From assembly GCA_026398615.1 (NCBI GenBank), contig JAPLSN010000031.1, forward strand, positions 1-64,000: a DNA stretch of 64,000 bases, given 5' to 3'. Shown here piece by piece: positions 1 to 64,000 of the stretch. The translations under genes and the position numbers were made by a program. A model generated the notes under the pieces. The model was given only the letters and a program-made list of their open reading frames with translations. It was not told where the DNA came from and searched no databases. Numbering within the stretch: position 1 is the first letter of the stretch; each line of letters starts with the position of its first letter. This DNA is from Spirochaetota bacterium (lineage in GTDB: Bacteria; Spirochaetota; Spirochaetia; Treponematales; UBA12059).

Positions 1-1346
1 CAGGTGAAGGAGCCGGCTTGCACGTTGCCCTTGACCAGCCGGTAGGTCCGGCTCTCGCCCGGCTGGAAGCTCGTCCCGCCCTGGTCCGCGTACTGGTAGT
101 ATAGGTCCGGACCACCCAGGATGAGGCTTCCGTTCGGGAAGGTCGCGGCGACGTTCCCCTGGTTCTTCACCGTGACCTTGACGCGGAAGTCGGTCTGGAT
201 CGTCACCTGCGGCGGCTCCAGGACCATCTCCATGATCACCATGTCGGCTTTCTGGATGGTGGCGGTGCTGCCCGAGCCGATCGCCAGGTTCACCGTCAAC
301 GAATTGTTCGACTCGTTCGATTCCAGGCAGCGGTCCTGCGGGTCCACCGTCGCGACGACCTGGTAGGTCCCTGCGGCCCAGTCGCCGGGCTCGACCATGA
401 AGACCCCGCCCGAGAAGGTGCCGCCGGGCTGGATGACCTGGCCGTCGGACGAGCCGCCGGAGCCGGGCTTCCCGGTCACCTTTTCGGACCAGGTCAAGGC
501 ACCCGCCGGGATGGTCCCCGCCGCTGCGCCCTGGTTCTTCATGGCCACGTTGATCATCACGCGGTCCGAGGTCGTCGGGTTCGCCGGCGTGAAGGTCACG
601 CCCGTGACCACGAAGTCGGGCCTGGGAGTGGTATCCGCCCTGACCTTGACGGAGATCGATCTTTGGTTGTTCGACATATTCGCCTCCGCCAGCTTCCCTT
701 CGGGATTGACGGTGAACGTGATCGTGTGGATGCCGGCGGCGACCGCGGCTTTCGCGAAGGAAAACGTCCTGGACTGCCCGGCGGCGATGGAATCGTCCTG
801 CTGGGCTGACACGTAGCGTCCGTAGTCCCCGCCGTTCAGCATCACCGCCTTCTTCGGGAAGACGGCGGGGACCGGGCCGACATTCCGCACGGAGACCAGT
901 ATGGTGATGTCGCCCTTTTCCATCGGGCTGATCGGGTTCACGACGATGCTCTCGACGACGAGGTCGGGCAGCTTTGCGGCGATGGCCGGGGGCTTTCCCG
1001 GGCCGGGCGCGGGGGAAACCCGCGACGCCACCCACTTTACGTACAGCGTGACGTTGGCCGCGGGCATCCTGAAGGTCGAGCCGGGAGCCGCATCCTTGCC
1101 GCTCCCGTCGGCAGCTGTATTCCAGCCGCTAAAATCATATCCTGTTCGTGCCAGCTTGCCTGTGTTGCCCTGCGCCGTCACGGACTGGCCGGGAGCGTAC
1201 AGAATCCTGTCCACGGGGACGCTGCCGAGGGTGTTGCCGTTGCCGACGTAGGTGACGGTGAAGCCCTTCTGTGCGAAGAGGCCGGAGGTCGCGAAGAGAA
1301 GCAGGACAATGGCTGCCGGGAATGATCCCTCGCGGACGGTTTTCAT
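1..1346 (-). CDS. Secreted CARDB-repeat protein with InlB-type repeat (3' end beyond window)
   Basis: Reads leftward from ATG at 1344-1346 and stays open for 448 codons to the window edge, so the C-terminus is missing. The first 26 residues form a clear signal peptide ending near GLFAQ. Residues about 28-85 match the Listeria-Bacteroides (InlB B) repeat, with the typical GYDFSGWNTAADGSG stretch and a closing LYVKW. At least three CARDB-like beta-sandwich units follow (start motifs LPDLVVESIVV, PDFVVTGVTF, ADMVIMEMVL; SNNxx near each end). Such domains are extracellular adhesion or scaffolding modules; no catalytic motif is visible. It lies 131 bp downstream of the FN3 protein, on the same strand, and may share its operon. 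Confidence 0.8.
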   Translation of the reverse strand, partial: MKTVREGSFPAAIVLLLFATSGLFAQKGFTVTYVGNGNTLGSVPVDRILYAPGQSVTAQGNTGKLARTGYDFSGWNTAADGSGKDAAPGSTFRMPAANVTLYVKWVASRVSPAPGPGKPPAIAAKLPDLVVESIVVNPISPMEKGDITILVSVRNVGPVPAVFPKKAVMLNGGDYGRYVSAQQDDSIAAGQSRTFSFAKAAVAAGIHTITFTVNPEGKLAEANMSNNQRSISVKVRADTTPRPDFVVTGVTFTPANPTTSDRVMINVAMKNQGAAAGTIPAGALTWSEKVTGKPGSGGSSDGQVIQPGGTFSGGVFMVEPGDWAAGTYQVVATVDPQDRCLESNESNNSLTVNLAIGSGSTATIQKADMVIMEMVLEPPQVTIQTDFRVKVTVKNQGNVAATFPNGSLILGGPDLYYQYADQGGTSFQPGESRTYRLVKGNVQAGSFT

Positions 1347-1477
1347 GCCGATACTCCTTGGGGTCTGTCGCCCCGGTTTCCCGGTCCTTCTCGCATCGGT
1401 CATGCCATCGCGCTGCCCGGCAGGCCGGTGACAGGACCCACCCGATGATCCTGGATCCGCCGGCTCCGGGCAGTCGT

Positions 1478-3634
1478 TCATGGCGCGAGCGTGAACTTCA
1501 AGACCGTGTTGTTGAATTCCAGCGGCAAGTCGAAGCTTGCGGGCTTGAAGGTCAGCCTGACTTTCTTCCAGGTGCTGTTCAGGTTGAAGACGCAGCTCGT
1601 CGCGCTGTTGCCCCAGCTGACAAGGGTCACGTTCCCGCTGCTTGTGGGCGTCGTGGCCGTCATGCTGTTGTAATACTTCCATGTCCCGGAGGACGAGAAG
1701 ACGAACCGCACCTTGACCCCCGCGACCGTTCCCGTCCACGTCGCCTGGCTCCCGAAATTGCCCAGGACTTCCGCGATCGCGGGATTGGCATAGGTGACGG
1801 TCGTCGTCTGTCCGCTCGTCAGCGATGCGCTCCCGGTCTTCTGGAAGGGGACGATCTTCGCGTTCGCCGCGTCGTACATCCCGGCGCCGAGGACGTAGCT
1901 GACGGTACCCGCCGGCGTGACGATGAAGTCGCGCGACTGGCCGACCGGTATCGCGGTCGCCTGCGTCAGCTTCTGCTGGCCGTTCAGCGCGAGGTCGACG
2001 ATGGCGTATTTCGAGTCGTTGACGACCTTCAGTGTGGCCTCGGATCTGACCGGCATGGCAGGCACCGTGCGCGAGTAGTCCGAGGCGACCTGGCCGTTCA
2101 CGGCCCGGACCTTGATGAAGTACTGCTTCCCCGTTATCAGCGGGGATAGAGTATGCTCGCGCGCGTTGGCGCCGGCCGAGCCGGCTTTCCCGAATCCGCG
2201 GTCCTTCTGCAGGCTTGTCCAGATCTCGAACCCGGTTTCGTCGGAGGAGTTGTCGGTCCAGGCGATCGTGACTGACATGACCGCGACGGCGGTGACGCGG
2301 AGGTCCGACGGAGCGGCGGGCGTGGCCGGCTTGGGGGGGGCGCCCGTCACGACTGCCGGCGTGTCGACATAGGCTGCGGTCGAATAGCCGGAGGAGACCG
2401 ACCCCCTCATCGCCATGATCCTGAACCAGTGCCTGGTGCCCGCCGCGAGGCCGGTGGCGGCACAGGCCGTGACGTCCGCGTGGACTTCAATGAATGCGGT
2501 GTACCCGGTGTCCTTCTGGGCGCTGCGCTCGATCCGGAACTTCGTCTCGTCGCCGGAGTTGTCCTTCCACGAGAGCCGGGCCGAACTGGACGTGACCTGG
2601 TCGATGCTGAGGCCGGACGGGGCCCTCGGCGCGCCGGCGGCGGGGAGCGTCGTGCCGGTCTGGGGCCCTGACGGGGCGAGGGGAACGGGCGTACCCGCCT
2701 GGATCGCCTGCCCCGACGGGTTTTTCGGCGGGGCTGCCGACACGACGGGGGGCTTCACTTTCGCCCCGATGGCGTATACGCGGATCCATGCATTCGTCTC
2801 GGACTGGCTAGGGTCCATGGCTCGCGCTTCCCACGAACCATAAGCAGAGAGCGTCGGCTTGTTGATCCAGAGCAGCTTGCCCATCGGCGAGTTGTTGCCG
2901 ACAAATGCTCCCCCACCGACGAGGACGTAGCCGGGCGATACTTCGATTACAGCCTTCGGATACGGCTGCTGATGGTTGTCGTAATACCGAGTCTCGGTCT
3001 CGATCGTACCGATGCCGGGCAGATTCTGCTTGATTCCGATCACGTAGCACGTGATCACGGCGGGATCGGCTACTTTGTGGTCCTTGCTTTGAGCTATCCA
3101 TGTGGTCGGGCCTGCCGGGGCAGTCCATTGGACCATGTTTCCCGTGCCAGTCCATGCGATATTGAACCCTCCGCCGATCATGACATAGCCGTCCTCCACG
3201 CTGGCCTTGGCGAGCGATTGCGACGCAATGGCGCCAGAGACTTTCCCCACGTACATATTGGCTCTCAGCTGTTCCCGCGTCATGCCCTGGATCCGCATCG
3301 CCAGGGCATAACCTTGGATGGAGCAACGATCGCCCGTGAGATGGTCCTTGGCCTTGATGGTCCAGGACTTCAGATCCAGGGTCGGGTACGACGCATAGAG
3401 CAGGCTGCCAGCGCCCCAGTGCGACATCCAGTCGGTTCCGCCGCCGCCGTTCACGACAACCCAGTCGCCCCCTGGCGTGATGGTCAGGCTCGGGTGGTTC
3501 TCCGTGGCCGACATTCCGGTGAAGAATCCGATCTCGATCTTCCCGGACTCGTCCTTGTAGATCTGCGTCTGGCCGAAGGCCAGTGTCGCGGTGAGCAGTA
3601 AAAGCGCGGCCGTCATTGCGGAACGATGTTTCAT
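1478..3634 (-). CDS. Secreted protein with two fibronectin type III domains
   Basis: A 718-residue protein beginning with a signal peptide (MKHRSAMTAALLLLTATLAFGQ). An ATG start with GGAGG 6 nt upstream decides the start. Residues about 25-290 hold an unrecognised region in which a YVMIGGG / YVLVGGG motif recurs, suggesting a duplicated beta fold. A proline-rich linker is followed by two FN3 domains (about 345-425 and 445-525), both with the SSDETxFxI / SGDETKFRI pattern. The last 190 residues are a beta-rich region without a family I can name. Probably exported and surface- or periplasm-located; function unknown. It follows the nucleotidase-like gene by 78 bp. Confidence 0.8.
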   Translation of the reverse strand: MKHRSAMTAALLLLTATLAFGQTQIYKDESGKIEIGFFTGMSATENHPSLTITPGGDWVVVNGGGGTDWMSHWGAGSLLYASYPTLDLKSWTIKAKDHLTGDRCSIQGYALAMRIQGMTREQLRANMYVGKVSGAIASQSLAKASVEDGYVMIGGGFNIAWTGTGNMVQWTAPAGPTTWIAQSKDHKVADPAVITCYVIGIKQNLPGIGTIETETRYYDNHQQPYPKAVIEVSPGYVLVGGGAFVGNNSPMGKLLWINKPTLSAYGSWEARAMDPSQSETNAWIRVYAIGAKVKPPVVSAAPPKNPSGQAIQAGTPVPLAPSGPQTGTTLPAAGAPRAPSGLSIDQVTSSSARLSWKDNSGDETKFRIERSAQKDTGYTAFIEVHADVTACAATGLAAGTRHWFRIMAMRGSVSSGYSTAAYVDTPAVVTGAPPKPATPAAPSDLRVTAVAVMSVTIAWTDNSSDETGFEIWTSLQKDRGFGKAGSAGANAREHTLSPLITGKQYFIKVRAVNGQVASDYSRTVPAMPVRSEATLKVVNDSKYAIVDLALNGQQKLTQATAIPVGQSRDFIVTPAGTVSYVLGAGMYDAANAKIVPFQKTGSASLTSGQTTTVTYANPAIAEVLGNFGSQATWTGTVAGVKVRFVFSSSGTWKYYNSMTATTPTSSGNVTLVSWGNSATSCVFNLNSTWKKVRLTFKPASFDLPLEFNNTVLKFTLAP

Positions 3635-3712
3635 GATGGACCTCCGGTAGCATGGTTCGATGGGCGGACACGGACCTTCAAGGCGACTGCGTCCGTTTCG
3701 CGTCGGAATTCT

Positions 3713-5983
3713 TCAGAACGCCAGGTTGAACTCCAGCCTCGTGGACAGGAGGTAGGCCAGCTCGTCCATGACGGTGTTGTAGTAGAGTTGGGCGGTCGGC
3801 ACGAGCCTGAGGTTCTGCCCGAGGCCGAAGATGATGCTGTTCTGCGAGGAGAGGGTGAGCCCTTTCCCTTCCCAGTCCAGGTTCGTGAACGCTTCCGTCC
3901 TCGACTCGAAGCCGAGCACGTCCGGCCACGGATACCACGCGAAGCTCAGGATGCCCTCGAAGCCGGCCTGCGGGAGCACCGTGTCGTCGAAGGGCTGCGA
4001 CTGCCTGCGGAAGCCGAACTTGATCGTGAAGAGCCCCAGGAGCGAAGTCTCGATGCCGGCCGCGAGCTGGAGCGAACCGGGCCGGATGTACGGCAGCCCG
4101 GTGTAGGGATCGATATCCGATTCCAGGAAGGGATCGGGGAAGAGGATGACGGTCTCGAGCGCGCCGGAAACATAGGGGTCCAGGGGGATCATGCCCTTGA
4201 ACAGGAAATTCGACGAGTACAGGGTCAGCTGGCTGGCGATGCGTACCTGGTCCAGGGACTTGCCCGGCTTCAGGTCATTGTCCCAGTTCATGCCGAACTG
4301 GGCTTCGACGCTATTGTCGAAACCGAACCACCAGCTCCTGCGGTTGAGGTCCAAGCGGGCGGCTCCCTGGGCGGAGACGTACTGCTGGCTGACCAGGGAT
4401 GGCTGGTCGGGATAGTTGAGCGCGTTGTCGGGGTCCGAGACGATGGCGTCGAGGGTGCCCGACGCCTTGAATGCGCCGAACCAGAAATTCGACTCACGGT
4501 CCAGGGGCAGTTTGGGCAGGATCAGCGTGCCGTATCGCCTGAAGTAGTCCAGGCACAGCTCCTGCAGGCTCATCGGCAGCTTCCTGACCGTCGGCGCCGC
4601 GGCGAACTCGGTGTAGCCGTCCCCGCCCATGGCGAGGTAGTCGAGCATGACCACCTCGTACTGCTTCTCCGGCTGGATGCGGGCGCCGTTGATGGCGTTG
4701 CCCAGGCCGGGCTGGTTCGTCTCCAGGCCCGACCACTGCAGGTAGCCGCCCTTGCCGACCAGCGCCTGCGACTTCTGGATGACGGCTTCAAGTTGGGCGC
4801 CGGTCATCCGCTTCACGACGAGGTAGCTCGGGTACGGCATCGCCTCGATCAGGTCCCAGTGCGTGACCGGCCCCTTGGGAAGACTGTCGCGCAGCGAACC
4901 CGCGTTGAGCGCCGCCACGTGCGCGCGCGTGAGGTTCCGCATGAGGTTCGTCACCGTGGCGCCCAGCTCGCTGCGCTGCTCCCGCACCCGCTCGTTCGAG
5001 ATCACGGCGGCCAGATCGCCGATCTTCTCGGCTTCCTTCGATCGGATCGAGTTGTACTGCCCGGTGACCCACTGGTCCAGCGCCTTGTCCCGCGCGGTCT
5101 TCGCGGTGACCGGGTAGTAGTCCCCGTTCAGCTCGTCCAGGATCCAGGCGGTCCCGACCTTCGTCAGCGTGAGCTCCAGAACGTACACGGCGGGGAAGGA
5201 CGGGATCATGCGCACGACGGTGGCCTTGTTGGACTCCGGGAACGCGATGGAGATCCATTCCTGGGTCCCGGTCCCGGCCGATCCGCCGGAACTGATGATC
5301 AGGTCGATCCCATCGATGGAACGTACGTTCTCCAGCTCCTGGTCGGAGAGGTCCGAGAGGGCGACGACGACGTCGACCTTGCCCTTCAGCTCCCGGAGTG
5401 CGTTGTCCGCGTAGGACGCGACAGGGTCCAGCGTCACGTCGGGGCGCAGGTTCTCGTTCACGAGGCCCGGGAACTGGTCGGAGGTGAGTCCGAGGAAGCC
5501 CACGGTCCTGGCGTCCCGCTTCACGGTGATCCAGCGCCTGGCCGCGCTCTTAGGTATGTCGATGTTGCCGGAGAGCACCGGGATGCGCGATTCGCCGATG
5601 CGCTTGCGGAGCTCCTCCGTGCCGACGACGAACTCGTGGTTGGACAGATGCAACAGGTTGTACATCTGGCGGTCCACCATCTGGAAGTCGAGCTTGCCCT
5701 TCGATACGATCGTCGACGGCGTCGGCCCCATGAAGTTGCCCAGGTGCACGAAGACGGCGTTGGCGTAGGCCTTCCTGACCGCGGCGAGCACCGTCTCGTA
5801 CGCGGACGCCGGTGCGTCGGTCTGGCCGGCGGCGTGCAGTCCCTTCTGGTTCGCGGTGAACGCGATCACGATGGTCTGCTGCTCCGCGGACGGCCCGATC
5901 TTCTTCTTGAGCGTGCCGCCGAGCCCGAAGAGACCCGTGCACGCGGCGACCAGCAGGACGGCGGTGGCGAACGTTCGTTTCAT
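3713..5983 (-). CDS. 5'-nucleotidase-like protein with degenerate metal site and C-terminal barrel-like domain
   Basis: A 756-residue exported protein. Residues about 35-250 align with the metallophosphatase domain of UshA/5'-nucleotidases, and about 290-500 with the 5'-nucleotidase C-terminal domain (TNLMRNLTRAHVAALNAGSL, GGYLQWSG). The metal ligands of the family are mostly gone: TNDxHG is FTANQKG, the DxGD block is HLGNFMG, THxG is ALSDLSD and GGHSH is SSGGS; only the Asn of GNHE survives, as SNHEF. Residues about 510-756 look like outer-membrane beta strands with many aromatics and end in F. I infer a non-catalytic nucleotide-binding or surface protein. The start is 4 nt after the SulP stop, so the two are almost certainly co-transcribed. 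Confidence 0.75.
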   Translation of the reverse strand: MKRTFATAVLLVAACTGLFGLGGTLKKKIGPSAEQQTIVIAFTANQKGLHAAGQTDAPASAYETVLAAVRKAYANAVFVHLGNFMGPTPSTIVSKGKLDFQMVDRQMYNLLHLSNHEFVVGTEELRKRIGESRIPVLSGNIDIPKSAARRWITVKRDARTVGFLGLTSDQFPGLVNENLRPDVTLDPVASYADNALRELKGKVDVVVALSDLSDQELENVRSIDGIDLIISSGGSAGTGTQEWISIAFPESNKATVVRMIPSFPAVYVLELTLTKVGTAWILDELNGDYYPVTAKTARDKALDQWVTGQYNSIRSKEAEKIGDLAAVISNERVREQRSELGATVTNLMRNLTRAHVAALNAGSLRDSLPKGPVTHWDLIEAMPYPSYLVVKRMTGAQLEAVIQKSQALVGKGGYLQWSGLETNQPGLGNAINGARIQPEKQYEVVMLDYLAMGGDGYTEFAAAPTVRKLPMSLQELCLDYFRRYGTLILPKLPLDRESNFWFGAFKASGTLDAIVSDPDNALNYPDQPSLVSQQYVSAQGAARLDLNRRSWWFGFDNSVEAQFGMNWDNDLKPGKSLDQVRIASQLTLYSSNFLFKGMIPLDPYVSGALETVILFPDPFLESDIDPYTGLPYIRPGSLQLAAGIETSLLGLFTIKFGFRRQSQPFDDTVLPQAGFEGILSFAWYPWPDVLGFESRTEAFTNLDWEGKGLTLSSQNSIIFGLGQNLRLVPTAQLYYNTVMDELAYLLSTRLEFNLAF

Positions 5984-5987
5984 CGGT

Positions 5988-8258
5988 CTACCCCTTCTCG
6001 AATTCGGCGATGACTTCGTAGGCTTCGCGGAGCTTTTCCGCCGAGATCCCGTTGATGATCGCCAGCAGGTGGAACGCGAGCGACGGGTCCTTCTTCCGCA
6101 TCAGGTTGAACTTGACTTTCGATAACCGATGGACGACGGACTTCTCCATGAGTCGTACGGTCATGGTGCGCTCCCCGCCGTCGAGCAAGGCCGTCTCGCC
6201 GAACATCGTCCCCGGGGAATAGGTGCCGATCCGCCGGTGCCGGCGCTGTTCCGGGATGGCGATCACGGCCTCGGCCAGGCCCGCGGTCAGGACATACAGC
6301 GAGGTCCCCTTGCTCCGTTCGCGGAACACGAAGCTGCCCTTCTTGAGCTCCCGCCCCTCGAAGTAGCCAAGGAGCCTGGCTGCCTGCGCCGTATCGAAGC
6401 CGTACGAGACCAGGCAGCCCTCGAGCTCCATGCTGCCCGAGTTGGCCGGGTCCTCGCCATGCTCCTTCAGGACCTGGTCCTCCGCGTACTCGAGCGCGTA
6501 GTCCGCGTCGGGGAAGGCCTTGACCTTGCCGGTCCCGCCCAGGAACTTGAAATCGTTCACGTACAGCTGGAGCCCGCTCGTTCCCGAGACCGAGCCCAGG
6601 AGCAGGCCGATGTCCATGGCGCCGAGCTTCTTCGCTATCGTCTGGAGCATCTTGACGCCGGAGACGTCCACGCGCGTCACCCGCCGGAAGTCGAGGATGA
6701 TGAAGCGGAACCTGCCGTCCACGACGCGGTCCAGATGCTCCGCCACGGCGACCGCGGAACCGAAGAACAACGCTCCCTCGAGCTCCATCGCGGCGATGCA
6801 TCCGCCGTACTTTTCCAGCAGGGCGGTGCAGCGACGGTTCCGGGCCTTCTTCGAGTGCACGATCCTGCCCGTATAGATCCTGCGGATGATGTCCTCGTTC
6901 ATCTGGCCGAAGAAGGTGGCGATGGACAGGGCGAGCCCGACGAACACGGCGGTGATGAGGTCGAAGGCCAGCGACACGGCGATGACCGAGCCGATCACCA
7001 GGATGTTGAGGAAGATTTCCTTCTTGTCGCGCATTCTGGCAGTGACCAGCTTGATCGGCAGTCGGAGGCTCCACGCGTCGACGATCCGAAGGCCCGTGTG
7101 CAGCATGATGCCTGATATCACGGGCTTGGGGATGAGCGTCAGGTACCCGTTCAGGAAGAAGACGATGGCGAAGACGACGCCGCCGTAGACGGCCACCGAG
7201 ATGAATGTACTGCCGCCCGCCTCGTGGTTGACCATCGTGCGCGTGAGGAAACCTTCACCTGGAATCGCACCCATGAGGGAACCGACGACGTTGCCTATCC
7301 CCTGGCCGAACAGGTCCTGGTTGCCCCTGTGTTTCTTCTGGAGCGTCGCGGAGAGCGACATGCCGGCGAACAGCGTGTCGAGCGAGCCGATGACCGCGAT
7401 GGAGAGGGCGGAGTAGGCGATCATGCCGTAGAGCGGCCGGTACTTCGCCGCGAGGAAGGCGGGGTACGAACGCACGATGTCGAACGAGAACGTCATCGCC
7501 GTCGGCCGGACCCCGGCGAACGCCGCGTCGAAGCGGTCGTGGAAGAATGCGTACTCCAGGCCGTAGAACGCCGCGCAGCCCGCCAGCAGTGCGATGAGCG
7601 GCGCCGGCAGCTTCCTGGCCAGGAACCCGACGACCAGGCAGACGACGAAGGTGAACAGAGTGATCTCGACCTGGAAGGCGTCGAACTGACCGAGGCGCGC
7701 CAGGATTTCCGTCGCCGGCGTGCCGATCCATGCCACGGTCCGCGCCACCTTGACGATCGACGTCAGCTGCCCGCCGATGATGAGGATGGCGGTGCTGTCG
7801 AAGATGGCCGCGATGACGGGGTACGGTATGTACCGGATGAGCTTGCCCGCCCTGAAGACGGAGAGGAGGGCCTGCATGACGCCGGAGAGCAGCACGGCCC
7901 CGAACGCCATGGCCAGCAGGACCGTCATGGCGCGCCCGTCGCCGGCCGGGAACGGCCCCGTGCGGAGCAGGCGCTCGATGACCGAGGCGAAGATGATCGC
8001 CGTGGAGACCTGGGGTCCGGTGATCAAGCTCCGGATGCTGCCCAGCGCGCCGGCCGTGATGCCGGTGAATACGGAGACCAGCATGGCCGAGATGATGCCG
8101 TACTTGGCGTACTCAGGCCCGAGCGGCGCGAAGGCGATGAGCCCGCACACCATGTTGCCGGGGATGGCCAGGATCGCCGCCGTGATGCCCCCGGTACAGT
8201 CGCCGAGCAATGAACCCAGGGGGTCCTTGCCCGCTGCGTCAGCTCCGTTGTTTCCCAT
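5988..8258 (-). CDS. SulP-family anion transporter with STAS and cyclic-nucleotide-binding domains
   Basis: A 756-residue inner-membrane protein. Residues about 15-420 carry 10-14 hydrophobic segments of the SulP/SLC26 fold (AILAIPGNMVCGLIAFAPLGPEY near the N-terminus). About 450-590 is a STAS domain, including FIILDFRRVTRVDVSG. About 640-756 is a cNMP-binding domain (SLYVLTAGLAEAVI, PGTMFGETALLDGG). The family moves sulfate, bicarbonate or other anions, and the C-terminal domain suggests cAMP- or cGMP-gated activity. I chose ATG 8258, with AGGAGA 7 nt upstream, over an ATG 60 nt further upstream that has no ribosome site. It heads the leftward operon containing the nucleotidase-like protein. 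Confidence 0.88.
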   Translation of the reverse strand: MGNNGADAAGKDPLGSLLGDCTGGITAAILAIPGNMVCGLIAFAPLGPEYAKYGIISAMLVSVFTGITAGALGSIRSLITGPQVSTAIIFASVIERLLRTGPFPAGDGRAMTVLLAMAFGAVLLSGVMQALLSVFRAGKLIRYIPYPVIAAIFDSTAILIIGGQLTSIVKVARTVAWIGTPATEILARLGQFDAFQVEITLFTFVVCLVVGFLARKLPAPLIALLAGCAAFYGLEYAFFHDRFDAAFAGVRPTAMTFSFDIVRSYPAFLAAKYRPLYGMIAYSALSIAVIGSLDTLFAGMSLSATLQKKHRGNQDLFGQGIGNVVGSLMGAIPGEGFLTRTMVNHEAGGSTFISVAVYGGVVFAIVFFLNGYLTLIPKPVISGIMLHTGLRIVDAWSLRLPIKLVTARMRDKKEIFLNILVIGSVIAVSLAFDLITAVFVGLALSIATFFGQMNEDIIRRIYTGRIVHSKKARNRRCTALLEKYGGCIAAMELEGALFFGSAVAVAEHLDRVVDGRFRFIILDFRRVTRVDVSGVKMLQTIAKKLGAMDIGLLLGSVSGTSGLQLYVNDFKFLGGTGKVKAFPDADYALEYAEDQVLKEHGEDPANSGSMELEGCLVSYGFDTAQAARLLGYFEGRELKKGSFVFRERSKGTSLYVLTAGLAEAVIAIPEQRRHRRIGTYSPGTMFGETALLDGGERTMTVRLMEKSVVHRLSKVKFNLMRKKDPSLAFHLLAIINGISAEKLREAYEVIAEFEKG

Positions 8259-8472
8259 GTAATCGTTCTCCTGGCGTGACTTTTGGAGGAATTGGCCCGG
8301 TATCGGGGTGATCGGCATGAATCCCGGCGGATGACTTGCGCTTCCGGCAGGCTTTTATAATTGAAGGTGATTTTTTCCATAATTAAGGAGAAAGTATAGG
8401 TCATGGTTGTCGTTTTTCAAGTAAAAGTGGGGAGAATCGGTCATGGCTTGCCTCAGGCGACCGGCGTTCGGG

Positions 8473-9195
8473 TCAGAGCTTGGCGAACTGCGTGAGGACG
8501 GCCCGCAGGTCCTTGGGGTAGGGCGCTTCGATCCTGAGGATCTCCGTTTCCCCTTCGGAGAGCCGTGGCAGCTCCACCGCGAAGGCGTGCAGGGCTGTGC
8601 GGGACATGAGGGGCCGTTCGACCCAGGCGTCGCCCTTCCATCCGCGCTTGACCTTCGACAGGAAAATCGGCTCGACGGTGCCGTAGAGCGGGTCGCAGGC
8701 GATGGGAAAGCCGAGGGCGGTAAAGTGGACCCGCACCTGGTGCGTACGGTCGGTTTCCGGCCGGGCTTCCACGAGGGCATAGCCCCGCCAGGACTCGAGG
8801 AGCGCGAAAACGGTTCTCGCGGACTTGCCGTGACCGGCGTCTATGATGGTCCGGTGGACCTTGTCGCCATCCACGAGGAGGGGAAGCTCGCAGGCAACTT
8901 CCATCCATTCCGGGCGTCCGCGGACTATGGCCCTGTAGATCCTGGTGACTTCGCGCCGTTCGAAAGCCACGCTCAGCTTGCGGTGGGCATCCGCGGTCCT
9001 CGCGAACAGAAGGACGCCGCTCGTGTCGCGGTCCAGCTGGTGGACCGGCCAGAGCCGTCCGTGTTCGGGTTCGAGCTGGGCCTTGGCCGTGGGTGCGGCG
9101 GGATCGTAGCGATCCGGTGCGGAAAGCAAGCCTGCGGGCTTGTCGACGGCCAGGATCAGGTCGTCCGAGTAAAGGACGGGAATAGTCAGTTTCAT
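8473..9195 (-). CDS. RluA-family RNA pseudouridine synthase
   Basis: 240 residues; isomerises a uridine in rRNA or tRNA to pseudouridine in the cytoplasm. It has the family signature HQLDRDTSGVLLFA with the catalytic aspartate, the upstream VDKPAGLL motif, and TDRTHQVRVHFTALGFPIACDPLYG in the C-terminal half. No S4 domain is present, as in the short RluA/RluC-like members. The ATG at 9195 gives the expected N-terminus (MKLTIPVLYSDD); upstream in-frame codons give a non-homologous extension. No Shine-Dalgarno is seen, and a TAGACT box lies 8 nt upstream of the ATG. It is monocistronic. The exact RNA target cannot be read from the sequence. Confidence 0.88.
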   Translation of the reverse strand: MKLTIPVLYSDDLILAVDKPAGLLSAPDRYDPAAPTAKAQLEPEHGRLWPVHQLDRDTSGVLLFARTADAHRKLSVAFERREVTRIYRAIVRGRPEWMEVACELPLLVDGDKVHRTIIDAGHGKSARTVFALLESWRGYALVEARPETDRTHQVRVHFTALGFPIACDPLYGTVEPIFLSKVKRGWKGDAWVERPLMSRTALHAFAVELPRLSEGETEILRIEAPYPKDLRAVLTQFAKL

Positions 9196-9294
9196 GTAAC
9201 GGCAGTCTAGCCTGAAAGGGCGTTCCTGGGGAAGGGCGGGCTCGAGGGACGTCATGCGAAAAACAATAGGACCGCCCGATCGCGCGCGACCGTT

Positions 9295-10417
9295 ATGATC
9301 CGGTCCCCCGCGCGCTTCATCCGACTTGAGTGGCTGCTTGCGGAAGGGGCGAAGGTCGCGTACCACGATAAAACCGGAAGGCGGGCGTCCGACATCGCCG
9401 ACGAAGGAACGTACATCGCCGTCAAGACGATCATCGGGAACGCCATGGCGAAAGCGGCCGGCGACGGAAGCCCCGTCGGCAAGCTCTGGGCCATGAAAAT
9501 ACACTATTCCAAGCGCGCTTTCCTTGAAAAGGTCAGCAAGGGAAAATCCCGGAGACAGCCTTGTTCCTGGAGGCGGATGCGGGGGAATTCGCCCATGATT
9601 GGGAATACGAGGGCATCATCGAGGCGGCCAAACTCGGGAACGTCGGCATCCTCGAACTCTTTTTCGCACCCGGTTGCGGAGACGTCGAACCCTTCCTGGA
9701 CGCGGCACTTCTTGTGTCCGCGGGAGCCGGTCAGACGAACGCCATCGACGAGATGAATGGCGCCGTCGAGCACTTGCTTGCGAAGGGGGCGGACCCGGAC
9801 AAAGTCGCGGGGAGCGAAGCGGCCCCGCCCATCTCCTTTGCGATCCTGAACGCGGATTACCGGCCTTGGATGGAGACGGCGGCGGCTCAGGTTCGCGTGC
9901 TCATACGCTACGGGGCCAACGTCGACGCGAAAGGCGGGGAGGGGAGGTTCCCCATGGAAATGGCGCGTAAACTCCGCTACGACGCCGGAAGGGAGATCGT
10001 CGGGATACTCAAGGTCGCCGGGGCGGAAATCCCGTTTACGGAAGACTCCTTTCGCCACCTTCTCTACGAGAATGACGAGAAAAACCTGCGCTCCTTCCTT
10101 GAACGGGGCGTGGATCCCGACTTGGCCGACTTTAACTATTACGAAAAGACCGCACAGCGCTCATCGAAGCGACGAGCCTTGGGTACCCAGGCATCGTCCG
10201 CGCCCTCCTGGAACACGGCGCCGATCCGAACTTCCGCACGAGCTACTATAAGATTACGGCCCTGCTCATCGCCGCAAGAAACGAGAGCGTGGAACTGGCG
10301 CGGCTCCTTCTCAAGCACGGAGCCACGATCACGGAGGACGTGAAAGCCGTCGTCAGGGGGTATTCATACGTTGACTACGCGCCGCAAGACGCCTTGCGTG
10401 CATTGATCCTCAAGTGA
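9295..10417 (+). pseudogene. Ankyrin-repeat protein gene broken by two -1 frameshifts
   Basis: Three consecutive reading frames together encode one ankyrin-repeat protein, recognisable from LLAEGAKV, LLAKGADPD, LIRYGANVDAKGG, FLERGVDPD, LLEHGADPN and LLKHGAT. The frame changes once near 9545 (in GGGAAAATCCCGG) and once near 10145 (in GAAAAGACC). In both places adding a single A to an A4 run would restore the frame (giving GKIPETALFLEAD and YYEKDRTALIEA). The N-terminus begins inside a repeat, so the 5' end may also be lost. Either a decaying gene or two homopolymer sequencing errors. The stop at 10415-10417 overlaps the convergent MarR gene by 8 nt. Confidence 0.7.
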
Positions 10418-10910
10418 TGCCGGTCCTTTCATGCATGACTGCCAGCTGCCGCCTGCGATCCGCTCGCGTTTCCGTCCCCTCAGTCGCTTCCAATTCCCTC
10501 GACCTGCGCCTGATCTTCTCGAGGATGCGCGCGAACGCCTCCCGTTCTCCCGGGTCGAGGATGTCGAGGGGATCGCCGAAGGACGCCGAGACGAAAATCC
10601 TGGCCGCCTCGATGCGGTCGAGCAATTCCTCGCCTTCCCCGCTCAATTCCAATCGGGAAGAGCGCCCGTCCCTGAACGATTCCCGACGCGACAGCCAGCC
10701 GGCCCTGACGCATTTCCTCGCCAGCAAGGTCATGGTGGGACGATCGCATTCGAGCTCGGTTGCCGCCTGGGATGGGGACAGAGCTCTCCGCGTTCGTGCG
10801 AGCCGGATGAGCCTGAGCTGCATGATCGTGATGCCGAACGGTCTGACGAGGCTGCCCGAAAGGCGCCGTCGTGAGTTCGCTATCGATTCCATGACCGCGA
10901 TTTCGTCCAT
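10410..10910 (-). CDS. MarR-family transcriptional regulator
   Basis: A 166-residue winged-helix repressor. Residues about 25-100 carry the MarR DNA-binding core: ITIMQLRLIRLA, then LSPSQAATELECDRPTMTLLARK, then the wing SFRDGRSSRLELSGEG. It would act as a dimer that loses DNA affinity on binding a ligand or on oxidation. No Shine-Dalgarno precedes the ATG; the start codon sits inside a perfect 26-bp palindrome with a TATACT box 6 nt upstream, so the mRNA is probably leaderless and autorepressed. No efflux pump or enzyme is adjacent on the same strand, so its target beyond itself is not evident. Confidence 0.88.
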   Translation of the reverse strand: MDEIAVMESIANSRRRLSGSLVRPFGITIMQLRLIRLARTRRALSPSQAATELECDRPTMTLLARKCVRAGWLSRRESFRDGRSSRLELSGEGEELLDRIEAARIFVSASFGDPLDILDPGEREAFARILEKIRRRSRELEATEGTETRADRRRQLAVMHERTGIT

Positions 10911-10933
10911 ATAGTTAGTATACTAACTATATG
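10908..10933. promoter_or_regulatory. Perfect 26-bp palindrome over MarR promoter and start codon
   Basis: A perfect inverted repeat centred between 10920 and 10921, with half-site CATATAGTTAGTA. It contains the minus-strand -10 box TATACT (10917-10922) and the MarR initiation codon (10910-10908). It fits an autoregulatory MarR operator. It is also 182 bp upstream of groEL and could influence that promoter. Confidence 0.75.
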
Positions 10934-11099
10934 ATTTTTTTACCAGAAGCCCTTGCCCTTCTATCGATATTTTATGTATCTTTTCCCAGGCGATTCCGCC
11001 CGACCATCCCGACAGATCCAGGTTCCGCCTAACCGGCCCATGCCTGGATAATCCGGATTCCGGAGGGTAAGCGAATCGCCGCGAAAACCGTTCGTATAA

Positions 11100-12773
<1,674 letters not shown>

Positions 12774-12797
12774 AAAGGAATAAGCTGCAGGCAAAGG

Positions 12798-12826
12798 TGC
12801 CGCGCCTTCGAAGGCGCGGCATTTTT
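12798..12826 (+). terminator. Rho-independent terminator of groEL
   Basis: A hairpin with arms TGCCGCGCC and GGCGCGGCA around TTCGAA (12798-12821), followed immediately by five T (12822-12826), 24 bp after the groEL stop. Confidence 0.9.
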
Positions 12827-12919
12827 CATTTCCGGCCGACCATTCCACCCATGCCGCCCATAGGATCGACGGACGAAGCTCGTCGCCGTGAAGGGCATAG
12901 CCCTTCGCGAGGCGTTGTA

Positions 12920-13186
12920 TCACTCCCCTTCCAACGCTCCTCCATCCTTCGTCCGACGGTACAGGATTTGTATCCGATCCATTTGCCCCGGATATCTGGC
13001 GGCTACGGCGCGTTCATCAACACTCAGTCCATGCAGCCCGCAAACGGTGTCGTCCAGCTGCTGCCAGAGGCGGGCCAGCGCCTACTCAGCAGCGGCATGC
13101 TGACCTTCGCCGGCCATGCCCAGTAGAATTTCCTGTGCATGACCGATCTTGCCAGCCAAGGCGGCGAGACGGGAGTCTGATTCCAT
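12920..13186 (-). pseudogene. Small ORF interrupted by an in-frame TAG
   Basis: From ATG 13186 the frame encodes 34 residues (ending GMAGEGQHAAAE), meets TAG at 13084-13082, then stays open for 53 more codons (LARLWQQLDDTVCGLHGL ... ILYRRTKDGG) to TGA at 12922-12920. Composition on both sides of the TAG is protein-like. Just upstream another frame (about 13330-13190) also reads as protein-like (CCGLAFVMLAHAFGLKAG). The whole 12.83-13.35 kb interval may be the wreck of one gene following the fructokinase. I recognise no family. Weak evidence; it could be non-coding. Confidence 0.25.
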
Positions 13187-13347
13187 ATGAGTGATGACTT
13201 TCCATCAAGTCCCACGTTGATGCGATTCCCTCGCGGCACGAGGCGATGCCCGCTTTCAATCCGAATGCGTGGGCCAGCATGACGAAGGCGAGGCCGCAGC
13301 AATGGCGCGTATCGTCAGGAATTTCCAGGGCGCGGGCGCCATCGCGC

Positions 13348-14265
13348 TCATGTGGACGCTCCTTCCAGAATTCGGTTGACTTCGTCGAGACTGGGCGCAT
13401 GGGCCCCACGCTTCGTGCACGCGGCGGCTGCACATGCCGCCGCAAATCGTGCGTGTTCGACGGGGGGAGTTCCGGGGCGCGAAAGCAGGCTGTACAGCCA
13501 GCCGCCGGCGCTCGCGTCCCCGGCGCCCACGGTATCGGCCACCCGGACCGCGAAGGCCGGAACGAGCTCCGTCCCCCCGTCGTGCCAGAGCTCCAGGCCC
13601 TGTTCGCCGCGGGTGTACAGGACAGTCGCGCGTTCCGCAAGCACGCGCAGGCGTTCACGCGCCTGCATGAGGCTCAAGTCGGGTATGGCCTGGGCGAGAT
13701 CCTCGTCGGATATCTTGATAAAGTCCGCGCGCCCGATCATGGCCTCGAAACGTTCGCGGTAATCCGGTCCCATCACGTTGCGCCAGTTGGGATCGTAGCT
13801 GATGCGGATTCCCCGGGCTTTGAGCCTTCCGGAAAGTTCGAAGAGTGTAGTGGCCAGTGGCTCCCGTACCATGCCCAGCGAGCCGAAGTGGGCGATCTCC
13901 ACGCTCGATTCCCACGCGGTCGGGAGCTTGTCCAGGTTGAAAGCCAGGTCTGCGGCGTCGCTGCCGATAAAGGTATAGGCCGGCGGAGATACTTGGTACA
14001 CGAGCGCGAGGAGTGGATCCTTGGGCACGCGCTGCGTGTAGCGTATGTCCAGGCCCGCTTCCAGCGAGAGGCGTTCCAGTTCGTCGCCGAAGACATCGTT
14101 GGAATACGAGCCGGCGAAGCCGGTCGGCAGGCCCAATTTAGAGGCGACGCGGGCTACGTTCCAGCACGCCCCTCCGGCGCGGCTCGTCCACGTATCCGCC
14201 CCGTTGCGAATGAGATCGGTGAGGGCTTCACCGAGAACGACGAATCGGGCTCCTGGTATATCCAT
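13348..14265 (-). CDS. PfkB-family sugar kinase, probably fructokinase
   Basis: 305 residues, the usual size. It phosphorylates a sugar, most likely fructose at C6, with ATP. It has the N-terminal GGACWNVARVASKLG signature (PfkB motif 1, RAGGACWN) and the C-terminal DTVGAGDASAGG, where the GAGD aspartate is the catalytic base. FIKISDEDL marks the mid-domain substrate region. The ATG at 14265 is chosen because homology starts at once (MDIPGARFVVLGEALTDLI). In-frame upstream codons look non-coding. The weak AAGGACG ahead of the ATG is the only ribosome-site candidate. Substrate specificity is inferred from family resemblance only. Confidence 0.85.
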   Translation of the reverse strand: MDIPGARFVVLGEALTDLIRNGADTWTSRAGGACWNVARVASKLGLPTGFAGSYSNDVFGDELERLSLEAGLDIRYTQRVPKDPLLALVYQVSPPAYTFIGSDAADLAFNLDKLPTAWESSVEIAHFGSLGMVREPLATTLFELSGRLKARGIRISYDPNWRNVMGPDYRERFEAMIGRADFIKISDEDLAQAIPDLSLMQARERLRVLAERATVLYTRGEQGLELWHDGGTELVPAFAVRVADTVGAGDASAGGWLYSLLSRPGTPPVEHARFAAACAAAACTKRGAHAPSLDEVNRILEGAST

Positions 14266-14300
14266 TCCATACGTCCTTTTCCCCGACCGATCAGCTTCCC

Positions 14301-14716
14301 TTGACGAGTCACGATCCAGCCTCGATGCTATCGCACCTGCGTGCCAAGTTCCAATACCCCTTTTTCGCGCTTGTCGGTGTATTCGGCTTGTTCGTCGCCG
14401 TCTCGGGCGCAAGCTCAGATCCGAACAAGAGTCCTGAATCCACACCGGCAGCCGTCGCAGCCCCTCTTTCCGCCGAAGACGAAGCGGCAATTCGCGCCGC
14501 CGTGGAACTGCGTTCCGGGGACAGAGCCGCTTTCATGGCTTTGCTGGATCGCTCCGATCCGGAATTCGTCCTCGAGCAGTCGCATGGTTCGACTGTCGCC
14601 TGTCCGCCGGGATAGCCGATTCTTCACTGGAAGCCGGGGCTTTGATTCCCCTCGGGAACGATGAGTGCAGCGTGAGCCTGCGCCAAAGCTATCTGACCTT
14701 GCGGGCATTTCAATGA
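14301..14716 (+). pseudogene. Small membrane-anchored protein, frameshifted near 14581
   Basis: The first frame gives a short N-terminus, a hydrophobic segment (FFALVGVFGLFVAVSGAS) and an acidic helix (SAEDEAAIRAAVELRSGDRA). Around 14578 the frame fails; adding one G in CAGTCGCATGG continues it as AWFDCRLSAGIADSSLEAG, ending LTLRAFQ at the TGA at 14714-14716. Initiation could be TTG 14301 or ATG 14325; neither has a good ribosome site. No family recognised. A single-base deletion or a sequencing error are both possible. Confidence 0.4.
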
Positions 14717-14799
14717 AGTCCCGTTTTGAAGCGTTTCGCGACGACGTTCCCTTTCCGGGCTTTTCCATCCGGACGCGCGAACGGCGCAATATCCATCAT
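14710..14799 (-). CDS. Putative 29-residue basic peptide
   Basis: A short frame starting MMDIAPFARPDGKARKG, with a good AGGAGA Shine-Dalgarno at the right spacing. An inverted repeat (ATTGGC, 6-nt loop, GCCAAT; 14860-14877) lies about 60 bp upstream and could be an operator. Its stop overlaps the convergent frameshifted gene by a few bases. The only support is the ribosome site and the AT-rich upstream stretch; no homologue is known to me. Confidence 0.3.
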   Translation of the reverse strand: MMDIAPFARPDGKARKGNVVAKRFKTGLH

Positions 14800-15362
14800 G
14801 TGGTTTCTCCTTTCCGAAGTCTGCATGACCGACATTGGATCCGTCCGAGAGAACTGATTATTGGCAAGATCGCCAATATTGATATCATATTTGCCGTGAG
14901 AATCCGTGTGCCGGAATTGGATGGGGTGTTCGACACGGGCTTGGCGAATCGCCGACCGCATGATGCAATGTCGGGGTTTCTTCGCCCTGGAATCGACCCC
15001 GACCCGCGTTCGGGTGGAACCCAAGCAGCAGACGGCTTTTCCCAGGCGCCAATTCGAATCCTGAAACCGGCCATGGCACCATCGACCTGCAAGGGACTCA
15101 CGGCTTCGGCCGAGGCTGCTTGACCTCGTTCGCGACGATCCGCTTGGCCCGCTTGTACACAAGGAACGTAGGGAATGCCGCCCGCGCTGGAAAACCATGG
15201 AGTACGGGAAGGGGTTTCCCTTCAAGCCCGATGAGCCGATGCGTGCCGGCCTGTCGCGGGATCGATCTGTGGATATCCGGGTGTGTCTGTCCGGGCCACT
15301 GAGGCTGGACAACCGGTGGCAGCCTGTCAATCCTGCCCGGCAAGATTGACAGGCACGATTGC
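14800..15362. other. Intergenic stretch without a convincing gene
   Basis: About 560 bp between the 29-residue ORF and the VWA protein. It holds the ATTGGC/GCCAAT inverted repeat (14860-14877) and an AT-rich patch (14872-14897). Short frames on both strands show neither consistent protein-like composition nor ribosome sites. The minus-strand peptide that ends in YKRAKRIVANEVKQPRPKP near 15120 looks protein-like and may be a remnant. Confidence 0.5.
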
Positions 15363-17393
15363 CTAGCGTTCGGCCAGCGCCCTTGACTTCTTCACGAGCG
15401 AGAGGAACCCGGCCCGGTAGCCATCGACATCGCGGTCTTGTGCGAGTGCACCCATGGCGAGGTCCTCGACCTGGGCATGGGTCGCGCTGCCCTTGAATTC
15501 CGAATCGAGCAGGAGGAGTCCCCATTCGGCTACCGCCGCGGCGAAGCGGAAGTCCTCGGAGGGCTTGCCCTGCACGGGTTTCCAGGGCACCGCCGTCTCC
15601 AGGAGCTTGCTCGTGTCCCCGTCGGGCTTCTTGTAGCGGAATTTGATGGTCATGAGGTCGCCGCTTCCGGCTGCCGGGCTCATCGTCGTCGACTGGTACT
15701 TGAGGTCGGTTCGGCCGGGGCCGGTGCCGCCGGCGCTCGCTTTCGGGGCGGGAACCAGCTCGTACAGCGCGGTTACCGAGTGCCCGGCACCCAGTTCGCC
15801 CGCATCCTTCGTGTCGTCGTCGAAGTCCTGGGCGGCGAGGATCCGCTTTTCGTAGCCGATAAGCCGGTATGATGCGACCGTCGCCGGGTTGAACTCGATC
15901 TGGATCTTCACGTCCTTGGCCAGGGTGAAGAGGGTGCCCGCCATCTGCTTTTCGAGGACTTTCCGGGCTTCCTTGAGCGAATCGACATAGGCGTAGTTGC
16001 CGTTGCCCGAATCGGCGAGCTTCTGCATCTTCGAGTCCTTGTAGTTGCCCATGCCGAATCCGAGGACGGTGAGGAAGATGCCGCTCTTGCGTTTTTCCTC
16101 GATGATGCGCACGAGCTCCCCGTCCGACGACGCGCCCACGTTGAAGTCGCCGTCGGTCGCGAGCACGACCCGGTTGTTGCCCTTGGTGATGAATGCTTTC
16201 CTGGCCGCCCCGTAGGCCAGGATGATGCCTTCCCCCCCGGCGGTCGAGCCGCCGGCTTCGAGCCTGTCGATGGCCTCGAGGATGAGGTCCTTTCGGTCGC
16301 CCGAGGTGGGCGGCAGGACTTGGCCAGCGTTGCCCGCATAGACGACGATGGAGATCCTGTCCTGCTGCCTCATCCTGGCCGCGAGGAGCTTGAGCGACTC
16401 CTTCACGAGGGGGAGCTTGTTCTGGTCTTCCATCGAACCCGACACGTCGATGAGGAAGACCAGGTTGGTCGGCGGCAGGTCCTTTTCCGCGACGCGGCGC
16501 GCCTGGAGGCCCAGGCGCAGGAGGCAATGGTCCTTGTTCCAGGGGCAGGCGGCGAGCTCGGTGTCGTAGGCGAGGGGGTCCTCTCCGCTTGGTTCGGCGT
16601 ACGCATAGGGGAAGTAGTTCACGAGCTCCTCGATGCGGACGGCGTCGGGCGGCGGCAGACTGCCCGTCTCGATGAAGCGGCGCACGTTGGCGTAGGAGGC
16701 GGTGTCCACGTCGATGGAGAAGGTCGAGAGCGGCTCTTTCAGGGTCTCGTAGAAGCGGTTCTCGACGATGTGGTCATAGCCCTCGGTGTTGGAGCCGCGC
16801 CCCCCTGCCTGGATCGGCACCGGAAGCTCCGTTCCGGCGCCCGCGGCGGCTTTTCCCCTCTCCTCCGCTTCCGCGAAGAATACGCCTTCCTCGGCGATCC
16901 TGTCCTGCGACGGCGCGGACCTAGCGACAGCGGCTTCCCCGGAGGCGGCCGGGCTCGAGGCTGCCTGGTTCTGCCGCGGCGGCACGGGACCGAGGGAATC
17001 TGACGGGGCGATGATCCGGTCTCTGTTGCCGCTCGTGGCATCGTCGTAGCCGGATTCGGTCGTCGCCGCGAAGGGTTCGCCCCGCGCGACCTTCGTGCCA
17101 TGGTTCGTGCGGGGGATCAACGCGATGGCGATGCACGCCGCCGCCGCTAACCCGACCGCCGCGCGGAACCAGGATCGCGTGACGAGGGCGCGGATGCCGT
17201 TTCGTTTCTCTTTCTCGGAGAATCTGGCAAGGAGCGATGCTTTGAGCTCACGCTCGAAGCGCGGGTCGGGCTTGGCGCCCGGCCTTGCGTCCAGCATCTC
17301 GCGGATCGCCTTCTTCATCTCTTCCTCCCGTTCCCTGAGGGCGGGATCGATACGGTACAGGTCCTTCAGTATCCTGTCGATTCGCTTTTCCAT
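15363..17393 (-). CDS. Membrane-anchored von Willebrand factor A domain protein (YfbK-like)
   Basis: 676 residues. The N-terminal 70 residues are charged and cytoplasmic, followed by one membrane segment (AVGLAAAACIAIALIP, about 77-95) and a low-complexity linker. A YfbK-type N-domain (NRFYETLKEPLSTFSIDVDTASYANVRRFI) leads into a VWA domain with an intact MIDAS (FLIDVSGSMED, LPPTSGD, LATDGDFNVG). A C-terminal DUF3520-like region with EFNPATVASYRLIGYEKR follows. Such proteins bind ligands through a divalent cation outside the membrane. The gene starts 12 bp after the ECF sigma gene, and the topology (cytosolic N-terminus, single span, sensory exterior) suggests that it controls that sigma factor. 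Confidence 0.85.
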   Translation of the reverse strand: MEKRIDRILKDLYRIDPALREREEEMKKAIREMLDARPGAKPDPRFERELKASLLARFSEKEKRNGIRALVTRSWFRAAVGLAAAACIAIALIPRTNHGTKVARGEPFAATTESGYDDATSGNRDRIIAPSDSLGPVPPRQNQAASSPAASGEAAVARSAPSQDRIAEEGVFFAEAEERGKAAAGAGTELPVPIQAGGRGSNTEGYDHIVENRFYETLKEPLSTFSIDVDTASYANVRRFIETGSLPPPDAVRIEELVNYFPYAYAEPSGEDPLAYDTELAACPWNKDHCLLRLGLQARRVAEKDLPPTNLVFLIDVSGSMEDQNKLPLVKESLKLLAARMRQQDRISIVVYAGNAGQVLPPTSGDRKDLILEAIDRLEAGGSTAGGEGIILAYGAARKAFITKGNNRVVLATDGDFNVGASSDGELVRIIEEKRKSGIFLTVLGFGMGNYKDSKMQKLADSGNGNYAYVDSLKEARKVLEKQMAGTLFTLAKDVKIQIEFNPATVASYRLIGYEKRILAAQDFDDDTKDAGELGAGHSVTALYELVPAPKASAGGTGPGRTDLKYQSTTMSPAAGSGDLMTIKFRYKKPDGDTSKLLETAVPWKPVQGKPSEDFRFAAAVAEWGLLLLDSEFKGSATHAQVEDLAMGALAQDRDVDGYRAGFLSLVKKSRALAER

Positions 17394-17405
17394 GGTGTCT
17401 CCCTT

Positions 17406-18011
17406 TCATGCCCCGGGTTTCGAGGCCAGAAAGACGATGAAGAGGACCAGGGGCATGGAATCCCGGAGGACAGCCAGCGCTCGGGAGTAGGCCATCTTGC
17501 ACGCGGCCTCGGTCCGGCCGGTGATGCGCGCGATCTCCGAGTGCGACAGCCCGTCCCAGAGGCGCAGGATGATGATCTCCCGAACGCTTGCGTCGAGGGC
17601 CGCGAGGTGGGGCTTGAGCCTTTCCCAGCGGTCGCGCTCGGCGACGTCATGCTCGAATTCGGCCTCGGCCGAAAGGTCCCAGCCGTCGCCAGGTTCCCAG
17701 CCGTCGCCGGCTTCCCCGTCCTCGTCGAACTCGAGCTGCACGGTCCGCGCCCGGGCACGGACGCAGTCCGCCAGGCAGTTGCGGGCTATCCCGTACAGCC
17801 AGGCGGAGAACGTGCCCCGCTCCGGCAGGTAGCCGGGCAGCCCTTCGAGCGCTTTGAGGAAAGTCTGGCTCGTAAGGTCCTCCGCGGTTTCCCTGCTGAA
17901 GCTGCGGTAGTAATGGTAGGCGTAGATGCGGGCGGACCAGCGATCGTAAAGCTTCGCGAAGGCTTCGCGATCCCCGTCACGGCTCCCTGCCGCCAACCCT
18001 TCGTCATGCAT
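17406..18011 (-). CDS. ECF-subfamily RNA polymerase sigma factor
   Basis: 201 residues. Region 2 (about 10-85) includes AFAKLYDRWSARIYAYHYY and AEDLTSQTFLKALEGL, with FSAWLYGIARNCLAD as 2.4. An acidic spacer follows, then region 4 (about 125-185) with VREIIILRLWDGLSHSEIA and a TEAACKMAYSRAL recognition helix. It would direct transcription of an envelope or stress regulon. The start ATG 18011 has GGAGGAG upstream. It is the first gene of a two-gene operon with the VWA protein. The C-terminus ends in a short hydrophobic tail (MPLVLFIVFLAS), unusual for this family. Confidence 0.9.
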   Translation of the reverse strand: MHDEGLAAGSRDGDREAFAKLYDRWSARIYAYHYYRSFSRETAEDLTSQTFLKALEGLPGYLPERGTFSAWLYGIARNCLADCVRARARTVQLEFDEDGEAGDGWEPGDGWDLSAEAEFEHDVAERDRWERLKPHLAALDASVREIIILRLWDGLSHSEIARITGRTEAACKMAYSRALAVLRDSMPLVLFIVFLASKPGA

Positions 18012-18327
18012 GCCCCTGCTCCTCCATCGTCATTCATCATAGACTACGGGGCTGGAAAGGGAAGGTAACGGGAAAAGGCGATCGGACACGATCATGACAT
18101 CGTTTCCGGAATGACGGAACGATCATCCTGCGGCGGGGCAGGACCAATCCCGCTTCCACCATTATCCCGACGCGCTTCTTCACGGTGCGGCGATCGAGTC
18201 CGGGGGAGGCGGATCACGGTTCGCCGGGGGAGCTCTGTTCTTCCCTGAGCACGTCGAGGATGCTCCTGCGTGTCCTGTCACCCGGGCTTTCCAGAGTCCC
18301 GATTCGGCATCGCCTTCTTCCAGGATC
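18012..18327. other. Intergenic region with overlapping dyads upstream of the ECF operon
   Basis: Two overlapping imperfect inverted repeats: ACGAT-CATGAC-ATCGT (18088-18103) and ATCGTTTCCG...CGGAACGAT (18099-18123). They could be regulator sites for the sigma operon or the end of the cyclase transcript. A 53-codon frame (18341-18180, minus) starts inside the cyclase stop (MATYEILEEGDAESG) but turns proline-rich and unlike protein. Another frame over the same bases gives SILDVLREEQSSPGEP. Neither is convincing. Confidence 0.4.
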
Positions 18328-19341
18328 TCATATGTTGCCATATTGAACCCCAAGTACCCGCAGGGCCCGCAGCGTGATCCACTTCGAAGGCTTCCCCTTC
18401 TCCTCGACATCGACCAGCATCTTCCCGTTGAAGCTGTTGGCCATCTTCCATTTACCGTCTTTCCCCCGCGCGTCCCTGACGATATCGAGGGCCTCGCCCG
18501 TCCGCCCGTCGGATACGCCGAGCTCCGCGAGGATCCAGAGGATCTCGAGAATGTCGGTCTGGTACATCAGGGGAAAACCGAATTTCAGCCAACCCGGCCT
18601 GGATACCGACGCGAGGTCGTGACTCCTCTTGTGGATGCGGTGGGCGAGAAGGTACTCCGCGCCTTCCGCGATCGTGGTCTTCACCTTCGCGCTACGCTCC
18701 CGTGCGGGAATCGCGGTGAACGCCTTCAGGGCCTTGACGACCCCCATGTGGCAGCTGTGCCGACCCCAGCACATTTCGTACCGGTCGTAGGGCTCGCCGC
18801 GGGGCGGATCGGGGACGCCGTCATCGAACCGCTGGTGGTCGCAGATCCATCCGATAGCAGCCTCGACCCGCGGGTCTCCGCCGTGGCCGAGCCTGAGCAG
18901 GCTGTAGACCATGTTGCCCGTGAGGCAGGGGATGACGCCGGAAGGCAGGCCGCCGCCCGTCTTCACGCTCTCGCGGAAGGAGAAGCCCCGGCTTTCGCGT
19001 TCCTGGGATCTGTCCAGGATAGACTCGCAGGCTTTGCGTATCCCCGCATCCGCTCCGTCGGCCCCGAACTCGGCGAGGATGAGGAGCTGCCACGTCGTGC
19101 CTCCGTACTTGTCCGTATAGAATTCGCCCGGCGCTCCCCAATACCCGTCGTCGTTCCTCATGCCCAGGATACGGGGAACGACGCCTCCGCGCATGATCGC
19201 CTTCCTGGCGCGGACGACGTCGGTGTCGGACTCCGGCTTTCCCAGAAGCCCCGTCAGGGTGAAATACCGTACCGAGGGGTTCTCCTCCTCCAGGAGCCAC
19301 TCGAAGACTTCTTCGCCCGGTCTGTCTCCCCGTTCGACCAT
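18328..19341 (-). CDS. Terpene-cyclase/prenyltransferase-like alpha-toroid protein
   Basis: 337 residues composed of repeated alpha-hairpins like the squalene-cyclase / prenyltransferase-beta toroid. Visible repeats include DDGYWGAPGEFYTDKYGGTTW, TGNMVYSLLRLGHGGDPR, RHSCHMGVVKALKAF and YQTDILEILWILAELG. ATG 19341 is selected because GGGGAGG sits 6 nt upstream. The DxDD cyclase motif of squalene-hopene cyclase is not seen, and no lipid-cyclisation partner genes are nearby, so the activity is uncertain. It may be one of the common toroid proteins of unknown function. Preceding it, an open frame on the same strand (IDNEEFTISDDRERVHADPF, about 19480-19345) may be a remnant. Confidence 0.65.
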   Translation of the reverse strand: MVERGDRPGEEVFEWLLEEENPSVRYFTLTGLLGKPESDTDVVRARKAIMRGGVVPRILGMRNDDGYWGAPGEFYTDKYGGTTWQLLILAEFGADGADAGIRKACESILDRSQERESRGFSFRESVKTGGGLPSGVIPCLTGNMVYSLLRLGHGGDPRVEAAIGWICDHQRFDDGVPDPPRGEPYDRYEMCWGRHSCHMGVVKALKAFTAIPARERSAKVKTTIAEGAEYLLAHRIHKRSHDLASVSRPGWLKFGFPLMYQTDILEILWILAELGVSDGRTGEALDIVRDARGKDGKWKMANSFNGKMLVDVEEKGKPSKWITLRALRVLGVQYGNI

Positions 19342-19549
19342 TCCGTCCTCCCCTGAGCTGCGCCATGGCGATCCGAAACGCGTCGATGATGCCCGCAAGG
19401 GCAGGCTTGCCGTCCAGGATGAATGGATCGGCGTGCACCCGTTCCCGATCGTCGGAGATGGTGAACTCCTCGTTGTCAATATACCACGATGGGAGGTAGA
19501 TCCGGGATCGGGAGGGCGGAAGGTGGCCCGGGCCGATTCGGGAGATCGA

Positions 19550-20143
19550 TCAATGCGTCGCGATCGACCAGGCGCACCAGGCGAGCAGGGCCGCCATCAC
19601 GATGTTGAAGGCGATCCGCGCACCCTTGTTTCGCATGGCTCGTCCGAGCGATGACCCGGCGACCGCCCAGAGGGAAACCGAGGAGAAGCCGAGAAGGGTC
19701 AAACAGACCGCCGAGAGGACGACGACGGGGAAAGATCCCGCGATGAGGATGGAGAACGATGTATAGATGGTGATCCCGTAGAGGATGACCTTGGGATTCG
19801 CGAGCTGGAGAAGGAGACCCGCGAGGAAGGTCGCCTCGCCCCCTTCCTTCCCGCGCCTTTCCTCGTGGGGCAGGAAGAGCGAGATGGCGAGCCAGCCCAT
19901 GTAGGCGACGCCGACCCACTTCACCCAGGGCGCGATGGTCGTGTAGGTATTGATGAGGAAGTCGGTGAGGAGACCCGATGCGAACATGAGGCTGAAAAAG
20001 CCCAGGGCCATGCCGGCGAGGCAGGGGAGGGCGCGGCGGTAACCGATCCGCATCCCGATCGCCGATGCCGTGATGTTATTGGGACCCGGCGTGAACGTCG
20101 TGACGACGGCATAGGACAGGAAAGGAAGGACGAGTGGATTCAT
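19550..20143 (-). CDS. LysE-family amino-acid/metabolite exporter
   Basis: 197 residues with about six membrane segments, the usual size for LysE/RhtB translocators. It carries the N-terminal signature TTFTPGPNNI and the conserved LQLANPKVILYGI in the middle. Members export amino acids or homoserine lactones; the substrate here cannot be told. ATG 20143 follows GGGAGGA. It is divergent to an XRE-cupin regulator, the usual local-control arrangement, with a repeat-rich 120-bp promoter region between them. Confidence 0.88.
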   Translation of the reverse strand: MNPLVLPFLSYAVVTTFTPGPNNITASAIGMRIGYRRALPCLAGMALGFFSLMFASGLLTDFLINTYTTIAPWVKWVGVAYMGWLAISLFLPHEERRGKEGGEATFLAGLLLQLANPKVILYGITIYTSFSILIAGSFPVVVLSAVCLTLLGFSSVSLWAVAGSSLGRAMRNKGARIAFNIVMAALLAWCAWSIATH

Positions 20144-20160
20144 GAGGGTTCCTCCCTGTA

Positions 20161-20230
20161 TATAAATTGCGCTATAATGACAATCCATGCGCCATGCGAT
20201 ATAGTAAATTGAATATGCGCTATATCGGAA
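20161..20230. promoter_or_regulatory. Divergent LysE / XRE promoter with inverted and direct repeats
   Basis: An 8-bp perfect inverted repeat, CGATATAG (20197-20204) and CTATATCG (20220-20227), with a 15-bp spacer. The octamer TGCGCTAT occurs as a direct repeat (20168 and 20216). TATAAT at 20173-20178 is a possible -10. These are likely sites for the adjacent XRE regulator. Confidence 0.5.
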
Positions 20231-20269
20231 ACATGGTCAAGCGAATTTTTTTTTAGGGGGGGGATGGTC

Positions 20270-20830
20270 ATGGAAGATATCCGGGTGATCGTCGGAGCCA
20301 ATCTCAAGGCGATCCGGAAAGCTCGCCAACTCACGCTCGAGAGCCTTTCATCCCTCACCGAAGTCAGCATCAGCATGCTCGGGGAGATAGAGCGCGGCAG
20401 CACCAATCCCACGATCGCCGTCCTCTGGAAGATCGCCAACGGTTTGCAGATCGCATTCACGGAGCTCATCAAGGTGGACAGGCCGCCCGTCCTCCTCCGG
20501 CGTCGGACCGAAGGCGGACCAGCCATCGAGGGAGAGGGATACCGGATTTTCCCGTTGTTCGATTTCGACCCCGAAAAGCGCTTCGAAATCTTCTATAAGA
20601 CCTTCGCTGCGGGTTCAGGCTATGAATCCGCCGGCCATCGCGAGGGGATAGAGGAGTACATCTTCGTGGGCTCAGGTGAACTCACCCTCGGTATCGGCGA
20701 CGATGAGTACCGGCTGGATCGGGGCGATGCGATCCGCTTCCACGGTTCGATCCGGCATCGTTACCGGAACGACGGAACGGGCAGTTCCGGGGTTTTCATG
20801 ATCATGTTCTATGGCGAAGTCGACTCGTAG
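20270..20830 (+). CDS. XRE-family regulator with C-terminal cupin domain
   Basis: 186 residues. The N-terminal 65 form a helix-turn-helix of the Cro/CI type (LTLESLSSLTEVSISMLGEIERG, NPTIAVLWKIANGLQI). A cupin beta-barrel follows (EEYIFVGSGELTLGIGDDEYRLDRGDAIRFHG, seen in pieces from about 115 to 165). Such proteins sense a small ligand in the cupin and often regulate a divergent transporter. ATG 20270 is preferred over 20264 because an eight-G tract (20256-20263) then lies at a sensible ribosome-site distance. The end overlaps the decayed toxin gene by 22 nt, tail to tail. Confidence 0.85.
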   Translation: MEDIRVIVGANLKAIRKARQLTLESLSSLTEVSISMLGEIERGSTNPTIAVLWKIANGLQIAFTELIKVDRPPVLLRRRTEGGPAIEGEGYRIFPLFDFDPEKRFEIFYKTFAAGSGYESAGHREGIEEYIFVGSGELTLGIGDDEYRLDRGDAIRFHGSIRHRYRNDGTGSSGVFMIMFYGEVDS

Positions 20831-21057
20831 CCGAAAAAACGGCCGTCGCTGGCCTGGAAGGACGCGCTTGCGGCCGCGATGGACAGCCCGAGCCAGGGAG
20901 CCGGGGGCATACCCTGTTCGGGCGTCGCTTTCGGGGCCGGGGGGATGCTGCCGTGGACCCGGCGTTTCACGCTGGTAGCCGCCCCGATTGCCTCCACGAT
21001 TTCGATACTGCCGCGCTTGAAGCCGGAGTAGGCATTCGTGTCGAGCATGACGCGCAT
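20809..21057 (-). pseudogene. Truncated PIN-domain (VapC-like) toxin
   Basis: The frame opens with MRVMLDTNAYSGFKRG, the strand-one motif of PIN-domain RNases with its first acidic residue (LDTN), and the start overlaps the antitoxin stop as TGATG. After about 30 residues the sequence becomes unlike PIN proteins (proline-rich). A possible PIN C-terminus reappears (LSIAAASASFQASDGRFF, compare the usual LWIAAxA...TRDRHF). At 82 residues it is well short of the usual 125-135. An internal deletion has probably inactivated it. Confidence 0.55.
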
Positions 21058-21314
21058 CAGGGCCAAAGCTCCGCATCGATCGTGTCGAATCCAGTGACGG
21101 CCTTGTCGAAGGCTGCCGCTTTCCCAGCCGTCCATCTATCGGCGAGCCAGTCGAGGTCGCCGTAACGGCGCGGTTTGCGATCCTTGCCGAGCAGGGCATA
21201 CTTGAGTATTTCCAGGATGAGGCGATTGACGCTCACGCCGCGGGCTACGTTCGTTTCCTTGAGGGCGCGCGCGAGTTCTTCTCAAGACTCCACTCTCAAC
21301 GCTTTTACTTGCAT
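21057..21314 (-). pseudogene. VapB-like antitoxin with in-frame TGA at codon 11
   Basis: Reading from ATG 21314 gives MQVKALRVES, then TGA (21284-21282), then EELARALKETNVARGVSVNR, LILEILKYALLGKD and WLADRWTAGK to a TGA that overlaps the toxin ATG. The VSVNRLILEILKYAL stretch resembles a small DNA-binding antitoxin fold. The tight coupling with a PIN-type frame supports a toxin-antitoxin origin. The same ATG lies in frame inside the end of the DUF2239 gene, whose stop is the same TGA. Confidence 0.5.
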
Positions 21315-21887
21315 CGTATCTTGATCATCGACGGCGACCTCGCCTTTCGCGGCCAGCGCCCGCAGGTGCGCTGCCACGTCGGCGGGCCATGCCTTGGCGA
21401 ACGAGCCGAAACGGTCGAATTCGCGGGCATAGAGCGCGCGGGAAGCTTCCTCGCAGCCCGGAAGATCGCCCGCGAGGACCCACATCACGCGGTCAGCCGC
21501 TTCGATGGCGTAACGGGCTTTGGCCTCAGGCGGTTCGGTCCGGATGGCGTCATCGACCAGCCGGCGTATCGTCGCCGAAACGTTGTGCTGCTGTCGCTCG
21601 AGCCATTCCCAGTGCCGCGGCAGGAGCGACACTTCCCCGCAGACCACCCCGAGGCTCGGGCGCCCCGGGCCGGGCTTGTTCTTTTCGGGAGCGACGCGAG
21701 CCAGGACGTCCTCGATGGTCCCGCGAAAGTCGAAATCGACCTGTTTGCCGGTTTCATCCTCGAAGATCAGCACGCGATCGTCGCCATGGGTTTCGAGCCG
21801 GGCTTTCACGCCTTTGAGCATGTTCGAAAGATTGCCCGAGACGATGAGCCGGGTTCCGGCAAAAGCAGTGAAGGTGTTGGGTTCCAT
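21282..21887 (-). CDS. DUF2239-family protein
   Basis: 201 residues matching the DUF2239 family (start TFTAFAGTRLIVSGNLSNM; core VDFDFRGT, then GRPSLGVVCGEVSLLPRHWEWL, then AYRLVDD-like helices and RVMWVLAGDLPGCEEASRALY). The function is unknown; the GRPSLGV and HWEWLE stretches suggest nucleic-acid contact. The normal family end is probably near ALAAKGEVA. The last 15 residues (DDQDTMQVKALRVES) read into the decayed antitoxin in the same frame. ATG 21887 has no Shine-Dalgarno and lies 6 nt after the -10 box of a near-perfect promoter, so the transcript is likely leaderless. Confidence 0.82.
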   Translation of the reverse strand: MEPNTFTAFAGTRLIVSGNLSNMLKGVKARLETHGDDRVLIFEDETGKQVDFDFRGTIEDVLARVAPEKNKPGPGRPSLGVVCGEVSLLPRHWEWLERQQHNVSATIRRLVDDAIRTEPPEAKARYAIEAADRVMWVLAGDLPGCEEASRALYAREFDRFGSFAKAWPADVAAHLRALAAKGEVAVDDQDTMQVKALRVES

Positions 21888-21893
21888 GGGGAT

Positions 21894-21922
21894 ATTTTAC
21901 CCGGATAATATTAACCTGTCAA
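21894..21922 (-). promoter_or_regulatory. Sigma-70-type promoter of DUF2239 gene
   Basis: Minus-strand -35 TTGACA (21922-21917), 17-bp spacer, -10 TAAAAT (21899-21894), then 6 nt to the ATG. It lies within an imperfect dyad whose outer arms are TACCCGG and CCGGGTA, a possible operator. Confidence 0.8.
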
Positions 21923-22007
21923 TATCACCCGGGTACAATTAGATGGATTGCCGTAGTATGAAAGGATGCAGGACGGCAGGTTCGCCTGGCGTCGCCCTGC
22001 CGGAGCA

Positions 22008-22757
22008 TCAACCCTTGTCCACGAAGAAGCGGCCGCGTCCCAGGCGCCTGGCTTGCACGATCGCCCTGCGCGCCCGCTCCAGAACCTTTTCACCGTCCCG
22101 GGGACTTCCCGAAGCTCCGCCCACGGCGCCGCTTATCCACACGGTCTGCGACGACAGCTCGACGGGCCTGCAGATCATCTCGACCATCTGGCCGGCGCGC
22201 TCTTCCGCCAGTTCGGTGGCGCGAGAGGGCACCACGGTCGCTATTGCGGCGAACTCGTCGGTGCCGGTGCGCGCCGCGATGCCATCCCCTCCGGCAAACA
22301 CCGACACGCGCTTGGCCACTTCGATGAGCACGGCGTCGGCGATCGTCGTGCCGTATCGTTTTTCCAGCTGGGGGTAATCGTCCAGGTCGGCGGTCAAAAC
22401 GATGATGCCCCTGCCGTCCTCCATCATGCGGCCCGCTTTTTCGGAGAGCCATGCCGACAAGCCGTTCGCGTTGGCAAGTCCCGTGAGGGCGTCCAGCCTG
22501 TCCGGCGGAATCGTTTTTGGCTCCCCGGAACCAGTCGCTGATGCCGCCGGTGCCGAATGGGCGTTTCCGATGGCGATTCCCCCCAGTCGGACGATCACCG
22601 CCAGGAACGCAGCGGCGGCGATCGCCGCGACGGCTCCGCCCGGCGGGCCGAAGAAGGCATATCCCAGGATTCCCAGAACGGCAGCCGCGAAGCCGGCGGC
22701 AGCGCCTGTCGACATGGACCGGACGGTGCCGTCCCCGAAATGCGGCAGTGCTTTCAT
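22008..22757 (-). CDS. GGDEF-domain protein with degenerate GTDEF motif
   Basis: 249 residues. Two membrane segments (about 15-55, rich in Ala/Gly) precede a GGDEF domain (about 85-249) with DALTGLANANGL, LTADLDDYPQLEKRYG and RTGTDEFAAI. The signature is GTDEF instead of GG[DE]EF; the second glycine contacts substrate, so diguanylate cyclase activity is doubtful, although the Asp of the DLDDY metal site remains. No RxxD inhibitory site is evident. ATG 22757 lies 6 nt after a GATAAT box with no ribosome site, again suggesting leaderless expression. It is divergent to the first member (A) of the paralogue cluster and may act with it. Confidence 0.82.
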   Translation of the reverse strand: MKALPHFGDGTVRSMSTGAAAGFAAAVLGILGYAFFGPPGGAVAAIAAAAFLAVIVRLGGIAIGNAHSAPAASATGSGEPKTIPPDRLDALTGLANANGLSAWLSEKAGRMMEDGRGIIVLTADLDDYPQLEKRYGTTIADAVLIEVAKRVSVFAGGDGIAARTGTDEFAAIATVVPSRATELAEERAGQMVEMICRPVELSSQTVWISGAVGGASGSPRDGEKVLERARRAIVQARRLGRGRFFVDKG

Positions 22758-22822
22758 GATGCGATTATCGGCAGGACCCGCTTCCGGTTCCACGACGATC
22801 GCTGCCCGCGACGGATCGCATG

Positions 22823-22851
22823 TTGCGCTGCGGCGGCGAGAATGCGATACT
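22823..22851 (+). promoter_or_regulatory. Promoter of paralogue A
   Basis: -35 TTGCGC (22823-22828), 17-bp spacer, -10 GATACT (22846-22851), followed 7 nt later by ATG 22859. Confidence 0.5.
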
Positions 22852-22858
22852 CCATGGC

Positions 22859-23917
22859 ATGGAGCAGTCATACCTGCCGCTCATTCCCGACCCCGTTCCT
22901 GCCGATAACCAGAGCAGGTCACGGGACATGACGAAAAAGACGGGATTCGCCGTATCGGACGCAGACAGGCGCCTCATCCGCGACAACGCGCACTACATCC
23001 GCGAAGCGCTGTTCTCCTGCGTCACCGAGACCCAGGTCGAATGCTCCGTGGGTTTCGCGCGTTGCCTGTCGCGCGCCGGCATAAATGCGGAGAATTACTG
23101 GCTGTTCCTGCGCCTCGTCATGACGAACAACCCCTGGGTGATAGACGAACTCCTGCACGACCGCGAACCCCGGCTCCTGTTCTCCACCATCCTGCCCAAC
23201 GAGGAACTCGTGGAGACCTCGTTCCAGGCCCTTTTTTCGCGCCATCCCGAAGAGATATATCCCAAGGCGCTGGAAGCGCTCCTCGGCGTCGTGGAGAACG
23301 CGTATTTCGATCCCGACGACGGCTTCCGCCTGCGCAGGCTGTCGATCATGGACATCAACGCCCTGGGCAAATTCCTCCTCAAGGCCGAGCCGCAGGACCA
23401 CCCCGTCAACTGCCTGATCCTGGATATCCTGGACAGGCTCACCCACCTGGGCGAGTATTTCCAGGAGCCGGACAAGTCCGTGCTGTCCAAGCACGCATTC
23501 AACGTACGCTTCGCGTACTTCGACACGACCATGAACATGGTGGACGCCATCCCGCATCCGCTCCTGGTGCGCGTACCGGACGCGAACCTGGCGGGTCCCG
23601 GGGATGATTTCGCCGACCTGGTGGCCAAGCGCCGTCTGCGCAGCCGGGACGAGCGCGGCAGGTTCGTTCGTGAATCCGAAGCCCGGGCGGCGCGACGCGT
23701 GGAGGACGAATCGAAGGCAGGCCGCGGAGAACCCGCCGAGCGCCAGGCTGCGCCCGCACCGGTCGTCGAACCGTTGACGCCGGCTGCCAGGTCTGTCGAG
23801 CAGGCCGGCAAGGCGGGGAAAGCGGCGAAGGGCGGCACAGCGAGCCCCGGGACCACGAACGGAGCCGGCAGGGCCGCTCCCCGGAAGCGTCGGCGCAAGC
23901 CTCCCCGGGATGCCTAG
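22859..23917 (+). CDS. Paralogue A of an uncharacterised spirochaete-type family
   Basis: 352 residues if the ATG 7 nt after a -10 box is used; a second ATG at 22928 (MTKKTGF) is possible. Residues about 45-255 are clearly related to the proteins at 26118, 26838 and 27771. Shared motifs are ECSVGFARCLSRAGINAENY, NPWVIDELL, EEIYPKALEALLGVVENAY, DINALGKFL and ILDILDRL. The fold looks all-helical and soluble with no catalytic signature. Unlike the others it has a 95-residue basic, Ala/Pro-rich C-terminal tail ending APRKRRRKPPRDA, which suggests nucleic-acid or membrane-surface contact. It is divergent to the GGDEF protein and followed by element R1 and the phosphatase gene. I do not know a function. 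Confidence 0.75.
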   Translation: MEQSYLPLIPDPVPADNQSRSRDMTKKTGFAVSDADRRLIRDNAHYIREALFSCVTETQVECSVGFARCLSRAGINAENYWLFLRLVMTNNPWVIDELLHDREPRLLFSTILPNEELVETSFQALFSRHPEEIYPKALEALLGVVENAYFDPDDGFRLRRLSIMDINALGKFLLKAEPQDHPVNCLILDILDRLTHLGEYFQEPDKSVLSKHAFNVRFAYFDTTMNMVDAIPHPLLVRVPDANLAGPGDDFADLVAKRRLRSRDERGRFVRESEARAARRVEDESKAGRGEPAERQAAPAPVVEPLTPAARSVEQAGKAGKAAKGGTASPGTTNGAGRAAPRKRRRKPPRDA

Positions 23918-23955
23918 CAGGGCGAAAAAAATGGCCGTGGAGCCGGTATCACCAG

Positions 23956-24047
23956 TACCTTGAATCTGCGATTGCCGGAAAACCGGATGGTTTTCAGGCG
24001 ATTGCCCGTCGGGCGGTTGAAAGGCCTCGGGTTTTTCGACGGCACTG
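23956..24047 (+). repeat. Element R1: hairpin-rich leader, copy 1
   Basis: Shares an ordered set of motifs with R2 (27614-27757). These are TACCTTGAATCT, an ATTGC-flanked hairpin (GAAAACC, loop GGAT, GGTTTTC at 23978-23995, extended by GATTGCC/GGCGATT with two GU pairs), and a second hairpin (GTTGAAA / TTTCGAC, 24016-24040). It lies between paralogue A and the phosphatase gene. The loops differ between copies while the stems are kept. It could be a cis-acting RNA, an attenuator or a dispersed REP-like repeat. Confidence 0.6.
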
Positions 24048-24096
24048 CCGGGAATGCCGGGTCCGCCCTTCGGGCGATTCGCTCGAAGGGGGCGGT

Positions 24097-25068
24097 ATGG
24101 CCAGGAAACTTCTCGTCGGGGATGACGGCATGCACGATAAATCATCAGCAACGCAATCATCCGATGCGCCGACAGGCATCAGCCTGGTTCGCAAGGCCAT
24201 GGAAATAGGCGAAAGGCTGCCGGGGCGCCCGCGCGATCCCAACGGCCTGCCCGGCGGCCTCATCGACCTGCCCGAGGGCCGCAGGCCCATCATCATCGGC
24301 GACCTGCACGCGGCCGTGTCCCACCTGGATTTCATCCTTTCGCACTGGACCAACAGGGCGGATATGGAATCCGGCAAGGCGTTCATCCTGTTCCTGGGCG
24401 ATTCCCTTCACGATGACCGCACCGGCTACATGCGCGAGATGGTGAATTCCCTGGCGATGCTCAACGAGGTGTTCCGGCTCATCGTGAAGCATCCCGGGCG
24501 GGTGTACTACCTGCGTGGCAATCACGACACCTTCGACGAGCGCCTGCGCAAGTCGGGCATCGCCCAGGGCGCGGAGTTCAGGAAGGCGCTGGTCGCGGCC
24601 GAAGGCGAGGAGTACGCGCTGGCGGTGGGCGACTGGTTCGAATCCCTGCCGTATTTCGCCATCGGGAACGGGTACGTGGTCACGCATGCCGGGCCGGTCC
24701 GCGGCGGCTGCGGCCGCGAGGAGCTCATCCATATCAGGCGCCGGCCGGATTATGCCATGCAGCTCATCTGGAACCGGGTGAACGAGTTCCACGGCAATCC
24801 CAGCCCGAAGGAGTACTGCGAGCTGGACATCAGGCGCACGCTGGATCTCCTTGACCTGCCTGAGGACACCCACTTCATCGTGGGCCACAATCCCATGTGG
24901 CACGACGGCGGTACTACCGGCCTGTGGCAGAACGTCATCGGCATCAGGAACCATCACATTATCTATTCCGGCTCCGGCAGTCTGGCGCCCTACTACACGC
25001 TCGATGGCGGTTCCCTGGTCGCCAGGATGTCCAAGCCCCAGGAAGCGGAGGTGTACTACTATGGATGA
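24097..25068 (+). CDS. PPP-type metallophosphoesterase (protein phosphatase-like)
   Basis: 323 residues. All core motifs of the PPP/calcineurin-like family are present in order: GDLHA (68-72), FLGDSLHDD, LRGNHD, VTHAG and VGHNP. They supply the Asp, His and Asn ligands of a two-metal site. LRGNHD and VTHAGP are closest to bacterial serine/threonine protein phosphatases. The likely role is removing phosphate from proteins in the cytoplasm. The stop overlaps the start of the kinase-like gene by 8 nt (ATGGATGA), so the two are translationally coupled. The start ATG 24097 has GGGGGCGG upstream; ATG 24130 is an alternative. It is preceded by element R1. Confidence 0.85.
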   Translation: MARKLLVGDDGMHDKSSATQSSDAPTGISLVRKAMEIGERLPGRPRDPNGLPGGLIDLPEGRRPIIIGDLHAAVSHLDFILSHWTNRADMESGKAFILFLGDSLHDDRTGYMREMVNSLAMLNEVFRLIVKHPGRVYYLRGNHDTFDERLRKSGIAQGAEFRKALVAAEGEEYALAVGDWFESLPYFAIGNGYVVTHAGPVRGGCGREELIHIRRRPDYAMQLIWNRVNEFHGNPSPKEYCELDIRRTLDLLDLPEDTHFIVGHNPMWHDGGTTGLWQNVIGIRNHHIIYSGSGSLAPYYTLDGGSLVARMSKPQEAEVYYYG

Positions 25069-25975
25069 ACGCGAACGCCTCGCCGCCGACATGGACGATC
25101 CCGAGCTGATTTCCTATTTCTACTTGGATAAACCGGCACGGGAATTGCTTGACACGCTGGATTCGCTCACGTTCTCCCTGGATCCCAAGCTGGACGACAT
25201 GCCGTTCAACGCGGCGGTGAAGGGTTACCAGGGCGCCACGGATAGCGCGGGTCATCCGTGGATCGTGAAACCCGCCGGTTCCAAGGACGAAATCGTCTAC
25301 CACCGCCTCTGCACGCTCGCGTACCTCGTCGACCATATGACCGGGACGCTCGCGGCGCCGACTTCCGTCGCCAGGATCGACGGCACCATGTACAGGGTCA
25401 CCAAGGTCGTGCGGCATTCGATCCAGATCAGCTCGTATTCCTACCTGGACCAGCCGTACATCGGCAGCCTGCGCGCGGACCTGGTCAACCGCTGGCTGTA
25501 TTTCGACGAGGACCGCAATCCCAACAATTACCTCGTGGTGCATAACCGGAAGGGCAGGCCTTTCGTCATCGCCATCGATTACGACAAGGCCGACCTCGCG
25601 TCGACCGTCATGAAGATCACCGGCGACCCGGAGAAGTTCGGCTGGTTCCGGAGCGAAAAAACCCGTTTCCTGACGCTTCTGCGGCCTTCCCATTTCGAGG
25701 GCATCTCGATCGACGTGTTCGACGCACGGCTCAAGGCGATATGCGGCATCCCTGCGGACGAACTGCGCGGGATTTCACGGGCCGTGCTCGATGGCTACGC
25801 CGACCATGCGTACGCCGATGCGGTGACGGACAACCTGCTCTCGCGCCGGGCCTACATCGACGGGTATTTCAGGCGGATGTTCAAATCAGCAGCGGAAACC
25901 GTAGATTCCCGCCACGATGGCGACTACGAGGCCTTCGGAGAGAGTTTCCGCAAGATGTACGGGGACAAGAACTGA
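25061..25975 (+). CDS. HipA/PI3K-like atypical kinase
   Basis: 304 residues. The features fit the atypical kinase fold shared by HipA and PI3/4-kinases: a lysine strand HPWIVKPAG (Lys70), a central LVNRWLYFDEDRNPNNYLV segment whose Asp and Asn would be catalytic and metal-binding, and a following FVIAIDYDKAD with the DFG-equivalent aspartate. No HipA N-terminal domain or HipB partner is present, so this is not a standard HipBA toxin module. It starts inside the phosphatase gene with GGAGGTG as ribosome site. The coupled pair suggests opposing phosphorylation of a common target, plausibly a paralogue A-D protein. The assignment rests on motifs only. Confidence 0.65.
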   Translation: MDERERLAADMDDPELISYFYLDKPARELLDTLDSLTFSLDPKLDDMPFNAAVKGYQGATDSAGHPWIVKPAGSKDEIVYHRLCTLAYLVDHMTGTLAAPTSVARIDGTMYRVTKVVRHSIQISSYSYLDQPYIGSLRADLVNRWLYFDEDRNPNNYLVVHNRKGRPFVIAIDYDKADLASTVMKITGDPEKFGWFRSEKTRFLTLLRPSHFEGISIDVFDARLKAICGIPADELRGISRAVLDGYADHAYADAVTDNLLSRRAYIDGYFRRMFKSAAETVDSRHDGDYEAFGESFRKMYGDKN

Positions 25976-26020
25976 ACGATGCGGTTCCGGGGCGAGTTCC
26001 GGCAGTCCTTCCACATGGTT

Positions 26021-26069
26021 TTTTTTCGAAAAAAGGAAGTTTGACAAATGGTTCGGGCGGAACTACACT
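26021..26069 (+). promoter_or_regulatory. Promoter of paralogues B and C
   Basis: -35 TTGACA (26041-26046), 17-bp spacer, -10 TACACT (26064-26069), predicting a start near 26076. Just upstream is a TTTTTT-CG-AAAAAA palindrome (26021-26034) inside CTTCC/GGAAG arms, which could terminate the kinase transcript or act as an UP-type element. Confidence 0.75.
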
Positions 26070-26117
26070 TTTCAATAGAATTCGGCGCGATTCGCAGTTT
26101 CATACGCGGAGGTCACG

Positions 26118-26816
26118 ATGGACAAACAAACTGAGAAGGTGATCGAGAGGACCTGGTCGAAAGAGACCATCATGCAGGTCGAACTCGGCATTCTCCAGAA
26201 CATGCTCGGGTGTCGCACTGAAGAGGCTGTGGAAGCATCCGTCAGCTTCGCCCGTTTCCTCAGCATCTCGGGGTTGAACAACGACAACTACCCGCTGTTC
26301 CTCAAGCTCCTCGAGGTGGAAAACCACTGGGTCATCGACACGATGGTCGCGGCGAAGGATCCGTTCCTTCTCATCAGCCCCATCCAGTCGAACAGCTATC
26401 TCCTGTACACCGCCTTCAAGCTCCTCACCAAGTGGCATCCGGGAGGCATCTACCCGGTCACCCTGTCCATCGTGCTCGGGGTGCTGCAGGCCGCATACGC
26501 CTCGCCCAAGGACGGGTACAAGATCTTTTCCGTGTCCATCAACGACGTCAACAACCTGGGCAAGCACCTGAACAAGGAAAACGGACAGGACGATCCGAAC
26601 AACCGCTGCATCCTGGACATCCTCGACCGCCTGGGCTCCCTGGCCGGCACGTCGGACAACCCTGAAAAGGAGCAGATGTCCCGGCAGGCCAACAGCATCC
26701 GGACCTTCTTCTTCGACAAGCGCAAGAAGATGGAGGACGTGATCCCGCAGGTCCTCCTCGTCAAGTCGGATTATGTCGCCAAGGAAACGGCGCCCCGACA
26801 GGTTTTCGTCGACTGA
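26118..26816 (+). CDS. Paralogue B of the uncharacterised family
   Basis: 232 residues with GGAGG upstream. It consists of the family domain alone: MLGCRTEEAVEASVSFARFL, NYPLFLKLLEVENHWVID, GIYPVTLSIVLGVLQAAY, INDVNNLGKHLNKEN, CILDILDRLGSL and a FFFDKRKKMEDVIPQVLLVK end. Predicted mostly helical, cytoplasmic, without signal peptide or membrane span. The invariant Asn/Asp/Tyr residues (NDNY, WVID, DGYK, DVNNLGKHL) suggest a ligand- or protein-binding surface. First gene of a strong promoter; paralogue C follows after 21 bp. Function unknown; likely a structural or signalling component. Confidence 0.8.
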   Translation: MDKQTEKVIERTWSKETIMQVELGILQNMLGCRTEEAVEASVSFARFLSISGLNNDNYPLFLKLLEVENHWVIDTMVAAKDPFLLISPIQSNSYLLYTAFKLLTKWHPGGIYPVTLSIVLGVLQAAYASPKDGYKIFSVSINDVNNLGKHLNKENGQDDPNNRCILDILDRLGSLAGTSDNPEKEQMSRQANSIRTFFFDKRKKMEDVIPQVLLVKSDYVAKETAPRQVFVD

Positions 26817-26837
26817 AGCCGGTAAAGGAGCGTTGAC

Positions 26838-27551
26838 ATGAAAGAACTCTTCGAGAAGAAACAGGACTGGAACGACGTGGAAGTCGCCGACATCGAATAC
26901 AACATGCTCAAGGGCGTGATGGGTACGCGCACGGAAGAGGCGGTGGAAGCCGCCATGACCTACGCGAGCTACCTCAACTTCACGGGGATCACGAACGGCA
27001 ACTACCCCGTGTTCCTCAAGGTGCTCATGACGAGGAACCACAACGTCATCGACGCGCTCCTCGGAACGCGCGACCCGTTCCTGTTCATGAGTTCCATACA
27101 GCCCAACTATTTCATCGTTTCCACCTGCTTCACCATCCTGGCCAAGTACCGCAAGGGAGAAATCTATCCCAAGACCCTGGGCATCATCCTGGGCGTGTTC
27201 CAGGCCACGTACAATTCGCCGCTCGACGGGTACAAGATCTATCCGGTGTCGGTAGCCGACGTGAACAGCCTCGGGAAGCACCTGAACGAGGACAAGGGGC
27301 AGGATGACCTCCTGAACCGCTCCATCCTGGACATACTGGACAAGATCTCCTCGCTGGAAGGCCAGAACGTGAACGAGGACATGGAAGACCTGGCGGTGCA
27401 CGCGCACAATATCCGCAACAACTTCTTTGACTCCACCAAGCGCCTCGTGGACGTCATACCCGAAGTGCTGCTGCGCATAGAACCGAACATGGACAAGGAC
27501 GTCCTGCCTCGCAAGCGCATCCCGGTAGCGGAAGCCGCCGCGGCCAAGTAA
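26838..27551 (+). CDS. Paralogue C of the uncharacterised family
   Basis: 237 residues, closest to B: MGTRTEEAVEAAMTYASYL, NYPVFLKVLMTRNHNVID, EIYPKTLGIILGVFQATY, VADVNSLGKHLNEDKG, SILDILDKISSLEG and FFDSTKRLVDVIPEVLLR. AGGAGCG lies ahead of the ATG. The last 20 residues are Ala-rich and basic (LPRKRIPVAEAAAAK). It is co-transcribed with B and ends in a clear terminator. B and C probably arose by tandem duplication; keeping both suggests a hetero-oligomer or distinct partners. No known domain recognised. Confidence 0.8.
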   Translation: MKELFEKKQDWNDVEVADIEYNMLKGVMGTRTEEAVEAAMTYASYLNFTGITNGNYPVFLKVLMTRNHNVIDALLGTRDPFLFMSSIQPNYFIVSTCFTILAKYRKGEIYPKTLGIILGVFQATYNSPLDGYKIYPVSVADVNSLGKHLNEDKGQDDLLNRSILDILDKISSLEGQNVNEDMEDLAVHAHNIRNNFFDSTKRLVDVIPEVLLRIEPNMDKDVLPRKRIPVAEAAAAK

Positions 27552-27564
27552 GGCTATGGGAAAG

Positions 27565-27600
27565 GGCGCCCTTCCTCCTGCAGGCGGGGCGCCATTTTTT
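27565..27600 (+). terminator. Rho-independent terminator after paralogue C
   Basis: Stem GGCGCCC (27565-27571) / GGGCGCC (27587-27593), 15-nt loop, then A and six T (27595-27600), beginning 13 bp after the stop of C. Confidence 0.85.
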
Positions 27601-27613
27601 AGCTGATGAAACC

Positions 27614-27757
27614 TACCTTGAATCTTGCGACATGCCAGAGCATGTCGCGTTACTATCGTTGGTCTCAGTATATGTTGCAATTGCGCAGAAAACCGCAAGG
27701 TTTTCTAGGAATTGCAGAGCGGGTTATTGAAAAGCCCCAAGTTTTTCAATAAGCTGC
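27614..27757 (+). repeat. Element R2: hairpin-rich leader, copy 2
   Basis: Carries the R1 motif order with an insertion of about 50 nt. After TACCTTGAATCT comes a perfect 9-bp hairpin with a CAGA loop (27627-27648). Then an 8-bp hairpin AGAAAACC-GCAA-GGTTTTCT (27687-27706) flanked by CAATT/AATTG, then a 10-bp hairpin TTATTGAAAA / TTTTCAATAA (27724-27752). The last hairpin ends 8 nt before the AGGAGG ribosome site of paralogue D, so it could modulate translation. Confidence 0.65.
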
Positions 27758-27770
27758 CCAGGAGGTAAGC

Positions 27771-28472
27771 ATGCTCGGGCAACCGTGGCCGATGTGGTCT
27801 GAAAACGAAATAGACGCGCTCAAACTCGGATATCTCAACGATATCCTGGAATGCCGGGAAGGCTACGGAGCTTTCGCGGCGGTGGCGTTCGCCCATTACC
27901 TGGCGAACAAGGTCGGGATAAATTCCGACAACTATCCCATGTATTTCCGCCTGCTCGAATCGGGCAACCGCTGGGTGGTGGATACCCTCGTGGGCAGCAA
28001 GGAACCTTCGAAGCTGTTCGGCAGCATCCAGCCGAATACCTTCATGCTCAAGGAATGCTTCGCCATGTTGACCGCGTGGAAACCCGGTGAAGTTTACCCG
28101 AAAAGCCTGGAAGTGATGTACGGTCTCCTGACCCTGTGCTACGAGATACCGGAAGAAGGGTATCGCCTGTATCCGCTCACGGTGAACGACGTGAACAACC
28201 TGGGCAAGCACCTGGATAAGACCAGGGACCAGATGGAACCGCTCAACCGGATCGTGCTTTCCGTGCTGGACAGGGTAGCCGGGCTCATCGAGCCGCAGAA
28301 ACCGCTTCCCGCGCGCGAAGTGCAAGACGTGGCCCTGCAGGCGAACAACATCCGCGGCAAGTTCCTGGACATGACCAAGCGCATGAACGAGTCCATTCCG
28401 GACATCCTGCTGGTGCGTGGCGACTACAAGACCAGTGAAGTGAAGCCGGACGTTCCCAAGCTCGATATATAA
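27771..28472 (+). CDS. Paralogue D of the uncharacterised family
   Basis: 233 residues, more diverged. It keeps ECREGYGAFAAVAFAHYLAN, NYPMYFRLLESGNRWVVD, EVYPKSLEVMYGLLTLCY, VNDVNNLGKHLDKTRD, VLSVLDRVAGL and KFLDMTKRMNESIPDILLV. It has a near-ideal AGGAGG ribosome site and its own structured leader (R2), so expression is separate from B and C. The start MLGQPWPMWSENEIDAL differs from the other members. Followed after 141 bp by the pseudokinase gene; a GC-rich inverted repeat (GGGCGGG / CCCGCCC, about 28486-28527) lies between. Function unknown. Confidence 0.8.
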   Translation: MLGQPWPMWSENEIDALKLGYLNDILECREGYGAFAAVAFAHYLANKVGINSDNYPMYFRLLESGNRWVVDTLVGSKEPSKLFGSIQPNTFMLKECFAMLTAWKPGEVYPKSLEVMYGLLTLCYEIPEEGYRLYPLTVNDVNNLGKHLDKTRDQMEPLNRIVLSVLDRVAGLIEPQKPLPAREVQDVALQANNIRGKFLDMTKRMNESIPDILLVRGDYKTSEVKPDVPKLDI

Positions 28473-28613
28473 TGTTTCCGCGGGGCGGGCAGGAAACGCG
28501 AGCGTTCCCTCCCGCCCGGTTCGTCGTCAGCACGGTTATTCCAAGGGCGCGAACTCCGGATCGTACGCGCGGAAGGGCGTGCGCCGCGCGGGTAACGATA
28601 TCCGGAAACATAC

Positions 28614-30701
28614 ATGCTGTGCGCTCATTCGATCGTCAACAACTGCTATATTCTCCAGGAAAAAAAGGGCGAAGACGCGTTCAGCGAAATCTGGCGGGCC
28701 AGCGCCATGTTTTCCGCCACGAATTTCCTGCTCCGCTTCCTGAAACCGGGTCTTCCCGAGGAATCCATGACCGCCCTGCACGAATTGGCGCTCAACGCGT
28801 ACGGCGTTCGCCATGGCGCCGTCATCGACGTGGTGGAACTGGAACGCTACGACGGGCGCATGTTCATTTCATCCGAATACGACGGCCAGACCCGCCTGCG
28901 CGACATCCACGATTCGCAAGCCACCTTTCCCCTGGAACACATCTGCAGGTTCATCCTCGAACTGGCGCAGGGCCTGGACACGTTTCACCAGCGCGGCTTC
29001 GTGTACGGCACGCTGAACGCGGAAAGCGTCTATGTATCGAAGGAAGCGGGCGTCATCACCGAGCTGCGGTTCCTGAAACCGGGCTATGCACCTCTCGTCG
29101 GGCTTCTCCCGAGGGACGATCCCGAATCGATCCTGGAGAACCAGGGTTACCTGGCTCCCGAGCTCAAGGGCGCTTCCGGGCATCCTGTCGACCCGCGGGC
29201 CGACCTGTATTCCCTGGGCGTGCACCTGTACCGTTTCATTACCGGACTCATGCCATTCAGGGGCCAATCAGCGCTTCGCGCCCTGGACAAGGCGGTATCG
29301 GTGCTGCATGTGTCGAACGCGCTGGCGCGCCGCGGCGTGCCGCCCGAGCTGATGCGCATGACGGTGGCCTGCCTGCGCAAGAATCCCCGACAGCGCTATC
29401 CCTCCGTGGTGGAGCTGGTGCGCGACCTGAAGGCGTTCATGGACGGGCGCCGCATGGATTCCATCCGCGCGGGCGCCACCGATCCGCTCGCGTACCTGGA
29501 AGGCCTCAATAAAAGGAGGGAACGCCCGGGTGCGGGGCACGTCGTCCGTACGCTCGACATGGCGGAATACTTCCGCGCCCTGTCGGAAGGTCCGCGCGAA
29601 CGCGCGGGGACGCCGATCTCGGGTCGCTTCCCGCCGGAGAACGCGGTTTCCGGCGGCAATGCCTTCGCCGGCTATGCCGAACTGGAAGAACTGGAATCCG
29701 CGGGTCCGGAGGACGACGAAAGCCTGTCCGCCGATGATTACGTGGCGATGAGCATGGAAACCTGCTCCGGCGAACCGCAGGTCGAGGCGAAACCCGACAC
29801 GGCGCCAATGCCCGCCGGCGTCGTCCCGGAGCCTCCTGGATTTCGGCATGGCGATTACTGGAGCCAGGTGTCCACCGGCTTGGATGCAGGCGCAAGCGTG
29901 AACGGAAAGCGCCCGCCCGGACCGGAACGGGAAACCGTGGCGGCGACAGCTGCCGGCGCACCGGTGGATGCCCCGGTCATTGACGGAAGTACCGCTGTCC
30001 GCCAAGCCGGACGGGACATCGCCGGCGGAACGGGTCCAGCCGCCATCCGGAGAAAACCGTCCGCCGCGGCCGCAAACAAGGAATCCGGTGAAACCGAAGA
30101 CGCAGGCGAAGGCCTTCGCGCTCCCGGCGTTTCGTGGTGTCATCGATCGGTACGCGCCGATACGGTGGCGACGGTTCTCCTGCAGGCGTTCAAATCGGCG
30201 GCCAGGGGCGAAGGTACCTTCCGTTTCCTGGAGCATCCATCGGATCCGCATACGCGTTCCACCCTGGAGCGGGTGTTCGCGCTCATGCAGACCCAGGGAA
30301 CATTGGTCGATGTCGCGCCGAAGGGAGGGGCCGCGGAGGATTTTCTCCGGGCGCTGAAGTCCGCTCTGGAAGCTGCCGTAGCTTCCCGGCATCCGCGCGA
30401 GCGGAGGCGATTTGCCGCGAAAGCCGACAAGGCGTACGCCGGCGCCGAAGCCGCCCTCTCGATGCCCGCCGATCGGTCTGCGGAGGCCCCGAAGCAAGAG
30501 GATGCATGCATTTCGGCCGCGGCCGCGGCGCTCGTGCGCCTCGGGACAGGAGCCAGGCCGGCCGCCGTCATCGTCCGCGACGCGAACGGCCTCGATGCGC
30601 GCGCCCTGGAGTACCTGGTCGCCGTCGCGGCCCTGGTCCCGGGGAAAGCCATGTGCGTGTTCGCGTTTTTCGAGGACGAAGCGCCGGTCTCCTGGCGCTG
30701 A
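28614..30701 (+). CDS. Serine/threonine pseudokinase fused to a degenerate AAA-type domain
   Basis: 695 residues, no signal or membrane span. Residues 10-275 have the protein-kinase fold but lack catalytic residues. The HRDLKPxN loop reads FVYGTLNAES (129-138, catalytic Asp replaced by Thr), DFG is replaced by LKPG (154-157), and the glycine loop and VAIK lysine are eroded. Structural motifs YLAPEL (179) and DPRADLYSLGV (193-203) are intact. A disordered linker of about 230 residues follows. The last 190 residues resemble AAA_16 ATPases: RGEGTFRFLEHPSDPHTRST stands where a P-loop belongs, and AAVIVRDANGLDARALEYL is Walker-B-like. It is probably a scaffold or receptor for the upstream kinase/phosphatase pair. 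Only a weak GGAAAC ribosome site is seen. Confidence 0.72.
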   Translation: MLCAHSIVNNCYILQEKKGEDAFSEIWRASAMFSATNFLLRFLKPGLPEESMTALHELALNAYGVRHGAVIDVVELERYDGRMFISSEYDGQTRLRDIHDSQATFPLEHICRFILELAQGLDTFHQRGFVYGTLNAESVYVSKEAGVITELRFLKPGYAPLVGLLPRDDPESILENQGYLAPELKGASGHPVDPRADLYSLGVHLYRFITGLMPFRGQSALRALDKAVSVLHVSNALARRGVPPELMRMTVACLRKNPRQRYPSVVELVRDLKAFMDGRRMDSIRAGATDPLAYLEGLNKRRERPGAGHVVRTLDMAEYFRALSEGPRERAGTPISGRFPPENAVSGGNAFAGYAELEELESAGPEDDESLSADDYVAMSMETCSGEPQVEAKPDTAPMPAGVVPEPPGFRHGDYWSQVSTGLDAGASVNGKRPPGPERETVAATAAGAPVDAPVIDGSTAVRQAGRDIAGGTGPAAIRRKPSAAAANKESGETEDAGEGLRAPGVSWCHRSVRADTVATVLLQAFKSAARGEGTFRFLEHPSDPHTRSTLERVFALMQTQGTLVDVAPKGGAAEDFLRALKSALEAAVASRHPRERRRFAAKADKAYAGAEAALSMPADRSAEAPKQEDACISAAAAALVRLGTGARPAAVIVRDANGLDARALEYLVAVAALVPGKAMCVFAFFEDEAPVSWR

Positions 30702-30805
30702 GTTTCAGCTGGAAGGCCCGCTCCCTTGACGGGCGCGGCGCACAAGCATAACTTGATCCGGCGCCGAACTTCGGAGCCGGAAACGTATCCGGCGGCAGGA
30801 GACCC

Positions 30806-31750
30806 ATGAAGAAGAACTTCGTTCCGATCCTCGTCTCCTATTTCGCCATCTACACGATCTGGGGATCCACCTACCTCGCGATCCGGTGGAGCGTCGAGAG
30901 CCTGCCGCCTTTCTATGTCGTCGGCATCAGGTTCTTCCTGAGCGGCCTCGTCTTCCTCCTCGTGTCCGTCGCGAGCGGGAAGCTGAAACGTTTTCCGTCC
31001 GTGAAGGAACTCCTTTCGGCGGCTTTTCTCGCGGTCTTTCTGCTGCTGTGCGGCAACGGCTTCGTGTCGGTCGGCGAGACGAGCGTCGACAGCTACATCG
31101 CCGCCATCATCATCTCCTCGACGCCCTTCTGCGTGGCCTTTTTCAACAGGGTCATCTTCAAGGAGAAACTTTCGGCCACCAGGCTTGCGGGCATGGCCCT
31201 CGGCCTCGCCGGCGTCGCCGCCCTCATGTACGACGGGCGCGCCGCGCGCTTTACCCTCAGCTATGGGATGCTGTTCATCGTCGTCGGATTCCTCTCCTGG
31301 GGCTTCGGGACTTCGATGAGCCGCGCGCTCGCCGTGCACCCGGACAACTTCGTCAACTCGGGTCTGGAGTGGACCATGGCCGGCGCCGCCGCCCTGGTCG
31401 TCTCGCAGTTCATCTACGCGCCCCTCCCCGAGGTCCTGCCGCCGGTGACGCCCCGTTCGTGGTGGGGGCTGCTCTACCTCACGACGGTCGGCGCCTCGGC
31501 GCTGGCGGCCTACAATTACCTGCTCAAGAACGAGCCTTCGAGCCGCATCGTGAGCTACGCGATCGTCAACCCGCTCATCGCGGTGCTCCTCGGCATCCTC
31601 CTCGCCGGGGAAAAGCCGGTGCCCCTCCTCGCCGTCGGCATGCCGGTCATCATCGCGGGCCTCGTCCTGATGCTCTATGGCGACGCGTTGGCTGCCGCAA
31701 TCTCGGCCAGGCTCGGGAAGGCCGACGGAAAAAGGCCATGGACTCCATAG
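30806..31750 (+). CDS. EamA/DMT-family transporter
   Basis: 314 residues with ten predicted membrane segments in two EamA repeats. The first begins FAIYTIWGSTYLAIRW, with GETSVDSYIAAIIISSTPF at its end. The second repeat ends NPLIAVLLGILLAGEKP. The family exports or imports amino acids, drugs or metabolites; close members are YedA-like. AGGAG precedes the ATG. The 3' end overlaps the isoaspartyl-peptidase start by 13 nt, so the transporter and hydrolase are co-expressed; a role in handling amino acids or small peptides is an inference from that. Confidence 0.88.
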   Translation: MKKNFVPILVSYFAIYTIWGSTYLAIRWSVESLPPFYVVGIRFFLSGLVFLLVSVASGKLKRFPSVKELLSAAFLAVFLLLCGNGFVSVGETSVDSYIAAIIISSTPFCVAFFNRVIFKEKLSATRLAGMALGLAGVAALMYDGRAARFTLSYGMLFIVVGFLSWGFGTSMSRALAVHPDNFVNSGLEWTMAGAAALVVSQFIYAPLPEVLPPVTPRSWWGLLYLTTVGASALAAYNYLLKNEPSSRIVSYAIVNPLIAVLLGILLAGEKPVPLLAVGMPVIIAGLVLMLYGDALAAAISARLGKADGKRPWTP

Positions 31751-32718
31751 CCATCCAGCAGGCCCGGAGCCCCGACGAACCCGTCGTGCTCGTGCACGGC
31801 GGCGCCTGGAATATCCCGGAGGATCTCCGGGCCGCGCACGTGGCGGGGACGGCCGTGGCCTATCGGGCCGCCCTCGACGCTCTCAGCCGATCGGACGAGC
31901 CGCTCGACGCCGTCGTGGCCGCCCTGGTCTCCATGGAGGACGATCCCACCTTCGACGCGGGTACGGGCAGCTTCCTCGACGAGGACGGACGCGTCTGCAT
32001 GGACGCGGCGATCATGCGGGGAAGCGACCTCGCGGCGGGCGCCGTGGCGGCCATCGGGCGGTTTCCCAATCCATCGCGCATCGCGCGCGCCGTGATGGAA
32101 TGCACGGAGCATGTGTTCCTCATAGGAGAGGGCGCGGAACGGTTCGCGATCCAGCGGGGTTTCAAGCCCGTGGATCCGCGGAGCCTGGTGCTCCCGCGTG
32201 AATTCGAAGGCTATGAAGCCTGGATCCGGGCGGGCAGGCCCGACGCGCGGACCTTCTTCGACGAGGAGGGCAGCGCCGCCGCCTCAGGTCGCGGCAGCCC
32301 GCAGGACAGGCGCGGCACGGTAGGCATCGTCCTCGCGGGTCGGCCCGGCCCGGACGGGAGGCGTCCCCTTTTCGCGGGCATCAGCACGGGCGGTACGCGG
32401 GGAAAGATGGCTGGGCGCGTCGGCGACGCCCCCCTGATCGGCTGCGGGCTCTACGCGGACGACGAGGGCGCCGCGGTCTGCTGCACAGGCTGGGGGGAGG
32501 CTTTCATCCGCAGCGCCGCGGCCAAGTCGGTGTCCGACTCGGTCGCACGCGGATCCCACCCCCAGGATGCCGTCGAATCGACCCTCATGGCCATCCTTCG
32601 CCGCACCGGAGGACGGGGCGGCATCATCGCGCTTGCGCCGGACGGCAGGACCGGAGCCGCCTTCACGACTCCCGACATGGCTTTCGCGGGGCAGACCTGC
32701 GTAAAGCTGGAAGTATGA
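31738..32718 (+). CDS. Isoaspartyl peptidase / type 2 L-asparaginase (Ntn hydrolase)
   Basis: 326 residues, the expected length. It starts with VVLVHGGAWNIP and carries the autocleavage site RRGTVGIVLAG, where the threonine becomes the N-terminal nucleophile. The substrate-binding block STGG, then GKMAGRVGDAPLIGCGLYAD, follows. The proenzyme splits into alpha and beta subunits and hydrolyses isoaspartyl dipeptides or asparagine. The usual Gly-rich stretch before the beta chain is short here. It starts inside the transporter gene (ATG 31738, GGAAAAAGG upstream). The cytoplasm is the expected location because no signal peptide is present. Confidence 0.9.
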   Translation: MDSIAIQQARSPDEPVVLVHGGAWNIPEDLRAAHVAGTAVAYRAALDALSRSDEPLDAVVAALVSMEDDPTFDAGTGSFLDEDGRVCMDAAIMRGSDLAAGAVAAIGRFPNPSRIARAVMECTEHVFLIGEGAERFAIQRGFKPVDPRSLVLPREFEGYEAWIRAGRPDARTFFDEEGSAAASGRGSPQDRRGTVGIVLAGRPGPDGRRPLFAGISTGGTRGKMAGRVGDAPLIGCGLYADDEGAAVCCTGWGEAFIRSAAAKSVSDSVARGSHPQDAVESTLMAILRRTGGRGGIIALAPDGRTGAAFTTPDMAFAGQTCVKLEV

Positions 32719-32828
32719 GAGGTTCTGCCAAAAGTCAGACGACTTCTGAAATTGGTCATGAATCAATGGAATATTCATGCACTCGGGATTCATGGCGCCG
32801 TGACATCCGGGCAGGGCACATGATCGAA

Positions 32829-32858
32829 TTGGACGGGTACTTCTAGCTTCTCTATACT
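32829..32858 (+). promoter_or_regulatory. Probable promoter of the ATP-grasp operon
   Basis: -35 TTGGAC (32829-32834), 18-bp spacer, -10 TATACT (32853-32858), about 45 bp ahead of the GTG start. Further upstream, ATGAAT / ATTCAT (32758-32778) form a small inverted repeat. Confidence 0.5.
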
Positions 32859-32910
32859 TGAAAACGTGTAGTTACCTCCCCTGAAGATTCCGCCCGAGGA
32901 GGTTCGAGGC

Positions 32911-33912
32911 GTGCCACAATCATCGCCCGGTTCCCGTCCGTCCATGAGACTCCTGTTGCTGTATGCCCGGAGTGCCGATCCGGGACGCCGGGCTGCGGAC
33001 GAGGCGCGATTCACCCTCTTCCGCGATGCGCTCGCGGCCGGGGGCATCGAAGCCGTCCCCGCGGGATTTTCGAGCGAGCGGGAATTCCTTTCCCTCATCC
33101 GGGAAACCCGTCCCGATCTCATATTCTGCGCCGCGCACCGCGTGCCGATCCGGGGCGGGCCGCCGCGCGGCGCGCACGACATCATCGAGGAACTCCGCAT
33201 ACCCTTCGTCGGTTCTTCCGCGCGGGCCATCGAACTTGCTCTCGACAAGGACGCCCTCAAGCGCGCATGGCTCGCAGGAGGGGTACGGACGCCCGCGTGG
33301 TTTTCGTTCGGGAACGAAACGGGACCAGCTGACGATCCGCGTGGGGCGCTCGACGGGGCCCTGGATTTCCCCTACATCGTCAAACCGGCGCTCGAAGGCA
33401 ACAGCCGCGGCATTTCCCGGGATTCGGTGGTCCGTTCCTCCGGCGAACTTCGCGCCAAGGCGGACTCCGTGGTCCGGGAGTATGGCCCCGTGATCGTCGA
33501 GCGCTTCCTCGAAGGCCCGGATCGACGGGAATTCACAGTCGCGATGATCGGCAACGGGGATCGCTCGCTCGTCATGCCGGCGGAACTCACTTTCAGGGAG
33601 CCGACCCTGTTCCCCGTGATCACCACGGACGACAAGGACGGACAGCGCACCCTCGCGGTCCCGGTGGAGGATCCTGCCTTGTCGGCCAAGGTATCGGCCT
33701 TCGCCCGCTCCGCCTTCGCGATCGCCGGGGTGCGGGATTACGCTCGCGGCGATTTCATCCTTTCCGGCGGCGAGCTGTACGCGATCGAAGTCAACGGCCA
33801 GCCGATGGTACCGGACAGCTGGTTCGCCGCCTGTTCCCGGGGAGCCGGACTCGGCGAGGAAGCCTATCTCAATGCGATCGTCCTCGCGGCCGCCGAGAGG
33901 GTCGCGGGATGA
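32911..33912 (+). CDS. ATP-grasp ligase (D-Ala-D-Ala ligase-like)
   Basis: 333 residues from a GTG start with a strong AGGAGG site 8 nt upstream; ATG 32944 is the alternative. Motifs of the D-alanine ligase-type ATP-grasp fold are present: DLIFCAAHRVP in the N-domain, FVGSSARAIELALDKDALKRA, FPYIVKPALEGNSRGI (ATP lysine and loop), IVERFLEGPDRREFTVAMIG and a final YAIEVNGQPMVP, where Glu and Asn would bind metal. The family joins a carboxylate to an amine using ATP. Its overlap with a B12-mutase-like gene (ATGA) and with an opine-dehydrogenase-like gene downstream argues against cell-wall synthesis and for a dedicated amino-acid-derived product. Confidence 0.8.
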   Translation: MPQSSPGSRPSMRLLLLYARSADPGRRAADEARFTLFRDALAAGGIEAVPAGFSSEREFLSLIRETRPDLIFCAAHRVPIRGGPPRGAHDIIEELRIPFVGSSARAIELALDKDALKRAWLAGGVRTPAWFSFGNETGPADDPRGALDGALDFPYIVKPALEGNSRGISRDSVVRSSGELRAKADSVVREYGPVIVERFLEGPDRREFTVAMIGNGDRSLVMPAELTFREPTLFPVITTDDKDGQRTLAVPVEDPALSAKVSAFARSAFAIAGVRDYARGDFILSGGELYAIEVNGQPMVPDSWFAACSRGAGLGEEAYLNAIVLAAAERVAG

Positions 33913-35816
33913 CGCGGACCGCCGTCCGCGACTTCGGTCCCGATGACCGCGTCGGGCTCATCGGACCCTCGCTCGATGCCCACACGCTCGGCATCGGATC
34001 GGTCGCGCGCCTGCTCGCCGACTGCGGCGTGCGCGTCGTCGAGGCCGGAACCGAAGAACGGGACGCGGCCTCCGCTCCCTGGGCTCCCGGGAACGGCCGC
34101 GCCCTTGCCGCCTGGATCAGGGCGAACAGGATCACCGTCCTCGGCTTCAGCTACCGCCTCGATCCCGCGGACGGCGTTCGCCTTTTCGGCGCCTTCCTGG
34201 ACGCGCTCCGTGGCTCGCTTTCGCTCGCCGCCGACGGCGGCACGGTCCGCGCCCTGCTTTTCGCGGGCCTTCCCGAAACCTGTGCCCTCGTCGCCGAGCG
34301 CTTCCCGCTGGTGTCAGGCATCTTTTCGGGGGAGGAGACTCCCGCGGAGACCCTCGCGGCTTTCGGCATTCCATCCGCCGCGGTGAGCGCCGACGCCGCG
34401 GCCGGCGTCGCCTACGACGAGGCGCGCATGTCTTTCGGCCGGGACCTCGTCGCGCGCGGCGACTGGCTCGGCGTCCGTTCCGTCGACCGGAGCGGCGCCC
34501 CGCGCTTCGGCCTCCGCGGCGACGGCATCGTCGGACGCATCGTCCACGGCCGCTCGCTCGCCCTGCCTCCGCTGATCCGGGCGCACGTCGGGCCCTACCT
34601 CCCCGACCGGCGCGAAGCGGTGCGCCTCTTCCTGTCCTGGACCCGGCAGCTCGCCCGCGGCGGGCTGCTCGACGTGCTCTCGATCGGTATCTCGCAACTC
34701 AGCCAGTCCGCCTTCGGCGAAGACCACGAGGGCATGCTCGACGGCGGCGGCGTGCCGATCAACTCACCCGGGGAGTATTCCGATGTATGGAGCGCGGCGC
34801 GTCCCATGCTCGTCCGGACCTACGCGGGGACGAAGGACGTCGGGCGCCTCGCGCGGATGTACGAGGAGAGGATCGACATCGCCTGGCACGCTTTCTCCTT
34901 CTGGTGGTTCTGCGAAACCGACGGGCGCGGCCCGAACGGGGTTCTCGAAAACCTTGGCGAGCACCTCGGGGCGCTGCGCTTCGTCGCGGCCTCGGGCAAA
35001 CCCTTCGAGCCCAACGTCCCCCACCACTTCGCCTTCAGGGGGGCGGACGACGCCACCTACGTCGTCTCTGGCTTCCTCGCGGCGAAGGCCGCGAAGCTGG
35101 CCGGAGTCCGCTTTCTCGTGCTCCAGGTCATGCTGAACACGCCGCGATCGACCTGGGGCGTCCAGGACCTCGCGAAAGCCCGCGCCCTCCTTTCGCTGGC
35201 GCGGGAACTCGAAGACGGCGGTTTCCGGGTCTTCCTGCAGCCGAGGGGCGGGCTCGACTACTTCTCCGCGGACGAGGCCAAGGCGAAGGCCCAGCTCGCG
35301 GCGGTGACGGCGCTCATGGACGACATCGAGCCGGAAAACGGCGCCAGCCCGGACATCATCCACGTGGTGAGCCATTCCGAGGGGCGAGGCCTCGCGGATC
35401 CTCCGGTGATCGAGGAAAGCGTTCGCATAACGCGCCACGCGCTGGTCCAGTGGCGGAAGGTGCGCGCCTCGGGGTATGCGGTCGACCTGGCCCGCGATGC
35501 CGAAGTCGAGGCGAGGACTTCCGCCCTCCTGTCCGAGGCGCGCACGCTCGTCGCGGCCTTCGAGTCGTCCGTCCCCGATCCATATTCGGCACGGGGACTC
35601 TACGACGCTCTGGCTTTCGGTTTTCTCGCCGCGCCCTGGCTGCTCGGCTGCCGCGGGGAATTCCCCGCGGCGACGGCGTGGCGCACGGGGCTTTCGGGAG
35701 GCGCGGTCCGCGTGGTCGACGCGGAGGGCCGCCCGGTGCCCGCATCCGAGCGGGCTGCGGTCTGCGCGGAACGGGCGAGAGCGGCAGTCGCGGCGCGCGC
35801 CGCGGGGAGGGGTTGA
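33909..35816 (+). CDS. B12-dependent mutase-like protein, fused cobalamin and TIM-barrel domains
   Basis: 635 residues. The N-terminal 140 form a cobalamin-binding Rossmann domain with the base-off DxHxxG motif (LDAHTLG; Asp23, His25, Gly28). The remainder resembles the catalytic barrel of adenosylcobalamin carbon-skeleton or amino mutases, most like the glutamate-mutase E subunit (GGLLDVLSIGISQLSQSAFG, INSPGEYSDVWSAARPMLVR, WHAFSFWWF, PHHFAFRGADDATYVVSG). Glutamate mutase normally has the B12 domain as a separate small subunit; here it is fused at the N-terminus. Overlaps 4 nt with the ATP-grasp gene and is followed directly by the dehydrogenase. The substrate is unknown; an amino acid is the natural guess. 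Confidence 0.65.
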   Translation: MTRTAVRDFGPDDRVGLIGPSLDAHTLGIGSVARLLADCGVRVVEAGTEERDAASAPWAPGNGRALAAWIRANRITVLGFSYRLDPADGVRLFGAFLDALRGSLSLAADGGTVRALLFAGLPETCALVAERFPLVSGIFSGEETPAETLAAFGIPSAAVSADAAAGVAYDEARMSFGRDLVARGDWLGVRSVDRSGAPRFGLRGDGIVGRIVHGRSLALPPLIRAHVGPYLPDRREAVRLFLSWTRQLARGGLLDVLSIGISQLSQSAFGEDHEGMLDGGGVPINSPGEYSDVWSAARPMLVRTYAGTKDVGRLARMYEERIDIAWHAFSFWWFCETDGRGPNGVLENLGEHLGALRFVAASGKPFEPNVPHHFAFRGADDATYVVSGFLAAKAAKLAGVRFLVLQVMLNTPRSTWGVQDLAKARALLSLARELEDGGFRVFLQPRGGLDYFSADEAKAKAQLAAVTALMDDIEPENGASPDIIHVVSHSEGRGLADPPVIEESVRITRHALVQWRKVRASGYAVDLARDAEVEARTSALLSEARTLVAAFESSVPDPYSARGLYDALAFGFLAAPWLLGCRGEFPAATAWRTGLSGGAVRVVDAEGRPVPASERAAVCAERARAAVAARAAGRG

Positions 35817-35817
35817 C

Positions 35818-36966
35818 ATGGGACGGATGGACGACGAGGGCCTGTCGAGGATACTCGCTGCCGCGCGCGCCAAGGGCCCCGCGCTTCGCTGGACCGTCAT
35901 CGGGGCCGGCAACGGAGGCCTTGCCATGGCCGGTCACCTCGGGCTCATGGGCTTCCCGGTCCAGCTCTACAACCGCAGCGACGAGCGGCTCGCGGGCGTC
36001 CGCTGGCACGGGGGAGTGCGGGTCGACGGCGAGGCTCGCGGCTTCGGCCCGGTGGAACTCGCCACGTCCGACATGACAGAGGCCCTGTTGGGCGCCGACG
36101 TGGTCATGGTGGCGACTCCATCGACGGCGCATCGGAGCCTCGCGGCGCTCATGGCGCCCTGCCTTGCCGACGGGCAGCTCGTCGTGCTCAATCCCGGGCG
36201 CACGGGCGGGGCCCTCGAATTCCGCAAGGTCCTCATCGACGCGGGGGCACCGGGGCGTCCCCTCCTCGCCGAGGCGCAGACCTTCATCTACGCGTCGCGG
36301 GCCACGTCGCGTTTCGAAGCCCACATCTTCAAGATCAAGAACGGCCTCGCCCTAGCGGCATTGCCTTCCTGGAGGACGCCCGAAGCCCTGGGAATACTCG
36401 AGGCCGCCTTCCCCCAGTTCAAGGCGGGCGGCACGGTGCTCGCGACGAGCATGGAAAACATCGGCGCCGTCTTCCACCCGGCACTCACCCTGCTCAACGC
36501 GGGATGGATCGAGTCGACCGGCGGCGACTTCGAGTACTACCTCGGGGGCATCACGCCCTCGATCGCGCGGGTCCTCGAACGGATCGACGAGGAACGCCTC
36601 GCGGTGGCGAGGGCGCTCGGGGTGCGGAGCCTGTCCGCGCGCGAATGGCTCTACCTGAGCTACGATTCGTCGGGACGCGACCTGCATGAGGCCATCCTCA
36701 ACACCGACGCGTACCGCGGCATCAAGGCGCCGCCTGCGATCGACCACCGCTACGTCACGGAGGACGTGCCCATGAGCCTCGTGCCGATCTCCTCGCTCGG
36801 GACGATGCTCGGCGCCCCGACCCCGACGATCGACATGGTCATAGAACTCGCGCACCTCCTGCTCGGTACGGATTTCCGGGCGTCGGGCCGCACCGTCGAG
36901 AGCCTCGGTCTCGCGGGGCTCTCGGTGCAGGACATCCACCGCATCGCGACGGAGACGGGTCTCTGA
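35818..36966 (+). CDS. Octopine/nopaline (opine) dehydrogenase-family protein
   Basis: 382 residues. The N-terminal Rossmann domain has WTVIGAGNGGLAMAGHLG, and the C-terminal helical domain has GGDFEYYLGGITPSIARVLE and LGAPTPTIDMVIELAHLLLG, typical of the NAD(P)-dependent opine dehydrogenase family. These enzymes reductively join an amino acid and a 2-oxoacid, or run the reverse. The conserved His-Asp pair is plausible at IDHRYVTEDVP. GGGGAGG sits just upstream, 1 nt after the previous stop. With a ligase and a B12 enzyme in the same operon, an opine-like metabolite or metallophore is possible, but biosynthesis cannot be separated from catabolism here. Confidence 0.8.
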   Translation: MGRMDDEGLSRILAAARAKGPALRWTVIGAGNGGLAMAGHLGLMGFPVQLYNRSDERLAGVRWHGGVRVDGEARGFGPVELATSDMTEALLGADVVMVATPSTAHRSLAALMAPCLADGQLVVLNPGRTGGALEFRKVLIDAGAPGRPLLAEAQTFIYASRATSRFEAHIFKIKNGLALAALPSWRTPEALGILEAAFPQFKAGGTVLATSMENIGAVFHPALTLLNAGWIESTGGDFEYYLGGITPSIARVLERIDEERLAVARALGVRSLSAREWLYLSYDSSGRDLHEAILNTDAYRGIKAPPAIDHRYVTEDVPMSLVPISSLGTMLGAPTPTIDMVIELAHLLLGTDFRASGRTVESLGLAGLSVQDIHRIATETGL

Positions 36967-36988
36967 GCGGGCCCGAAGGAGCGCACGA

Positions 36989-37675
36989 ATGAAGGAAATT
37001 ATCGATACTGTAGCCGCCGCATGGGCTTCGCTGCCCTCGATGGTCGTGGCGCTGCTCACGCTCCCCGCGGGGTGGCTGTTCGCGCTGCTCTCCCGCTTCC
37101 TCGTCGCGGGATTCCTCTCGCTGCTCGGCGTCGACCGGATAGCGAAGAGGACCGGAGCCGCGGAATTCCTCCGCAAGGGGGGCGTGGAGTACTCGCTGTC
37201 CAGGCTGGTCGGCGTCCTGGCCTACTGGGCCGTACTCGTCGCGGTGCTCGTCCGCCTCGCGATAATTCTCGATGTCCGCCTCGTCGCCTCGCTCTACGAG
37301 CGCGTGGTCGAACTCTTCCCGAGCCTGCTCGCGGCCGTGCTCGTCGTGGCGATCGGCGCGGTCATCGTCGGGTTCCTCGCGAATTTCGCGATGACGATAG
37401 CGCGCAACGCGGCTTCCCGCCATCCCCAGGCGATCGGGCGGGCGATCAAGTGGGCGGGAAATGCCCTCGTCATACTCATCGCGCTGGACCAGGTCGGCCT
37501 CGGACGGTCGATACTGAGCACCGCTCTCCTCGTTCTGCTGGCCGCGGCTTCCTTCGGCGCCGCGCTCGCCTTCGGCCTCGGCTGCAGCACCATGGCCAAG
37601 GAGGCGGCGACGCGCTTCCTCAGGGAACTGCGGGAACGCGACCGCGGAGGCAAGGGCAGCGACCTCGAGGGGTGA
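36989..37675 (+). CDS. Small membrane protein, MscS-like TM-helix type
   Basis: 228 residues with about five hydrophobic segments. The last segment (TALLVLLAAASFGAALAFGLG) ends in the glycine/alanine-rich pattern seen in the TM-helix repeat of conserved mechanosensitive-channel-like proteins. No large cytoplasmic beta domain is present, so it is shorter than MscS. It follows the dehydrogenase by 22 bp with AAGGAG and is probably in the same operon. It may be a small channel or an accessory membrane protein; transport of the operon product is speculative. Confidence 0.65.
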   Translation: MKEIIDTVAAAWASLPSMVVALLTLPAGWLFALLSRFLVAGFLSLLGVDRIAKRTGAAEFLRKGGVEYSLSRLVGVLAYWAVLVAVLVRLAIILDVRLVASLYERVVELFPSLLAAVLVVAIGAVIVGFLANFAMTIARNAASRHPQAIGRAIKWAGNALVILIALDQVGLGRSILSTALLVLLAAASFGAALAFGLGCSTMAKEAATRFLRELRERDRGGKGSDLEG

Positions 37676-37828
37676 ACCCGGGCTCTGCCCGGCGGCCAAG
37701 ATCGACGCGGCCAGCGGAGCTTCGGTTGCGGGCGGATGACGGGGCGAGAACGGTTGCCGGCGCGCTGGGGGAGCGTGGCAGGCGGCATGCGCGGGTCGGA
37801 ACATCGTGCGAGCCGTCTCCGGGAGCGG

Positions 37829-37857
37829 TGGACTGCCCGCGCATCCTTGACTATACT
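37829..37857 (+). promoter_or_regulatory. Promoter of the PfkB kinase gene
   Basis: -35 TGGACT (37829-37834), 17-bp spacer, -10 TATACT (37852-37857), then 7 nt to the ATG. No Shine-Dalgarno is present, so a leaderless mRNA is predicted. Confidence 0.6.
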
Positions 37858-37864
37858 CCGCCCC

Positions 37865-38845
37865 ATGCCGGCACCCCGATGCGAGCGCGATGCCTTCCTC
37901 TGCGTCTGCCTCAACCCCGTCATCCAGAAGACCATCGTGTTCGACCGCCTTGAGAAGGACGAGGTCAACCGTGCCCGCGAGCACCGGGTGGATGCCTCGG
38001 GCAAGGGCGTCAACGTCGCGCGCGTGCTCATCGAGACCGGGCGGCATGCCATACACCTCACCCAGGCGGGCGGTCCGACGCGGGACTGGTTTTTTTCCCT
38101 GTGCGCCGCCGACGGCATCGACCTTCGGGCGGTCGAGTCCGGTTCGGAGATCCGGTTTTGCTACACGGTGATCGACCGCGGCGACGGGACGACCACCGAG
38201 CTCGTCGAGGAAGCGCGGACCGTCGAGGCGGGTACGGCGGAACGCATCCTCGAAGCTTTCGATATCGCCATCCCCGACTGCCAGGCCCTCGTCATTTCGG
38301 GAACCCGGGCGGCCGGTTTCCCCGACACCATATTCCCGGAAATGGTCCGGCGCGCCCGCGAAGCCGGCCTTCTCGTGGTACTCGATATCAAGGGGCAGGA
38401 CCTTTTGTCCTGCCTCCCGTGGCGACCCCAGGTCGCGAAGCCGAACCTCGCCGAACTCCTTGCCACCTGGCCGATGGCGTCCGAGGAAGGTGAATGCGCG
38501 GACGAGGACGCACTCCGCGCCCACATCGCGGCAATCGCCGGCGATCTCCATGCGCGTTACGGGACGATCCTCGTCGTGACGCGGGGATCGAATCCTACCT
38601 GGTACGCCCGGGGTGGGGAACTCTTCGAATACCCGGTTGAAAAACGCAGGTCACTCAACCCGACGGGGTCGGGGGATGCCTTCACTGCCGGACTGGCCGC
38701 AGGCTTCCTGGAGACGGGCGAGCTGTGCGAGGGCATCCGCGAGGGAACCCTCCTCGGCGGCCTCAACGCGGGACAGCTCAAGCCAGGATCGGTGAACCGG
38801 ACCGGGGGGCGAAGCGGCCCCAGCGGCGATTCCCCGGGCAGTTGA
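37865..38845 (+). CDS. PfkB-family kinase, 1-phosphofructokinase / tagatose-6-phosphate kinase type
   Basis: 326 residues. It has the LacC/FruK layout: CLNPVIQKTIVFD at the N-terminus, ASGKGVNVARVLIETG (substrate and Mg site), LVVLDIKGQDLL, AKPNLAELLATW and the catalytic NPTGSGDAFTAGLAAG. It phosphorylates a sugar phosphate with ATP; the operon next door handles ketose or deoxy-sugar phosphates. The start is fixed by a TATACT box 7 nt before the ATG; longer in-frame options extend through that promoter. The DeoR gene follows after 245 bp with its own promoter. Confidence 0.85.
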   Translation: MPAPRCERDAFLCVCLNPVIQKTIVFDRLEKDEVNRAREHRVDASGKGVNVARVLIETGRHAIHLTQAGGPTRDWFFSLCAADGIDLRAVESGSEIRFCYTVIDRGDGTTTELVEEARTVEAGTAERILEAFDIAIPDCQALVISGTRAAGFPDTIFPEMVRRAREAGLLVVLDIKGQDLLSCLPWRPQVAKPNLAELLATWPMASEEGECADEDALRAHIAAIAGDLHARYGTILVVTRGSNPTWYARGGELFEYPVEKRRSLNPTGSGDAFTAGLAAGFLETGELCEGIREGTLLGGLNAGQLKPGSVNRTGGRSGPSGDSPGS

Positions 38846-38879
38846 CCTTCCTCGTTCGAGTGCCGGATCCCCGCGCGTC

Positions 38880-38909
38880 GGTTCATGGAACCGGGGTTCA
38901 TGAACCCCG
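38880..38909. promoter_or_regulatory. Adjacent dyads upstream of the DeoR operon
   Basis: GGTTC-ATG-GAACC (38880-38892) abuts a perfect 18-bp palindrome with half-site CGGGGTTCA (38892-38909). Both contain GGTTCAT. There is no T-run, so a terminator is less likely than an operator, perhaps for the DeoR regulator encoded 180 bp downstream. Confidence 0.5.
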
Positions 38910-39012
38910 TATCGGCTTCCGCCCGCCACGGCGCAGGAACTCGTCGACGAAAACCCGGCGGATGGTCCAGGGCTTTCTTCGATGATTCAAGATCCCCGAG
39001 GAAGACAGCTTC

Positions 39013-39041
39013 TTGCAAAGTAAGTTGGATTGTGCTATTAT
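39013..39041 (+). promoter_or_regulatory. Promoter of the DeoR-led operon
   Basis: -35 TTGCAA (39013-39018), 17-bp spacer, -10 TATTAT (39036-39041), in a locally AT-rich stretch. The predicted transcript starts near 39048 and rules out the in-frame TTG at 39013 as the gene start. Confidence 0.75.
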
Positions 39042-39090
39042 AAACGCGAAAAGAAAGGGAAAGGCAAGCAATTCGAAAGGTAATCGCTGG

Positions 39091-39846
39091 ATGAACGAAG
39101 AACTGTCCGAACGCGAACGCTCGATCCTGGACTTTCTCATGGATGAGGGATCCCTCTCCGTATCGCGGCTTTCCGCCAGCCTCGGCGTTTCAACCGTTAC
39201 GGTCCGGGCCGACCTCAAGAACCTCGAGGAACTCGGGTTCCTCGAACGCACCCATGGCGGCGCCGTGCCATCCTTCCACGTGAGCATCCTCGAGCGCCTC
39301 CGCGAGCGGAGGGTCGAGAAGAACCGAATCGCTCGCGCCGCGGCAGCCCTCGTCACGGATGGGGACCGGATCATGATCGAAGCGGGCACGACGACTGCCC
39401 TGGTAGTGCGCTTCCTGACCGGAAAGCGGGACCTGCATGTCGTCACCAACTCCGCCCTCGTCCTCACCTACGCCCGCTGCCTCCCCGGGCTCTCGGTTAC
39501 CGTGACCGGCGGCGAATACCGCCGTCTCACCGAGTCCATGGTCGGACCGGTCGCCCTCGACGCGATCGAACGGCACAACGTCCGGCTTGCTTTCGTCGGC
39601 ACGGACGGACTGAGTCTCAAGCGGGGGATGACGACCCATCTCGTGGAAGGGGCCGAGATCGTCAAGGCGATGGTCGCCCGCGCGGAGATCTCGATACTCC
39701 TGGCAGATTCGTCAAAGTACGGGCGGGCGGGCTTCGTGTCCGTCCTGCCTCTCTCGGGCGTGGACCGCGTCGTCATGGACGACGGGCTGCCCCCGACGGC
39801 CGCGGAAGAACTCCGTGCCGTCGGCATTGACCTCATTCTGGTATAG
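39091..39846 (+). CDS. DeoR-family sugar-phosphate-responsive repressor
   Basis: 251 residues. The N-terminal winged helix is RERSILDFLMDEGSLSVSRL, SASLGVSTVTVRADLKNLEELGFLERTHGGA. The C-terminal effector domain has IMIEAGTTTALVVRFL, VVTNSALVL, FVGTDGLSLKRGMTTH and ILLADSSKYGRAGFV, which bind a phosphorylated sugar. It heads the long operon through the HAD phosphatase and probably represses it until a sugar phosphate accumulates. ATG 39091 lies about 43 nt after the predicted transcription start, with GAAAGG upstream. A C-terminal fragment of a second DeoR gene lies at 57.5 kb. Confidence 0.9.
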   Translation: MNEELSERERSILDFLMDEGSLSVSRLSASLGVSTVTVRADLKNLEELGFLERTHGGAVPSFHVSILERLRERRVEKNRIARAAAALVTDGDRIMIEAGTTTALVVRFLTGKRDLHVVTNSALVLTYARCLPGLSVTVTGGEYRRLTESMVGPVALDAIERHNVRLAFVGTDGLSLKRGMTTHLVEGAEIVKAMVARAEISILLADSSKYGRAGFVSVLPLSGVDRVVMDDGLPPTAAEELRAVGIDLILV

Positions 39847-39860
39847 AAAGGGAGGATCCC

Positions 39861-41246
39861 GTGGCTTCAGTCGTTGCGATGCCCCGCCCGGGCAACACCG
39901 TGGAATCCTGCGTCCTCGTCGGGTGGCGAGTGCGAGAGGGCTCAAGCGTTTCGAGTGCGGACATACTCTGCGATGTCGAGACGGACAAGGCCGTTTTCGA
40001 AGTACCCGCCGGGGCCGACGGGATCGTCCTCAAGCTCCTTGTCGCCGAGGGAGACGACGTGAGCGTCCTCGCGCCCATCGCGGTCATCGGCATCGCGGGA
40101 GAGGACTGGCGATCGGTGGTCGCGGCCAGCCCTGACCCCGCGGCGGCCGTGGTGAGTCCTGCCATCGCGGCCAGCCCCGTCCCCGCGGCCAGCCCCATCC
40201 CCGCGGCCAGCCCCATCCCCGCGGCTAGCCCCGTCCCCGCGGCCAGCCCCGTCCCCGTGAGCGCCCCGGGGGTGTCTCCCCGCGCACGCGCCCTTGCGGA
40301 ACGCGAGGCAGTCGATGCGCCTGCACTCGCCGGGAGCGGTCCGGGAGGACGCATCATCGAGCGCGATGTCCGCGCCGTCCTGGAGGTCCGTCCACCCCTC
40401 TCGGCCGCCGCACGGGCCGGGGTGGCAGCGGGTTCCCCTGTCCCCGCCGCGGGGAGCGGACCCGGCGGCCGCGTCCTCCTCCGGGACTTCGCTTCCCCGG
40501 CGGTCCAGTACCCGGGTGTCGGCTCCGGCGCGGGCGGCGAATTCCCCGGCCCCTTCACCGAGACAACCATCAGGAGCATACGCAAGGTCATCGCGGACCG
40601 GATGCTGGAATCCCTCGCGACCACGGCCCAGTTCACGGTACACGCCGCGGCGCCGGCCGGACGCCTTCAGGAACTCCGCGCCAGGATGAAGGCAGCGCCC
40701 GAATCCCTGGGCTTGGGGAAGGTGACGGTGGGGGATCTCGTCCTGTTCGTGACCGCGCGGGTTCTCGGGGACCATCCCCTCTGCAATTCCCGCAAGGAAG
40801 GTGAGGTCGTGAAAACCTACGCTCGGGTCCACCTCGGTTTGGCGGTGGACACGCCCCGCGGCCTCATGGTGCCCGTGATCAGGAACGCGAACATGCTTTC
40901 GCTCACGGGGATTTCCGTCGAGGCGAAGCGCCTTGCGGCGTCCTGCGTCGAGGGCACGATCACATCGGACGAGCTTTCGGGCTCCACCTTCACCGTATCG
41001 AACCTCGGCGCCCTCGGCGTCGAGTATTTTACGCCGGTCATCAACGCACCCGAGGTCTGCGTCCTGGGCGTGGGCGCGATCCTCCCGAAGCCCCTGGCAT
41101 CTCCGGACGGGACGGTCGCCTTCGCACCCGCCATCGGGCTGTCGCTGACTGCTGACCACCAGGTGGTGGACGGGGCCCCCGCGGCGCGTTTCCTCCACGA
41201 CCTCGGCGCGGCCCTGGCGGAAGTTGACCTCTGGCTTGCACGATAG
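39861..41246 (+). CDS. 2-oxoacid dehydrogenase E2 (lipoyl acyltransferase)
   Basis: 461 residues from a GTG start with GGAGGA 4 nt upstream. Residues 1-78 are a lipoyl domain with the lipoate lysine in VETDKA (Lys43). An Ala/Pro linker built from six-residue repeats (AASPVP/AASPIP) follows. Two peripheral-subunit-binding motifs follow (SPRARALAERE...GSGPGGRIIERD, and a second SGPGGRVLLRD). The catalytic domain (about 235-461) has HLGLAVDTPRGLMVPVIRNA and the active-site DHQVVDG. It forms the core of the complex with E3 and E1 encoded next. The acyl substrate (acetyl, branched-chain or other) cannot be read from the sequence. Confidence 0.9.
   Translation: MASVVAMPRPGNTVESCVLVGWRVREGSSVSSADILCDVETDKAVFEVPAGADGIVLKLLVAEGDDVSVLAPIAVIGIAGEDWRSVVAASPDPAAAVVSPAIAASPVPAASPIPAASPIPAASPVPAASPVPVSAPGVSPRARALAEREAVDAPALAGSGPGGRIIERDVRAVLEVRPPLSAAARAGVAAGSPVPAAGSGPGGRVLLRDFASPAVQYPGVGSGAGGEFPGPFTETTIRSIRKVIADRMLESLATTAQFTVHAAAPAGRLQELRARMKAAPESLGLGKVTVGDLVLFVTARVLGDHPLCNSRKEGEVVKTYARVHLGLAVDTPRGLMVPVIRNANMLSLTGISVEAKRLAASCVEGTITSDELSGSTFTVSNLGALGVEYFTPVINAPEVCVLGVGAILPKPLASPDGTVAFAPAIGLSLTADHQVVDGAPAARFLHDLGAALAEVDLWLAR
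40167..40258 (+). repeat. 18-bp tandem repeat in the E2 linker
   Basis: Five near-identical 18-bp units, each close to CCAGCCCCGTCCCCGCGG, encode AASPVP or AASPIP. The in-frame unit length keeps the reading frame if copy number changes, so the linker length could vary between strains. Confidence 0.85.
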
Positions 41247-41255
41247 GAGATCGCC

Positions 41256-42641
41256 ATGTACGACGTCATCATTCTCGGCGGCGGCCCGGCCGGCTACCGC
41301 GCGGCCGAACGGCTCGGGGCGAAGGGAAGGAGCATCCTCCTCGTCGAACGGGAACAGCTCGGGGGAACCTGCCTCAACGTGGGCTGTATCCCGACGAAGA
41401 CCCTCCTCAATTCAGCCAAGCACTATGTCCATGCCATGGAGGGCGAGCGCTTCGGCGTGAAGGCCGAGTCCGTCACCTTCGACCTTGCGAAGATGATGGC
41501 ATGGAAACGCGAGGTCGTGGAAAAGCTCCGCGCCGGGATCACCGCGGAGATGCAGCGCGGCAAGGTCACCGTGGTCGATGGCACCGCGGTCATCGAGGAG
41601 AATGGCAAGGTTCGTATCACCCGGAACGGCGCCGGGCCGCGCATTGAGGATTGCCGCGCGATTCTCGTCGCCACGGGTTCGTCGCCCGTCGTTCCGCCCA
41701 TTCCGGGCGCAAGGGACAACCCGCTCGTCCTCGATTCCACGGGCATGCTCGAGGTCGAGGCCGTGCCGAAGCGCCTCTGCGTGATCGGGGGCGGGGTAAT
41801 CGGGGTCGAGTTCGCGAGCCTCTTCTCGAGCCTGGGGTCGGAAGTCACCGTCGTCGAGATGCTGGACGAGATTATACCCTTCATGGACGGGGAACTCGCC
41901 CCGGTGCTCCGCCGCGCGATGAAGGAAATCCGCTGGAAGCTCGGTTGCAGGGTCGGGTCCATCGAGGGTGCAATGGTGCGGTATGCGACAAAGGAAGGCG
42001 TGAAGGAAGCCGTGGAGGCCGATCTCGTCCTCATGGCCATCGGCCGGCGTCCGAACGTCGCGGGATGGGGCGCCCAGTCCCTCGGGATCGATGCGTCGCC
42101 GCGAGGGGTCATGGTGGATGACCGCATGCGCACGAGCGCTCCCCGCGTCTGGGCGGCTGGCGACGTCACGGGGAGGAGCCTCCTCGCCCACTCCGCCTAC
42201 CGCATGGCCGAGGTCGCCGCGCAGGACATCGATTCCGTCCTTTCCGACGGGTCCGGCGGCGCGGCGCGGATGCGCTGGGATGCCATCCCCTGGGCGGTTT
42301 ACTCGCTTCCCGAGGCGGCCGGCGTCGGTATGACGACGAAAGAGGCCGAGTCGCGCGGATTCACCGTGAAGACCGCGCGCATTCCCCTTCGCGCTTCGGG
42401 GCGCTTCGCCGCGGAAAACGGCTTCCAGGCCCATGGCGCGGTCAAGCTCGTGACGGACGCAGCCACGGGGCGCATCCTCGGTCTCCATGGCGTCGGATCC
42501 TACGCATCCGAGGCCATCTGGGGAGGCGTCGTCCTCATCGAACAGGAGCTGCGGGCAGAAGACCTCGTGGAGCTCGTCCTTCCCCACCCGACGGTGTGGG
42601 AACTCGTCCGCGACGCCGCCCTGATGATCGAACAGAACTAG
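41256..42641 (+). CDS. lpdA: Dihydrolipoamide dehydrogenase (E3)
   Basis: 461 residues, the normal size. It has the FAD motif ILGGGPAGYRAAERLG, the redox disulfide GGTCLNVGCIPTK, the NAD motif CVIGGGVIGVEFASLFSSLGS, VWAAGDVTG, and the C-terminal dimer-interface HPTVWELV with the catalytic His. It reoxidises the E2 lipoate with NAD+. It sits 9 bp after E2 and 15 bp before the fused E1, so a dedicated complete complex is made from this operon. Confidence 0.95.
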   Translation: MYDVIILGGGPAGYRAAERLGAKGRSILLVEREQLGGTCLNVGCIPTKTLLNSAKHYVHAMEGERFGVKAESVTFDLAKMMAWKREVVEKLRAGITAEMQRGKVTVVDGTAVIEENGKVRITRNGAGPRIEDCRAILVATGSSPVVPPIPGARDNPLVLDSTGMLEVEAVPKRLCVIGGGVIGVEFASLFSSLGSEVTVVEMLDEIIPFMDGELAPVLRRAMKEIRWKLGCRVGSIEGAMVRYATKEGVKEAVEADLVLMAIGRRPNVAGWGAQSLGIDASPRGVMVDDRMRTSAPRVWAAGDVTGRSLLAHSAYRMAEVAAQDIDSVLSDGSGGAARMRWDAIPWAVYSLPEAAGVGMTTKEAESRGFTVKTARIPLRASGRFAAENGFQAHGAVKLVTDAATGRILGLHGVGSYASEAIWGGVVLIEQELRAEDLVELVLPHPTVWELVRDAALMIEQN

Positions 42642-42656
42642 ATTAAGGAGAGAACC

Positions 42657-45134
42657 ATGCCCAAGTCCCTGGTCGTCGATCCCGCGAAGGTCCGCGAGGC
42701 CTCCATCCTGAAAATAAAGGAAATCCCCGTCAACGCGTACCGGCGCGACTTCGCGAATGAAGAGGCGCGCTGGGGCCGTGAAGGGCTCGTCGGGATGTGG
42801 CGCGACATGGCCGCCATCCGCGAGTTCGAGACCATGCTCAACGCCATCAAGACTCAGGGAGCCTGGAACGGGATCGAGTACAACCACAAGGGTCCCGCGC
42901 ACCTGTCGATCGGACAGGAGGCTGCCGCGGTCGGCCAGAGCGCGGCCCTCGGCGTCGAGGACCTCGTGTTCGGTTCCCACAGGAGCCATGGCGAGATCCT
43001 CGCCAAGTGCCTCGCGGCGACGCGGCGCCTCGACGAGAAACGCCTCGAGGAGGTCATGCGCTCCTATCTCGGCGGGGATATCCTCGCGATGGCCGAGCGT
43101 CTCCCCCACGAGGGCGTGCGCGACCTCGCGGTCAATTTCGTGCTCTACGGGGCGCTGGCCGAGATCTTCGCCCGCAAGGCGGGCTTCAACCGCGGCCTGG
43201 GTGGATCGATGCACGCTTTCTTCGCCCCGTTCGGTTCGATGCCAAACAACGCCATAGTCGGCGGATCCGCGGATATCGCCGTGGGCGCGGCCCTCTACAA
43301 GCGGATCAACGCGAAGCCGGGCATCGTCATCGCGAACATCGGCGACGCGTCGATGGGCTGCGGCCCGGTCTGGGAGGCGATGACCCTCGCCTCGATGGAC
43401 CAGTACCGGAGGCTGTGGCCCGGGACGGACGGCGGCGCCCCGCCCGTCCTCTTCAACGTGTTCAACAACTTCTCCGGCATGGGCGGACAGACCGACGGCG
43501 AAACCATGGGTTTCGGCGTCCTCGCGCGGATCGGCGCGGGTGTCAACCCGGACAACCTCCACGCCGAGCGCGTGGACGGCTACGACCCCCTCGCCGTCGC
43601 CGATGCCACCGCCAGGAAACGGGAGATACTCCTTGCGGGGAAGGGTCCGGTGCTTCTCGACGTCATGACCTACCGCATCTCGGGCCATTCCCCCTCCGAC
43701 GCCTCGAGCTACCGCACCCCCGAGGAGATCAAGCTCTGGCAGGACGCGGATCCCATCCTCGACTTCGGGCGCTACCTCGCGAAAAACGGCGCGGCGACCG
43801 AAGCCGATCTCCGGGAATCCAGGTCCCGCCTCGTCGAGAAACTCGAGGCCGTGGTGAGGCTCGCCGTCGACGAAAAGGCGAGCCCCCGCGTTGGAGGGGC
43901 CTTCATCGAGTCGGTCATGCTCTCCAACGGGAAGGCGGAAAGGCTCGACGACGCCACGCCTGAGGGCAAGGCGAGGACGCCCGCGCTTCTCCAGGGCATC
44001 GCGGAAAATTCGCGCGTAAAAGCCCTGGGGGGCAAGGCACGCTTCGCTTTCGATGCCGGGGGCAAACCGGTGTCGAAGAACAGGCTCTTCCAGTATCGAG
44101 ACGCACTTTTCGAGGCCATGGCGCACCGCTTTTCCATCGACCCGACCATGGCGGCCTGGGGCGAGGAGAACCGGGACTGGGGCGGGGCTTTCGCCGTCTA
44201 CCGGGGCCTCACGGAACTCCTTCCCTACAAGCGGCTCTTCAACAGCTCCATCTCGGAAGGTGCCATCGTCGGCGCCGGCGTGGGCTACGCCCTTTCCGGG
44301 GGGCGCGCGGTCGTCGAACTCATGTACGGCGACTTCATGGGTCGGGCCGGCGACGAGATCTTCAACCAGGCCTCCAAGTGGCAGGCCATGTCCGCGGGGA
44401 TACTGAAGATGCCGCTGGTCATCCGCGTGTCCGTGGGCAGCAAGTACGGCGCCCAGCATTCGCAGGACTGGGCCGCCCTCGTGGCGCATATCCCCGGCCT
44501 GAAAGCCTACTTCCCCGCGACCCCGTACGATGCGAAAGGCATGCTCAACCTCGCGCTGCGCGGCACCGATCCCGTCGTATTCTTCGAAAGCCAGCTCCTG
44601 TACGACATTGGCGAACGCTTCGAGAAATCCGGCGTACCCGAGGGGTATTATGAAGTCCCCGAGGGTCTGCCGGCGGTCAGGAAAACGGGGACGGACCTCA
44701 CGATCGCGACCCTGGGCGCCACGTTGTACCGGGCCCTGGACGCGGCCGAGATCCTCGAATCGAAGTACGGCGTTTCCGTCGAAGTCGTCGATCTCCGCTT
44801 CGTCGCCCCCCTCGACTATGGCCCCCTCGTGGAGTCCGTGTCGAAAACGGGCCGGCTCCTGCTTTCCAGCGACGCGGCCGAACGCGGATCCTTCCTCCAT
44901 ACGGTGGCGTCCAACGTGCAAACCCTCGCTTTCGACCGCCTCGACGCCCCCGTCGCGGTGGTGGGGAGCAGGAACTGGATCACGCCCGCAGCGGAAATGG
45001 AAGAGCTCTACTTCCCCCAGAAGGACTGGATCGTGGACGCGGTGCACGAACGCATCCTGCCGCTGCCCGGCCGCGAGCCCGTCACCAACCAGACGACCCT
45101 CGAGTTGGCGCGCCGCGCCCGACTCGGGGTCTAG
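42657..45134 (+). CDS. 2-oxoacid dehydrogenase E1, alpha and beta subunits fused
   Basis: 825 residues. Residues about 45-420 match an E1-alpha subunit: [32 protein letters not shown], thiamine-diphosphate region [15 protein letters not shown] with [13 protein letters not shown], and [16 protein letters not shown] 50-residue linker is followed by an E1-beta subunit (about 465-800) with [56 protein letters not shown] and [15 protein letters not shown]. The enzyme decarboxylates a 2-oxoacid and passes the acyl group to E2. Fusion is less common than separate subunits and would fix a 1:1 ratio. AAGGAG lies upstream. Confidence 0.9.
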
Positions 45135-45142
45135 GGGGAACG

Positions 45143-46543
45143 ATGGGTGATGCTTCGCCAGTTTCCGCGGAACGCCCCGCGGACAAGCGGGTTTTCGAGC
45201 TCCTCGATCGTGCAGGCGACGGGCGGGCAACGGGGGACGAGCGCCTGGCGGCCCTGCGAACACTCCTCGCGGAGCGACCCGGCGAGCGCCGCGGCGGTGA
45301 CGCGGTTCCCCGTCCCACGGGCGAGGTGAACAACCATGTTCACACCATCTACTCCTTCAGTCCCTACACCCCCGCCATGGCCGCGTACCGCGCCCGCGCC
45401 GCGGGCCTGGCCGCCGCGGGTTCCGTGGATCACGACTCGGCAGGTGCCGCCGTCGAAATGCTCGAGGCTGCCGCTATCCTCGGAATCGGGTGCACCGTGG
45501 GCCTCGAGCTGCGGGTTTCCTTCCTCGACTCTCCCTTCGCCGGGCGGAAGATCAACAATCCCGATTCCCCCGGCATCGCGTACATGACGATCCAGGGTCT
45601 GCCTCGCACGGGCATCCCGAAGGCGGCCGAATTCATCAAGCCGATCGCGGCGGCGCGCGGCGCCAGGAATCGTCGGACCACGGCCGCGGCATCCGTGCTC
45701 CTCGAAGGCGCCGGATACGGCGTGCTCGACTACGACCGGGATGTGCTACCCCTTTCCAAGGCGGCCGAGGGGGGGAGCGTTACCGAGCGCCACATCCTGG
45801 CCGCGACCGCCGCTTCGATCATCGCCAGGCACGGCAAGGGACCGGCCCTCGTGGCGGGCATCGCGAAGGAACTCGGCATCGCGGCCCCGCTTCGCGCGGC
45901 GCGCTGGCTCTCGGACTCCGGGAACCCGCACTACCTTTACGACCTCCTCGGCCTCCTCAAGGCCGGGTTACTCGACCGGGTCTTCATCCAGCCCGGGCCG
46001 GACGAATGCATCCCTGCCGCGGATGCGCTGGCCTTCGCCCACCGAGTCGGCGCCATCCCGGCCTATGCCTACCTCGGCGACGTGGCCGATTCGCCGACCG
46101 GCGACAAGAAAGCCGAGAGCTTCGAGGACTCCTACCTCGACGAGCTCGTACCCTACATCGCCGATCTCGGCTTTCAGGCGATGGCGTACATGCCTCCGAG
46201 GAACACGCGCTCGCAGATCGACCGCCTCCGCGCGCTTTGCGCACGATGCGGGCTCATGGAGATATCGGGCGTCGACATCAATTCGTCGCGGCAGTCCTTC
46301 AACTGCCCGGAGGTCCTCGCTCCGGCCATGTCCCGACTGCTCGACGCGACCTGGGCTCTCGTCGCCCACGAAAAGCTCTCCGGGATCGACGGGAGCCTGG
46401 GGCTTTTCTCCGCCGACAATTTCCTCGCCCCGCGGTCCCTGGCGGAACGCATCGACCTGTACGCACGGGTCGGCAGGGCGCTCGACCCCGAGCACCCGGA
46501 AGATCCCGAATTGCTCGGCCGCCTCGCGCGGGGCTGGAGGTAA
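45143..46543 (+). CDS. PHP-domain metallohydrolase
   Basis: 466 residues. The first metal motif is NNHVHTIYSFSPYTPA, followed by GSVDHDS, the signature of PHP (polymerase and histidinol phosphatase) proteins. CTVGLELRVSF would supply the third-motif Glu, and later His and Asp residues (GVDINSSRQSF) complete the site. Such proteins remove phosphate from small molecules. It begins 8 bp after E1 and ends 3 bp before the dehydrogenase gene. In this operon a sugar-phosphate substrate is likely. The N-terminal 45 residues are a helical extension not typical of the family. Confidence 0.75.
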   Translation: MGDASPVSAERPADKRVFELLDRAGDGRATGDERLAALRTLLAERPGERRGGDAVPRPTGEVNNHVHTIYSFSPYTPAMAAYRARAAGLAAAGSVDHDSAGAAVEMLEAAAILGIGCTVGLELRVSFLDSPFAGRKINNPDSPGIAYMTIQGLPRTGIPKAAEFIKPIAAARGARNRRTTAAASVLLEGAGYGVLDYDRDVLPLSKAAEGGSVTERHILAATAASIIARHGKGPALVAGIAKELGIAAPLRAARWLSDSGNPHYLYDLLGLLKAGLLDRVFIQPGPDECIPAADALAFAHRVGAIPAYAYLGDVADSPTGDKKAESFEDSYLDELVPYIADLGFQAMAYMPPRNTRSQIDRLRALCARCGLMEISGVDINSSRQSFNCPEVLAPAMSRLLDATWALVAHEKLSGIDGSLGLFSADNFLAPRSLAERIDLYARVGRALDPEHPEDPELLGRLARGWR

Positions 46544-46546
46544 ACC

Positions 46547-47740
46547 ATGACCGTCTCCGTCGTCGCGCCGCTCCTCCGCGGCATCGCCCTGGCCGCCGCC
46601 GGTCCCGGCGGCTCCGTCGTGGTCGCTTCGGCTCCCTTGCCCCCGGTCCTGCCCGCGGACGCGGTCCGCATCGATATCGCCGACGATGACGAAGCGGCGG
46701 CATTCACCGCGTTGCGTGCCGCGTACTCCCGACGTGCGGCCGGCGCTCCGGCCCTCTTCGCGGCAAACCTGGCGGGAGCGGGGGAATTCCTGCTCGCCGC
46801 CGCTTCGGATATCGACGCCGCGCGGGTGCTTGTTGCAGGCGGCGCCGTCCCGTCGGCGGGTCGGGCGCCTGCGCCGGCCGAGGCTGATTCGAAGGGTTCG
46901 GCGGCCGGTCGGGACCGCGTGGTCTCAGGCAGGATCGCCCTCGTCACGGGCGGTGCACAGGGCTTCGGCGAAGAGATCGCACGCGGCCTCGCCGCCTCGG
47001 GCGCCCTCGTCTGGGTCGCAGACATCAACGGGGACGGCGCACGGCGGCTTGCCGCGGAGCTCACGGCGAAAGCGGGTCGGACCGCGGCCATCGCCGTCGC
47101 CATGGACGTCACGAGCGAAGAGTCCGTCGCCGACGCCATCTCGGAGATCGCCCGCACCACAGGCGGGCTTGACCTCGTGGTGAGCAACGCGGGCGTGCTC
47201 AAGGCGGGGAGCGTCCTCGACCAGGAACTCGGCGCCTTCGATTCAGTGACCCGCGTCAACTACACGGGGTTCTTCCTCGTGGCCAAGCACGCCGCGAACC
47301 TCATGAGGCGGCAGCGCCTCGGACATCCCGGGCATCGGACCGATATAGTGCAGATCAATTCCAAGTCTGGACTGGCGGGTTCCAACCGAAACGGCGCCTA
47401 CGCCGGATCCAAATTCGGCGGGATCGGACTCGTGCAGAGCTTCGCGCTCGAGCTCGTGGAGTACGGCATCAAGGTGAACGCCATCTGTCCTGGCAATTTT
47501 CTGGACGGTCCGCTGTGGTCGGATCAGGAGAAGGGGCTTTTCGTCCAGTATCTGAGGACGGGCAAGGTCCCCGGTGCGAAAACGATCGCCGACGTCCGCG
47601 CATTCTACGAGGCCAAGGTTCCCATGGGGCGCGGCTGCGAAGGTCCCGATGTCATGCGGGCGATCTACTACCTCGTGGAGCAGGAATACGAGACCGGCCA
47701 GGCCCTGCCCGTGACCGGCGGCCAGGTCATGCTCACGTAG
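46547..47740 (+). CDS. Short-chain dehydrogenase with an extra N-terminal domain
   Basis: 397 residues. The C-terminal 270 form a classical SDR: VTGGAQGFGEEIARGLA (NAD site), VVSNAGVLKAG, catalytic Ser in QINSKSGLAG and the YxxxK dyad in GAYAGSKFG. The end (PVTGGQVML) resembles sorbitol-6-phosphate 2-dehydrogenases. The first 125 residues are Ala-rich and do not match a family that I know; in aldolase-SDR fusions this place is taken by an aldolase domain, which is absent here. It probably oxidises a polyol or deoxy-sugar phosphate. It starts 3 nt after the PHP stop. Confidence 0.8.
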   Translation: MTVSVVAPLLRGIALAAAGPGGSVVVASAPLPPVLPADAVRIDIADDDEAAAFTALRAAYSRRAAGAPALFAANLAGAGEFLLAAASDIDAARVLVAGGAVPSAGRAPAPAEADSKGSAAGRDRVVSGRIALVTGGAQGFGEEIARGLAASGALVWVADINGDGARRLAAELTAKAGRTAAIAVAMDVTSEESVADAISEIARTTGGLDLVVSNAGVLKAGSVLDQELGAFDSVTRVNYTGFFLVAKHAANLMRRQRLGHPGHRTDIVQINSKSGLAGSNRNGAYAGSKFGGIGLVQSFALELVEYGIKVNAICPGNFLDGPLWSDQEKGLFVQYLRTGKVPGAKTIADVRAFYEAKVPMGRGCEGPDVMRAIYYLVEQEYETGQALPVTGGQVMLT

Positions 47741-47790
47741 CAGACTTTTGAAAAACGTCAAGCTTCTTATCGACCTGTTGGGAGAAAGCC

Positions 47791-49347
47791 ATGGAATACG
47801 CGCTTGCCGTCTTCGATGTCGGCATGACGAACAAGAAGATCGTGATCTACGACGAACGGCTCGTCCAGGTGGATGCCGTCTACCGCGTCTTTGCGACCCT
47901 GCCGGCGAAGCCGGAAGACGACGGCGATCCCGTCGAAGCCCATGACCTGGCCGCCATCGAGGCCTGGCTTCTCGAGAGTCTCGCCGTGTTCGCCTCGCGC
48001 TACCCGATACGGGCCATCGCCGTCACAACCCACGGAGCCACGCTGGTCTGCGTCGGCGATGACGGCATGCCCTGCGCACCCTCGATCCTCTATACCCACG
48101 AGCCCGGCGAGGAATTCCACGAGCGCTTCTACCGCCTTGCCGGCGACCCCGTGGAACTCCAGGCAGAGACGGGCACGCCCGCCTTCAAGGCTTTGATCAA
48201 CCCCTCGAAAGGCCTCCTGTTCCTCCGGGAGCGTTTTCCCGCGGCGTTCGCCAGGACGAGCATCGTCCTCAACTATCCCCAGTACTGGGGGTGGCGGCTC
48301 ACCGGGGTCGCGGGAGCCGAGGCGACCTACGTCGGCTGCCACAGCTACCTCTGGGACTTCCGCGCGAAGAGACTCTCGGCGGTCGCGCGCCGTCTCGGGG
48401 TAGAGGCGCTCCTTCCCGCCGGCCTGCGCGAATCCTGGGATCTTCTCGGTCACCTCAAGCCAGAGATCGCACAACGGCTGGGACTCGACCCCGGCGTCGC
48501 TGTCGCCATGGGTATCCACGACTCCAACGCGTCCCTGCTCCCTTACCTGGCCAAGCGGGGTGACCGCGATTTCATCCTCGACTCAACGGGAACCTGGTGC
48601 GTCCTCATGCATCCCCAGCGCGAGTACGGCTTCCGGTCCGACGAACTCGGCAAGGTGGTGTTTTTCAACCTGGCGGCCACCGGCGCGCCGGTAAAGACCG
48701 CCATCTTCACGGGGGGGCTTGAATTCGAGGCTTGGGCGGGATTGATCGGGGCCACGGCGGCGGCGGCCGGCGAAGGACGGGGAATCCCTGCCTTCGACCC
48801 CGCGGTATACCGGCTCGTCGTCTCCGAGCGACGCCTCTTCATCCTGCCGGAGCTCGTCAGGGGATCGGGGCAGTTCCCCGGCTCGCTGCCGCGAGCGGTT
48901 GAGGAAGGACGGGATTTCGGTTTCGAAGAGATAAGGGCCGGCAACCGTGCTCCCGCATTCATGCGCGATCCCGCAACCGCATTCGCCGTCCTCAATCTCT
49001 CCCTGGCCATCCAGACCGAAACCGCATTGTCCCGCATCGGGCGCGTCCCGGGCACCGAGATCTTCATCGAGGGCGGATTCAGGAAGAACCCCGACTATGA
49101 CGCCCTCGTCGCGACTCTTTCTCCCGGCTGCCCCGTCGGGCTCACGGGCTTTTCCGAGGCGACGAGCCTGGGCGCCGCGATGACCGCCAAGGCCGTCCTG
49201 ACGGGCATGCGTCTCGAAGGCCTGGCGGCGGACATAGAAATGGAAATAAGCGCCGTTGCACCCGTGGATCTCCCCGGGCTTGCGGCATATCGTGACGAGT
49301 TCCTCCGCCTCGCGGCGGAGCATGCATGGAAAGGGAGGAATCCATGA
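47791..49347 (+). CDS. FGGY-family carbohydrate kinase (rhamnulokinase/fuculokinase-like)
   Basis: 518 residues with the two actin-like halves of FGGY kinases. AVFDVGMTNKKIVIYD at the N-terminus binds phosphate, AVTTHGATLVCV and LNYPQYWGWRLTG are in the first half, MGIHDSNASLLPYL carries the catalytic Asp, and DSTGTWCVLM and IFIEGGFRKNPDYDALVATL come later. It phosphorylates a ketose, plausibly L-rhamnulose, because a rhamnose isomerase, aldolase and mutarotase are encoded 10 kb downstream and no other kinase of this type is present. GGGAGAA precedes the ATG. Overlaps the next gene by 4 nt. Confidence 0.85.
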   Translation: MEYALAVFDVGMTNKKIVIYDERLVQVDAVYRVFATLPAKPEDDGDPVEAHDLAAIEAWLLESLAVFASRYPIRAIAVTTHGATLVCVGDDGMPCAPSILYTHEPGEEFHERFYRLAGDPVELQAETGTPAFKALINPSKGLLFLRERFPAAFARTSIVLNYPQYWGWRLTGVAGAEATYVGCHSYLWDFRAKRLSAVARRLGVEALLPAGLRESWDLLGHLKPEIAQRLGLDPGVAVAMGIHDSNASLLPYLAKRGDRDFILDSTGTWCVLMHPQREYGFRSDELGKVVFFNLAATGAPVKTAIFTGGLEFEAWAGLIGATAAAAGEGRGIPAFDPAVYRLVVSERRLFILPELVRGSGQFPGSLPRAVEEGRDFGFEEIRAGNRAPAFMRDPATAFAVLNLSLAIQTETALSRIGRVPGTEIFIEGGFRKNPDYDALVATLSPGCPVGLTGFSEATSLGAAMTAKAVLTGMRLEGLAADIEMEISAVAPVDLPGLAAYRDEFLRLAAEHAWKGRNP

Positions 49348-50606
49348 AGACGAAAGCGGTCAGGATACACGGCGTGAACGACCTGAGGCTCGAGGAGTTC
49401 GAGCTTCCGGTGATTCGGGACGACGAGATCCTCGCGAAGGTGATCTCTGATTCGATCTGCATGTCGAGCCACAAGTTCGCGATGCAGGGCAACGCGCACA
49501 AGCGCGTCCGCGAAGACCTCGCGAAGAAGCCCGTCATCATCGGGCACGAGTTCTGCGGCGTGCTCGTCGACGTGGGGAAGAAGTGGGCAGGGAAGTTCAA
49601 GGCAGGCGACAGGTTCGCCATCCAGCCCGCGTTGAATTACCGGGGCACGCTCTGGGCGCCGGGATATTCCTACGATCACATCGGCGGGGACGCGACGTAC
49701 GTGGTGATTCCCTCCGAGGTCATGGAGATGGACTGCCTCCTTCCCTACGAGGCGGATGCCTTTTTCATGGGCTCGCTCTCGGAGCCGATGTCATGCATCG
49801 TGGGCGCCTATCACGCCCAGTACCACACGAAGGGCGGTTCCTACGTGCATGACATGGGCATCGTCGAAGGCGGTTCCCTGGCGCTCCTCGCCTCCGTAGG
49901 TCCAATGGGCATCGGCGCCATCGACTACGCCATGCACGCGAAGAGGAAGCCGGCGCGGGTTGTCGTCACCGACATCGATGATGACAGGCTCGCCCGTGCA
50001 GCCTCGATCTTCACGGTCGAAGAAGCGCGGGAAAACGGCGTGGAACTCGTCTATGCCAACACGAAGGATCCCGACGATCCCGCGGCGAGATTGAAGGGGC
50101 TCAACGGCGGGAAGCCGTTCGACGACGTTTTCGTCTTCGCTCCCGTGAAGAGCGTCGTCGAGATGGGCGATCGCCTGCTCGGTCCCGACGGCTGCCTCAA
50201 TTTCTTCGCGGGCCCCACCGACGCCTCCTTTTCGGCTTCGTTCAACTTCTACAACGTGCACTACGAATCCCACCACCTGGTCGGAACGTCCGGCGGCAAC
50301 ACGGACGACATCCGCGAGTCGCTCGCGATGATGGCCGATCGCAGGCTCAACCCCGTCGCGATGATCACCCACGTGGGCGGCCTCGACGCCGTGCCGAAGA
50401 CGACCATCGAACTCGACAGGATACCCGGAGGCAAGAAACTCATCTACACGCACAAGAAGCTCGACCTCGTCGCGATCGCCGGCTTCGCGGAGCGGGGCGG
50501 GACCGATTCCTTCTACGCGGAACTCGCGCGTATCGCCGCGGGGAACGGCGGGCTCTGGTCGAAGGAAGCGGAGGATTACCTCCTGGCCAACGCCCCGGAA
50601 ATATGA
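49344..50606 (+). CDS. Medium-chain zinc-type dehydrogenase (sorbose-1-phosphate reductase-like)
   Basis: 420 residues. GHEFCGVLVDVGKKW is the MDR metal-site motif, and a Rossmann domain begins about residue 180 (LALLASVGPMGIGAIDYAMH). The overall layout and the SLSEPMSCIVGAYHAQYH stretch resemble L-sorbose-1-phosphate reductases. It likely interconverts a keto-sugar phosphate and polyol phosphate with NAD(P)H. ATG 49344 (GGGAGGA upstream) overlaps the kinase stop as ATGA, and the gene ends with the same overlap into the HAD gene, a tight translational cascade. Confidence 0.8.
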   Translation: MKTKAVRIHGVNDLRLEEFELPVIRDDEILAKVISDSICMSSHKFAMQGNAHKRVREDLAKKPVIIGHEFCGVLVDVGKKWAGKFKAGDRFAIQPALNYRGTLWAPGYSYDHIGGDATYVVIPSEVMEMDCLLPYEADAFFMGSLSEPMSCIVGAYHAQYHTKGGSYVHDMGIVEGGSLALLASVGPMGIGAIDYAMHAKRKPARVVVTDIDDDRLARAASIFTVEEARENGVELVYANTKDPDDPAARLKGLNGGKPFDDVFVFAPVKSVVEMGDRLLGPDGCLNFFAGPTDASFSASFNFYNVHYESHHLVGTSGGNTDDIRESLAMMADRRLNPVAMITHVGGLDAVPKTTIELDRIPGGKKLIYTHKKLDLVAIAGFAERGGTDSFYAELARIAAGNGGLWSKEAEDYLLANAPEI

Positions 50607-51280
50607 TGCTTCGCGGCGTGCTCTTCGACGTGGATGGGGTGCTCGTCGATTCCGAGAGATTCATCGCCCTGGCTGCGGTCCGCATGTTCGCCGAACTCCA
50701 TGGCGTCGCCGTTGACCCGGCCGAATTCGCCCCCTTCATTGGCACCGGCGAAGGGCGCTACCTGGGCGGCGTGGCGGCAGCGCATGGCATCGACCTCGAC
50801 GTGGAGAAGGCGAAGGCGCGCACCTATGCCCTCTATTTCGAGGTGATCCGGGGCCGCCTCCGGACCGTCCCGGGAGCGGTGGAACTCGTGCGCGCTCTCC
50901 GCGCCGCAGGCGCAAGGATCGCCATCGCGACGAGCGCCGACCGGGGCAAGCTCGATGCCAACCTCCGGGAGGCCGGGTTGTGCGACGGGGATTTCGACGC
51001 GGTCCTTACCGGGCTCGACGTCGAGCGGAAGAAACCATTCCCGGACATCTACCTGGAAGCGGCCAGGAGAATCGGCGTGCCGCCCGAGGACTGTCTCGTC
51101 ATCGAGGATGCGCCCGAGGGCATCCTCGCCGGCATCGCGGCGGGCGCCCGGTGCGCAGGCGTTTCGACGAGCTTTCCGGCGGAACGGCTCTTCGAGGCGG
51201 GGGCTGCCTTCGTCCTGCCCGACCTGACCGGGGGGATCGCGGCGCTCGAGCGGCGCGTCAGTGATACATCCAGTTCATGA
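50603..51280 (+). CDS. HAD-family phosphatase / beta-phosphoglucomutase-like
   Basis: 225 residues. Motif I is LFDVDGVLVDSE with the nucleophilic Asp, motif II is IATSADRGK, and motifs III and IV are KKPFPDIYLEAARRIGV and CLVIEDAPEGILAGIAAG. A helical cap (about 15-85) makes it a subclass I member. It would dephosphorylate, or isomerise, a sugar phosphate from the same operon. It is the last gene before a new promoter region with the AraC-type element. Start overlaps the previous stop (ATGA). Confidence 0.88.
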   Translation: MMLRGVLFDVDGVLVDSERFIALAAVRMFAELHGVAVDPAEFAPFIGTGEGRYLGGVAAAHGIDLDVEKAKARTYALYFEVIRGRLRTVPGAVELVRALRAAGARIAIATSADRGKLDANLREAGLCDGDFDAVLTGLDVERKKPFPDIYLEAARRIGVPPEDCLVIEDAPEGILAGIAAGARCAGVSTSFPAERLFEAGAAFVLPDLTGGIAALERRVSDTSSS

Positions 51281-51302
51281 GCCCAGATGTCCGGAGCGCG
51301 TG

Positions 51303-51337
51303 TTTATTCCATCTGCCGGCAAGAATAGTCCATTCAC
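51303..51337 (+). promoter_or_regulatory. AraC-type direct-repeat element upstream of the isomerase/ABC operon
   Basis: Two TCCAT half-sites, 51308-51312 and 51329-51333, are exactly 21 bp apart, inside a 35-nt block that matches 58713-58747 upstream of rhaA. TTCACG (51332-51337) at its right edge could be a -35 with AAGAAT (51355-51360) as -10 after 17 bp, a layout typical of activation from a site overlapping the -35. Confidence 0.7.
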
Positions 51338-51383
51338 GAAACCGTACAAGCACTCAAGAATGATCAGTATGATCGGGGAGCGT

Positions 51384-52826
51384 ATGGGGCAGAAAACGAA
51401 AATCGGCCTGTTCGGCATCGGGCTCGATACCTATTGGCCGCAGTTCGCGGGGCTGAAAGAACGGCTCCTCGGCTACCAGCGCTACATTGCACAACGGCTC
51501 GCTTCGGGCGGGGTGGACCTCGTGGATGCGGGGCTCGTGGACAATCCGGAAAAGGCCCGGAACGCGGCGGTGCTCCTCGCGGAATCGGGCGTGGACCTGG
51601 TTTTCCTCTACGTGTCGACCTACGCGCTTTCCCACACGGTATTGCCGGTCGCCCAGCGGGCCGGGGCGCCCGTGATCGTGCTGAACCTCCAGCCGTCCTC
51701 CTCCATCGACTACGCGGCGTTCAACTCCCTCGGGGACCGCGGGAAGATGACGGGCGAGTGGCTCGCGAACTGCCAGGCATGTTGCGTTCCCGAGATTGCG
51801 AATGTGTTCAACGGCTGCGGGATTGAATACCGCCTCGTGACCGGCTGGCTCCGCGAGGAACGGGCCTGGGCCGAGATCGGCGACTGGGTCAGGGCGGCGG
51901 CGACGCGTGCCGCGATCCGGGATGCGCGCTTCGGGATCCTCGGGCACTACTACGGGGGCATGCTCGACGTCTACACGGACGTGACGAGGCTCGCGGGTGT
52001 CTTCGGGAGCCACTTCGAGCTCCTCGAGATGGACCGCCTCCAGAAAACCAGGGCGGGCCTCGGGCCGGGCGACGTTCGGGACAAGCTCGCCCAGTTCCGG
52101 AAGGAGTTCAGCGTCTCTCCCGAATGCGATGAAGCCGAACTCGAGCGGGCGGCGCGTACCTCCTGCGCCCTCGACCGCCTCGTCGAAGGAGCGGGGCTCG
52201 GCGGGCTGGCCTACTACTACGAAGGCGTCGACGGCAACGAACACGAGGACATCGCGACCTCGGTGATCGCCGGTAATACTCTCCTCACTGGTCACCATGT
52301 GCCCGTGGCGGGTGAATGCGAAGTCAAGAATGTCGTGGCGATGAAGATCATGGACTGCCTCGGCGCGGGGGGATCGTTCTCCGAGTTCTACCTGATGGAC
52401 TTCGACGACGACGCGGTGCTCTTCGGGCATGACGGCCCGGCCCATCCGGGGATTGCCGGGGGCGATGTCGCCCTGGTCCCCCTCCCGGTCTACCACGGAA
52501 AACCGGGCAAGGGCCTCTCGATCCAGATGACCGTGCGGAACGGACCCGTGACCCTCCTCTCCGTCGTCCAGGGCCCGGGCGGCTCGACCTTCCTTCTCGT
52601 CGCCGAGGGAGAGTCGGTGGCCGGTCCCACGCTCGCGATCGGCAACACGAACAGCCGCTACCGCTTCGCCATTCCCGTGCGCGATTTCGCCGACCGGTGG
52701 TCGAAGGCCGGCCCCGCGCACCACTGCGCGATCGGCGTCGGGCACCTGGCCGGAATCCTCGAGAAGCTGTCCTGCCTGCTCGGGATCGAGTGCCGGGTGG
52801 TCTGTCGCGGGAAGGGGGCAGCGTGA
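51384..52826 (+). CDS. L-arabinose/L-fucose isomerase-like protein
   Basis: 480 residues related to the arabinose/fucose isomerase superfamily. It begins KIGLFGIGLDTYWPQFAGL and contains FLYVSTYALSHTVLPVAQR, VIVLNLQPS and FGILGHYYGGMLDVYTDV. VDGNEHEDIATSVIAGNTLL and HHVPVAGECEVKNVVAMKIM supply the expected Glu/His metal ligands. These enzymes interconvert aldoses and ketoses. The start ATG 51384 has GGGGAG upstream. It is controlled by the same element as rhaA, so it may act on an alternative deoxy- or pentose sugar imported by the same ABC system. The stop overlaps the transporter GTG start. Confidence 0.78.
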   Translation: MGQKTKIGLFGIGLDTYWPQFAGLKERLLGYQRYIAQRLASGGVDLVDAGLVDNPEKARNAAVLLAESGVDLVFLYVSTYALSHTVLPVAQRAGAPVIVLNLQPSSSIDYAAFNSLGDRGKMTGEWLANCQACCVPEIANVFNGCGIEYRLVTGWLREERAWAEIGDWVRAAATRAAIRDARFGILGHYYGGMLDVYTDVTRLAGVFGSHFELLEMDRLQKTRAGLGPGDVRDKLAQFRKEFSVSPECDEAELERAARTSCALDRLVEGAGLGGLAYYYEGVDGNEHEDIATSVIAGNTLLTGHHVPVAGECEVKNVVAMKIMDCLGAGGSFSEFYLMDFDDDAVLFGHDGPAHPGIAGGDVALVPLPVYHGKPGKGLSIQMTVRNGPVTLLSVVQGPGGSTFLLVAEGESVAGPTLAIGNTNSRYRFAIPVRDFADRWSKAGPAHHCAIGVGHLAGILEKLSCLLGIECRVVCRGKGAA

Positions 52827-54325
52827 GCGGGCGCATTCTCGAACTGAACCACATCTGCAAATCCTTCCCCGGCGTGAGGGCCCTCGATGACGTCCGCTTC
52901 GACCTGGAGAAGGGGGAGATCCACGCCCTCATAGGCGAGAACGGCGCGGGCAAGTCGACCTTCATCAAGGTGATCACCGGCGTGCACCGGCCCGATTCCG
53001 GCGAGATCGTCTTCGACGGACGCAGGGTCGAGATGCGGACTCCCCTCGACTCGCAGAAGATCGGGATCGCGGCGATCTATCAGCATGTCACCTGCTATCC
53101 CGACCTCTCGGTGACCGAGAACATCTTCATCGGCCACGAGACCTACCACCCCTTCACGCGGATGATCGACTGGAAGTCCCTCCACGAGAAGGCGGAGGAG
53201 CTCCTTGACGGCCTCGATGCCGATTTCGATCCGCGCACGCCGATGGGAACCCTTTCCGTCGCGCGGCAGCAGATGGTCGAAATCGCCAAGGCATTATCGG
53301 CCAACGCGCGCATCATCATCATGGACGAGCCGACGGCGCCGCTGACGAACCGCGAGAGCGAAGACCTCTACCGGATCTCGGAGCAACTCCGCGACCGCGG
53401 CGTCTCGATCATCTTCATCTCGCACCGCCTCGAAGACATGTATCGGCTCGCGAGCCGCGTGACGGTCTTCCGCGATTCCCGCTGGGTCGGAACCTGGAAA
53501 CTCGATGAGATCAGCCGGGACGAACTGATAACGGCGATGGTGGGCCGCTCGATCACCCAGCTGTACCCGAAGAAAGCCGTCCCGATCGGCAAGGAAGCGC
53601 TTCGGGTCGAAGGGCTTTCGCGGACCGGTTTCTTCAAGGACGTGTCGTTCTCCGTGCGCCGTGGTGAAATCCTGGCGCTTACGGGACTCGTCGGGGCGGG
53701 GCGGACCGAGGTCTGCGAGGCGATCTACGGGGTGACACGCGCCGATTCGGGGAAGGTGATCCTGGACGGCGAGGAGCTCAAGGTTGACGGACCCGACGGG
53801 GCGATCGAGAAGGGCATCGGCTATCTGCCCGAGGACCGGCTCCGGCAGGGGCTCATTCTCGAGTGGGAGCTCGTGAAGAACGTGACGCTCCCGACGCTCC
53901 ACAAGTTCCGGAAGCGCTTCCTCATGGACTGCAAACGCGAGAATCTCGTGGCCAAGGATCTCCTCGAACGGCTCGAGGTCAAGGCGCCGAGCGTCTTCAG
54001 CGAGGCCGCGACGCTTTCGGGCGGCAACCAGCAGAAGGTGATAGTCGCCAAGCTGCTCAATTCCGACATGAAGGTCATCATCCTGGACGAACCGACGAAG
54101 GGTGTCGACGTAGGCGCCAAGACGGCGATTTTCCGCATAATGACCGACCTCGCGGCGCAAGGCTACGGCATCATCATGGTCTCTTCGGAAATGCCCGAGG
54201 TGCTCGGGATGAGCGACCGGATCGTCGTCATGCGGGAGGGGCGCGTTACCGCGATCATGGAGACGAAGGATGCGACCCAGGAGGCGATCCTGGGTGCGGC
54301 CATGGCGGCGGAAGTGATGGCATGA
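52823..54325 (+). CDS. Sugar ABC importer ATP-binding protein, two ATPase domains
   Basis: 500 residues, the length of RbsA/XylG/RhaT-type proteins. The first domain has Walker A GENGAGKST, signature LSVARQQMVEIAKAL and Walker B IIIMDEPTAPLT. The second has a modified Walker A (GLVGAGRTEV), signature LSGGNQQKV and Walker B VIILDEPTKGVDVG. This asymmetry is normal for monosaccharide importers. GTG 52823 overlaps the isomerase stop (GTGA). It energises uptake through the two permeases and lipoprotein encoded next; rhamnose is the inferred substrate. Confidence 0.92.
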   Translation: MSGRILELNHICKSFPGVRALDDVRFDLEKGEIHALIGENGAGKSTFIKVITGVHRPDSGEIVFDGRRVEMRTPLDSQKIGIAAIYQHVTCYPDLSVTENIFIGHETYHPFTRMIDWKSLHEKAEELLDGLDADFDPRTPMGTLSVARQQMVEIAKALSANARIIIMDEPTAPLTNRESEDLYRISEQLRDRGVSIIFISHRLEDMYRLASRVTVFRDSRWVGTWKLDEISRDELITAMVGRSITQLYPKKAVPIGKEALRVEGLSRTGFFKDVSFSVRRGEILALTGLVGAGRTEVCEAIYGVTRADSGKVILDGEELKVDGPDGAIEKGIGYLPEDRLRQGLILEWELVKNVTLPTLHKFRKRFLMDCKRENLVAKDLLERLEVKAPSVFSEAATLSGGNQQKVIVAKLLNSDMKVIILDEPTKGVDVGAKTAIFRIMTDLAAQGYGIIMVSSEMPEVLGMSDRIVVMREGRVTAIMETKDATQEAILGAAMAAEVMA

Positions 54326-55332
54326 AGGCTGACGCGAAGCTGCGCGCGCTCCGCGCCATGAAAGCGGCCGAGAGATACCGGGAACTCGGACTGCTTGTCT
54401 TCATCGTGGTCCTCTGTGCCGTGATCCAGGTCAGGAACCCCGGTTTCCTCACGATCGAAAACATCGCAGACCTCCTCGCAAACACGGCGATCCTCGGCAT
54501 CCTTTCGGTCGGCATGATGATGGTCATCCTGACGGGCGGCATCGACCTCTCGATCGGCGCGACGATCGCCCTTTCCGGTATGGTGAGCGCGCTCACCGTG
54601 ACCGCACTGCCCGGAATCCCCCCGATCGTCTCGATCCTCGAGGGCATGCTCGTGGGCCTTGCGGTCGGAAGCCTGATCGGCATCCTCGTGGCCCGCTTCG
54701 ACGTCCTGCCCATCATCGCGACGCTCGGGATCATGAACGTGGTGCGGGGCGTGACCTACCTCGTGAGCAAGGGCGCGTGGGTAAGCTCCTACCAGATGTC
54801 CGAGGGTTTCAGATCGATATCGAGCGGGAAGATCCTCGGCGTGAACAACCTCGTCGCGCTGGCGATCGTCGTGTACGCCGCGTTCGGCTATTTCCTCAAC
54901 CAGACGAGGATGGGCAGGCGGGTCTACGCCGTGGGATCGAACCCCGAGGCCGCGGACGTCTCCGGCATCCCTCGCCGCAATATCGTCGCATTCGTATACG
55001 CTGTCATGGGTGCACTGTCCGGGCTCGCGGGCGTGCTCTGGGTCAGCAAGTTCGCATCCGCGCAGGGCGATACCGCGGGTGGATACGAGATGAACGTCAT
55101 CGCCGCCGCGGTTCTCGGCGGGGTGAGCATCGCGGGCGGGAGCGGCAAGGTCTCGGGGCTCTTCCTCGGAACCATCCTCCTCGGGATCCTCAACAACGCC
55201 CTGCCACTCGTCAACGTCTCGCCTTTCTGGCAGCAGGCCATCCAGGGCCTGATCATCCTCGCGGCGATACTGACCAACGTGCTCGTCAAGCGCAGCGGCC
55301 AGCACCAGGCGCTTCGCAAGCGCGCCATCTGA
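54322..55332 (+). CDS. Sugar ABC importer permease 1 (RhaP-like)
   Basis: 336 residues with eight to ten membrane segments of the RbsC/BPD_transp_2 family. SVGMMMVILTGGIDLSIGAT near residue 75 is the conserved signature, and NPEAADVSGI, then VLGGVSIAGGSGKVSGLFLG near the end, are typical. It forms half of the membrane channel. The ATG overlaps the ATPase stop (ATGA). The GxxGG loop interacting with the ATPase is intact. Confidence 0.92.
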   Translation: MKADAKLRALRAMKAAERYRELGLLVFIVVLCAVIQVRNPGFLTIENIADLLANTAILGILSVGMMMVILTGGIDLSIGATIALSGMVSALTVTALPGIPPIVSILEGMLVGLAVGSLIGILVARFDVLPIIATLGIMNVVRGVTYLVSKGAWVSSYQMSEGFRSISSGKILGVNNLVALAIVVYAAFGYFLNQTRMGRRVYAVGSNPEAADVSGIPRRNIVAFVYAVMGALSGLAGVLWVSKFASAQGDTAGGYEMNVIAAAVLGGVSIAGGSGKVSGLFLGTILLGILNNALPLVNVSPFWQQAIQGLIILAAILTNVLVKRSGQHQALRKRAI

Positions 55333-55342
55333 AGGGACCGAC

Positions 55343-56365
55343 ATGAGCGAACGCAGGATAGAAATCGATCGTCCCTGGAGCTGGCGGCGCTTCTTCCTCC
55401 GCTGGGAGTGGCTTCTCGTCCTCATCTTCCTCGGGGTGAACGTGGTGAACTCCTCCCTCTCGGAGTACTACCTCAACCTGGACACCTTCCTCGGAACCCC
55501 GATGAGCTTCCTCGATAAGGCCTTCCTGGTCCTGCCGATGACCTTCGTCATCATCCTGGGCAATATCGACATTTCTGTGGCGTCCAACGTGGCCCTTTCC
55601 GCGGTCGTCATGGCGACGAGCTACAACCTCGGCTTGCCCATGCCCGCGGCCATCATCCTGTGCCTTTTGGTGAGCACGGCATGCGGGGTCGTGAACGGCC
55701 TCCTCATGACGCGGTTCAAGGAACTTTCGGCGGTCATCGTAACCCTCTCGACCATGATCATCTACCGCGGCATCGCCTACATGATCCTCGAGAACCGCGC
55801 CGCCGGTAAATTCCCCGAGTGGTTCTCGTTCTTCGGGTGGGGCAGCGTCGGACCCGTGCCCTTCATACTGATCGTTTTTGCCGTCTGCGCCGTATTTTTC
55901 TCGGTTCTCCTTCACAAGACTGCTTTCGGGCGCAAGGTCTTCGGCATGGGCAACAACCTCATGGCCTCGCGCTACTCGGGCGTCAGGACGGACTCCATAA
56001 TTCTCGCGGTGAGCGCGCTCACGGGGCTCATGGCCGGCTTTACCGCGGTATTCCTGAGCTCGCGCATGGGAAGCACCAGACCCAACGTGGCTGTCGGCTA
56101 CGAGCTCGAGGTCATTGCCATGGTGGTGCTCGGCGGGGTGAGCACTTCGGGCGGCAAGGGAAGCCTCGCAGGTCCCATCCTCGCCATCTTCAGCGTCGGT
56201 TTCCTGAACTACGGACTCGGGCTCGTCAACGTGCAGGCCCAGATCCTCCTCATAATAATCGGGCTTTTACTGATCCTCTCCGTGCTCGTGCTAAAGGTCC
56301 GGTTCCGCGGCAGGCATTCCCATTCGGCAGTTCAGCCGGATGATGTTTCTATCAGGAGGCGATGA
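55343..56365 (+). CDS. Sugar ABC importer permease 2 (RhaQ-like)
   Basis: 340 residues, second permease of the same family. Membrane segments start about residue 20 (WEWLLVLIFLGVNVV). The signature PMTFVIILGNIDISVASN replaces the canonical GGIDLS with GNIDIS, as in RhaQ-type subunits. VVLGGVSTSGGKGSLAGPIL is near the C-terminus. Pairing of two different permeases is typical of rhamnose importers. It starts 10 bp after permease 1 and overlaps the lipoprotein gene by 4 nt. Confidence 0.9.
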   Translation: MSERRIEIDRPWSWRRFFLRWEWLLVLIFLGVNVVNSSLSEYYLNLDTFLGTPMSFLDKAFLVLPMTFVIILGNIDISVASNVALSAVVMATSYNLGLPMPAAIILCLLVSTACGVVNGLLMTRFKELSAVIVTLSTMIIYRGIAYMILENRAAGKFPEWFSFFGWGSVGPVPFILIVFAVCAVFFSVLLHKTAFGRKVFGMGNNLMASRYSGVRTDSIILAVSALTGLMAGFTAVFLSSRMGSTRPNVAVGYELEVIAMVVLGGVSTSGGKGSLAGPILAIFSVGFLNYGLGLVNVQAQILLIIIGLLLILSVLVLKVRFRGRHSHSAVQPDDVSIRRR

Positions 56366-57381
56366 TGAGAAAGTTCATCACAAGGGCAATTTTCGTGATG
56401 GCGATCATGGCGATCGTGGCGATCGCTATCTCGTGCGCTGCGAAGACCCCGTCGAAGTATGCCATCGTGTTCAAGAACACGGGCAATCCCTACGGCGAGA
56501 AGCAGATGTCCGGCTTCAAGGCCGGCATAGAGGAGCAGAAGTTCGAGGCTATCCTACGCGCGCCGGACCAACCGACCGCCGAGGCACAGATCCTGATCAT
56601 CGAGCAGCTGATCGCGCAGAAAGTCGCGTCGATCTGCATCGTCGGCAACGACTTCGACGCACTCCAGCCCGTGCTCAAGAAGGCGACGGCAGCGGGGATC
56701 AAGATTTTCTCCCTTGATTCGTCGGTCAATCCGGCGGCCCGCCTGACCCACGTCAACCAGGCCGACTCCGTCAAGATCGGACAGACCCTCGTGCAGGCGG
56801 CCTACGACATGATCGGCGGCAAGGGCGAGATCGCCGTCCTCTCCGCGACCAGCCAGGCCTCGAACCAGAACCTCTGGATCGAGTACATGAAGGCCGAGCT
56901 CCTGCTCGACAAGTACAAGGACGTCAAGCTCGTGAAGGTGGCTTATGGCGACGACCTCCGCGACAAGTCCGTTTCCGAGGCAGAGGGCCTCCTAAAGTCC
57001 TACCCGAACCTCAAGTGCATCATCGCCCCGACGACCGTCGGCATCGCCGCGGCCGGCAAGGTCCTCACCGACAAGGGACTCATCGGCAAGGTATTCCTCA
57101 CCGGACTTGGACTCCCGTCGGAAATGGCGACCTACATCGAGAACGGCTCCTGCCCCTACATGTTCCTGTGGAATCCCATCGACGTCGGATACCTGGGCGC
57201 CTGGACCGCGACTGCCCTCGTGAGCAAGAAGATCACGGGCGCAGTGGGCGACAAGTTCTCGGCCGGACGCCTCGGCGACTACGCGATCACCAAGGCTCCC
57301 GACGGCGGCACCGAAGTCCTCCTCGGCCCCCCCTACAAGTTCGACAAGGCGAACATCGCCGACTGGAAGACCGTCTACTGA
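56362..57381 (+). CDS. rhaS: Sugar-binding lipoprotein of the ABC importer (RhaS-like)
   Basis: 339 residues. The signal peptide ends in a lipobox (AIAISC, Cys near residue 25), so the protein is anchored as a lipoprotein. The periplasmic-binding fold of the RbsB/RhaS type shows YAIVFKNTGNPYGEKQMSGF, ICIVGNDFDALQPVLKKA, IFSLDSSVNP, GKGEIAVLSATSQASNQN and PTTVGIAAAGKVL. The NPYGEK, DSSVN and AxSQASNQN parts are close to known rhamnose-binding proteins. AGGAGG precedes two ATGs (56362, 56365). It is the last gene of the operon; a perfect terminator follows. Confidence 0.88.
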   Translation: MMRKFITRAIFVMAIMAIVAIAISCAAKTPSKYAIVFKNTGNPYGEKQMSGFKAGIEEQKFEAILRAPDQPTAEAQILIIEQLIAQKVASICIVGNDFDALQPVLKKATAAGIKIFSLDSSVNPAARLTHVNQADSVKIGQTLVQAAYDMIGGKGEIAVLSATSQASNQNLWIEYMKAELLLDKYKDVKLVKVAYGDDLRDKSVSEAEGLLKSYPNLKCIIAPTTVGIAAAGKVLTDKGLIGKVFLTGLGLPSEMATYIENGSCPYMFLWNPIDVGYLGAWTATALVSKKITGAVGDKFSAGRLGDYAITKAPDGGTEVLLGPPYKFDKANIADWKTVY

Positions 57382-57403
57382 ACGGGGTCGGTTCGTGACC
57401 CAC

Positions 57404-57433
57404 GGGCCGCCTTCGGGCGGCCCTTTCCTTTCG
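57404..57433 (+). terminator. Rho-independent terminator of the importer operon
   Basis: GGGCCGCC (57404-57411), TTCG tetraloop, GGCGGCCC (57416-57423), then a T-rich tail, 23 bp after the lipoprotein stop. Confidence 0.92.
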
Positions 57434-57490
57434 GGGCGCGGTGATGCGGCGCTTCAATACCATGTCCGCGGCGCGGCTGCGGGAACGGCA

Positions 57491-57796
57491 ATGACGAAAC
57501 GACTAGACGGGATCGTGTACTGCATCGTCGCCGGGGGACGGGAAGTGATCATCCCGTCCGATTCGTCGAAATTCGGCGAAATCCCTGTCTCGCACCACTG
57601 CAGCAGCGGGGACGTGGATCACGTGATCACCGATTCCGGACCATACGGGGAGTATCGGGCCGCCCTCTCGTCCAGAGTCGATCTCGTTCTGGTCAGAACC
57701 GGAAAGCGGGCCGGATATGCGCCGCAGCCTTCACTGGCGGACGTAGTTCTTCCAGTGCGAGGGCGAAATGCCGGTCTTGCTCTTGAACAGTCGTGA
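57491..57796 (+). pseudogene. C-terminal fragment of a DeoR-family regulator
   Basis: The frame from ATG 57491 encodes VIIPSDSSKFGEIPVSHHC, DVDHVITDSG and RVDLVLV. These parallel the effector-domain end of DeoR proteins (compare ILLADSSKYGRAGFV and RAVGIDLILV in the 39.1-kb DeoR). The DNA-binding half and most of the sugar-binding half are absent. Homology stops near 57700, and the rest of the frame overlaps the 3' end of the convergent AraC gene. A remnant of a former regulator of this locus. Confidence 0.65.
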
Positions 57797-58627
57797 AAAG
57801 TAGTACTCGTCGCTGAACCCGAGACTGAAGGCGACCTCCTTGACCGGGAGGTCCCGCTCCAGGAGCTCCTTGGCCCTGCCGATCTTGATGCTGATGAAAT
57901 ACTGGTAGGGGGTCATGGAGGTGTAGGACTTGAAAACCTCGTTCAGGTGGGAGGTGCTCGCGCCGAGGGCGTCGCCGATGCCGTTCAGGTTGATTTCGCC
58001 GTCGACGTTCTCTTCCATGAGGAACTTGGCCTTGGCGACCAGCTTCTCCGAGTGCGTGGCCTGCGCGGAACTGCGCTCGCAGGCGAGGATCTCCGCGGCA
58101 AGGCCCAGGATGAGGGCGCCTGCCTTGAGCTGGTAGAGCGGCTCCTGGTTCCGCACGAGGTCGAAGATCTGCGTGTAGAGGGAGAGGATGCCGTTCTGGA
58201 GCCCCACCTCGAAAAAGGGACGGGCGGGCGACAGGAAACCTTCCCGGCAGAGGGTGTCCGCATGGGAACCCTTGAATCCGACCCAGTACTCCGACCAACC
58301 CACGTCCAGATCCGGCTTGTAGAAATGCGAGACGCCCGGGAAAAGCACGATGATCGAACCGGGCAGGACGACGTGCTGCAAACCCCCGGTCTGGAAGATG
58401 CCCCTGCCTTTCGTGACGTACACGATCTGGTACTCGTTGAGCGTGCGGTCCGCGGCGACCGACTTGAATTGTCCGGGATGGTCGTTCTTGTTCGGGGGGT
58501 ATGGCGTGCCCGGGCCGATCTCGCTGTGCCCCGCGTCCGTGCAGACGATCTGCCAGCGCTCGTCTTCCTCGCTCCACGTGAGGTAGCGGAAGAAAGCCGT
58601 CTTTCCGTCCGAGGTACCTATCGGCAT
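57731..58627 (-). CDS. AraC-family transcriptional activator, probably of the rhamnose regulon
   Basis: 298 residues. The N-terminal 170 form an AraC-type cupin sensor (NEYQIVYVTKGRGIFQ, LPGSIIVLFPGVSHFY, WSEYWVGFKG). The C-terminal 100 carry two helix-turn-helices: LNGIGDALGASTSHLNEVFK, then PYQYFISIKIGRAKELLERD and VKEVAFSLGFSDEYYFSRLFK. The start is set at ATG 58627 because a promoter with TTGACA, 17-bp spacer and TATGAT lies 7 nt upstream, which would put the two earlier in-frame ATG/other starts before the transcript. It is divergent to rhaA; the TCCAT direct repeats nearby and at 51.3 kb are its likely sites. Confidence 0.88.
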   Translation of the reverse strand: MPIGTSDGKTAFFRYLTWSEEDERWQIVCTDAGHSEIGPGTPYPPNKNDHPGQFKSVAADRTLNEYQIVYVTKGRGIFQTGGLQHVVLPGSIIVLFPGVSHFYKPDLDVGWSEYWVGFKGSHADTLCREGFLSPARPFFEVGLQNGILSLYTQIFDLVRNQEPLYQLKAGALILGLAAEILACERSSAQATHSEKLVAKAKFLMEENVDGEINLNGIGDALGASTSHLNEVFKSYTSMTPYQYFISIKIGRAKELLERDLPVKEVAFSLGFSDEYYFSRLFKSKTGISPSHWKNYVRQ

Positions 58628-58634
58628 CCCAAAA

Positions 58635-58663
58635 ATCATAAGAGGTCCGTCCCCACCTGTCAA
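58635..58663 (-). promoter_or_regulatory. Promoter of the AraC regulator gene
   Basis: Minus-strand -35 TTGACA (58663-58658), 17-bp spacer, -10 TATGAT (58640-58635), then 7 nt to ATG 58627. The transcript is predicted to be leaderless. Confidence 0.8.
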
Positions 58664-58712
58664 ATTTCAACCGTCGTGCGCCTGCCGCGTCCTTCGAAGC
58701 CGGCCACACGCT

Positions 58713-58747
58713 TTTTTTCCATGCGGTCTGAAGAATAATCCATTCAC
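58713..58747 (+). promoter_or_regulatory. AraC-type direct-repeat element upstream of rhaA
   Basis: TCCAT half-sites at 58718-58722 and 58739-58743, 21 bp apart, in a block matching 51303-51337. The right part AAGAATAATCCATTCAC differs at only one base. TTCACA (58742-58747) may serve as -35, with TAAGAT (58766-58771) as -10 after 18 bp. Confidence 0.72.
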
Positions 58748-58846
58748 AGTCCTGGATGTACGGGATTAAGATGAAGCCGATACGTGGTTCCCGCGCCGCG
58801 ACCCCGGTCGAAGCGTGCAGGAAACGCGTGAAACGGAGGAGTTGCC

Positions 58847-60115
58847 ATGCCCCTGTCGAACCCGCGCGAAGCCTGGGAATCGGCTTGCGAACGTTACGCC
58901 GTTCTTGGCGTCGATGCCGAGGGCTCCCTCGCGAATCTCGACGCCATGCCCATCTCGATTCATTGCTGGCAAGGCGATGACGTCGGCGGCTTCGAAAGCG
59001 CCGGCGCGGAGCTCTCCGGCGGCGGCATCCAGGTCACGGGCAACCAGCCCGGCAAGGCGCGCACTCCGGACGAGCTCCGCGCCGACATAGAGGAGGTCGC
59101 CACGCTCTGCCCCGGTCCGAAGCGACTTTCCCTCCACGCCTGCTACGGGGATTTCGGCGGGAAAAAAGTGGACCGCGATGCCCTCGAGCCCGCGCACTTC
59201 GGGGGCTGGATGGACTGGTCCCGCGCGCGGAAGACCCCCCTCGACTTCAACGCCACCCTCTTTTCCCATCCCCTGGCCGCCGACGGTTACACCCTTTCGC
59301 ATCGCGACCCCAAGGTTCGCGCCTTCTGGGTCGAGCACGTGGAGCGCGCTCGCCGGGTCGCCGCGGCGATGGGACGCGCCCAAGGCAGCCCGTGCGTGCA
59401 CAATATCTGGATTCCGGACGGGGCCAAGGATTCTCCCGTGGATCGCGCTGGTTTCCGCGCCCGTCTCCTCGAGTCCCTCGATGCCATATTCGCCGAGCGC
59501 CTGCCCGCCTTCGAGATCGTGGACGCGGTGGAAGGCAAGCTGTTCGGCATCGGGAGCGAGTCGTTCGTCGTGGGTTCGAATGATTTCTATCTTGGCTATG
59601 CTGCGACGCGTCGCGTTTTTCTCACCATCGACATGGGTCATTTCCACCCTACCGAAAGCGTCGCGGACAAGATCTGTGCGGTTCTTCCCTTCGTGCCCGG
59701 CCTGCTCCTCCACGTCAGCCGCGGTGTGCGCTGGGACTCCGACCACGTCGTCACGTTGACGGACGAGCTCTCCGAACTCTGCCGCGAACTCGTCCGTTCC
59801 GGCCAACTCGGACGCATCCACTTCGGCCTCGACTACTTCGACGGTTCGATCAACCGCGTCGGCGCCTGGGCTATCGGCTACCGGTCTGCGCGCAAGGCCC
59901 TCCTCGCGGCTTTCCTCGAGCCCCGCGCCGCCCTGCTCGCTGCCGACGAGGCGGGGGACGGCTTCGCACGGCTCGCCCTCCTCGAAGAAACGAAGGTGCT
60001 CCCCTGGAGCGCCGTCTGGGACGAGTACTGCCGCCGGGCGGGTGTGCCGATTGACGGCGAATTCATCGCGGCGGTCAAGGCATACGAGCGAACCGTGCTC
60101 GCGAAGCGGGGGTAG
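58847..60115 (+). CDS. rhaA: L-rhamnose isomerase
   Basis: 422 residues, as expected (about 418). It converts L-rhamnose to L-rhamnulose using Mn2+/Zn2+ in a TIM barrel. Diagnostic stretches are PISIHCWQGDDVGGFE, RLSLHACYGDFGGK, PLDFNATLFSHPLAADGYTL, NIWIPDGAKDSPVDR and DMGHFHPTESVADKI, which contain the metal-binding Glu, Asp and His residues. GGAGGAG lies ahead of the ATG. First gene of the operon with the aldolase and mutarotase, under the AraC element. Confidence 0.96.
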   Translation: MPLSNPREAWESACERYAVLGVDAEGSLANLDAMPISIHCWQGDDVGGFESAGAELSGGGIQVTGNQPGKARTPDELRADIEEVATLCPGPKRLSLHACYGDFGGKKVDRDALEPAHFGGWMDWSRARKTPLDFNATLFSHPLAADGYTLSHRDPKVRAFWVEHVERARRVAAAMGRAQGSPCVHNIWIPDGAKDSPVDRAGFRARLLESLDAIFAERLPAFEIVDAVEGKLFGIGSESFVVGSNDFYLGYAATRRVFLTIDMGHFHPTESVADKICAVLPFVPGLLLHVSRGVRWDSDHVVTLTDELSELCRELVRSGQLGRIHFGLDYFDGSINRVGAWAIGYRSARKALLAAFLEPRAALLAADEAGDGFARLALLEETKVLPWSAVWDEYCRRAGVPIDGEFIAAVKAYERTVLAKRG

Positions 60116-60118
60116 GCG

Positions 60119-61243
60119 GTGCCTGAAGGAAAACTCGGGGAGCTCGTCGCCATGTCGCGGCGCTACGGTGCGGACCCCGACTGGGTCCTCTCGGGCGGCG
60201 GCAACACTTCATTCAAGGATGCGTCGACGCTCTGGGTAAAAGCCTCGGGAACTTCGCTCGCGACCATCGATGCAGGAGGTTTCTGCGCGATGGACCGAGC
60301 GAAACTCGACGCCATCTGGTCGAAGGAATACCCCGCCGGGACGGACGCACGCGAAGCGGCGGCGCTTGCCGATCTCATGGCGGCCCGACTCCCCGGCGAA
60401 ACCGGGCGGCCTTCGGTCGAGACCCTGCTGCACAGCTTTTTCCCCTTTGCTTTCGTCGTCCATACGCATCCCTCAATCGTCAACGGCATGACCTGCGGCA
60501 AGGAGGGGGAGGCTGCCTGTCGGGAGCTTTTCGGCGATGAATCGGTGTGGATACCCTTCGTCGACCCGGGGTACGTTCTCGCTACGACGGTGAAGCGGGC
60601 AGTCGACGCCTTTCGTGAGCGTACGGGGCGGGTTCCCGCATTGATGTTCCTGCAGAATCATGGCTTGCTCGTCGCATCCGATACGCGGGAGGGCGTGGAC
60701 GGGCTCTCTTCGCGCGTGCTTGAGCGTCTCTCTGGACGCATGGGACGGCGCCCCGACCGGACTCTCTCGGCCGTGGCTTCCGGTCCTTTCGCGGAGTCGT
60801 TGTCGCATATCGCGTCACTCGCCGCGTCCGGGAGCTTCGTCCTCCACCGTGCCGACGCGGACATTCTCTCCTTTGCCGCGTCGCACGGGGCTTTCGCACC
60901 GCTTTCTTCGGCCTTCAGCCCCGACCACATCGTCTATGCGGGGCATGAGTTCCTGTATGCCCAGAGGCCTGCCGACATCGAGGCCTCGTGGGGGGAGTAC
61001 CGCGCGCGAAACGGTTCCGACCCGCACATCGCGGTGGTCGGCGGCGCAGGCGCCTTCGCCTTCGCCGCGAACCCCGGTGCGGCCGCGGCAGCCCTCGCGC
61101 TATTCCTGGACGCCTGCGCCGTCGCGGTCTACGCGGAGAGCTTCGGCGGTGCGCTGCATATGTCGAAGGAAAGCATTGACTTCATACGGAACTGGGAAGT
61201 CGAGCGATATCGCGTCAAGTCCGGCGGCGGGGAGGCTACATGA
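60119..61243 (+). CDS. Class II aldolase (rhamnulose-1-phosphate aldolase role inferred)
   Basis: 374 residues from a GTG start 3 nt after rhaA. It is a class II aldolase/adducin-fold protein: DWVLSGGGNTSFKD, LWVKASGTSLATID, FVVHTHPSIVNGMTC with two zinc ligands, and FLQNHGLLVASDTREG with the third. It would split rhamnulose 1-phosphate into dihydroxyacetone phosphate and L-lactaldehyde. It is longer than E. coli RhaD (274) and has a C-terminal region (about 240-374) with a Gly/Ala-rich AVVGGAGAFAFAANPGAAA, like the larger bacterial form. Overlaps rhaM by 4 nt. Confidence 0.85.
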   Translation: MPEGKLGELVAMSRRYGADPDWVLSGGGNTSFKDASTLWVKASGTSLATIDAGGFCAMDRAKLDAIWSKEYPAGTDAREAAALADLMAARLPGETGRPSVETLLHSFFPFAFVVHTHPSIVNGMTCGKEGEAACRELFGDESVWIPFVDPGYVLATTVKRAVDAFRERTGRVPALMFLQNHGLLVASDTREGVDGLSSRVLERLSGRMGRRPDRTLSAVASGPFAESLSHIASLAASGSFVLHRADADILSFAASHGAFAPLSSAFSPDHIVYAGHEFLYAQRPADIEASWGEYRARNGSDPHIAVVGGAGAFAFAANPGAAAAALALFLDACAVAVYAESFGGALHMSKESIDFIRNWEVERYRVKSGGGEAT

Positions 61244-61557
61244 TGGAACGGGTTGCATTCAGGATGAAGCTCAGGCCGGGCTTCGAGGCGGAATACCGGA
61301 AGCGCCACGACGCCCTCTGGCCCGAAATGGCGGTGCTTCTGCGGCAAGCCGGCATATCGGACTATTCGATCTTCCTCGATCCTGAAAGCCTCGTCCTCTT
61401 CGCGGTGCAGAAGCGCACCCCGGGATCAACGGCCGACGCCCTCCCCGACAAGGCCGTCGTGCGCCGCTGGTGGGACTACATGAAGGACATCATGGAGACG
61501 AACCCGGACGGTTCCCCGGTTTCGATCGGGCTCGTGGAGGTATTCCACCTCGAGTAG
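61240..61557 (+). CDS. rhaM: L-rhamnose mutarotase
   Basis: 105 residues, exactly the expected length. It catalyses anomer exchange of L-rhamnose to feed the isomerase. Family motifs are AFRMKLRPGFEAEYRKRHD, LWPEMAVLLRQAGISDYSIF, RRWWDYMKDIMETNPD and a final VEVFHLE. ATG 61240 or 61243 overlaps the aldolase stop; GGAGG lies 4-7 nt upstream. It completes the rhaA-aldolase-rhaM operon. Confidence 0.96.
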   Translation: MMERVAFRMKLRPGFEAEYRKRHDALWPEMAVLLRQAGISDYSIFLDPESLVLFAVQKRTPGSTADALPDKAVVRRWWDYMKDIMETNPDGSPVSIGLVEVFHLE

Positions 61558-61634
61558 CCGGGGACCGCGAGGTGGGCGACCCCTCAGCCATGCTGCGGAT
61601 TCCCCGGGCACAGGCGTCGGAATCCGGCCCCGAC

Positions 61635-63611
61635 TCAGGTCGCGCCAGCGAAATACTTGACGAGCGTCACCTGGTTGCCCTTGTCGTTGAAGACGACCCG
61701 GTCGAAGGCGTTCATTGCCATGAACAGGCCGCGGCCGTGCTCGAGCATCCCGGGGTCCGGCTCGCCGGATTCGAGCAGGAAGCCATGGTGATCGAAGCCC
61801 TTCCCCTCGTCGGTCACGCGGTAGGTCGCCCGTGCCGCGGAGACCGAGTACTCGACGAAGACCCTGCGGTCGCGGTAGGCCGGCTCGAGGCGGCGTTGCT
61901 GGAGGAACTCGAAGTAACGCTGTTTCTGCTGGCTTTCGGTTTTCTCCCCGAAGCCTATCTCGAGGTTCCCGTGCTCGATGGCGTTCACGATCACCTCGCG
62001 GAGGCGGCAGGGCCTGGGCTCCCCCAGCTGCGTCCTGAGCCTCGTCGAGATCTCGCCGATCTCCGCGCGCCGTTCCTGCGCGTCAAAAGCCTGCCTGAGG
62101 CGCCTGACGGGTAGGTCACCTTCCCGCTCCTCCGTGTACACCGCGTCCGTGAGGATGCAGCCTTCCCTGCCGGGACGATCGAGCCCGAAGAAATCCCGCG
62201 CCGCGTTGTTCCCTTCGATGAAGCCCAGGTTCCCGTCCAGGAGGGCCACGGGGTCGGACGTTCCTTCGAAGAGGCTGCGGTACCTGTGCTCGCTCGCCGC
62301 GAGTTTCCCGCTCGTTTCGGTCAGCGTGCGGATCCGTTCCTCCAGGTTCTGGTTCAGCCCCTTGAGCTGGCCGTGGAGGAATCCGAGCCGGTTCGCGAGG
62401 ATGAGGCCGCCGATGAGGAGGTTGCCGATCGGCGTCCCTGCGAGCGAGCGCAGGTAGATCCGTCCCAGGGAAGGCCGGCGCCCATCCATGACCGGCCGCT
62501 TCCAGCGGCGGTACCCGTCCCTGAAGAATCGCCCGAGGATGTCGTATCCGAGATAGTACAGGGCCATGAGGAGTCCCGAGACCTGCCACACCCTGAGCAG
62601 GTCGTGCGCGAAGGCATCCGGCGTAAGGGCTTGCGCGATCGCGAGGAAGGCGCAGAGGACGGCGTAGACCTTGCTCACCGACGCGGCCCGATTGTCGTTC
62701 AGATTTTCGAGGAAAGCCCCGACGAAGGGGAGGATCAGGAAGAGGCTGCCCAGCTCGATATGGAAGAGCAGGTCGCTGTCCGGAACGAAGAAGTACACGG
62801 TGTGGGTGCGGGCGAAGAGATAGATCGCGAGATCGATGGAAAACAGGCCGTAGAAGAGATTGTGCCTGTCCTGGGGACGGACGAAGAAAATGAAGATGTG
62901 GTACAGGCCGATGAAGAGGTAGAGGCCGATCAGCGCCACCGGCCAGAGTTCCGCATTCCGGCGCTGGATGAGCTCGTAGGTCCCGACGAAGTACGGTTCG
63001 GCCTGGTGGAGGCCGGCGGGGGGGGAAGGTCGGGTCGGCCACGATGCTGATGACGATGAGGTTGGCGCTCGGGCGGAAGAGCGACCCGTCGACCGGGAAA
63101 TAGATGTCCCGGACGTACGGTGCTTCGCTATCCTGCCGTTCGCGTCGAGATGGATTTCCGAGCGTATCTTCGTTCCGTTGAGGAATATTTCCCAGTCGTC
63201 GCCCAGTGCGGCGAAGTGGATTCCCGGTACCAGCGGAGCTTCCGTGCTTCCTTCCCGTCCCCTTTTGAGGAAGGCGGCCATCTCGGCCCCGATCGTGAAG
63301 GGGATGGCGTAGGTGAACTCCATCTCGGGGTAGTTCGCCAGGGAGAAGAACGGCCGTTTCGCCACGCCCGCGAGGCCCAGCTCGATGGGTCGGGCGTATC
63401 TTCCCGCATTGCCGGTGGCGGGGAAGATCTTCCAGTCCGGGACTCCCGTCGGCATCCGGTTCTCGGCGCCGGGTTCGAACCCAGTACGGATGTAGAGGGG
63501 AAATTCATTGAGGTTGATATAGAGAGGGTCACCGGATGCCTGGAGCGGCAGGACAGCGGCCAGCAGGACGAGGACGGCCAACGCCGGGGATCGGGGGAGC
63601 TTCAGGTTCAT
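61635..63611 (-). CDS. 7TMR-DISM receptor with PAS and RsbW-type ATPase domains
   Basis: 658 residues. Signal peptide, extracellular DISM beta domain (about 30-200), seven membrane segments (about 215-420; LFIGLYHIFIFFVRPQDRHNLFYG is typical), short coiled coil, PAS domain (RYRSLFEGTSDPVALLDG) and a C-terminal HATPase domain with N-box NAIEHGN, DEGKGFD and GRGLFMA. There is no phosphoacceptor-His domain, so it resembles anti-sigma kinases rather than histidine kinases. Between about 63020 and 63119 the frame is shifted; the alternative frame there restores YVRDIYFPVDGSLFRPSAN. ATG 63611 lies 7 nt after a TAAAAT box (63624-63619) without a ribosome site. Confidence 0.8.
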   Translation of the reverse strand: MNLKLPRSPALAVLVLLAAVLPLQASGDPLYINLNEFPLYIRTGFEPGAENRMPTGVPDWKIFPATGNAGRYARPIELGLAGVAKRPFFSLANYPEMEFTYAIPFTIGAEMAAFLKRGREGSTEAPLVPGIHFAALGDDWEIFLNGTKIRSEIHLDANGRIAKHRTSGTSISRSTGRSSARAPTSSSSASWPTRPSPPAGLHQAEPYFVGTYELIQRRNAELWPVALIGLYLFIGLYHIFIFFVRPQDRHNLFYGLFSIDLAIYLFARTHTVYFFVPDSDLLFHIELGSLFLILPFVGAFLENLNDNRAASVSKVYAVLCAFLAIAQALTPDAFAHDLLRVWQVSGLLMALYYLGYDILGRFFRDGYRRWKRPVMDGRRPSLGRIYLRSLAGTPIGNLLIGGLILANRLGFLHGQLKGLNQNLEERIRTLTETSGKLAASEHRYRSLFEGTSDPVALLDGNLGFIEGNNAARDFFGLDRPGREGCILTDAVYTEEREGDLPVRRLRQAFDAQERRAEIGEISTRLRTQLGEPRPCRLREVIVNAIEHGNLEIGFGEKTESQQKQRYFEFLQQRRLEPAYRDRRVFVEYSVSAARATYRVTDEGKGFDHHGFLLESGEPDPGMLEHGRGLFMAMNAFDRVVFNDKGNQVTLVKYFAGAT

Positions 63612-63710
63612 GGGCAATATTTTATCACATTCATGCCGGTCGCGCCATCGTCATCACGGGGTTTCACCAGCCTGCCAGGGAAAGGATAACCTGCCTGACT
63701 TGCCCGTCGG

Positions 63711-64000
63711 TTACACCATGGGTTCGCTATAGAGATCGCTGCCGCAATTGGGACAACCACCGTTGCTTATGAATCTATCTTTGGATCCTTTCCATCCGCA
63801 ATTCTGGCAATAAGCGATCCCCGAGGGACGCGATCTGAAAACCGGTTCAAGGAGGATCGCCAGGAAGACGATCCCCAGCAACAGCCAGATCCCCTCGGCC
63901 ATCCAGCCTTGCTTTACCGGCATAACCCGTACCAGCAGTTTTTTCAGCCAATTGAACCCGAATCTTTCCCCCGTAAAACCGACCGCGCCGAGAAAAACCC
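63711..64000 (-). CDS. Membrane protein with C-terminal zinc ribbon (5' end beyond window)
   Basis: The frame is open from the right edge, with no stop between position 64000 and the TAA-type stop at 63711-63713. It reads VFLGAVGFTGERFGFNWLKK, a hydrophobic segment (IWLLLGIVFLAILLEPVF), then a ribbon with YCQNCGW and GGCPNCGSD, i.e. two CxxC pairs for one zinc. The cytosolic ribbon may bind nucleic acid or protein. An internal ATG at 63923 exists but upstream codons are protein-like, so I treat the gene as 5'-partial. Confidence 0.6.
   Translation of the reverse strand, partial: VFLGAVGFTGERFGFNWLKKLLVRVMPVKQGWMAEGIWLLLGIVFLAILLEPVFRSRPSGIAYCQNCGWKGSKDRFISNGGCPNCGSDLYSEPMV

Follow-up and report, generated by a model that had tools for sequence, protein, structure and literature searches.

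What might a bacterium do with a protein that joins two nucleotide-binding domains, both apparently without catalytic sites? The question is raised by PSK, a pseudokinase/pseudo-AAA fusion protein read from an ATG start in the window, i.e., the whole 64,000-nucleotide stretch of DNA analysed here (Table 1). Only a handful of bacterial pseudokinases have been assigned a function, according to the portion of PMC12599244 available to us, and a distant relative of PSK (locus L180) adds to the interest of the case by showing what looks like an intermediate state of the kinase half. The most likely reading of PSK is that of a conserved, doubly inactive pseudoenzyme made up of a Hanks-type pseudokinase, a disordered linker, and an AAA_16-like domain without a P-loop. 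The gene is present as a single copy within its own genome. Pfam found no GAF or PAS domain in PSK, and the most hydrophobic stretch of the protein (aa 668-686, mean 2.1) is part of its C-terminal domain.

Table 1. Features of PSK and of the neighbouring cluster genes, with positions in the window
Feature	Positions	Strand	Basis or remark
par1, helical, four-paralogue family, 365 aa, extended C-terminal tail	22820..23917	+	true start maybe further downstream
Calcineurin-like (PPP-type) phosphatase; GDLH, GNHD, HAGP motifs	24097..25068	+	Pfam Metallophos E 2.6e-11; motifs aligned over relatives
Putative kinase, 304 aa; WIVKP, DEDRNPNNY, AIDYD motifs	25061..25975	+	
par2, armadillo-like model	26118..26816	+	84-93% identity in 11 syntenic loci
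par3	26838..27551	+	82-90% identity in 11 syntenic loci
par4, directly upstream of PSK	27771..28472	+	67-84% identity in 11 syntenic loci
PSK, pseudokinase/pseudo-AAA fusion protein	28614..30701	+	695 aa
Pseudokinase domain, Hanks-kinase fold, aa 1-290	28614..29483	+	Pfam Pkinase E 3.4e-15; model; PknA match
FLLRF replacing VAIK (Lys to Arg, R41)	28725..28739	+	Lys absent in 12/12 orthologues
YGTLNAES (aa 131-138) replacing HRDxxPxN	29004..29027	+	catalytic Asp absent in 12/12 orthologues
LKPG (aa 154-157) replacing DFG	29073..29084	+	Asp absent in 12/12 orthologues; xPG kept in 11/12
APE (E183) and alphaF DLYSLG (D197), retained	29154..29219	+	Glu and Asp kept in 12/12 orthologues
Conserved island after kinase domain, aa 280-325	29451..29588	+	invariant P291, Y319, F320
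Disordered linker, aa 325-517	29586..30164	+	pLDDT <50 in model; dN/dS 0.47 over comparable part
C-terminal AAA_16-like domain, aa 515-695	30156..30698	+	hhalign vs AAA_16; low-confidence model
Lost P-loop site, GEGTFRFLEHPSDPHTRSTL	30207..30266	+	GxxxxGK[ST] absent in 11/11 C-termini
Walker-B-like strand RPAAVIVRDANGLD, Asp to Arg	30555..30596	+	hhalign alignment

A kinase fold without its catalytic residues

The kinase half of PSK is a pseudokinase. A sequence-only reading of this DNA had pointed to YGTLNAES at the place of the HRD catalytic loop and to LKPG at that of DFG, with the APE and DxxxxG helper motifs intact, and all four observations were borne out. The Pfam Pkinase match lies above the cut-off, and among solved sequences PknB kinases come closest, their alignment with PSK setting YGTLNAES opposite the HRD loop. 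As controls we used Hanks kinases from 26 of 81 loci found in database scans, picked for long unbroken matches and not for motifs; at the positions of PSK residues 41, 133, 138, and 155 these kinases read K, D, N, and D in every case (26/26), where PSK reads R, T, S, and K. The changed VAIK Lys (R41) is a further loss that the earlier list lacked. The alphaI Arg is intact (R261).

A structure model built from PSK and the control kinases has pLDDT values mostly >90 over aa 1-290, falling to approximately 61-81 around aa 151-190 and 211-230. The modelled kinase part superposes on PknA with a Z of 30.2 and an rmsd of 2.3 over 268 residues, and Stk1 and PknB match too. With a significant profile match and a predicted bilobal fold in agreement, PSK has a Hanks-type kinase fold. 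The active Hanks kinases PknA and PknB are its nearest solved folds (Z ~29-30), but unlike them PSK is without the catalytic Lys, the HRD Asp, the Asn, and the DFG Asp. Because the alignment behind the model consists of active kinases, the model is silent on the occupancy of the ATP pocket.

A search of 96 relatives with PSK gave matches in 39 genomes, from which the 12 best-matching genomes (E <=1.6e-26, the window's own included) were taken as the source of orthologues; the weaker rows were treated as other kinases. The 12 orthologues span 10 genera and three family groups. The VAIK Lys is absent from all 12 (Arg in 11, Gln in one), as are both the HRD Asp and the DFG Asp, and no replacement acid is conserved at either Asp position; none of the three residues expected of an active Hanks kinase is found in PSK or in any orthologue. 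Every one of the 12 retains the APE Glu, the alphaF Asp, and the alphaI Arg. Such a combination of lost catalytic residues and kept fold-supporting residues is the pattern of a fold retained for a purpose other than phosphotransfer, and by sequence and fold it marks a pseudokinase: the fold is kept, one or more of the canonical catalytic residues are lost, and the loss is conserved in orthologues. The losses pointed out in the sequence-only reading are therefore a conserved property, and an orthologue with intact HRD and DFG motifs, which would have meant a damaged allele here, was not found among the 12. The orthologue alignment contains 11 of the 12; L009, with a 100-base contig gap, was left out of it and included in the motif table.

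In a tree of 84 kinase domains, L180 falls together with the 12 orthologues in a single group of 13 PSK rows (98), the deeper position of which rests on weak branches (58). The tree was built without L036, L043, L055, L073, and L107, which were too short or unclear, and without part of the kinase loci from the database scans. The L180 sequence, from the distant genome G164, reads HNDLNPRN with the HxD Asp still present; its VAIK Lys is replaced by Gln, and its DFG motif reads NFS. The same genome carries a second degenerate PSK-type copy (L263, G164:C429) with HNQINLKN and NFG. By their motifs, both copies look like intermediate states in the degeneration of the kinase half. Scans of genome collections for PSK orthologues returned first nothing and then generic kinases alone, and viral contigs scanned with the PSK alignment yielded two generic kinases and nothing else. 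Behind the kinase domain, the conserved island with invariant P291, Y319, and F320 is a candidate docking motif.

The C-terminal domain

The C-terminal region had been read as an AAA_16 layout with no P-loop. The absence of the P-loop held in 11/11 C-termini and the layout gained a profile match, but the Pfam score stayed below the cut-off and the model was of low confidence. For the profile comparison we set 11 C-termini (L117 included; L005 and L006, whose contigs end, excluded) against 24 of 27 AAA_16 domains from relatives, L227, L228, and L229 having been dropped since the stretch searched in each did not show the strict P-loop pattern. Hhalign joined the two profiles over 175 columns with a score of 40.6, a P of 2.8e-5, and a probability of 74. 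Decoy scores were no higher than 20.0 for 100 column shuffles, 14.6 and 15.1 for reversed profiles, and 12.3-15.9 for six other, unrelated families of the cluster. The match is colinear; it starts with the helix that precedes beta1 and ends with the strand that follows Walker B, and by this alignment PSK has an Arg at the first Walker B acid.

Pfam AAA_16 (PF13191) matches PSK at aa 520-676 with an E of 0.26 and 12.2 bits against a gathering cut-off of 32.6, and the PSK C-terminus searched alone reaches 15.7 bits, again below that cut-off. The best match of any family member to AAA_16 has an E of 0.00044 (listed without a score), and AAA_16 is the sole domain family matched by more than one member (2/10).

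On this profile evidence the C-terminal domain quite probably derives from AAA_16. The competing view is that it is some other alpha/beta domain, not AAA-derived, which would leave the kinase half as the only pseudoenzyme. This view draws on the fact that no Pfam match over the cut-off was seen for the domain, on a PDB profile search that gave no credible match, and on a model in which alternating helices and strands form an alpha/beta arrangement at low confidence (pLDDT mostly 40-86). We nevertheless find it doubtful, given a colinear AAA_16 match with a score twice that of any decoy and a family that alone was hit by more than one member. Structure prediction with superposition, proposed alongside the sequence-only reading as a check, bore out the kinase half through PknA; the fold searches covered that half, and the C-terminal fold gave no confident model.

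The seven-gene cluster

PSK is the last gene of a conserved seven-gene cluster, the other six lying upstream on the same strand: the four paralogues par1-4 (each about 230 aa or longer), a phosphatase, and a putative kinase whose reading frame shares its first 8 bases with the end of the phosphatase gene. The order par2, par3, par4, PSK is constant in 11/11 syntenic loci, with PSK adjoining par4 in all of them, and all seven genes are present in 10 of the 11. The exception is L114, where the contig starts before par1 and par1 sits at the end of another contig of the same genome (L184). Across the syntenic loci the phosphatase and the kinase-like protein show 47-64% identity. The dN/dS values of par2 and par3 are 0.013-0.024. 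PSK itself, at approximately 22-46% identity across the whole alignment, is diverging much faster than the neighbouring genes, which would suit a loosely attached partner no less than a hub. No secretion genes were found by Pfam among the conserved neighbours. On the reverse strand of the window (22008-22871) there is also a GGDEF-domain protein whose motif reads GTDEF.

The putative kinase has no Pfam or PDB family match. Its DEDRNPNNY and ID motifs are invariant in 13/13 sequences, and a WIxK-type motif is present in nearly all. Against a HipA profile it scored 28.9, compared with at most 19.3 in 60 shuffles, the match having a probability of 5.9 and covering only the short stretch with these motifs, and HipA_2 (PF20613) was found in 0/58 relatives. 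We treat its designation as a putative HipA-like kinase as a lead. The par family has no Pfam or PADLOC match and no credible NCBIfam match, and a PDB profile search gave no credible match either. The par2 model (pLDDT 72) resembles armadillo repeats with a Z of 10.1 and a Foldseek E of 0.02 at best; since the guide to the structure tool places common helical arrangements at a Z of ~13, the armadillo likeness of the family is only suggestive. As strongly conserved helical paralogues beside a phosphatase and a putative kinase (window 22820-28472; L110-L120), par1-4 are possibly more interesting than PSK.

Homologues of par2 occur in 18/96 relatives and in 7/198 genomes of a phylum sample, the genome of the window being included each time; the cluster thus has a patchy distribution. 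None was found in phage or plasmid records or in viral contigs. When 12 further par-bearing genomes were searched with a PSK profile (one of those searched, G022, being cut by a contig end), recognisable homologues appeared, among the matches listed, in G164 only, where L180 adjoins par1. Related par clusters elsewhere have par, phosphatase, and kinase-like genes and no detectable PSK; the module can therefore do without PSK, which is part of one version of it. Four variants (L175, L176, L178, and L182) are without PSK; they have several par copies, phosphatase and kinase-like genes that are oriented differently, and a membrane protein of LysM-like appearance (by eye). In L170 (G070), a par2-like pair lies beside a SpoIIE-type phosphatase, an anti-sigma-type ATPase, and a formylglycine-type protein, all assigned by eye.

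Possible roles of PSK and its known counterparts

With catalytic losses in both halves that are kept in relatives, and with kinase-like, phosphatase, and adaptor-like neighbours, PSK probably has a scaffolding or regulatory function and not an enzymatic one. More specifically, the reading that we favour, with about an even chance of being right, is that PSK, without catalysis of its own, scaffolds or allosterically regulates a phosphorylation module that its own cluster encodes. In such a module, the HipA-like kinase and the PPP-type phosphatase, made from overlapping genes, would set the phosphorylation state of proteins, the four armadillo-like paralogues would form a conserved core or adaptor, and the pseudokinase and pseudo-AAA domains would keep these components together by binding to the kinase, the phosphatase, or the adaptors. 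The activity of the HipA-like protein, the physical interaction, and the scaffold role of PSK are what we infer here; the synteny makes binding or scaffolding by PSK, for which the sequence-only reading had suggested selection, plausible. Strict synteny also ties PSK to a few candidate partners (the apparent kinase, the phosphatase, and four adaptor-like proteins), and a pseudokinase role is thereby directly testable.

More tentatively still, and against the balance of our expectations, the cluster as a whole might be an undescribed bacterial phosphorylation machine, in which armadillo-like paralogues and a HipA-like kinase/PPP phosphatase pair are joined by a dead kinase and a dead ATPase serving as binding modules. 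If true, such a machine would be a bacterial counterpart of those eukaryotic complexes whose helical-repeat subunits and pseudokinases direct the work of a PPP phosphatase and a kinase.

An alternative to a purely non-catalytic role is that the pseudokinase still binds nucleotide or has acquired a new catalytic activity, as SelO and SidJ have, and works as a switch or an enzyme. Cases of that type are known (PMC12599244, in the portion available), and the recurrence of Arg at the VAIK position and of the DFG-position glycine, each in 11/12 orthologues, is in keeping with it. We consider it unlikely, however, as every one of the 12 orthologues has lost the three canonical residues together, with no conserved substitute acid at the HRD or DFG Asp positions, and SelO and SidJ, according to the same portion, keep at least the VAIK Lys, which PSK does not.

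Much less probable is an anti-phage defence system with the pseudokinase as a sensor or decoy. The patchy distribution would suit such a system, and PADLOC kinase models do match PSK, the PD-T4-6 model with an E of 1.4e-25. Those models, however, match the kinase fold generally, PADLOC gave no strong match for the rest of the cluster, and the par2 searches of phage and plasmid records came back empty. Nor are nearly frozen sequences, such as those of par2 and par3, known to be typical of defence genes. We rejected the PD-T4-6 identity for PSK as generic kinase likeness.

Between the two closest genomes bearing PSK (G013 and G016), dN/dS is 0.078 in the pseudokinase domain versus 0.47 in the comparable part of the linker. 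Judged by this one pair, the pseudokinase domain is under purifying selection. That PSK is a damaged gene heading for loss in this genome, as its missing motifs and fast-evolving linker might suggest, is barely credible and is refuted by the orthologues, with the same losses in 12/12, no internal stop inside the match in any of the 12 genomes, and the low dN/dS just given.

The closest known kind is found among the CP1 bacterial pseudokinases. COG3899 ATPases belong to the large AAA_16-type class. According to the portion of PMC12599244 available to us, CP1 pseudokinases carry a fused COG3899 predicted ATPase, with two examples reported from Leptospira, and about 40% of CP1 are pseudokinases; the kinase-ATPase fusion itself is thus already known. 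PSK resembles them in joining a kinase-like domain to what is probably the remnant of an AAA_16-type ATPase domain. It differs, as far as that portion describes them, in that its ATPase-like domain is itself without a P-loop, in its short length of 695 aa with no GAF or PAS domain by Pfam, in the loss of all three kinase motifs in 12/12 orthologues, and in its conserved seven-gene cluster. The PSK rows did not group with the kinase-AAA proteins L041 and L057 in our tree, which holds no labelled CP1 reference. Within a literature search whose scope left subscription journals mostly outside, we found no description of the PSK family or of the seven-gene cluster, nor, for such fusions, of P-loop loss together with total kinase-motif loss and a fixed seven-gene context.

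Two other pseudokinases are instructive, again as described in the portion of PMC12599244 at hand. EssB/YukC of type VII secretion, in which all three catalytic motifs are likewise degraded, is a scaffold and recruiter; it is a membrane protein of the secretion apparatus, whereas the conserved neighbours of PSK are phosphatase, kinase-like, and par genes. The MviN pseudokinase domain of Mycobacterium (ActPs3), also with fully degraded motifs, recruits a partner protein once phosphorylated by an active kinase. MviN is a peptidoglycan membrane protein and the ActPs3 have an activation-loop deletion; the candidate partners of PSK are encoded in its own cluster, and PSK would interact with them.

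Other degenerate kinase-like proteins were seen along the way. Two from relatives (L013 and L014) are without the HRD or DFG Asp (HCSLRPDH / LGLG) and have long C-termini. The genome of the window encodes a second kinase-like protein (L210, G000:C30:41360-41854) with HGN for HRD and the DFG Asp kept, whose kinase-like region sits behind what looks by eye like a DnaJ-like start.

Follow-up and report, generated by a model that had tools for sequence, protein, structure and literature searches.

A recurrent bacterial operon pairing a putative adenosylcobalamin mutase with an opine dehydrogenase

What would a bacterium make with an amide ligase, a cobalamin-dependent enzyme and an opine dehydrogenase encoded side by side? 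This question is raised by a locus in a 64,000-nucleotide stretch of DNA from a Spirochaetota bacterium (hereafter the window), in which an initial annotation had noticed three overlapping or abutting genes at 32911-36966 and had proposed a B12-dependent pathway giving or degrading an opine- or peptide-like metabolite. All three genes were found on the + strand at these coordinates: the start of the putative mutase gene (MUT) overlaps the stop of the ATP-grasp gene by 4 bp (ATGA), and the ATG of the opine dehydrogenase gene (ODH) lies one base past the MUT stop. A fourth gene, which had been missed, encodes a small membrane protein and completes an operon of four genes arranged head to tail on the + strand. 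The features are as follows.

32830-32858, + strand: promoter-like sequence preceding the operon, TGGACG-17-TATACT (9 of 12 positions agree in a consensus scan; a consensus match only)
32911-33912, + strand: Ddl-like ATP-grasp carboxylate-amine ligase, 333 aa, GTG start
33909-35816, + strand: MUT, putative adenosylcobalamin mutase, 635 aa (AlphaFold model, fold matches, homologues, invariant residues)
33909-34403, + strand: N-terminal B12-binding domain of MUT, residues 1-165 (model of the domain alone; D23-x-H25-x-x-G28, S81-Y-R-L, FAGLP at 118-122)
34500-35762, + strand: glutamate-mutase-fold barrel and C-terminal extension of MUT, residues 198-618 (1cb7_B match, GlmE profile alignment)
35818-36966, + strand: ODH, opine dehydrogenase, of the L-aspartate-preferring type by signature, starting at ATG 35818 (PF02317, 1bg6, signature residues)
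36989-37675, + strand: membrane protein with mechanosensitive-channel-type TM helices, 228 aa (PF05552, hydropathy, adjacency)

Judged by their homologues, the ATP-grasp, MUT and ODH genes are real genes and not chance frames, since MUT homologues with 45-61% identity over nearly the full length occur in several taxa and ODH is nearly always adjacent. The likelier start of the ATP-grasp gene is an in-frame ATG, at 32944, which agrees better with the relatives than the GTG at 32911. The consensus scan revealed no promoter-like sites inside the operon; a second such site was found at 37829-37857 (TGGACT-17-TATACT), with hexamers nearly identical to those at 32830. Searches against Rfam detected no riboswitch or other RNA in the window. 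Directly 5' of the operon and on the same strand, 30806-32718 encodes an EamA-family exporter followed by an isoaspartyl peptidase/asparaginase; both were rejected as members of the pathway because they were not seen next to MUT at other loci.

To what kind of enzyme does MUT belong? No significant match was found for it in Pfam and NCBIfam (PF02310 appeared only below threshold, E=0.09), and neither a sequence nor a profile search of the PDB, nor a search of plasmids, gave any match. Predicted structures were more informative. The whole-chain AlphaFold model, built on 13 homologues, had a pLDDT of 82.5. The N-terminal domain modelled alone reached 88.5 and matched best the B12 subunit of 2-hydroxyisobutyryl-CoA mutase (4r3u_D; Z 13.2, rmsd 2.3, 124 residues aligned), followed mostly by other B12 domains, so that the cobalamin domain recognized earlier from its DxHxxG motif is borne out by the fold. 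The same holds for the glutamate-mutase-like barrel that had been described as fused to it: residues 198-618 of the model aligned with glutamate mutase 1cb7_B over 375 residues (Z 28.7, rmsd 3.3), which was also the best PDB match by Foldseek (E 6e-13). The next matches were lysine 5,6-aminomutase (Z 26.1), ornithine 4,5-aminomutase (24.1) and methylmalonyl-CoA mutase (18.7). The highest-ranking matches were thus adenosylcobalamin (AdoCbl) mutases, with Z from 28.7 to 18, and unrelated barrels came next at about 17.

Homologues of MUT formed three clades in the tree, namely MUT-A of the window's lineage, MUT-A of Bacteroidota and Bradymonadales, and a sister family, MUT-B. All complete homologues were single chains with an N-terminal B12 domain. 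The DxHxxG motif was invariant in MUT-A, its His and Gly were present in all 38 homologues, SYRL was invariant, and the third B12 motif was GG in MUT-B and GL in MUT-A. MUT therefore carries both the B12 Rossmann domain (DxHxxG and SxL motifs, with GG in MUT-B) and, in the model, the mutase-type TIM barrel that characterize the AdoCbl-dependent mutase superfamily. The N-terminal domain of MUT-B passed PF02310 (38 bits against a cut-off of 32.1), and its profile matched lysine aminomutase beta (P 8e-7) and a MutS-like subunit (P 3e-7). Comparison of the MUT-A and MUT-B profiles gave P 1e-11, and a joint barrel profile gave a colinear GlmE alignment of 411 columns (P=6e-4; lysine aminomutase alpha, 0.09). 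On the basis of these models and profiles, MUT appears to be the founding member of an unnamed family of putative AdoCbl mutases. A function in which the corrinoid serves methyl transfer, elimination or sensing is very improbable: the N-terminal domain of MUT-B does weakly match methyltransferase corrinoid proteins (NF047996, 29.8 bits, cut-off 370), but the best barrel matches are AdoCbl mutases well above other barrels, the GlmE-specific C-terminal extension aligns too, and no conserved partner methyltransferase lies beside MUT.

If MUT is a mutase, its active site may indicate the substrate. Glutamate mutase (GlmE/MutE and GlmS/MutS of Clostridium cochlearium; 1cb7, 6h9e) shares with MUT the barrel including the C-terminal extension and a B12 Rossmann domain with an axial His, and its R149 and E330 correspond to the invariant R303 and E491 of MUT, although the alignment is weak (P=6e-4). 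In glutamate mutase, R66, R149 and E171 hold the glycyl part of the substrate, and R100 and Y177 the acrylate part (PMC10947579). Of the arginine claw (R66, R100 and R149) and E171, only R149 was kept. In an alignment that is weak at single positions, R66 maps to H226 of MUT, with R224 nearby, and R100 to a conserved Ser/Gln stretch with Q266 and no invariant Arg; by the same alignment, the E171 equivalent is lost, the position not being acidic, and that of K326 is Val. Residues invariant or nearly so among the 38 homologues of the three clades were H25 (the axial His, invariant), S81, R83, R224, H226, Q263, Q266, R303, Y305, R340, E367, N369, H372, R377, Q406, N410, R446, H485 and E491, many of them in or at the ends of barrel strands as positioned in the model. 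These residues would fit a substrate with several carboxylates rather than free glutamate. Because R66, R100 and E171 are not conserved, glutamate is a doubtful substrate for MUT, and an opine may be the substrate instead. The initial expectation of an AdoCbl pocket in the barrel is upheld in part: the axial His and the Glu330 equivalent are invariant, whereas Lys326 is not kept.

MUT also differs from glutamate mutase in being one chain with the B12 domain at its N-terminus, in place of separate sigma and epsilon subunits, and in lying in an operon with an opine dehydrogenase; PF06368, the glutamate mutase family, had no match in MUT or elsewhere in its own genome. Lysine 5,6- and ornithine 4,5-aminomutases have a related barrel and a B12 domain (barrel Z 24-26), but their profile match is weaker. 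The PLP lysine of these aminomutases, which in 1xrs follows the axial His of the B12 domain by 11 residues, was absent: Leu36 occupies this place in the MUT of the window, and no conserved Lys was found there in MUT-A or MUT-B. Identification of MUT as a glutamate mutase or a lysine/ornithine aminomutase was therefore rejected on residues and scores. A separate gene for lysine 5,6-aminomutase alpha is present in the window's genome.

The partner enzyme gives a more direct indication of the substrate. ODH belongs to the opine dehydrogenase family, as initially annotated (PF02317, E=2e-48; 1bg6, E=8.6e-77), and has the Octopine_DH domain, GxGxxG, the His-Asp dyad (His220-Asp316) and the active-site Trp. 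Among 29 MUT-linked ODHs, the catalytic dyad and the Gly motif were found in all and W277 was invariant. Metagenomic opine dehydrogenases (mODHs) with Arg at position 111 and Gly at 198 (ArODH numbering) prefer L-aspartate with pyruvate, and swapping this pair swaps the preference (PMC10787698). The corresponding residues are R128 (29/29) and G216 (28/29) in MUT-linked ODHs, and both are present in the ODH of the window together with R53, the Arg tied to NADPH use. Arthrobacter opine dehydrogenase (1bg6) and the L-Asp-preferring mODHs (PMC10787698) share with ODH full-length homology, the dyad, the Arg/Gly pair and the NADPH-type Arg; these enzymes were characterized alone, without a B12 partner. 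The signature, whose specificity has been demonstrated on homologues, points to an L-aspartate-type enzyme in the window, which refines the initial reading. Neighbouring genes point the same way, as an Asp/Glu racemase and a sodium:dicarboxylate symporter lie near MUT at three loci (L029, L033 and L035), a symporter at a fourth (L073), and asparagine-synthase homologues at others. An ODH with the same Arg/Gly signature also occurs without MUT (L079:4538-5719), beside what appear by eye to be TRAP-type transporter genes; this ODH subtype therefore does not need MUT.

These results bear on the order of the two reactions. The main rival to the order that we prefer, in which ODH acts before MUT, is that MUT acts first and, like glutamate mutase, converts a free amino acid to a branched acidic one (for instance 3-methylaspartate), on which ODH and the ligase then act. 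The nearest fold is that of glutamate mutase, whose product is an aspartate analogue, the R149 and E330 equivalents are kept in MUT, and both the ODH signature and the asparagine-synthase-like ligases suggest aspartate-like substrates. We nevertheless consider this order rather doubtful, as the R66, R100 and E171 equivalents are not conserved, the same ODH subtype is found without MUT, and the published mODHs use plain L-Asp (PMC10787698). We place MUT after ODH because MUT lacks an equivalent of E171, the glutamate mutase residue that binds the free amine, and because this ODH subtype exists without MUT.

Is the grouping of the genes itself conserved? It proved to be so almost everywhere for MUT and ODH, whereas an amide ligase is present in most loci and its family changes. 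ODH adjoins MUT in 36 of 39 copies across the three clades. Within the window's lineage, ODH and the small membrane protein lie beside MUT at all 13 loci and the Ddl-like ATP-grasp gene at 9, with one further genome carrying this ATP-grasp gene in trans. At the Bacteroidota MUT-A loci, ODH is directly upstream of MUT in 12/12 and preceded in 10/12 by an ATP-grasp of another subfamily; a DegT aminotransferase is usual there, and flippases, sugar-phosphate transferases and glycosyltransferases also occur. At the MUT-B loci, ODH and an asparagine-synthase homologue are each adjacent in 11/12, with most misses at contig ends. The ligase has thus been swapped between unrelated families, and MUT and ODH stay together. 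Among 59 relatives of the window's genome, a close ODH (at least 61% identity) was found in 12/12 genomes with MUT and in 1/47 without it, where it is a fragment at a contig edge and the genome is 67% complete (Fisher p 1.2e-11, which is optimistic because the genomes are related), and ODH and MUT distances were correlated (0.89 within the lineage, 0.57 overall). A PduO-type adenosyltransferase was identified in 23 of 24 host genomes; since 29 of the 47 relatives lacking MUT have it too (p 0.012), AdoCbl supply was downgraded after this control to a condition that holds in the hosts rather than strong support.

MUT itself was rare in the wider samples. A pattern-based scan of 84,980 species, which requires exact peptide matches and hence undercounts MUT, gave 13 loci, mostly in Bacteroidales MAGs, and also in Polaribacter marinus, a Bradymonadales MAG and a Spirochaetales fragment. 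Of the 59 relatives, 12 carried MUT (the window's genome included; the other copies showed 54-61% identity), as did 5 of 296 sampled genomes of the window's phylum, 5 of 395 in a Bacteroidota sample (3 of them MUT-B) and 1 of 241 from the phylum of the Bradymonadales MAG; MUT-B was found in 10 of 164 genomes of one order. A Spirochaetales contig (L014:3479-4111) has a short ORF without ODH that covers MUT C-terminal residues 463-608 at 52% identity and is perhaps a decayed copy, and one relative, genome G030, carries two copies of MUT, one of them partial, and two of ODH (L028 on contig C84, and contig C126). No ODH was seen within the 13 kb examined around the Bradymonadales MUT-A (L012:7980-12819), whose neighbours encode an Acetyltransf_6 protein, a methyltransferase and a DUF4910/DUF2172 protein. 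Downstream of MUT on one Bacteroidales contig (L002:4464-5330) are genes for a beta-keto acid cleavage enzyme (PF05853) and a PglD-like acetyltransferase.

With regard to the ligases, the ATP-grasp of the window is D-Ala ligase-like, as first described (PF07478, 62.9 bits, cut-off 24), and scores below the curated D-Ala-D-Ala ligase cut-off (TIGR01205, 86.5 against 245.65 bits). A role as the housekeeping Ddl was rejected, a canonical Ddl (331 bits) being encoded elsewhere in the genome. Two MUT-B-linked ligases pass the asparagine synthase B equivalog score. Most Bacteroidota AsnB homologues have Ala or Ser in place of Cys2. The glutaminase domain is degenerate in those that were scanned, and T322-T323 are changed, as is R387 where readable. 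Glutaminase-dead AsnB homologues at most MUT-B loci recall beta-lactam/carbapenam synthetase of the same family; however, the MUT-B ligases resemble asparagine synthetase B more closely (E 1e-43 to 7e-48, with beta-lactam synthetase at E 8e-18 to 2e-13), and the window's operon has no AsnB homologue.

The 228-aa membrane protein matches PF05552 just above the cut-off (23.0 against 22 bits) and NF033912 below it, and adjoins MUT at one MUT-B locus in addition to the 13 loci of the lineage. No MscS beta-domain was found after its TM helices, so that it differs from an MscS channel. Its presence in 13/13 lineage loci suggests another fate for the product, which fits either enzymatic order: the cassette might make a compatible solute, a neutralized amidated opine that leaves through the channel-like protein upon osmotic downshift. 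One ODH-MUT-B-AsnB cassette is followed downstream by an MscS channel, trehalose phosphatase, DUF5752 and a TreT-type glycosyltransferase (L072:12153-18324). In addition, the amide of the compatible solute NAGGN is the work of another AsnB relative; TIGR03104 matches the ligases here only far below its cut-off. Most copies, however, have no adjacent osmotic genes and the Bacteroidota MUT-A copies sit in polysaccharide loci, which makes this fate unlikely. The initial annotation had left open whether the metabolite is made or degraded. Breakdown of an opine taken up from outside, served by the ligase and the mutase, would be possible in principle given the reversibility of opine dehydrogenases, and dicarboxylate symporters or a citrate-type transporter lie near a few copies. 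But no catabolic genes recur beside the cassette, and the ATP-consuming ligase and the polysaccharide-assembly context fit synthesis better, which leaves only a slim chance for degradation.

Taken together, the first interpretation is partly supported, and we tentatively favour, at somewhat less than even likelihood, the reading that the product of the operon is a small amidated opine, built from an acidic amino acid by ODH, then MUT, then the ligase. Starting from the computed B12-domain and mutase folds, the ODH dyad with its aspartate-type signature and the conserved linkage, we infer the substrates, the order of the ODH and MUT steps, which group migrates and what becomes of the product, as follows. 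ODH would join an aspartate-type L-amino acid to an alpha-keto acid, most likely pyruvate, using NADPH, to give for example N-(1-carboxyethyl)-aspartate. MUT would then generate a 5'-deoxyadenosyl radical from cobalamin held His-on by the N-terminal domain; the radical would take a hydrogen from the opine in the barrel, and one group would move by one carbon, in the simplest case converting the 1-carboxyethyl arm to a 2-carboxyethyl arm. The ligase (the ATP-grasp here, the asparagine-synthase homologue in the sister system) would activate a carboxylate with ATP and couple it to an amine. The product would be used outside the cytosol, perhaps after release through the channel-like protein in the window's lineage. 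In Bacteroidota, since the copies sit in polysaccharide loci, it would probably acylate an amino sugar in a surface polysaccharide. A chemical precedent, as cited in PMC10609480 (ref. 48), is alanopine on 4-amino-4,6-dideoxyglucose in the Providencia alcalifaciens O35 polysaccharide; that opine is amide-linked to an amino sugar but contains another amino acid, and is described without a B12-dependent step.

Several points weigh against the proposed pathway. The alignment behind the residue mapping to GlmE is weak (P=6e-4), 4 of the 13 lineage loci lack an adjacent ligase gene, L012 has no nearby ODH, and a PLP-independent 1,2-shift at nitrogen would be chemically unusual. A bolder version of the pathway is quite improbable, in which MUT would be the first opine-rearranging AdoCbl mutase, converting N-(1-carboxyethyl)-aspartate to its N-(2-carboxyethyl) isomer without PLP, and, at loci whose ligase is a glutaminase-dead AsnB homologue, that ligase would close the product into a lactam as beta-lactam synthetase does. 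Beta-lactam synthetase uses an N-(2-carboxyethyl) amino acid. In the open-access literature, no paper was found for the combinations of ligase, MUT and ODH tried (subscription journals lay outside the scope), in agreement with the initial remark that no described pathway with this trio was known.

The pairing of MUT with an aspartate-type ODH and an amide ligase, in an operon that recurs in different forms in separate bacterial groups, suggests a small-molecule pathway that has yet to be described. AdoCbl rearrangements of only a few kinds are known, and neither MUT nor MUT-B is named in the protein-family libraries searched. The hypothesis is directly testable, as the ODH partner predicts an acidic amino acid and an isolate with the cassette inside a polysaccharide locus exists. 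If it is true, the MUT family, whose pairing with ODH reaches gut Bacteroidales, the lineage of the window and a cultured marine Polaribacter, would extend B12 chemistry by a new reaction and bring with it a novel metabolite or polysaccharide decoration.
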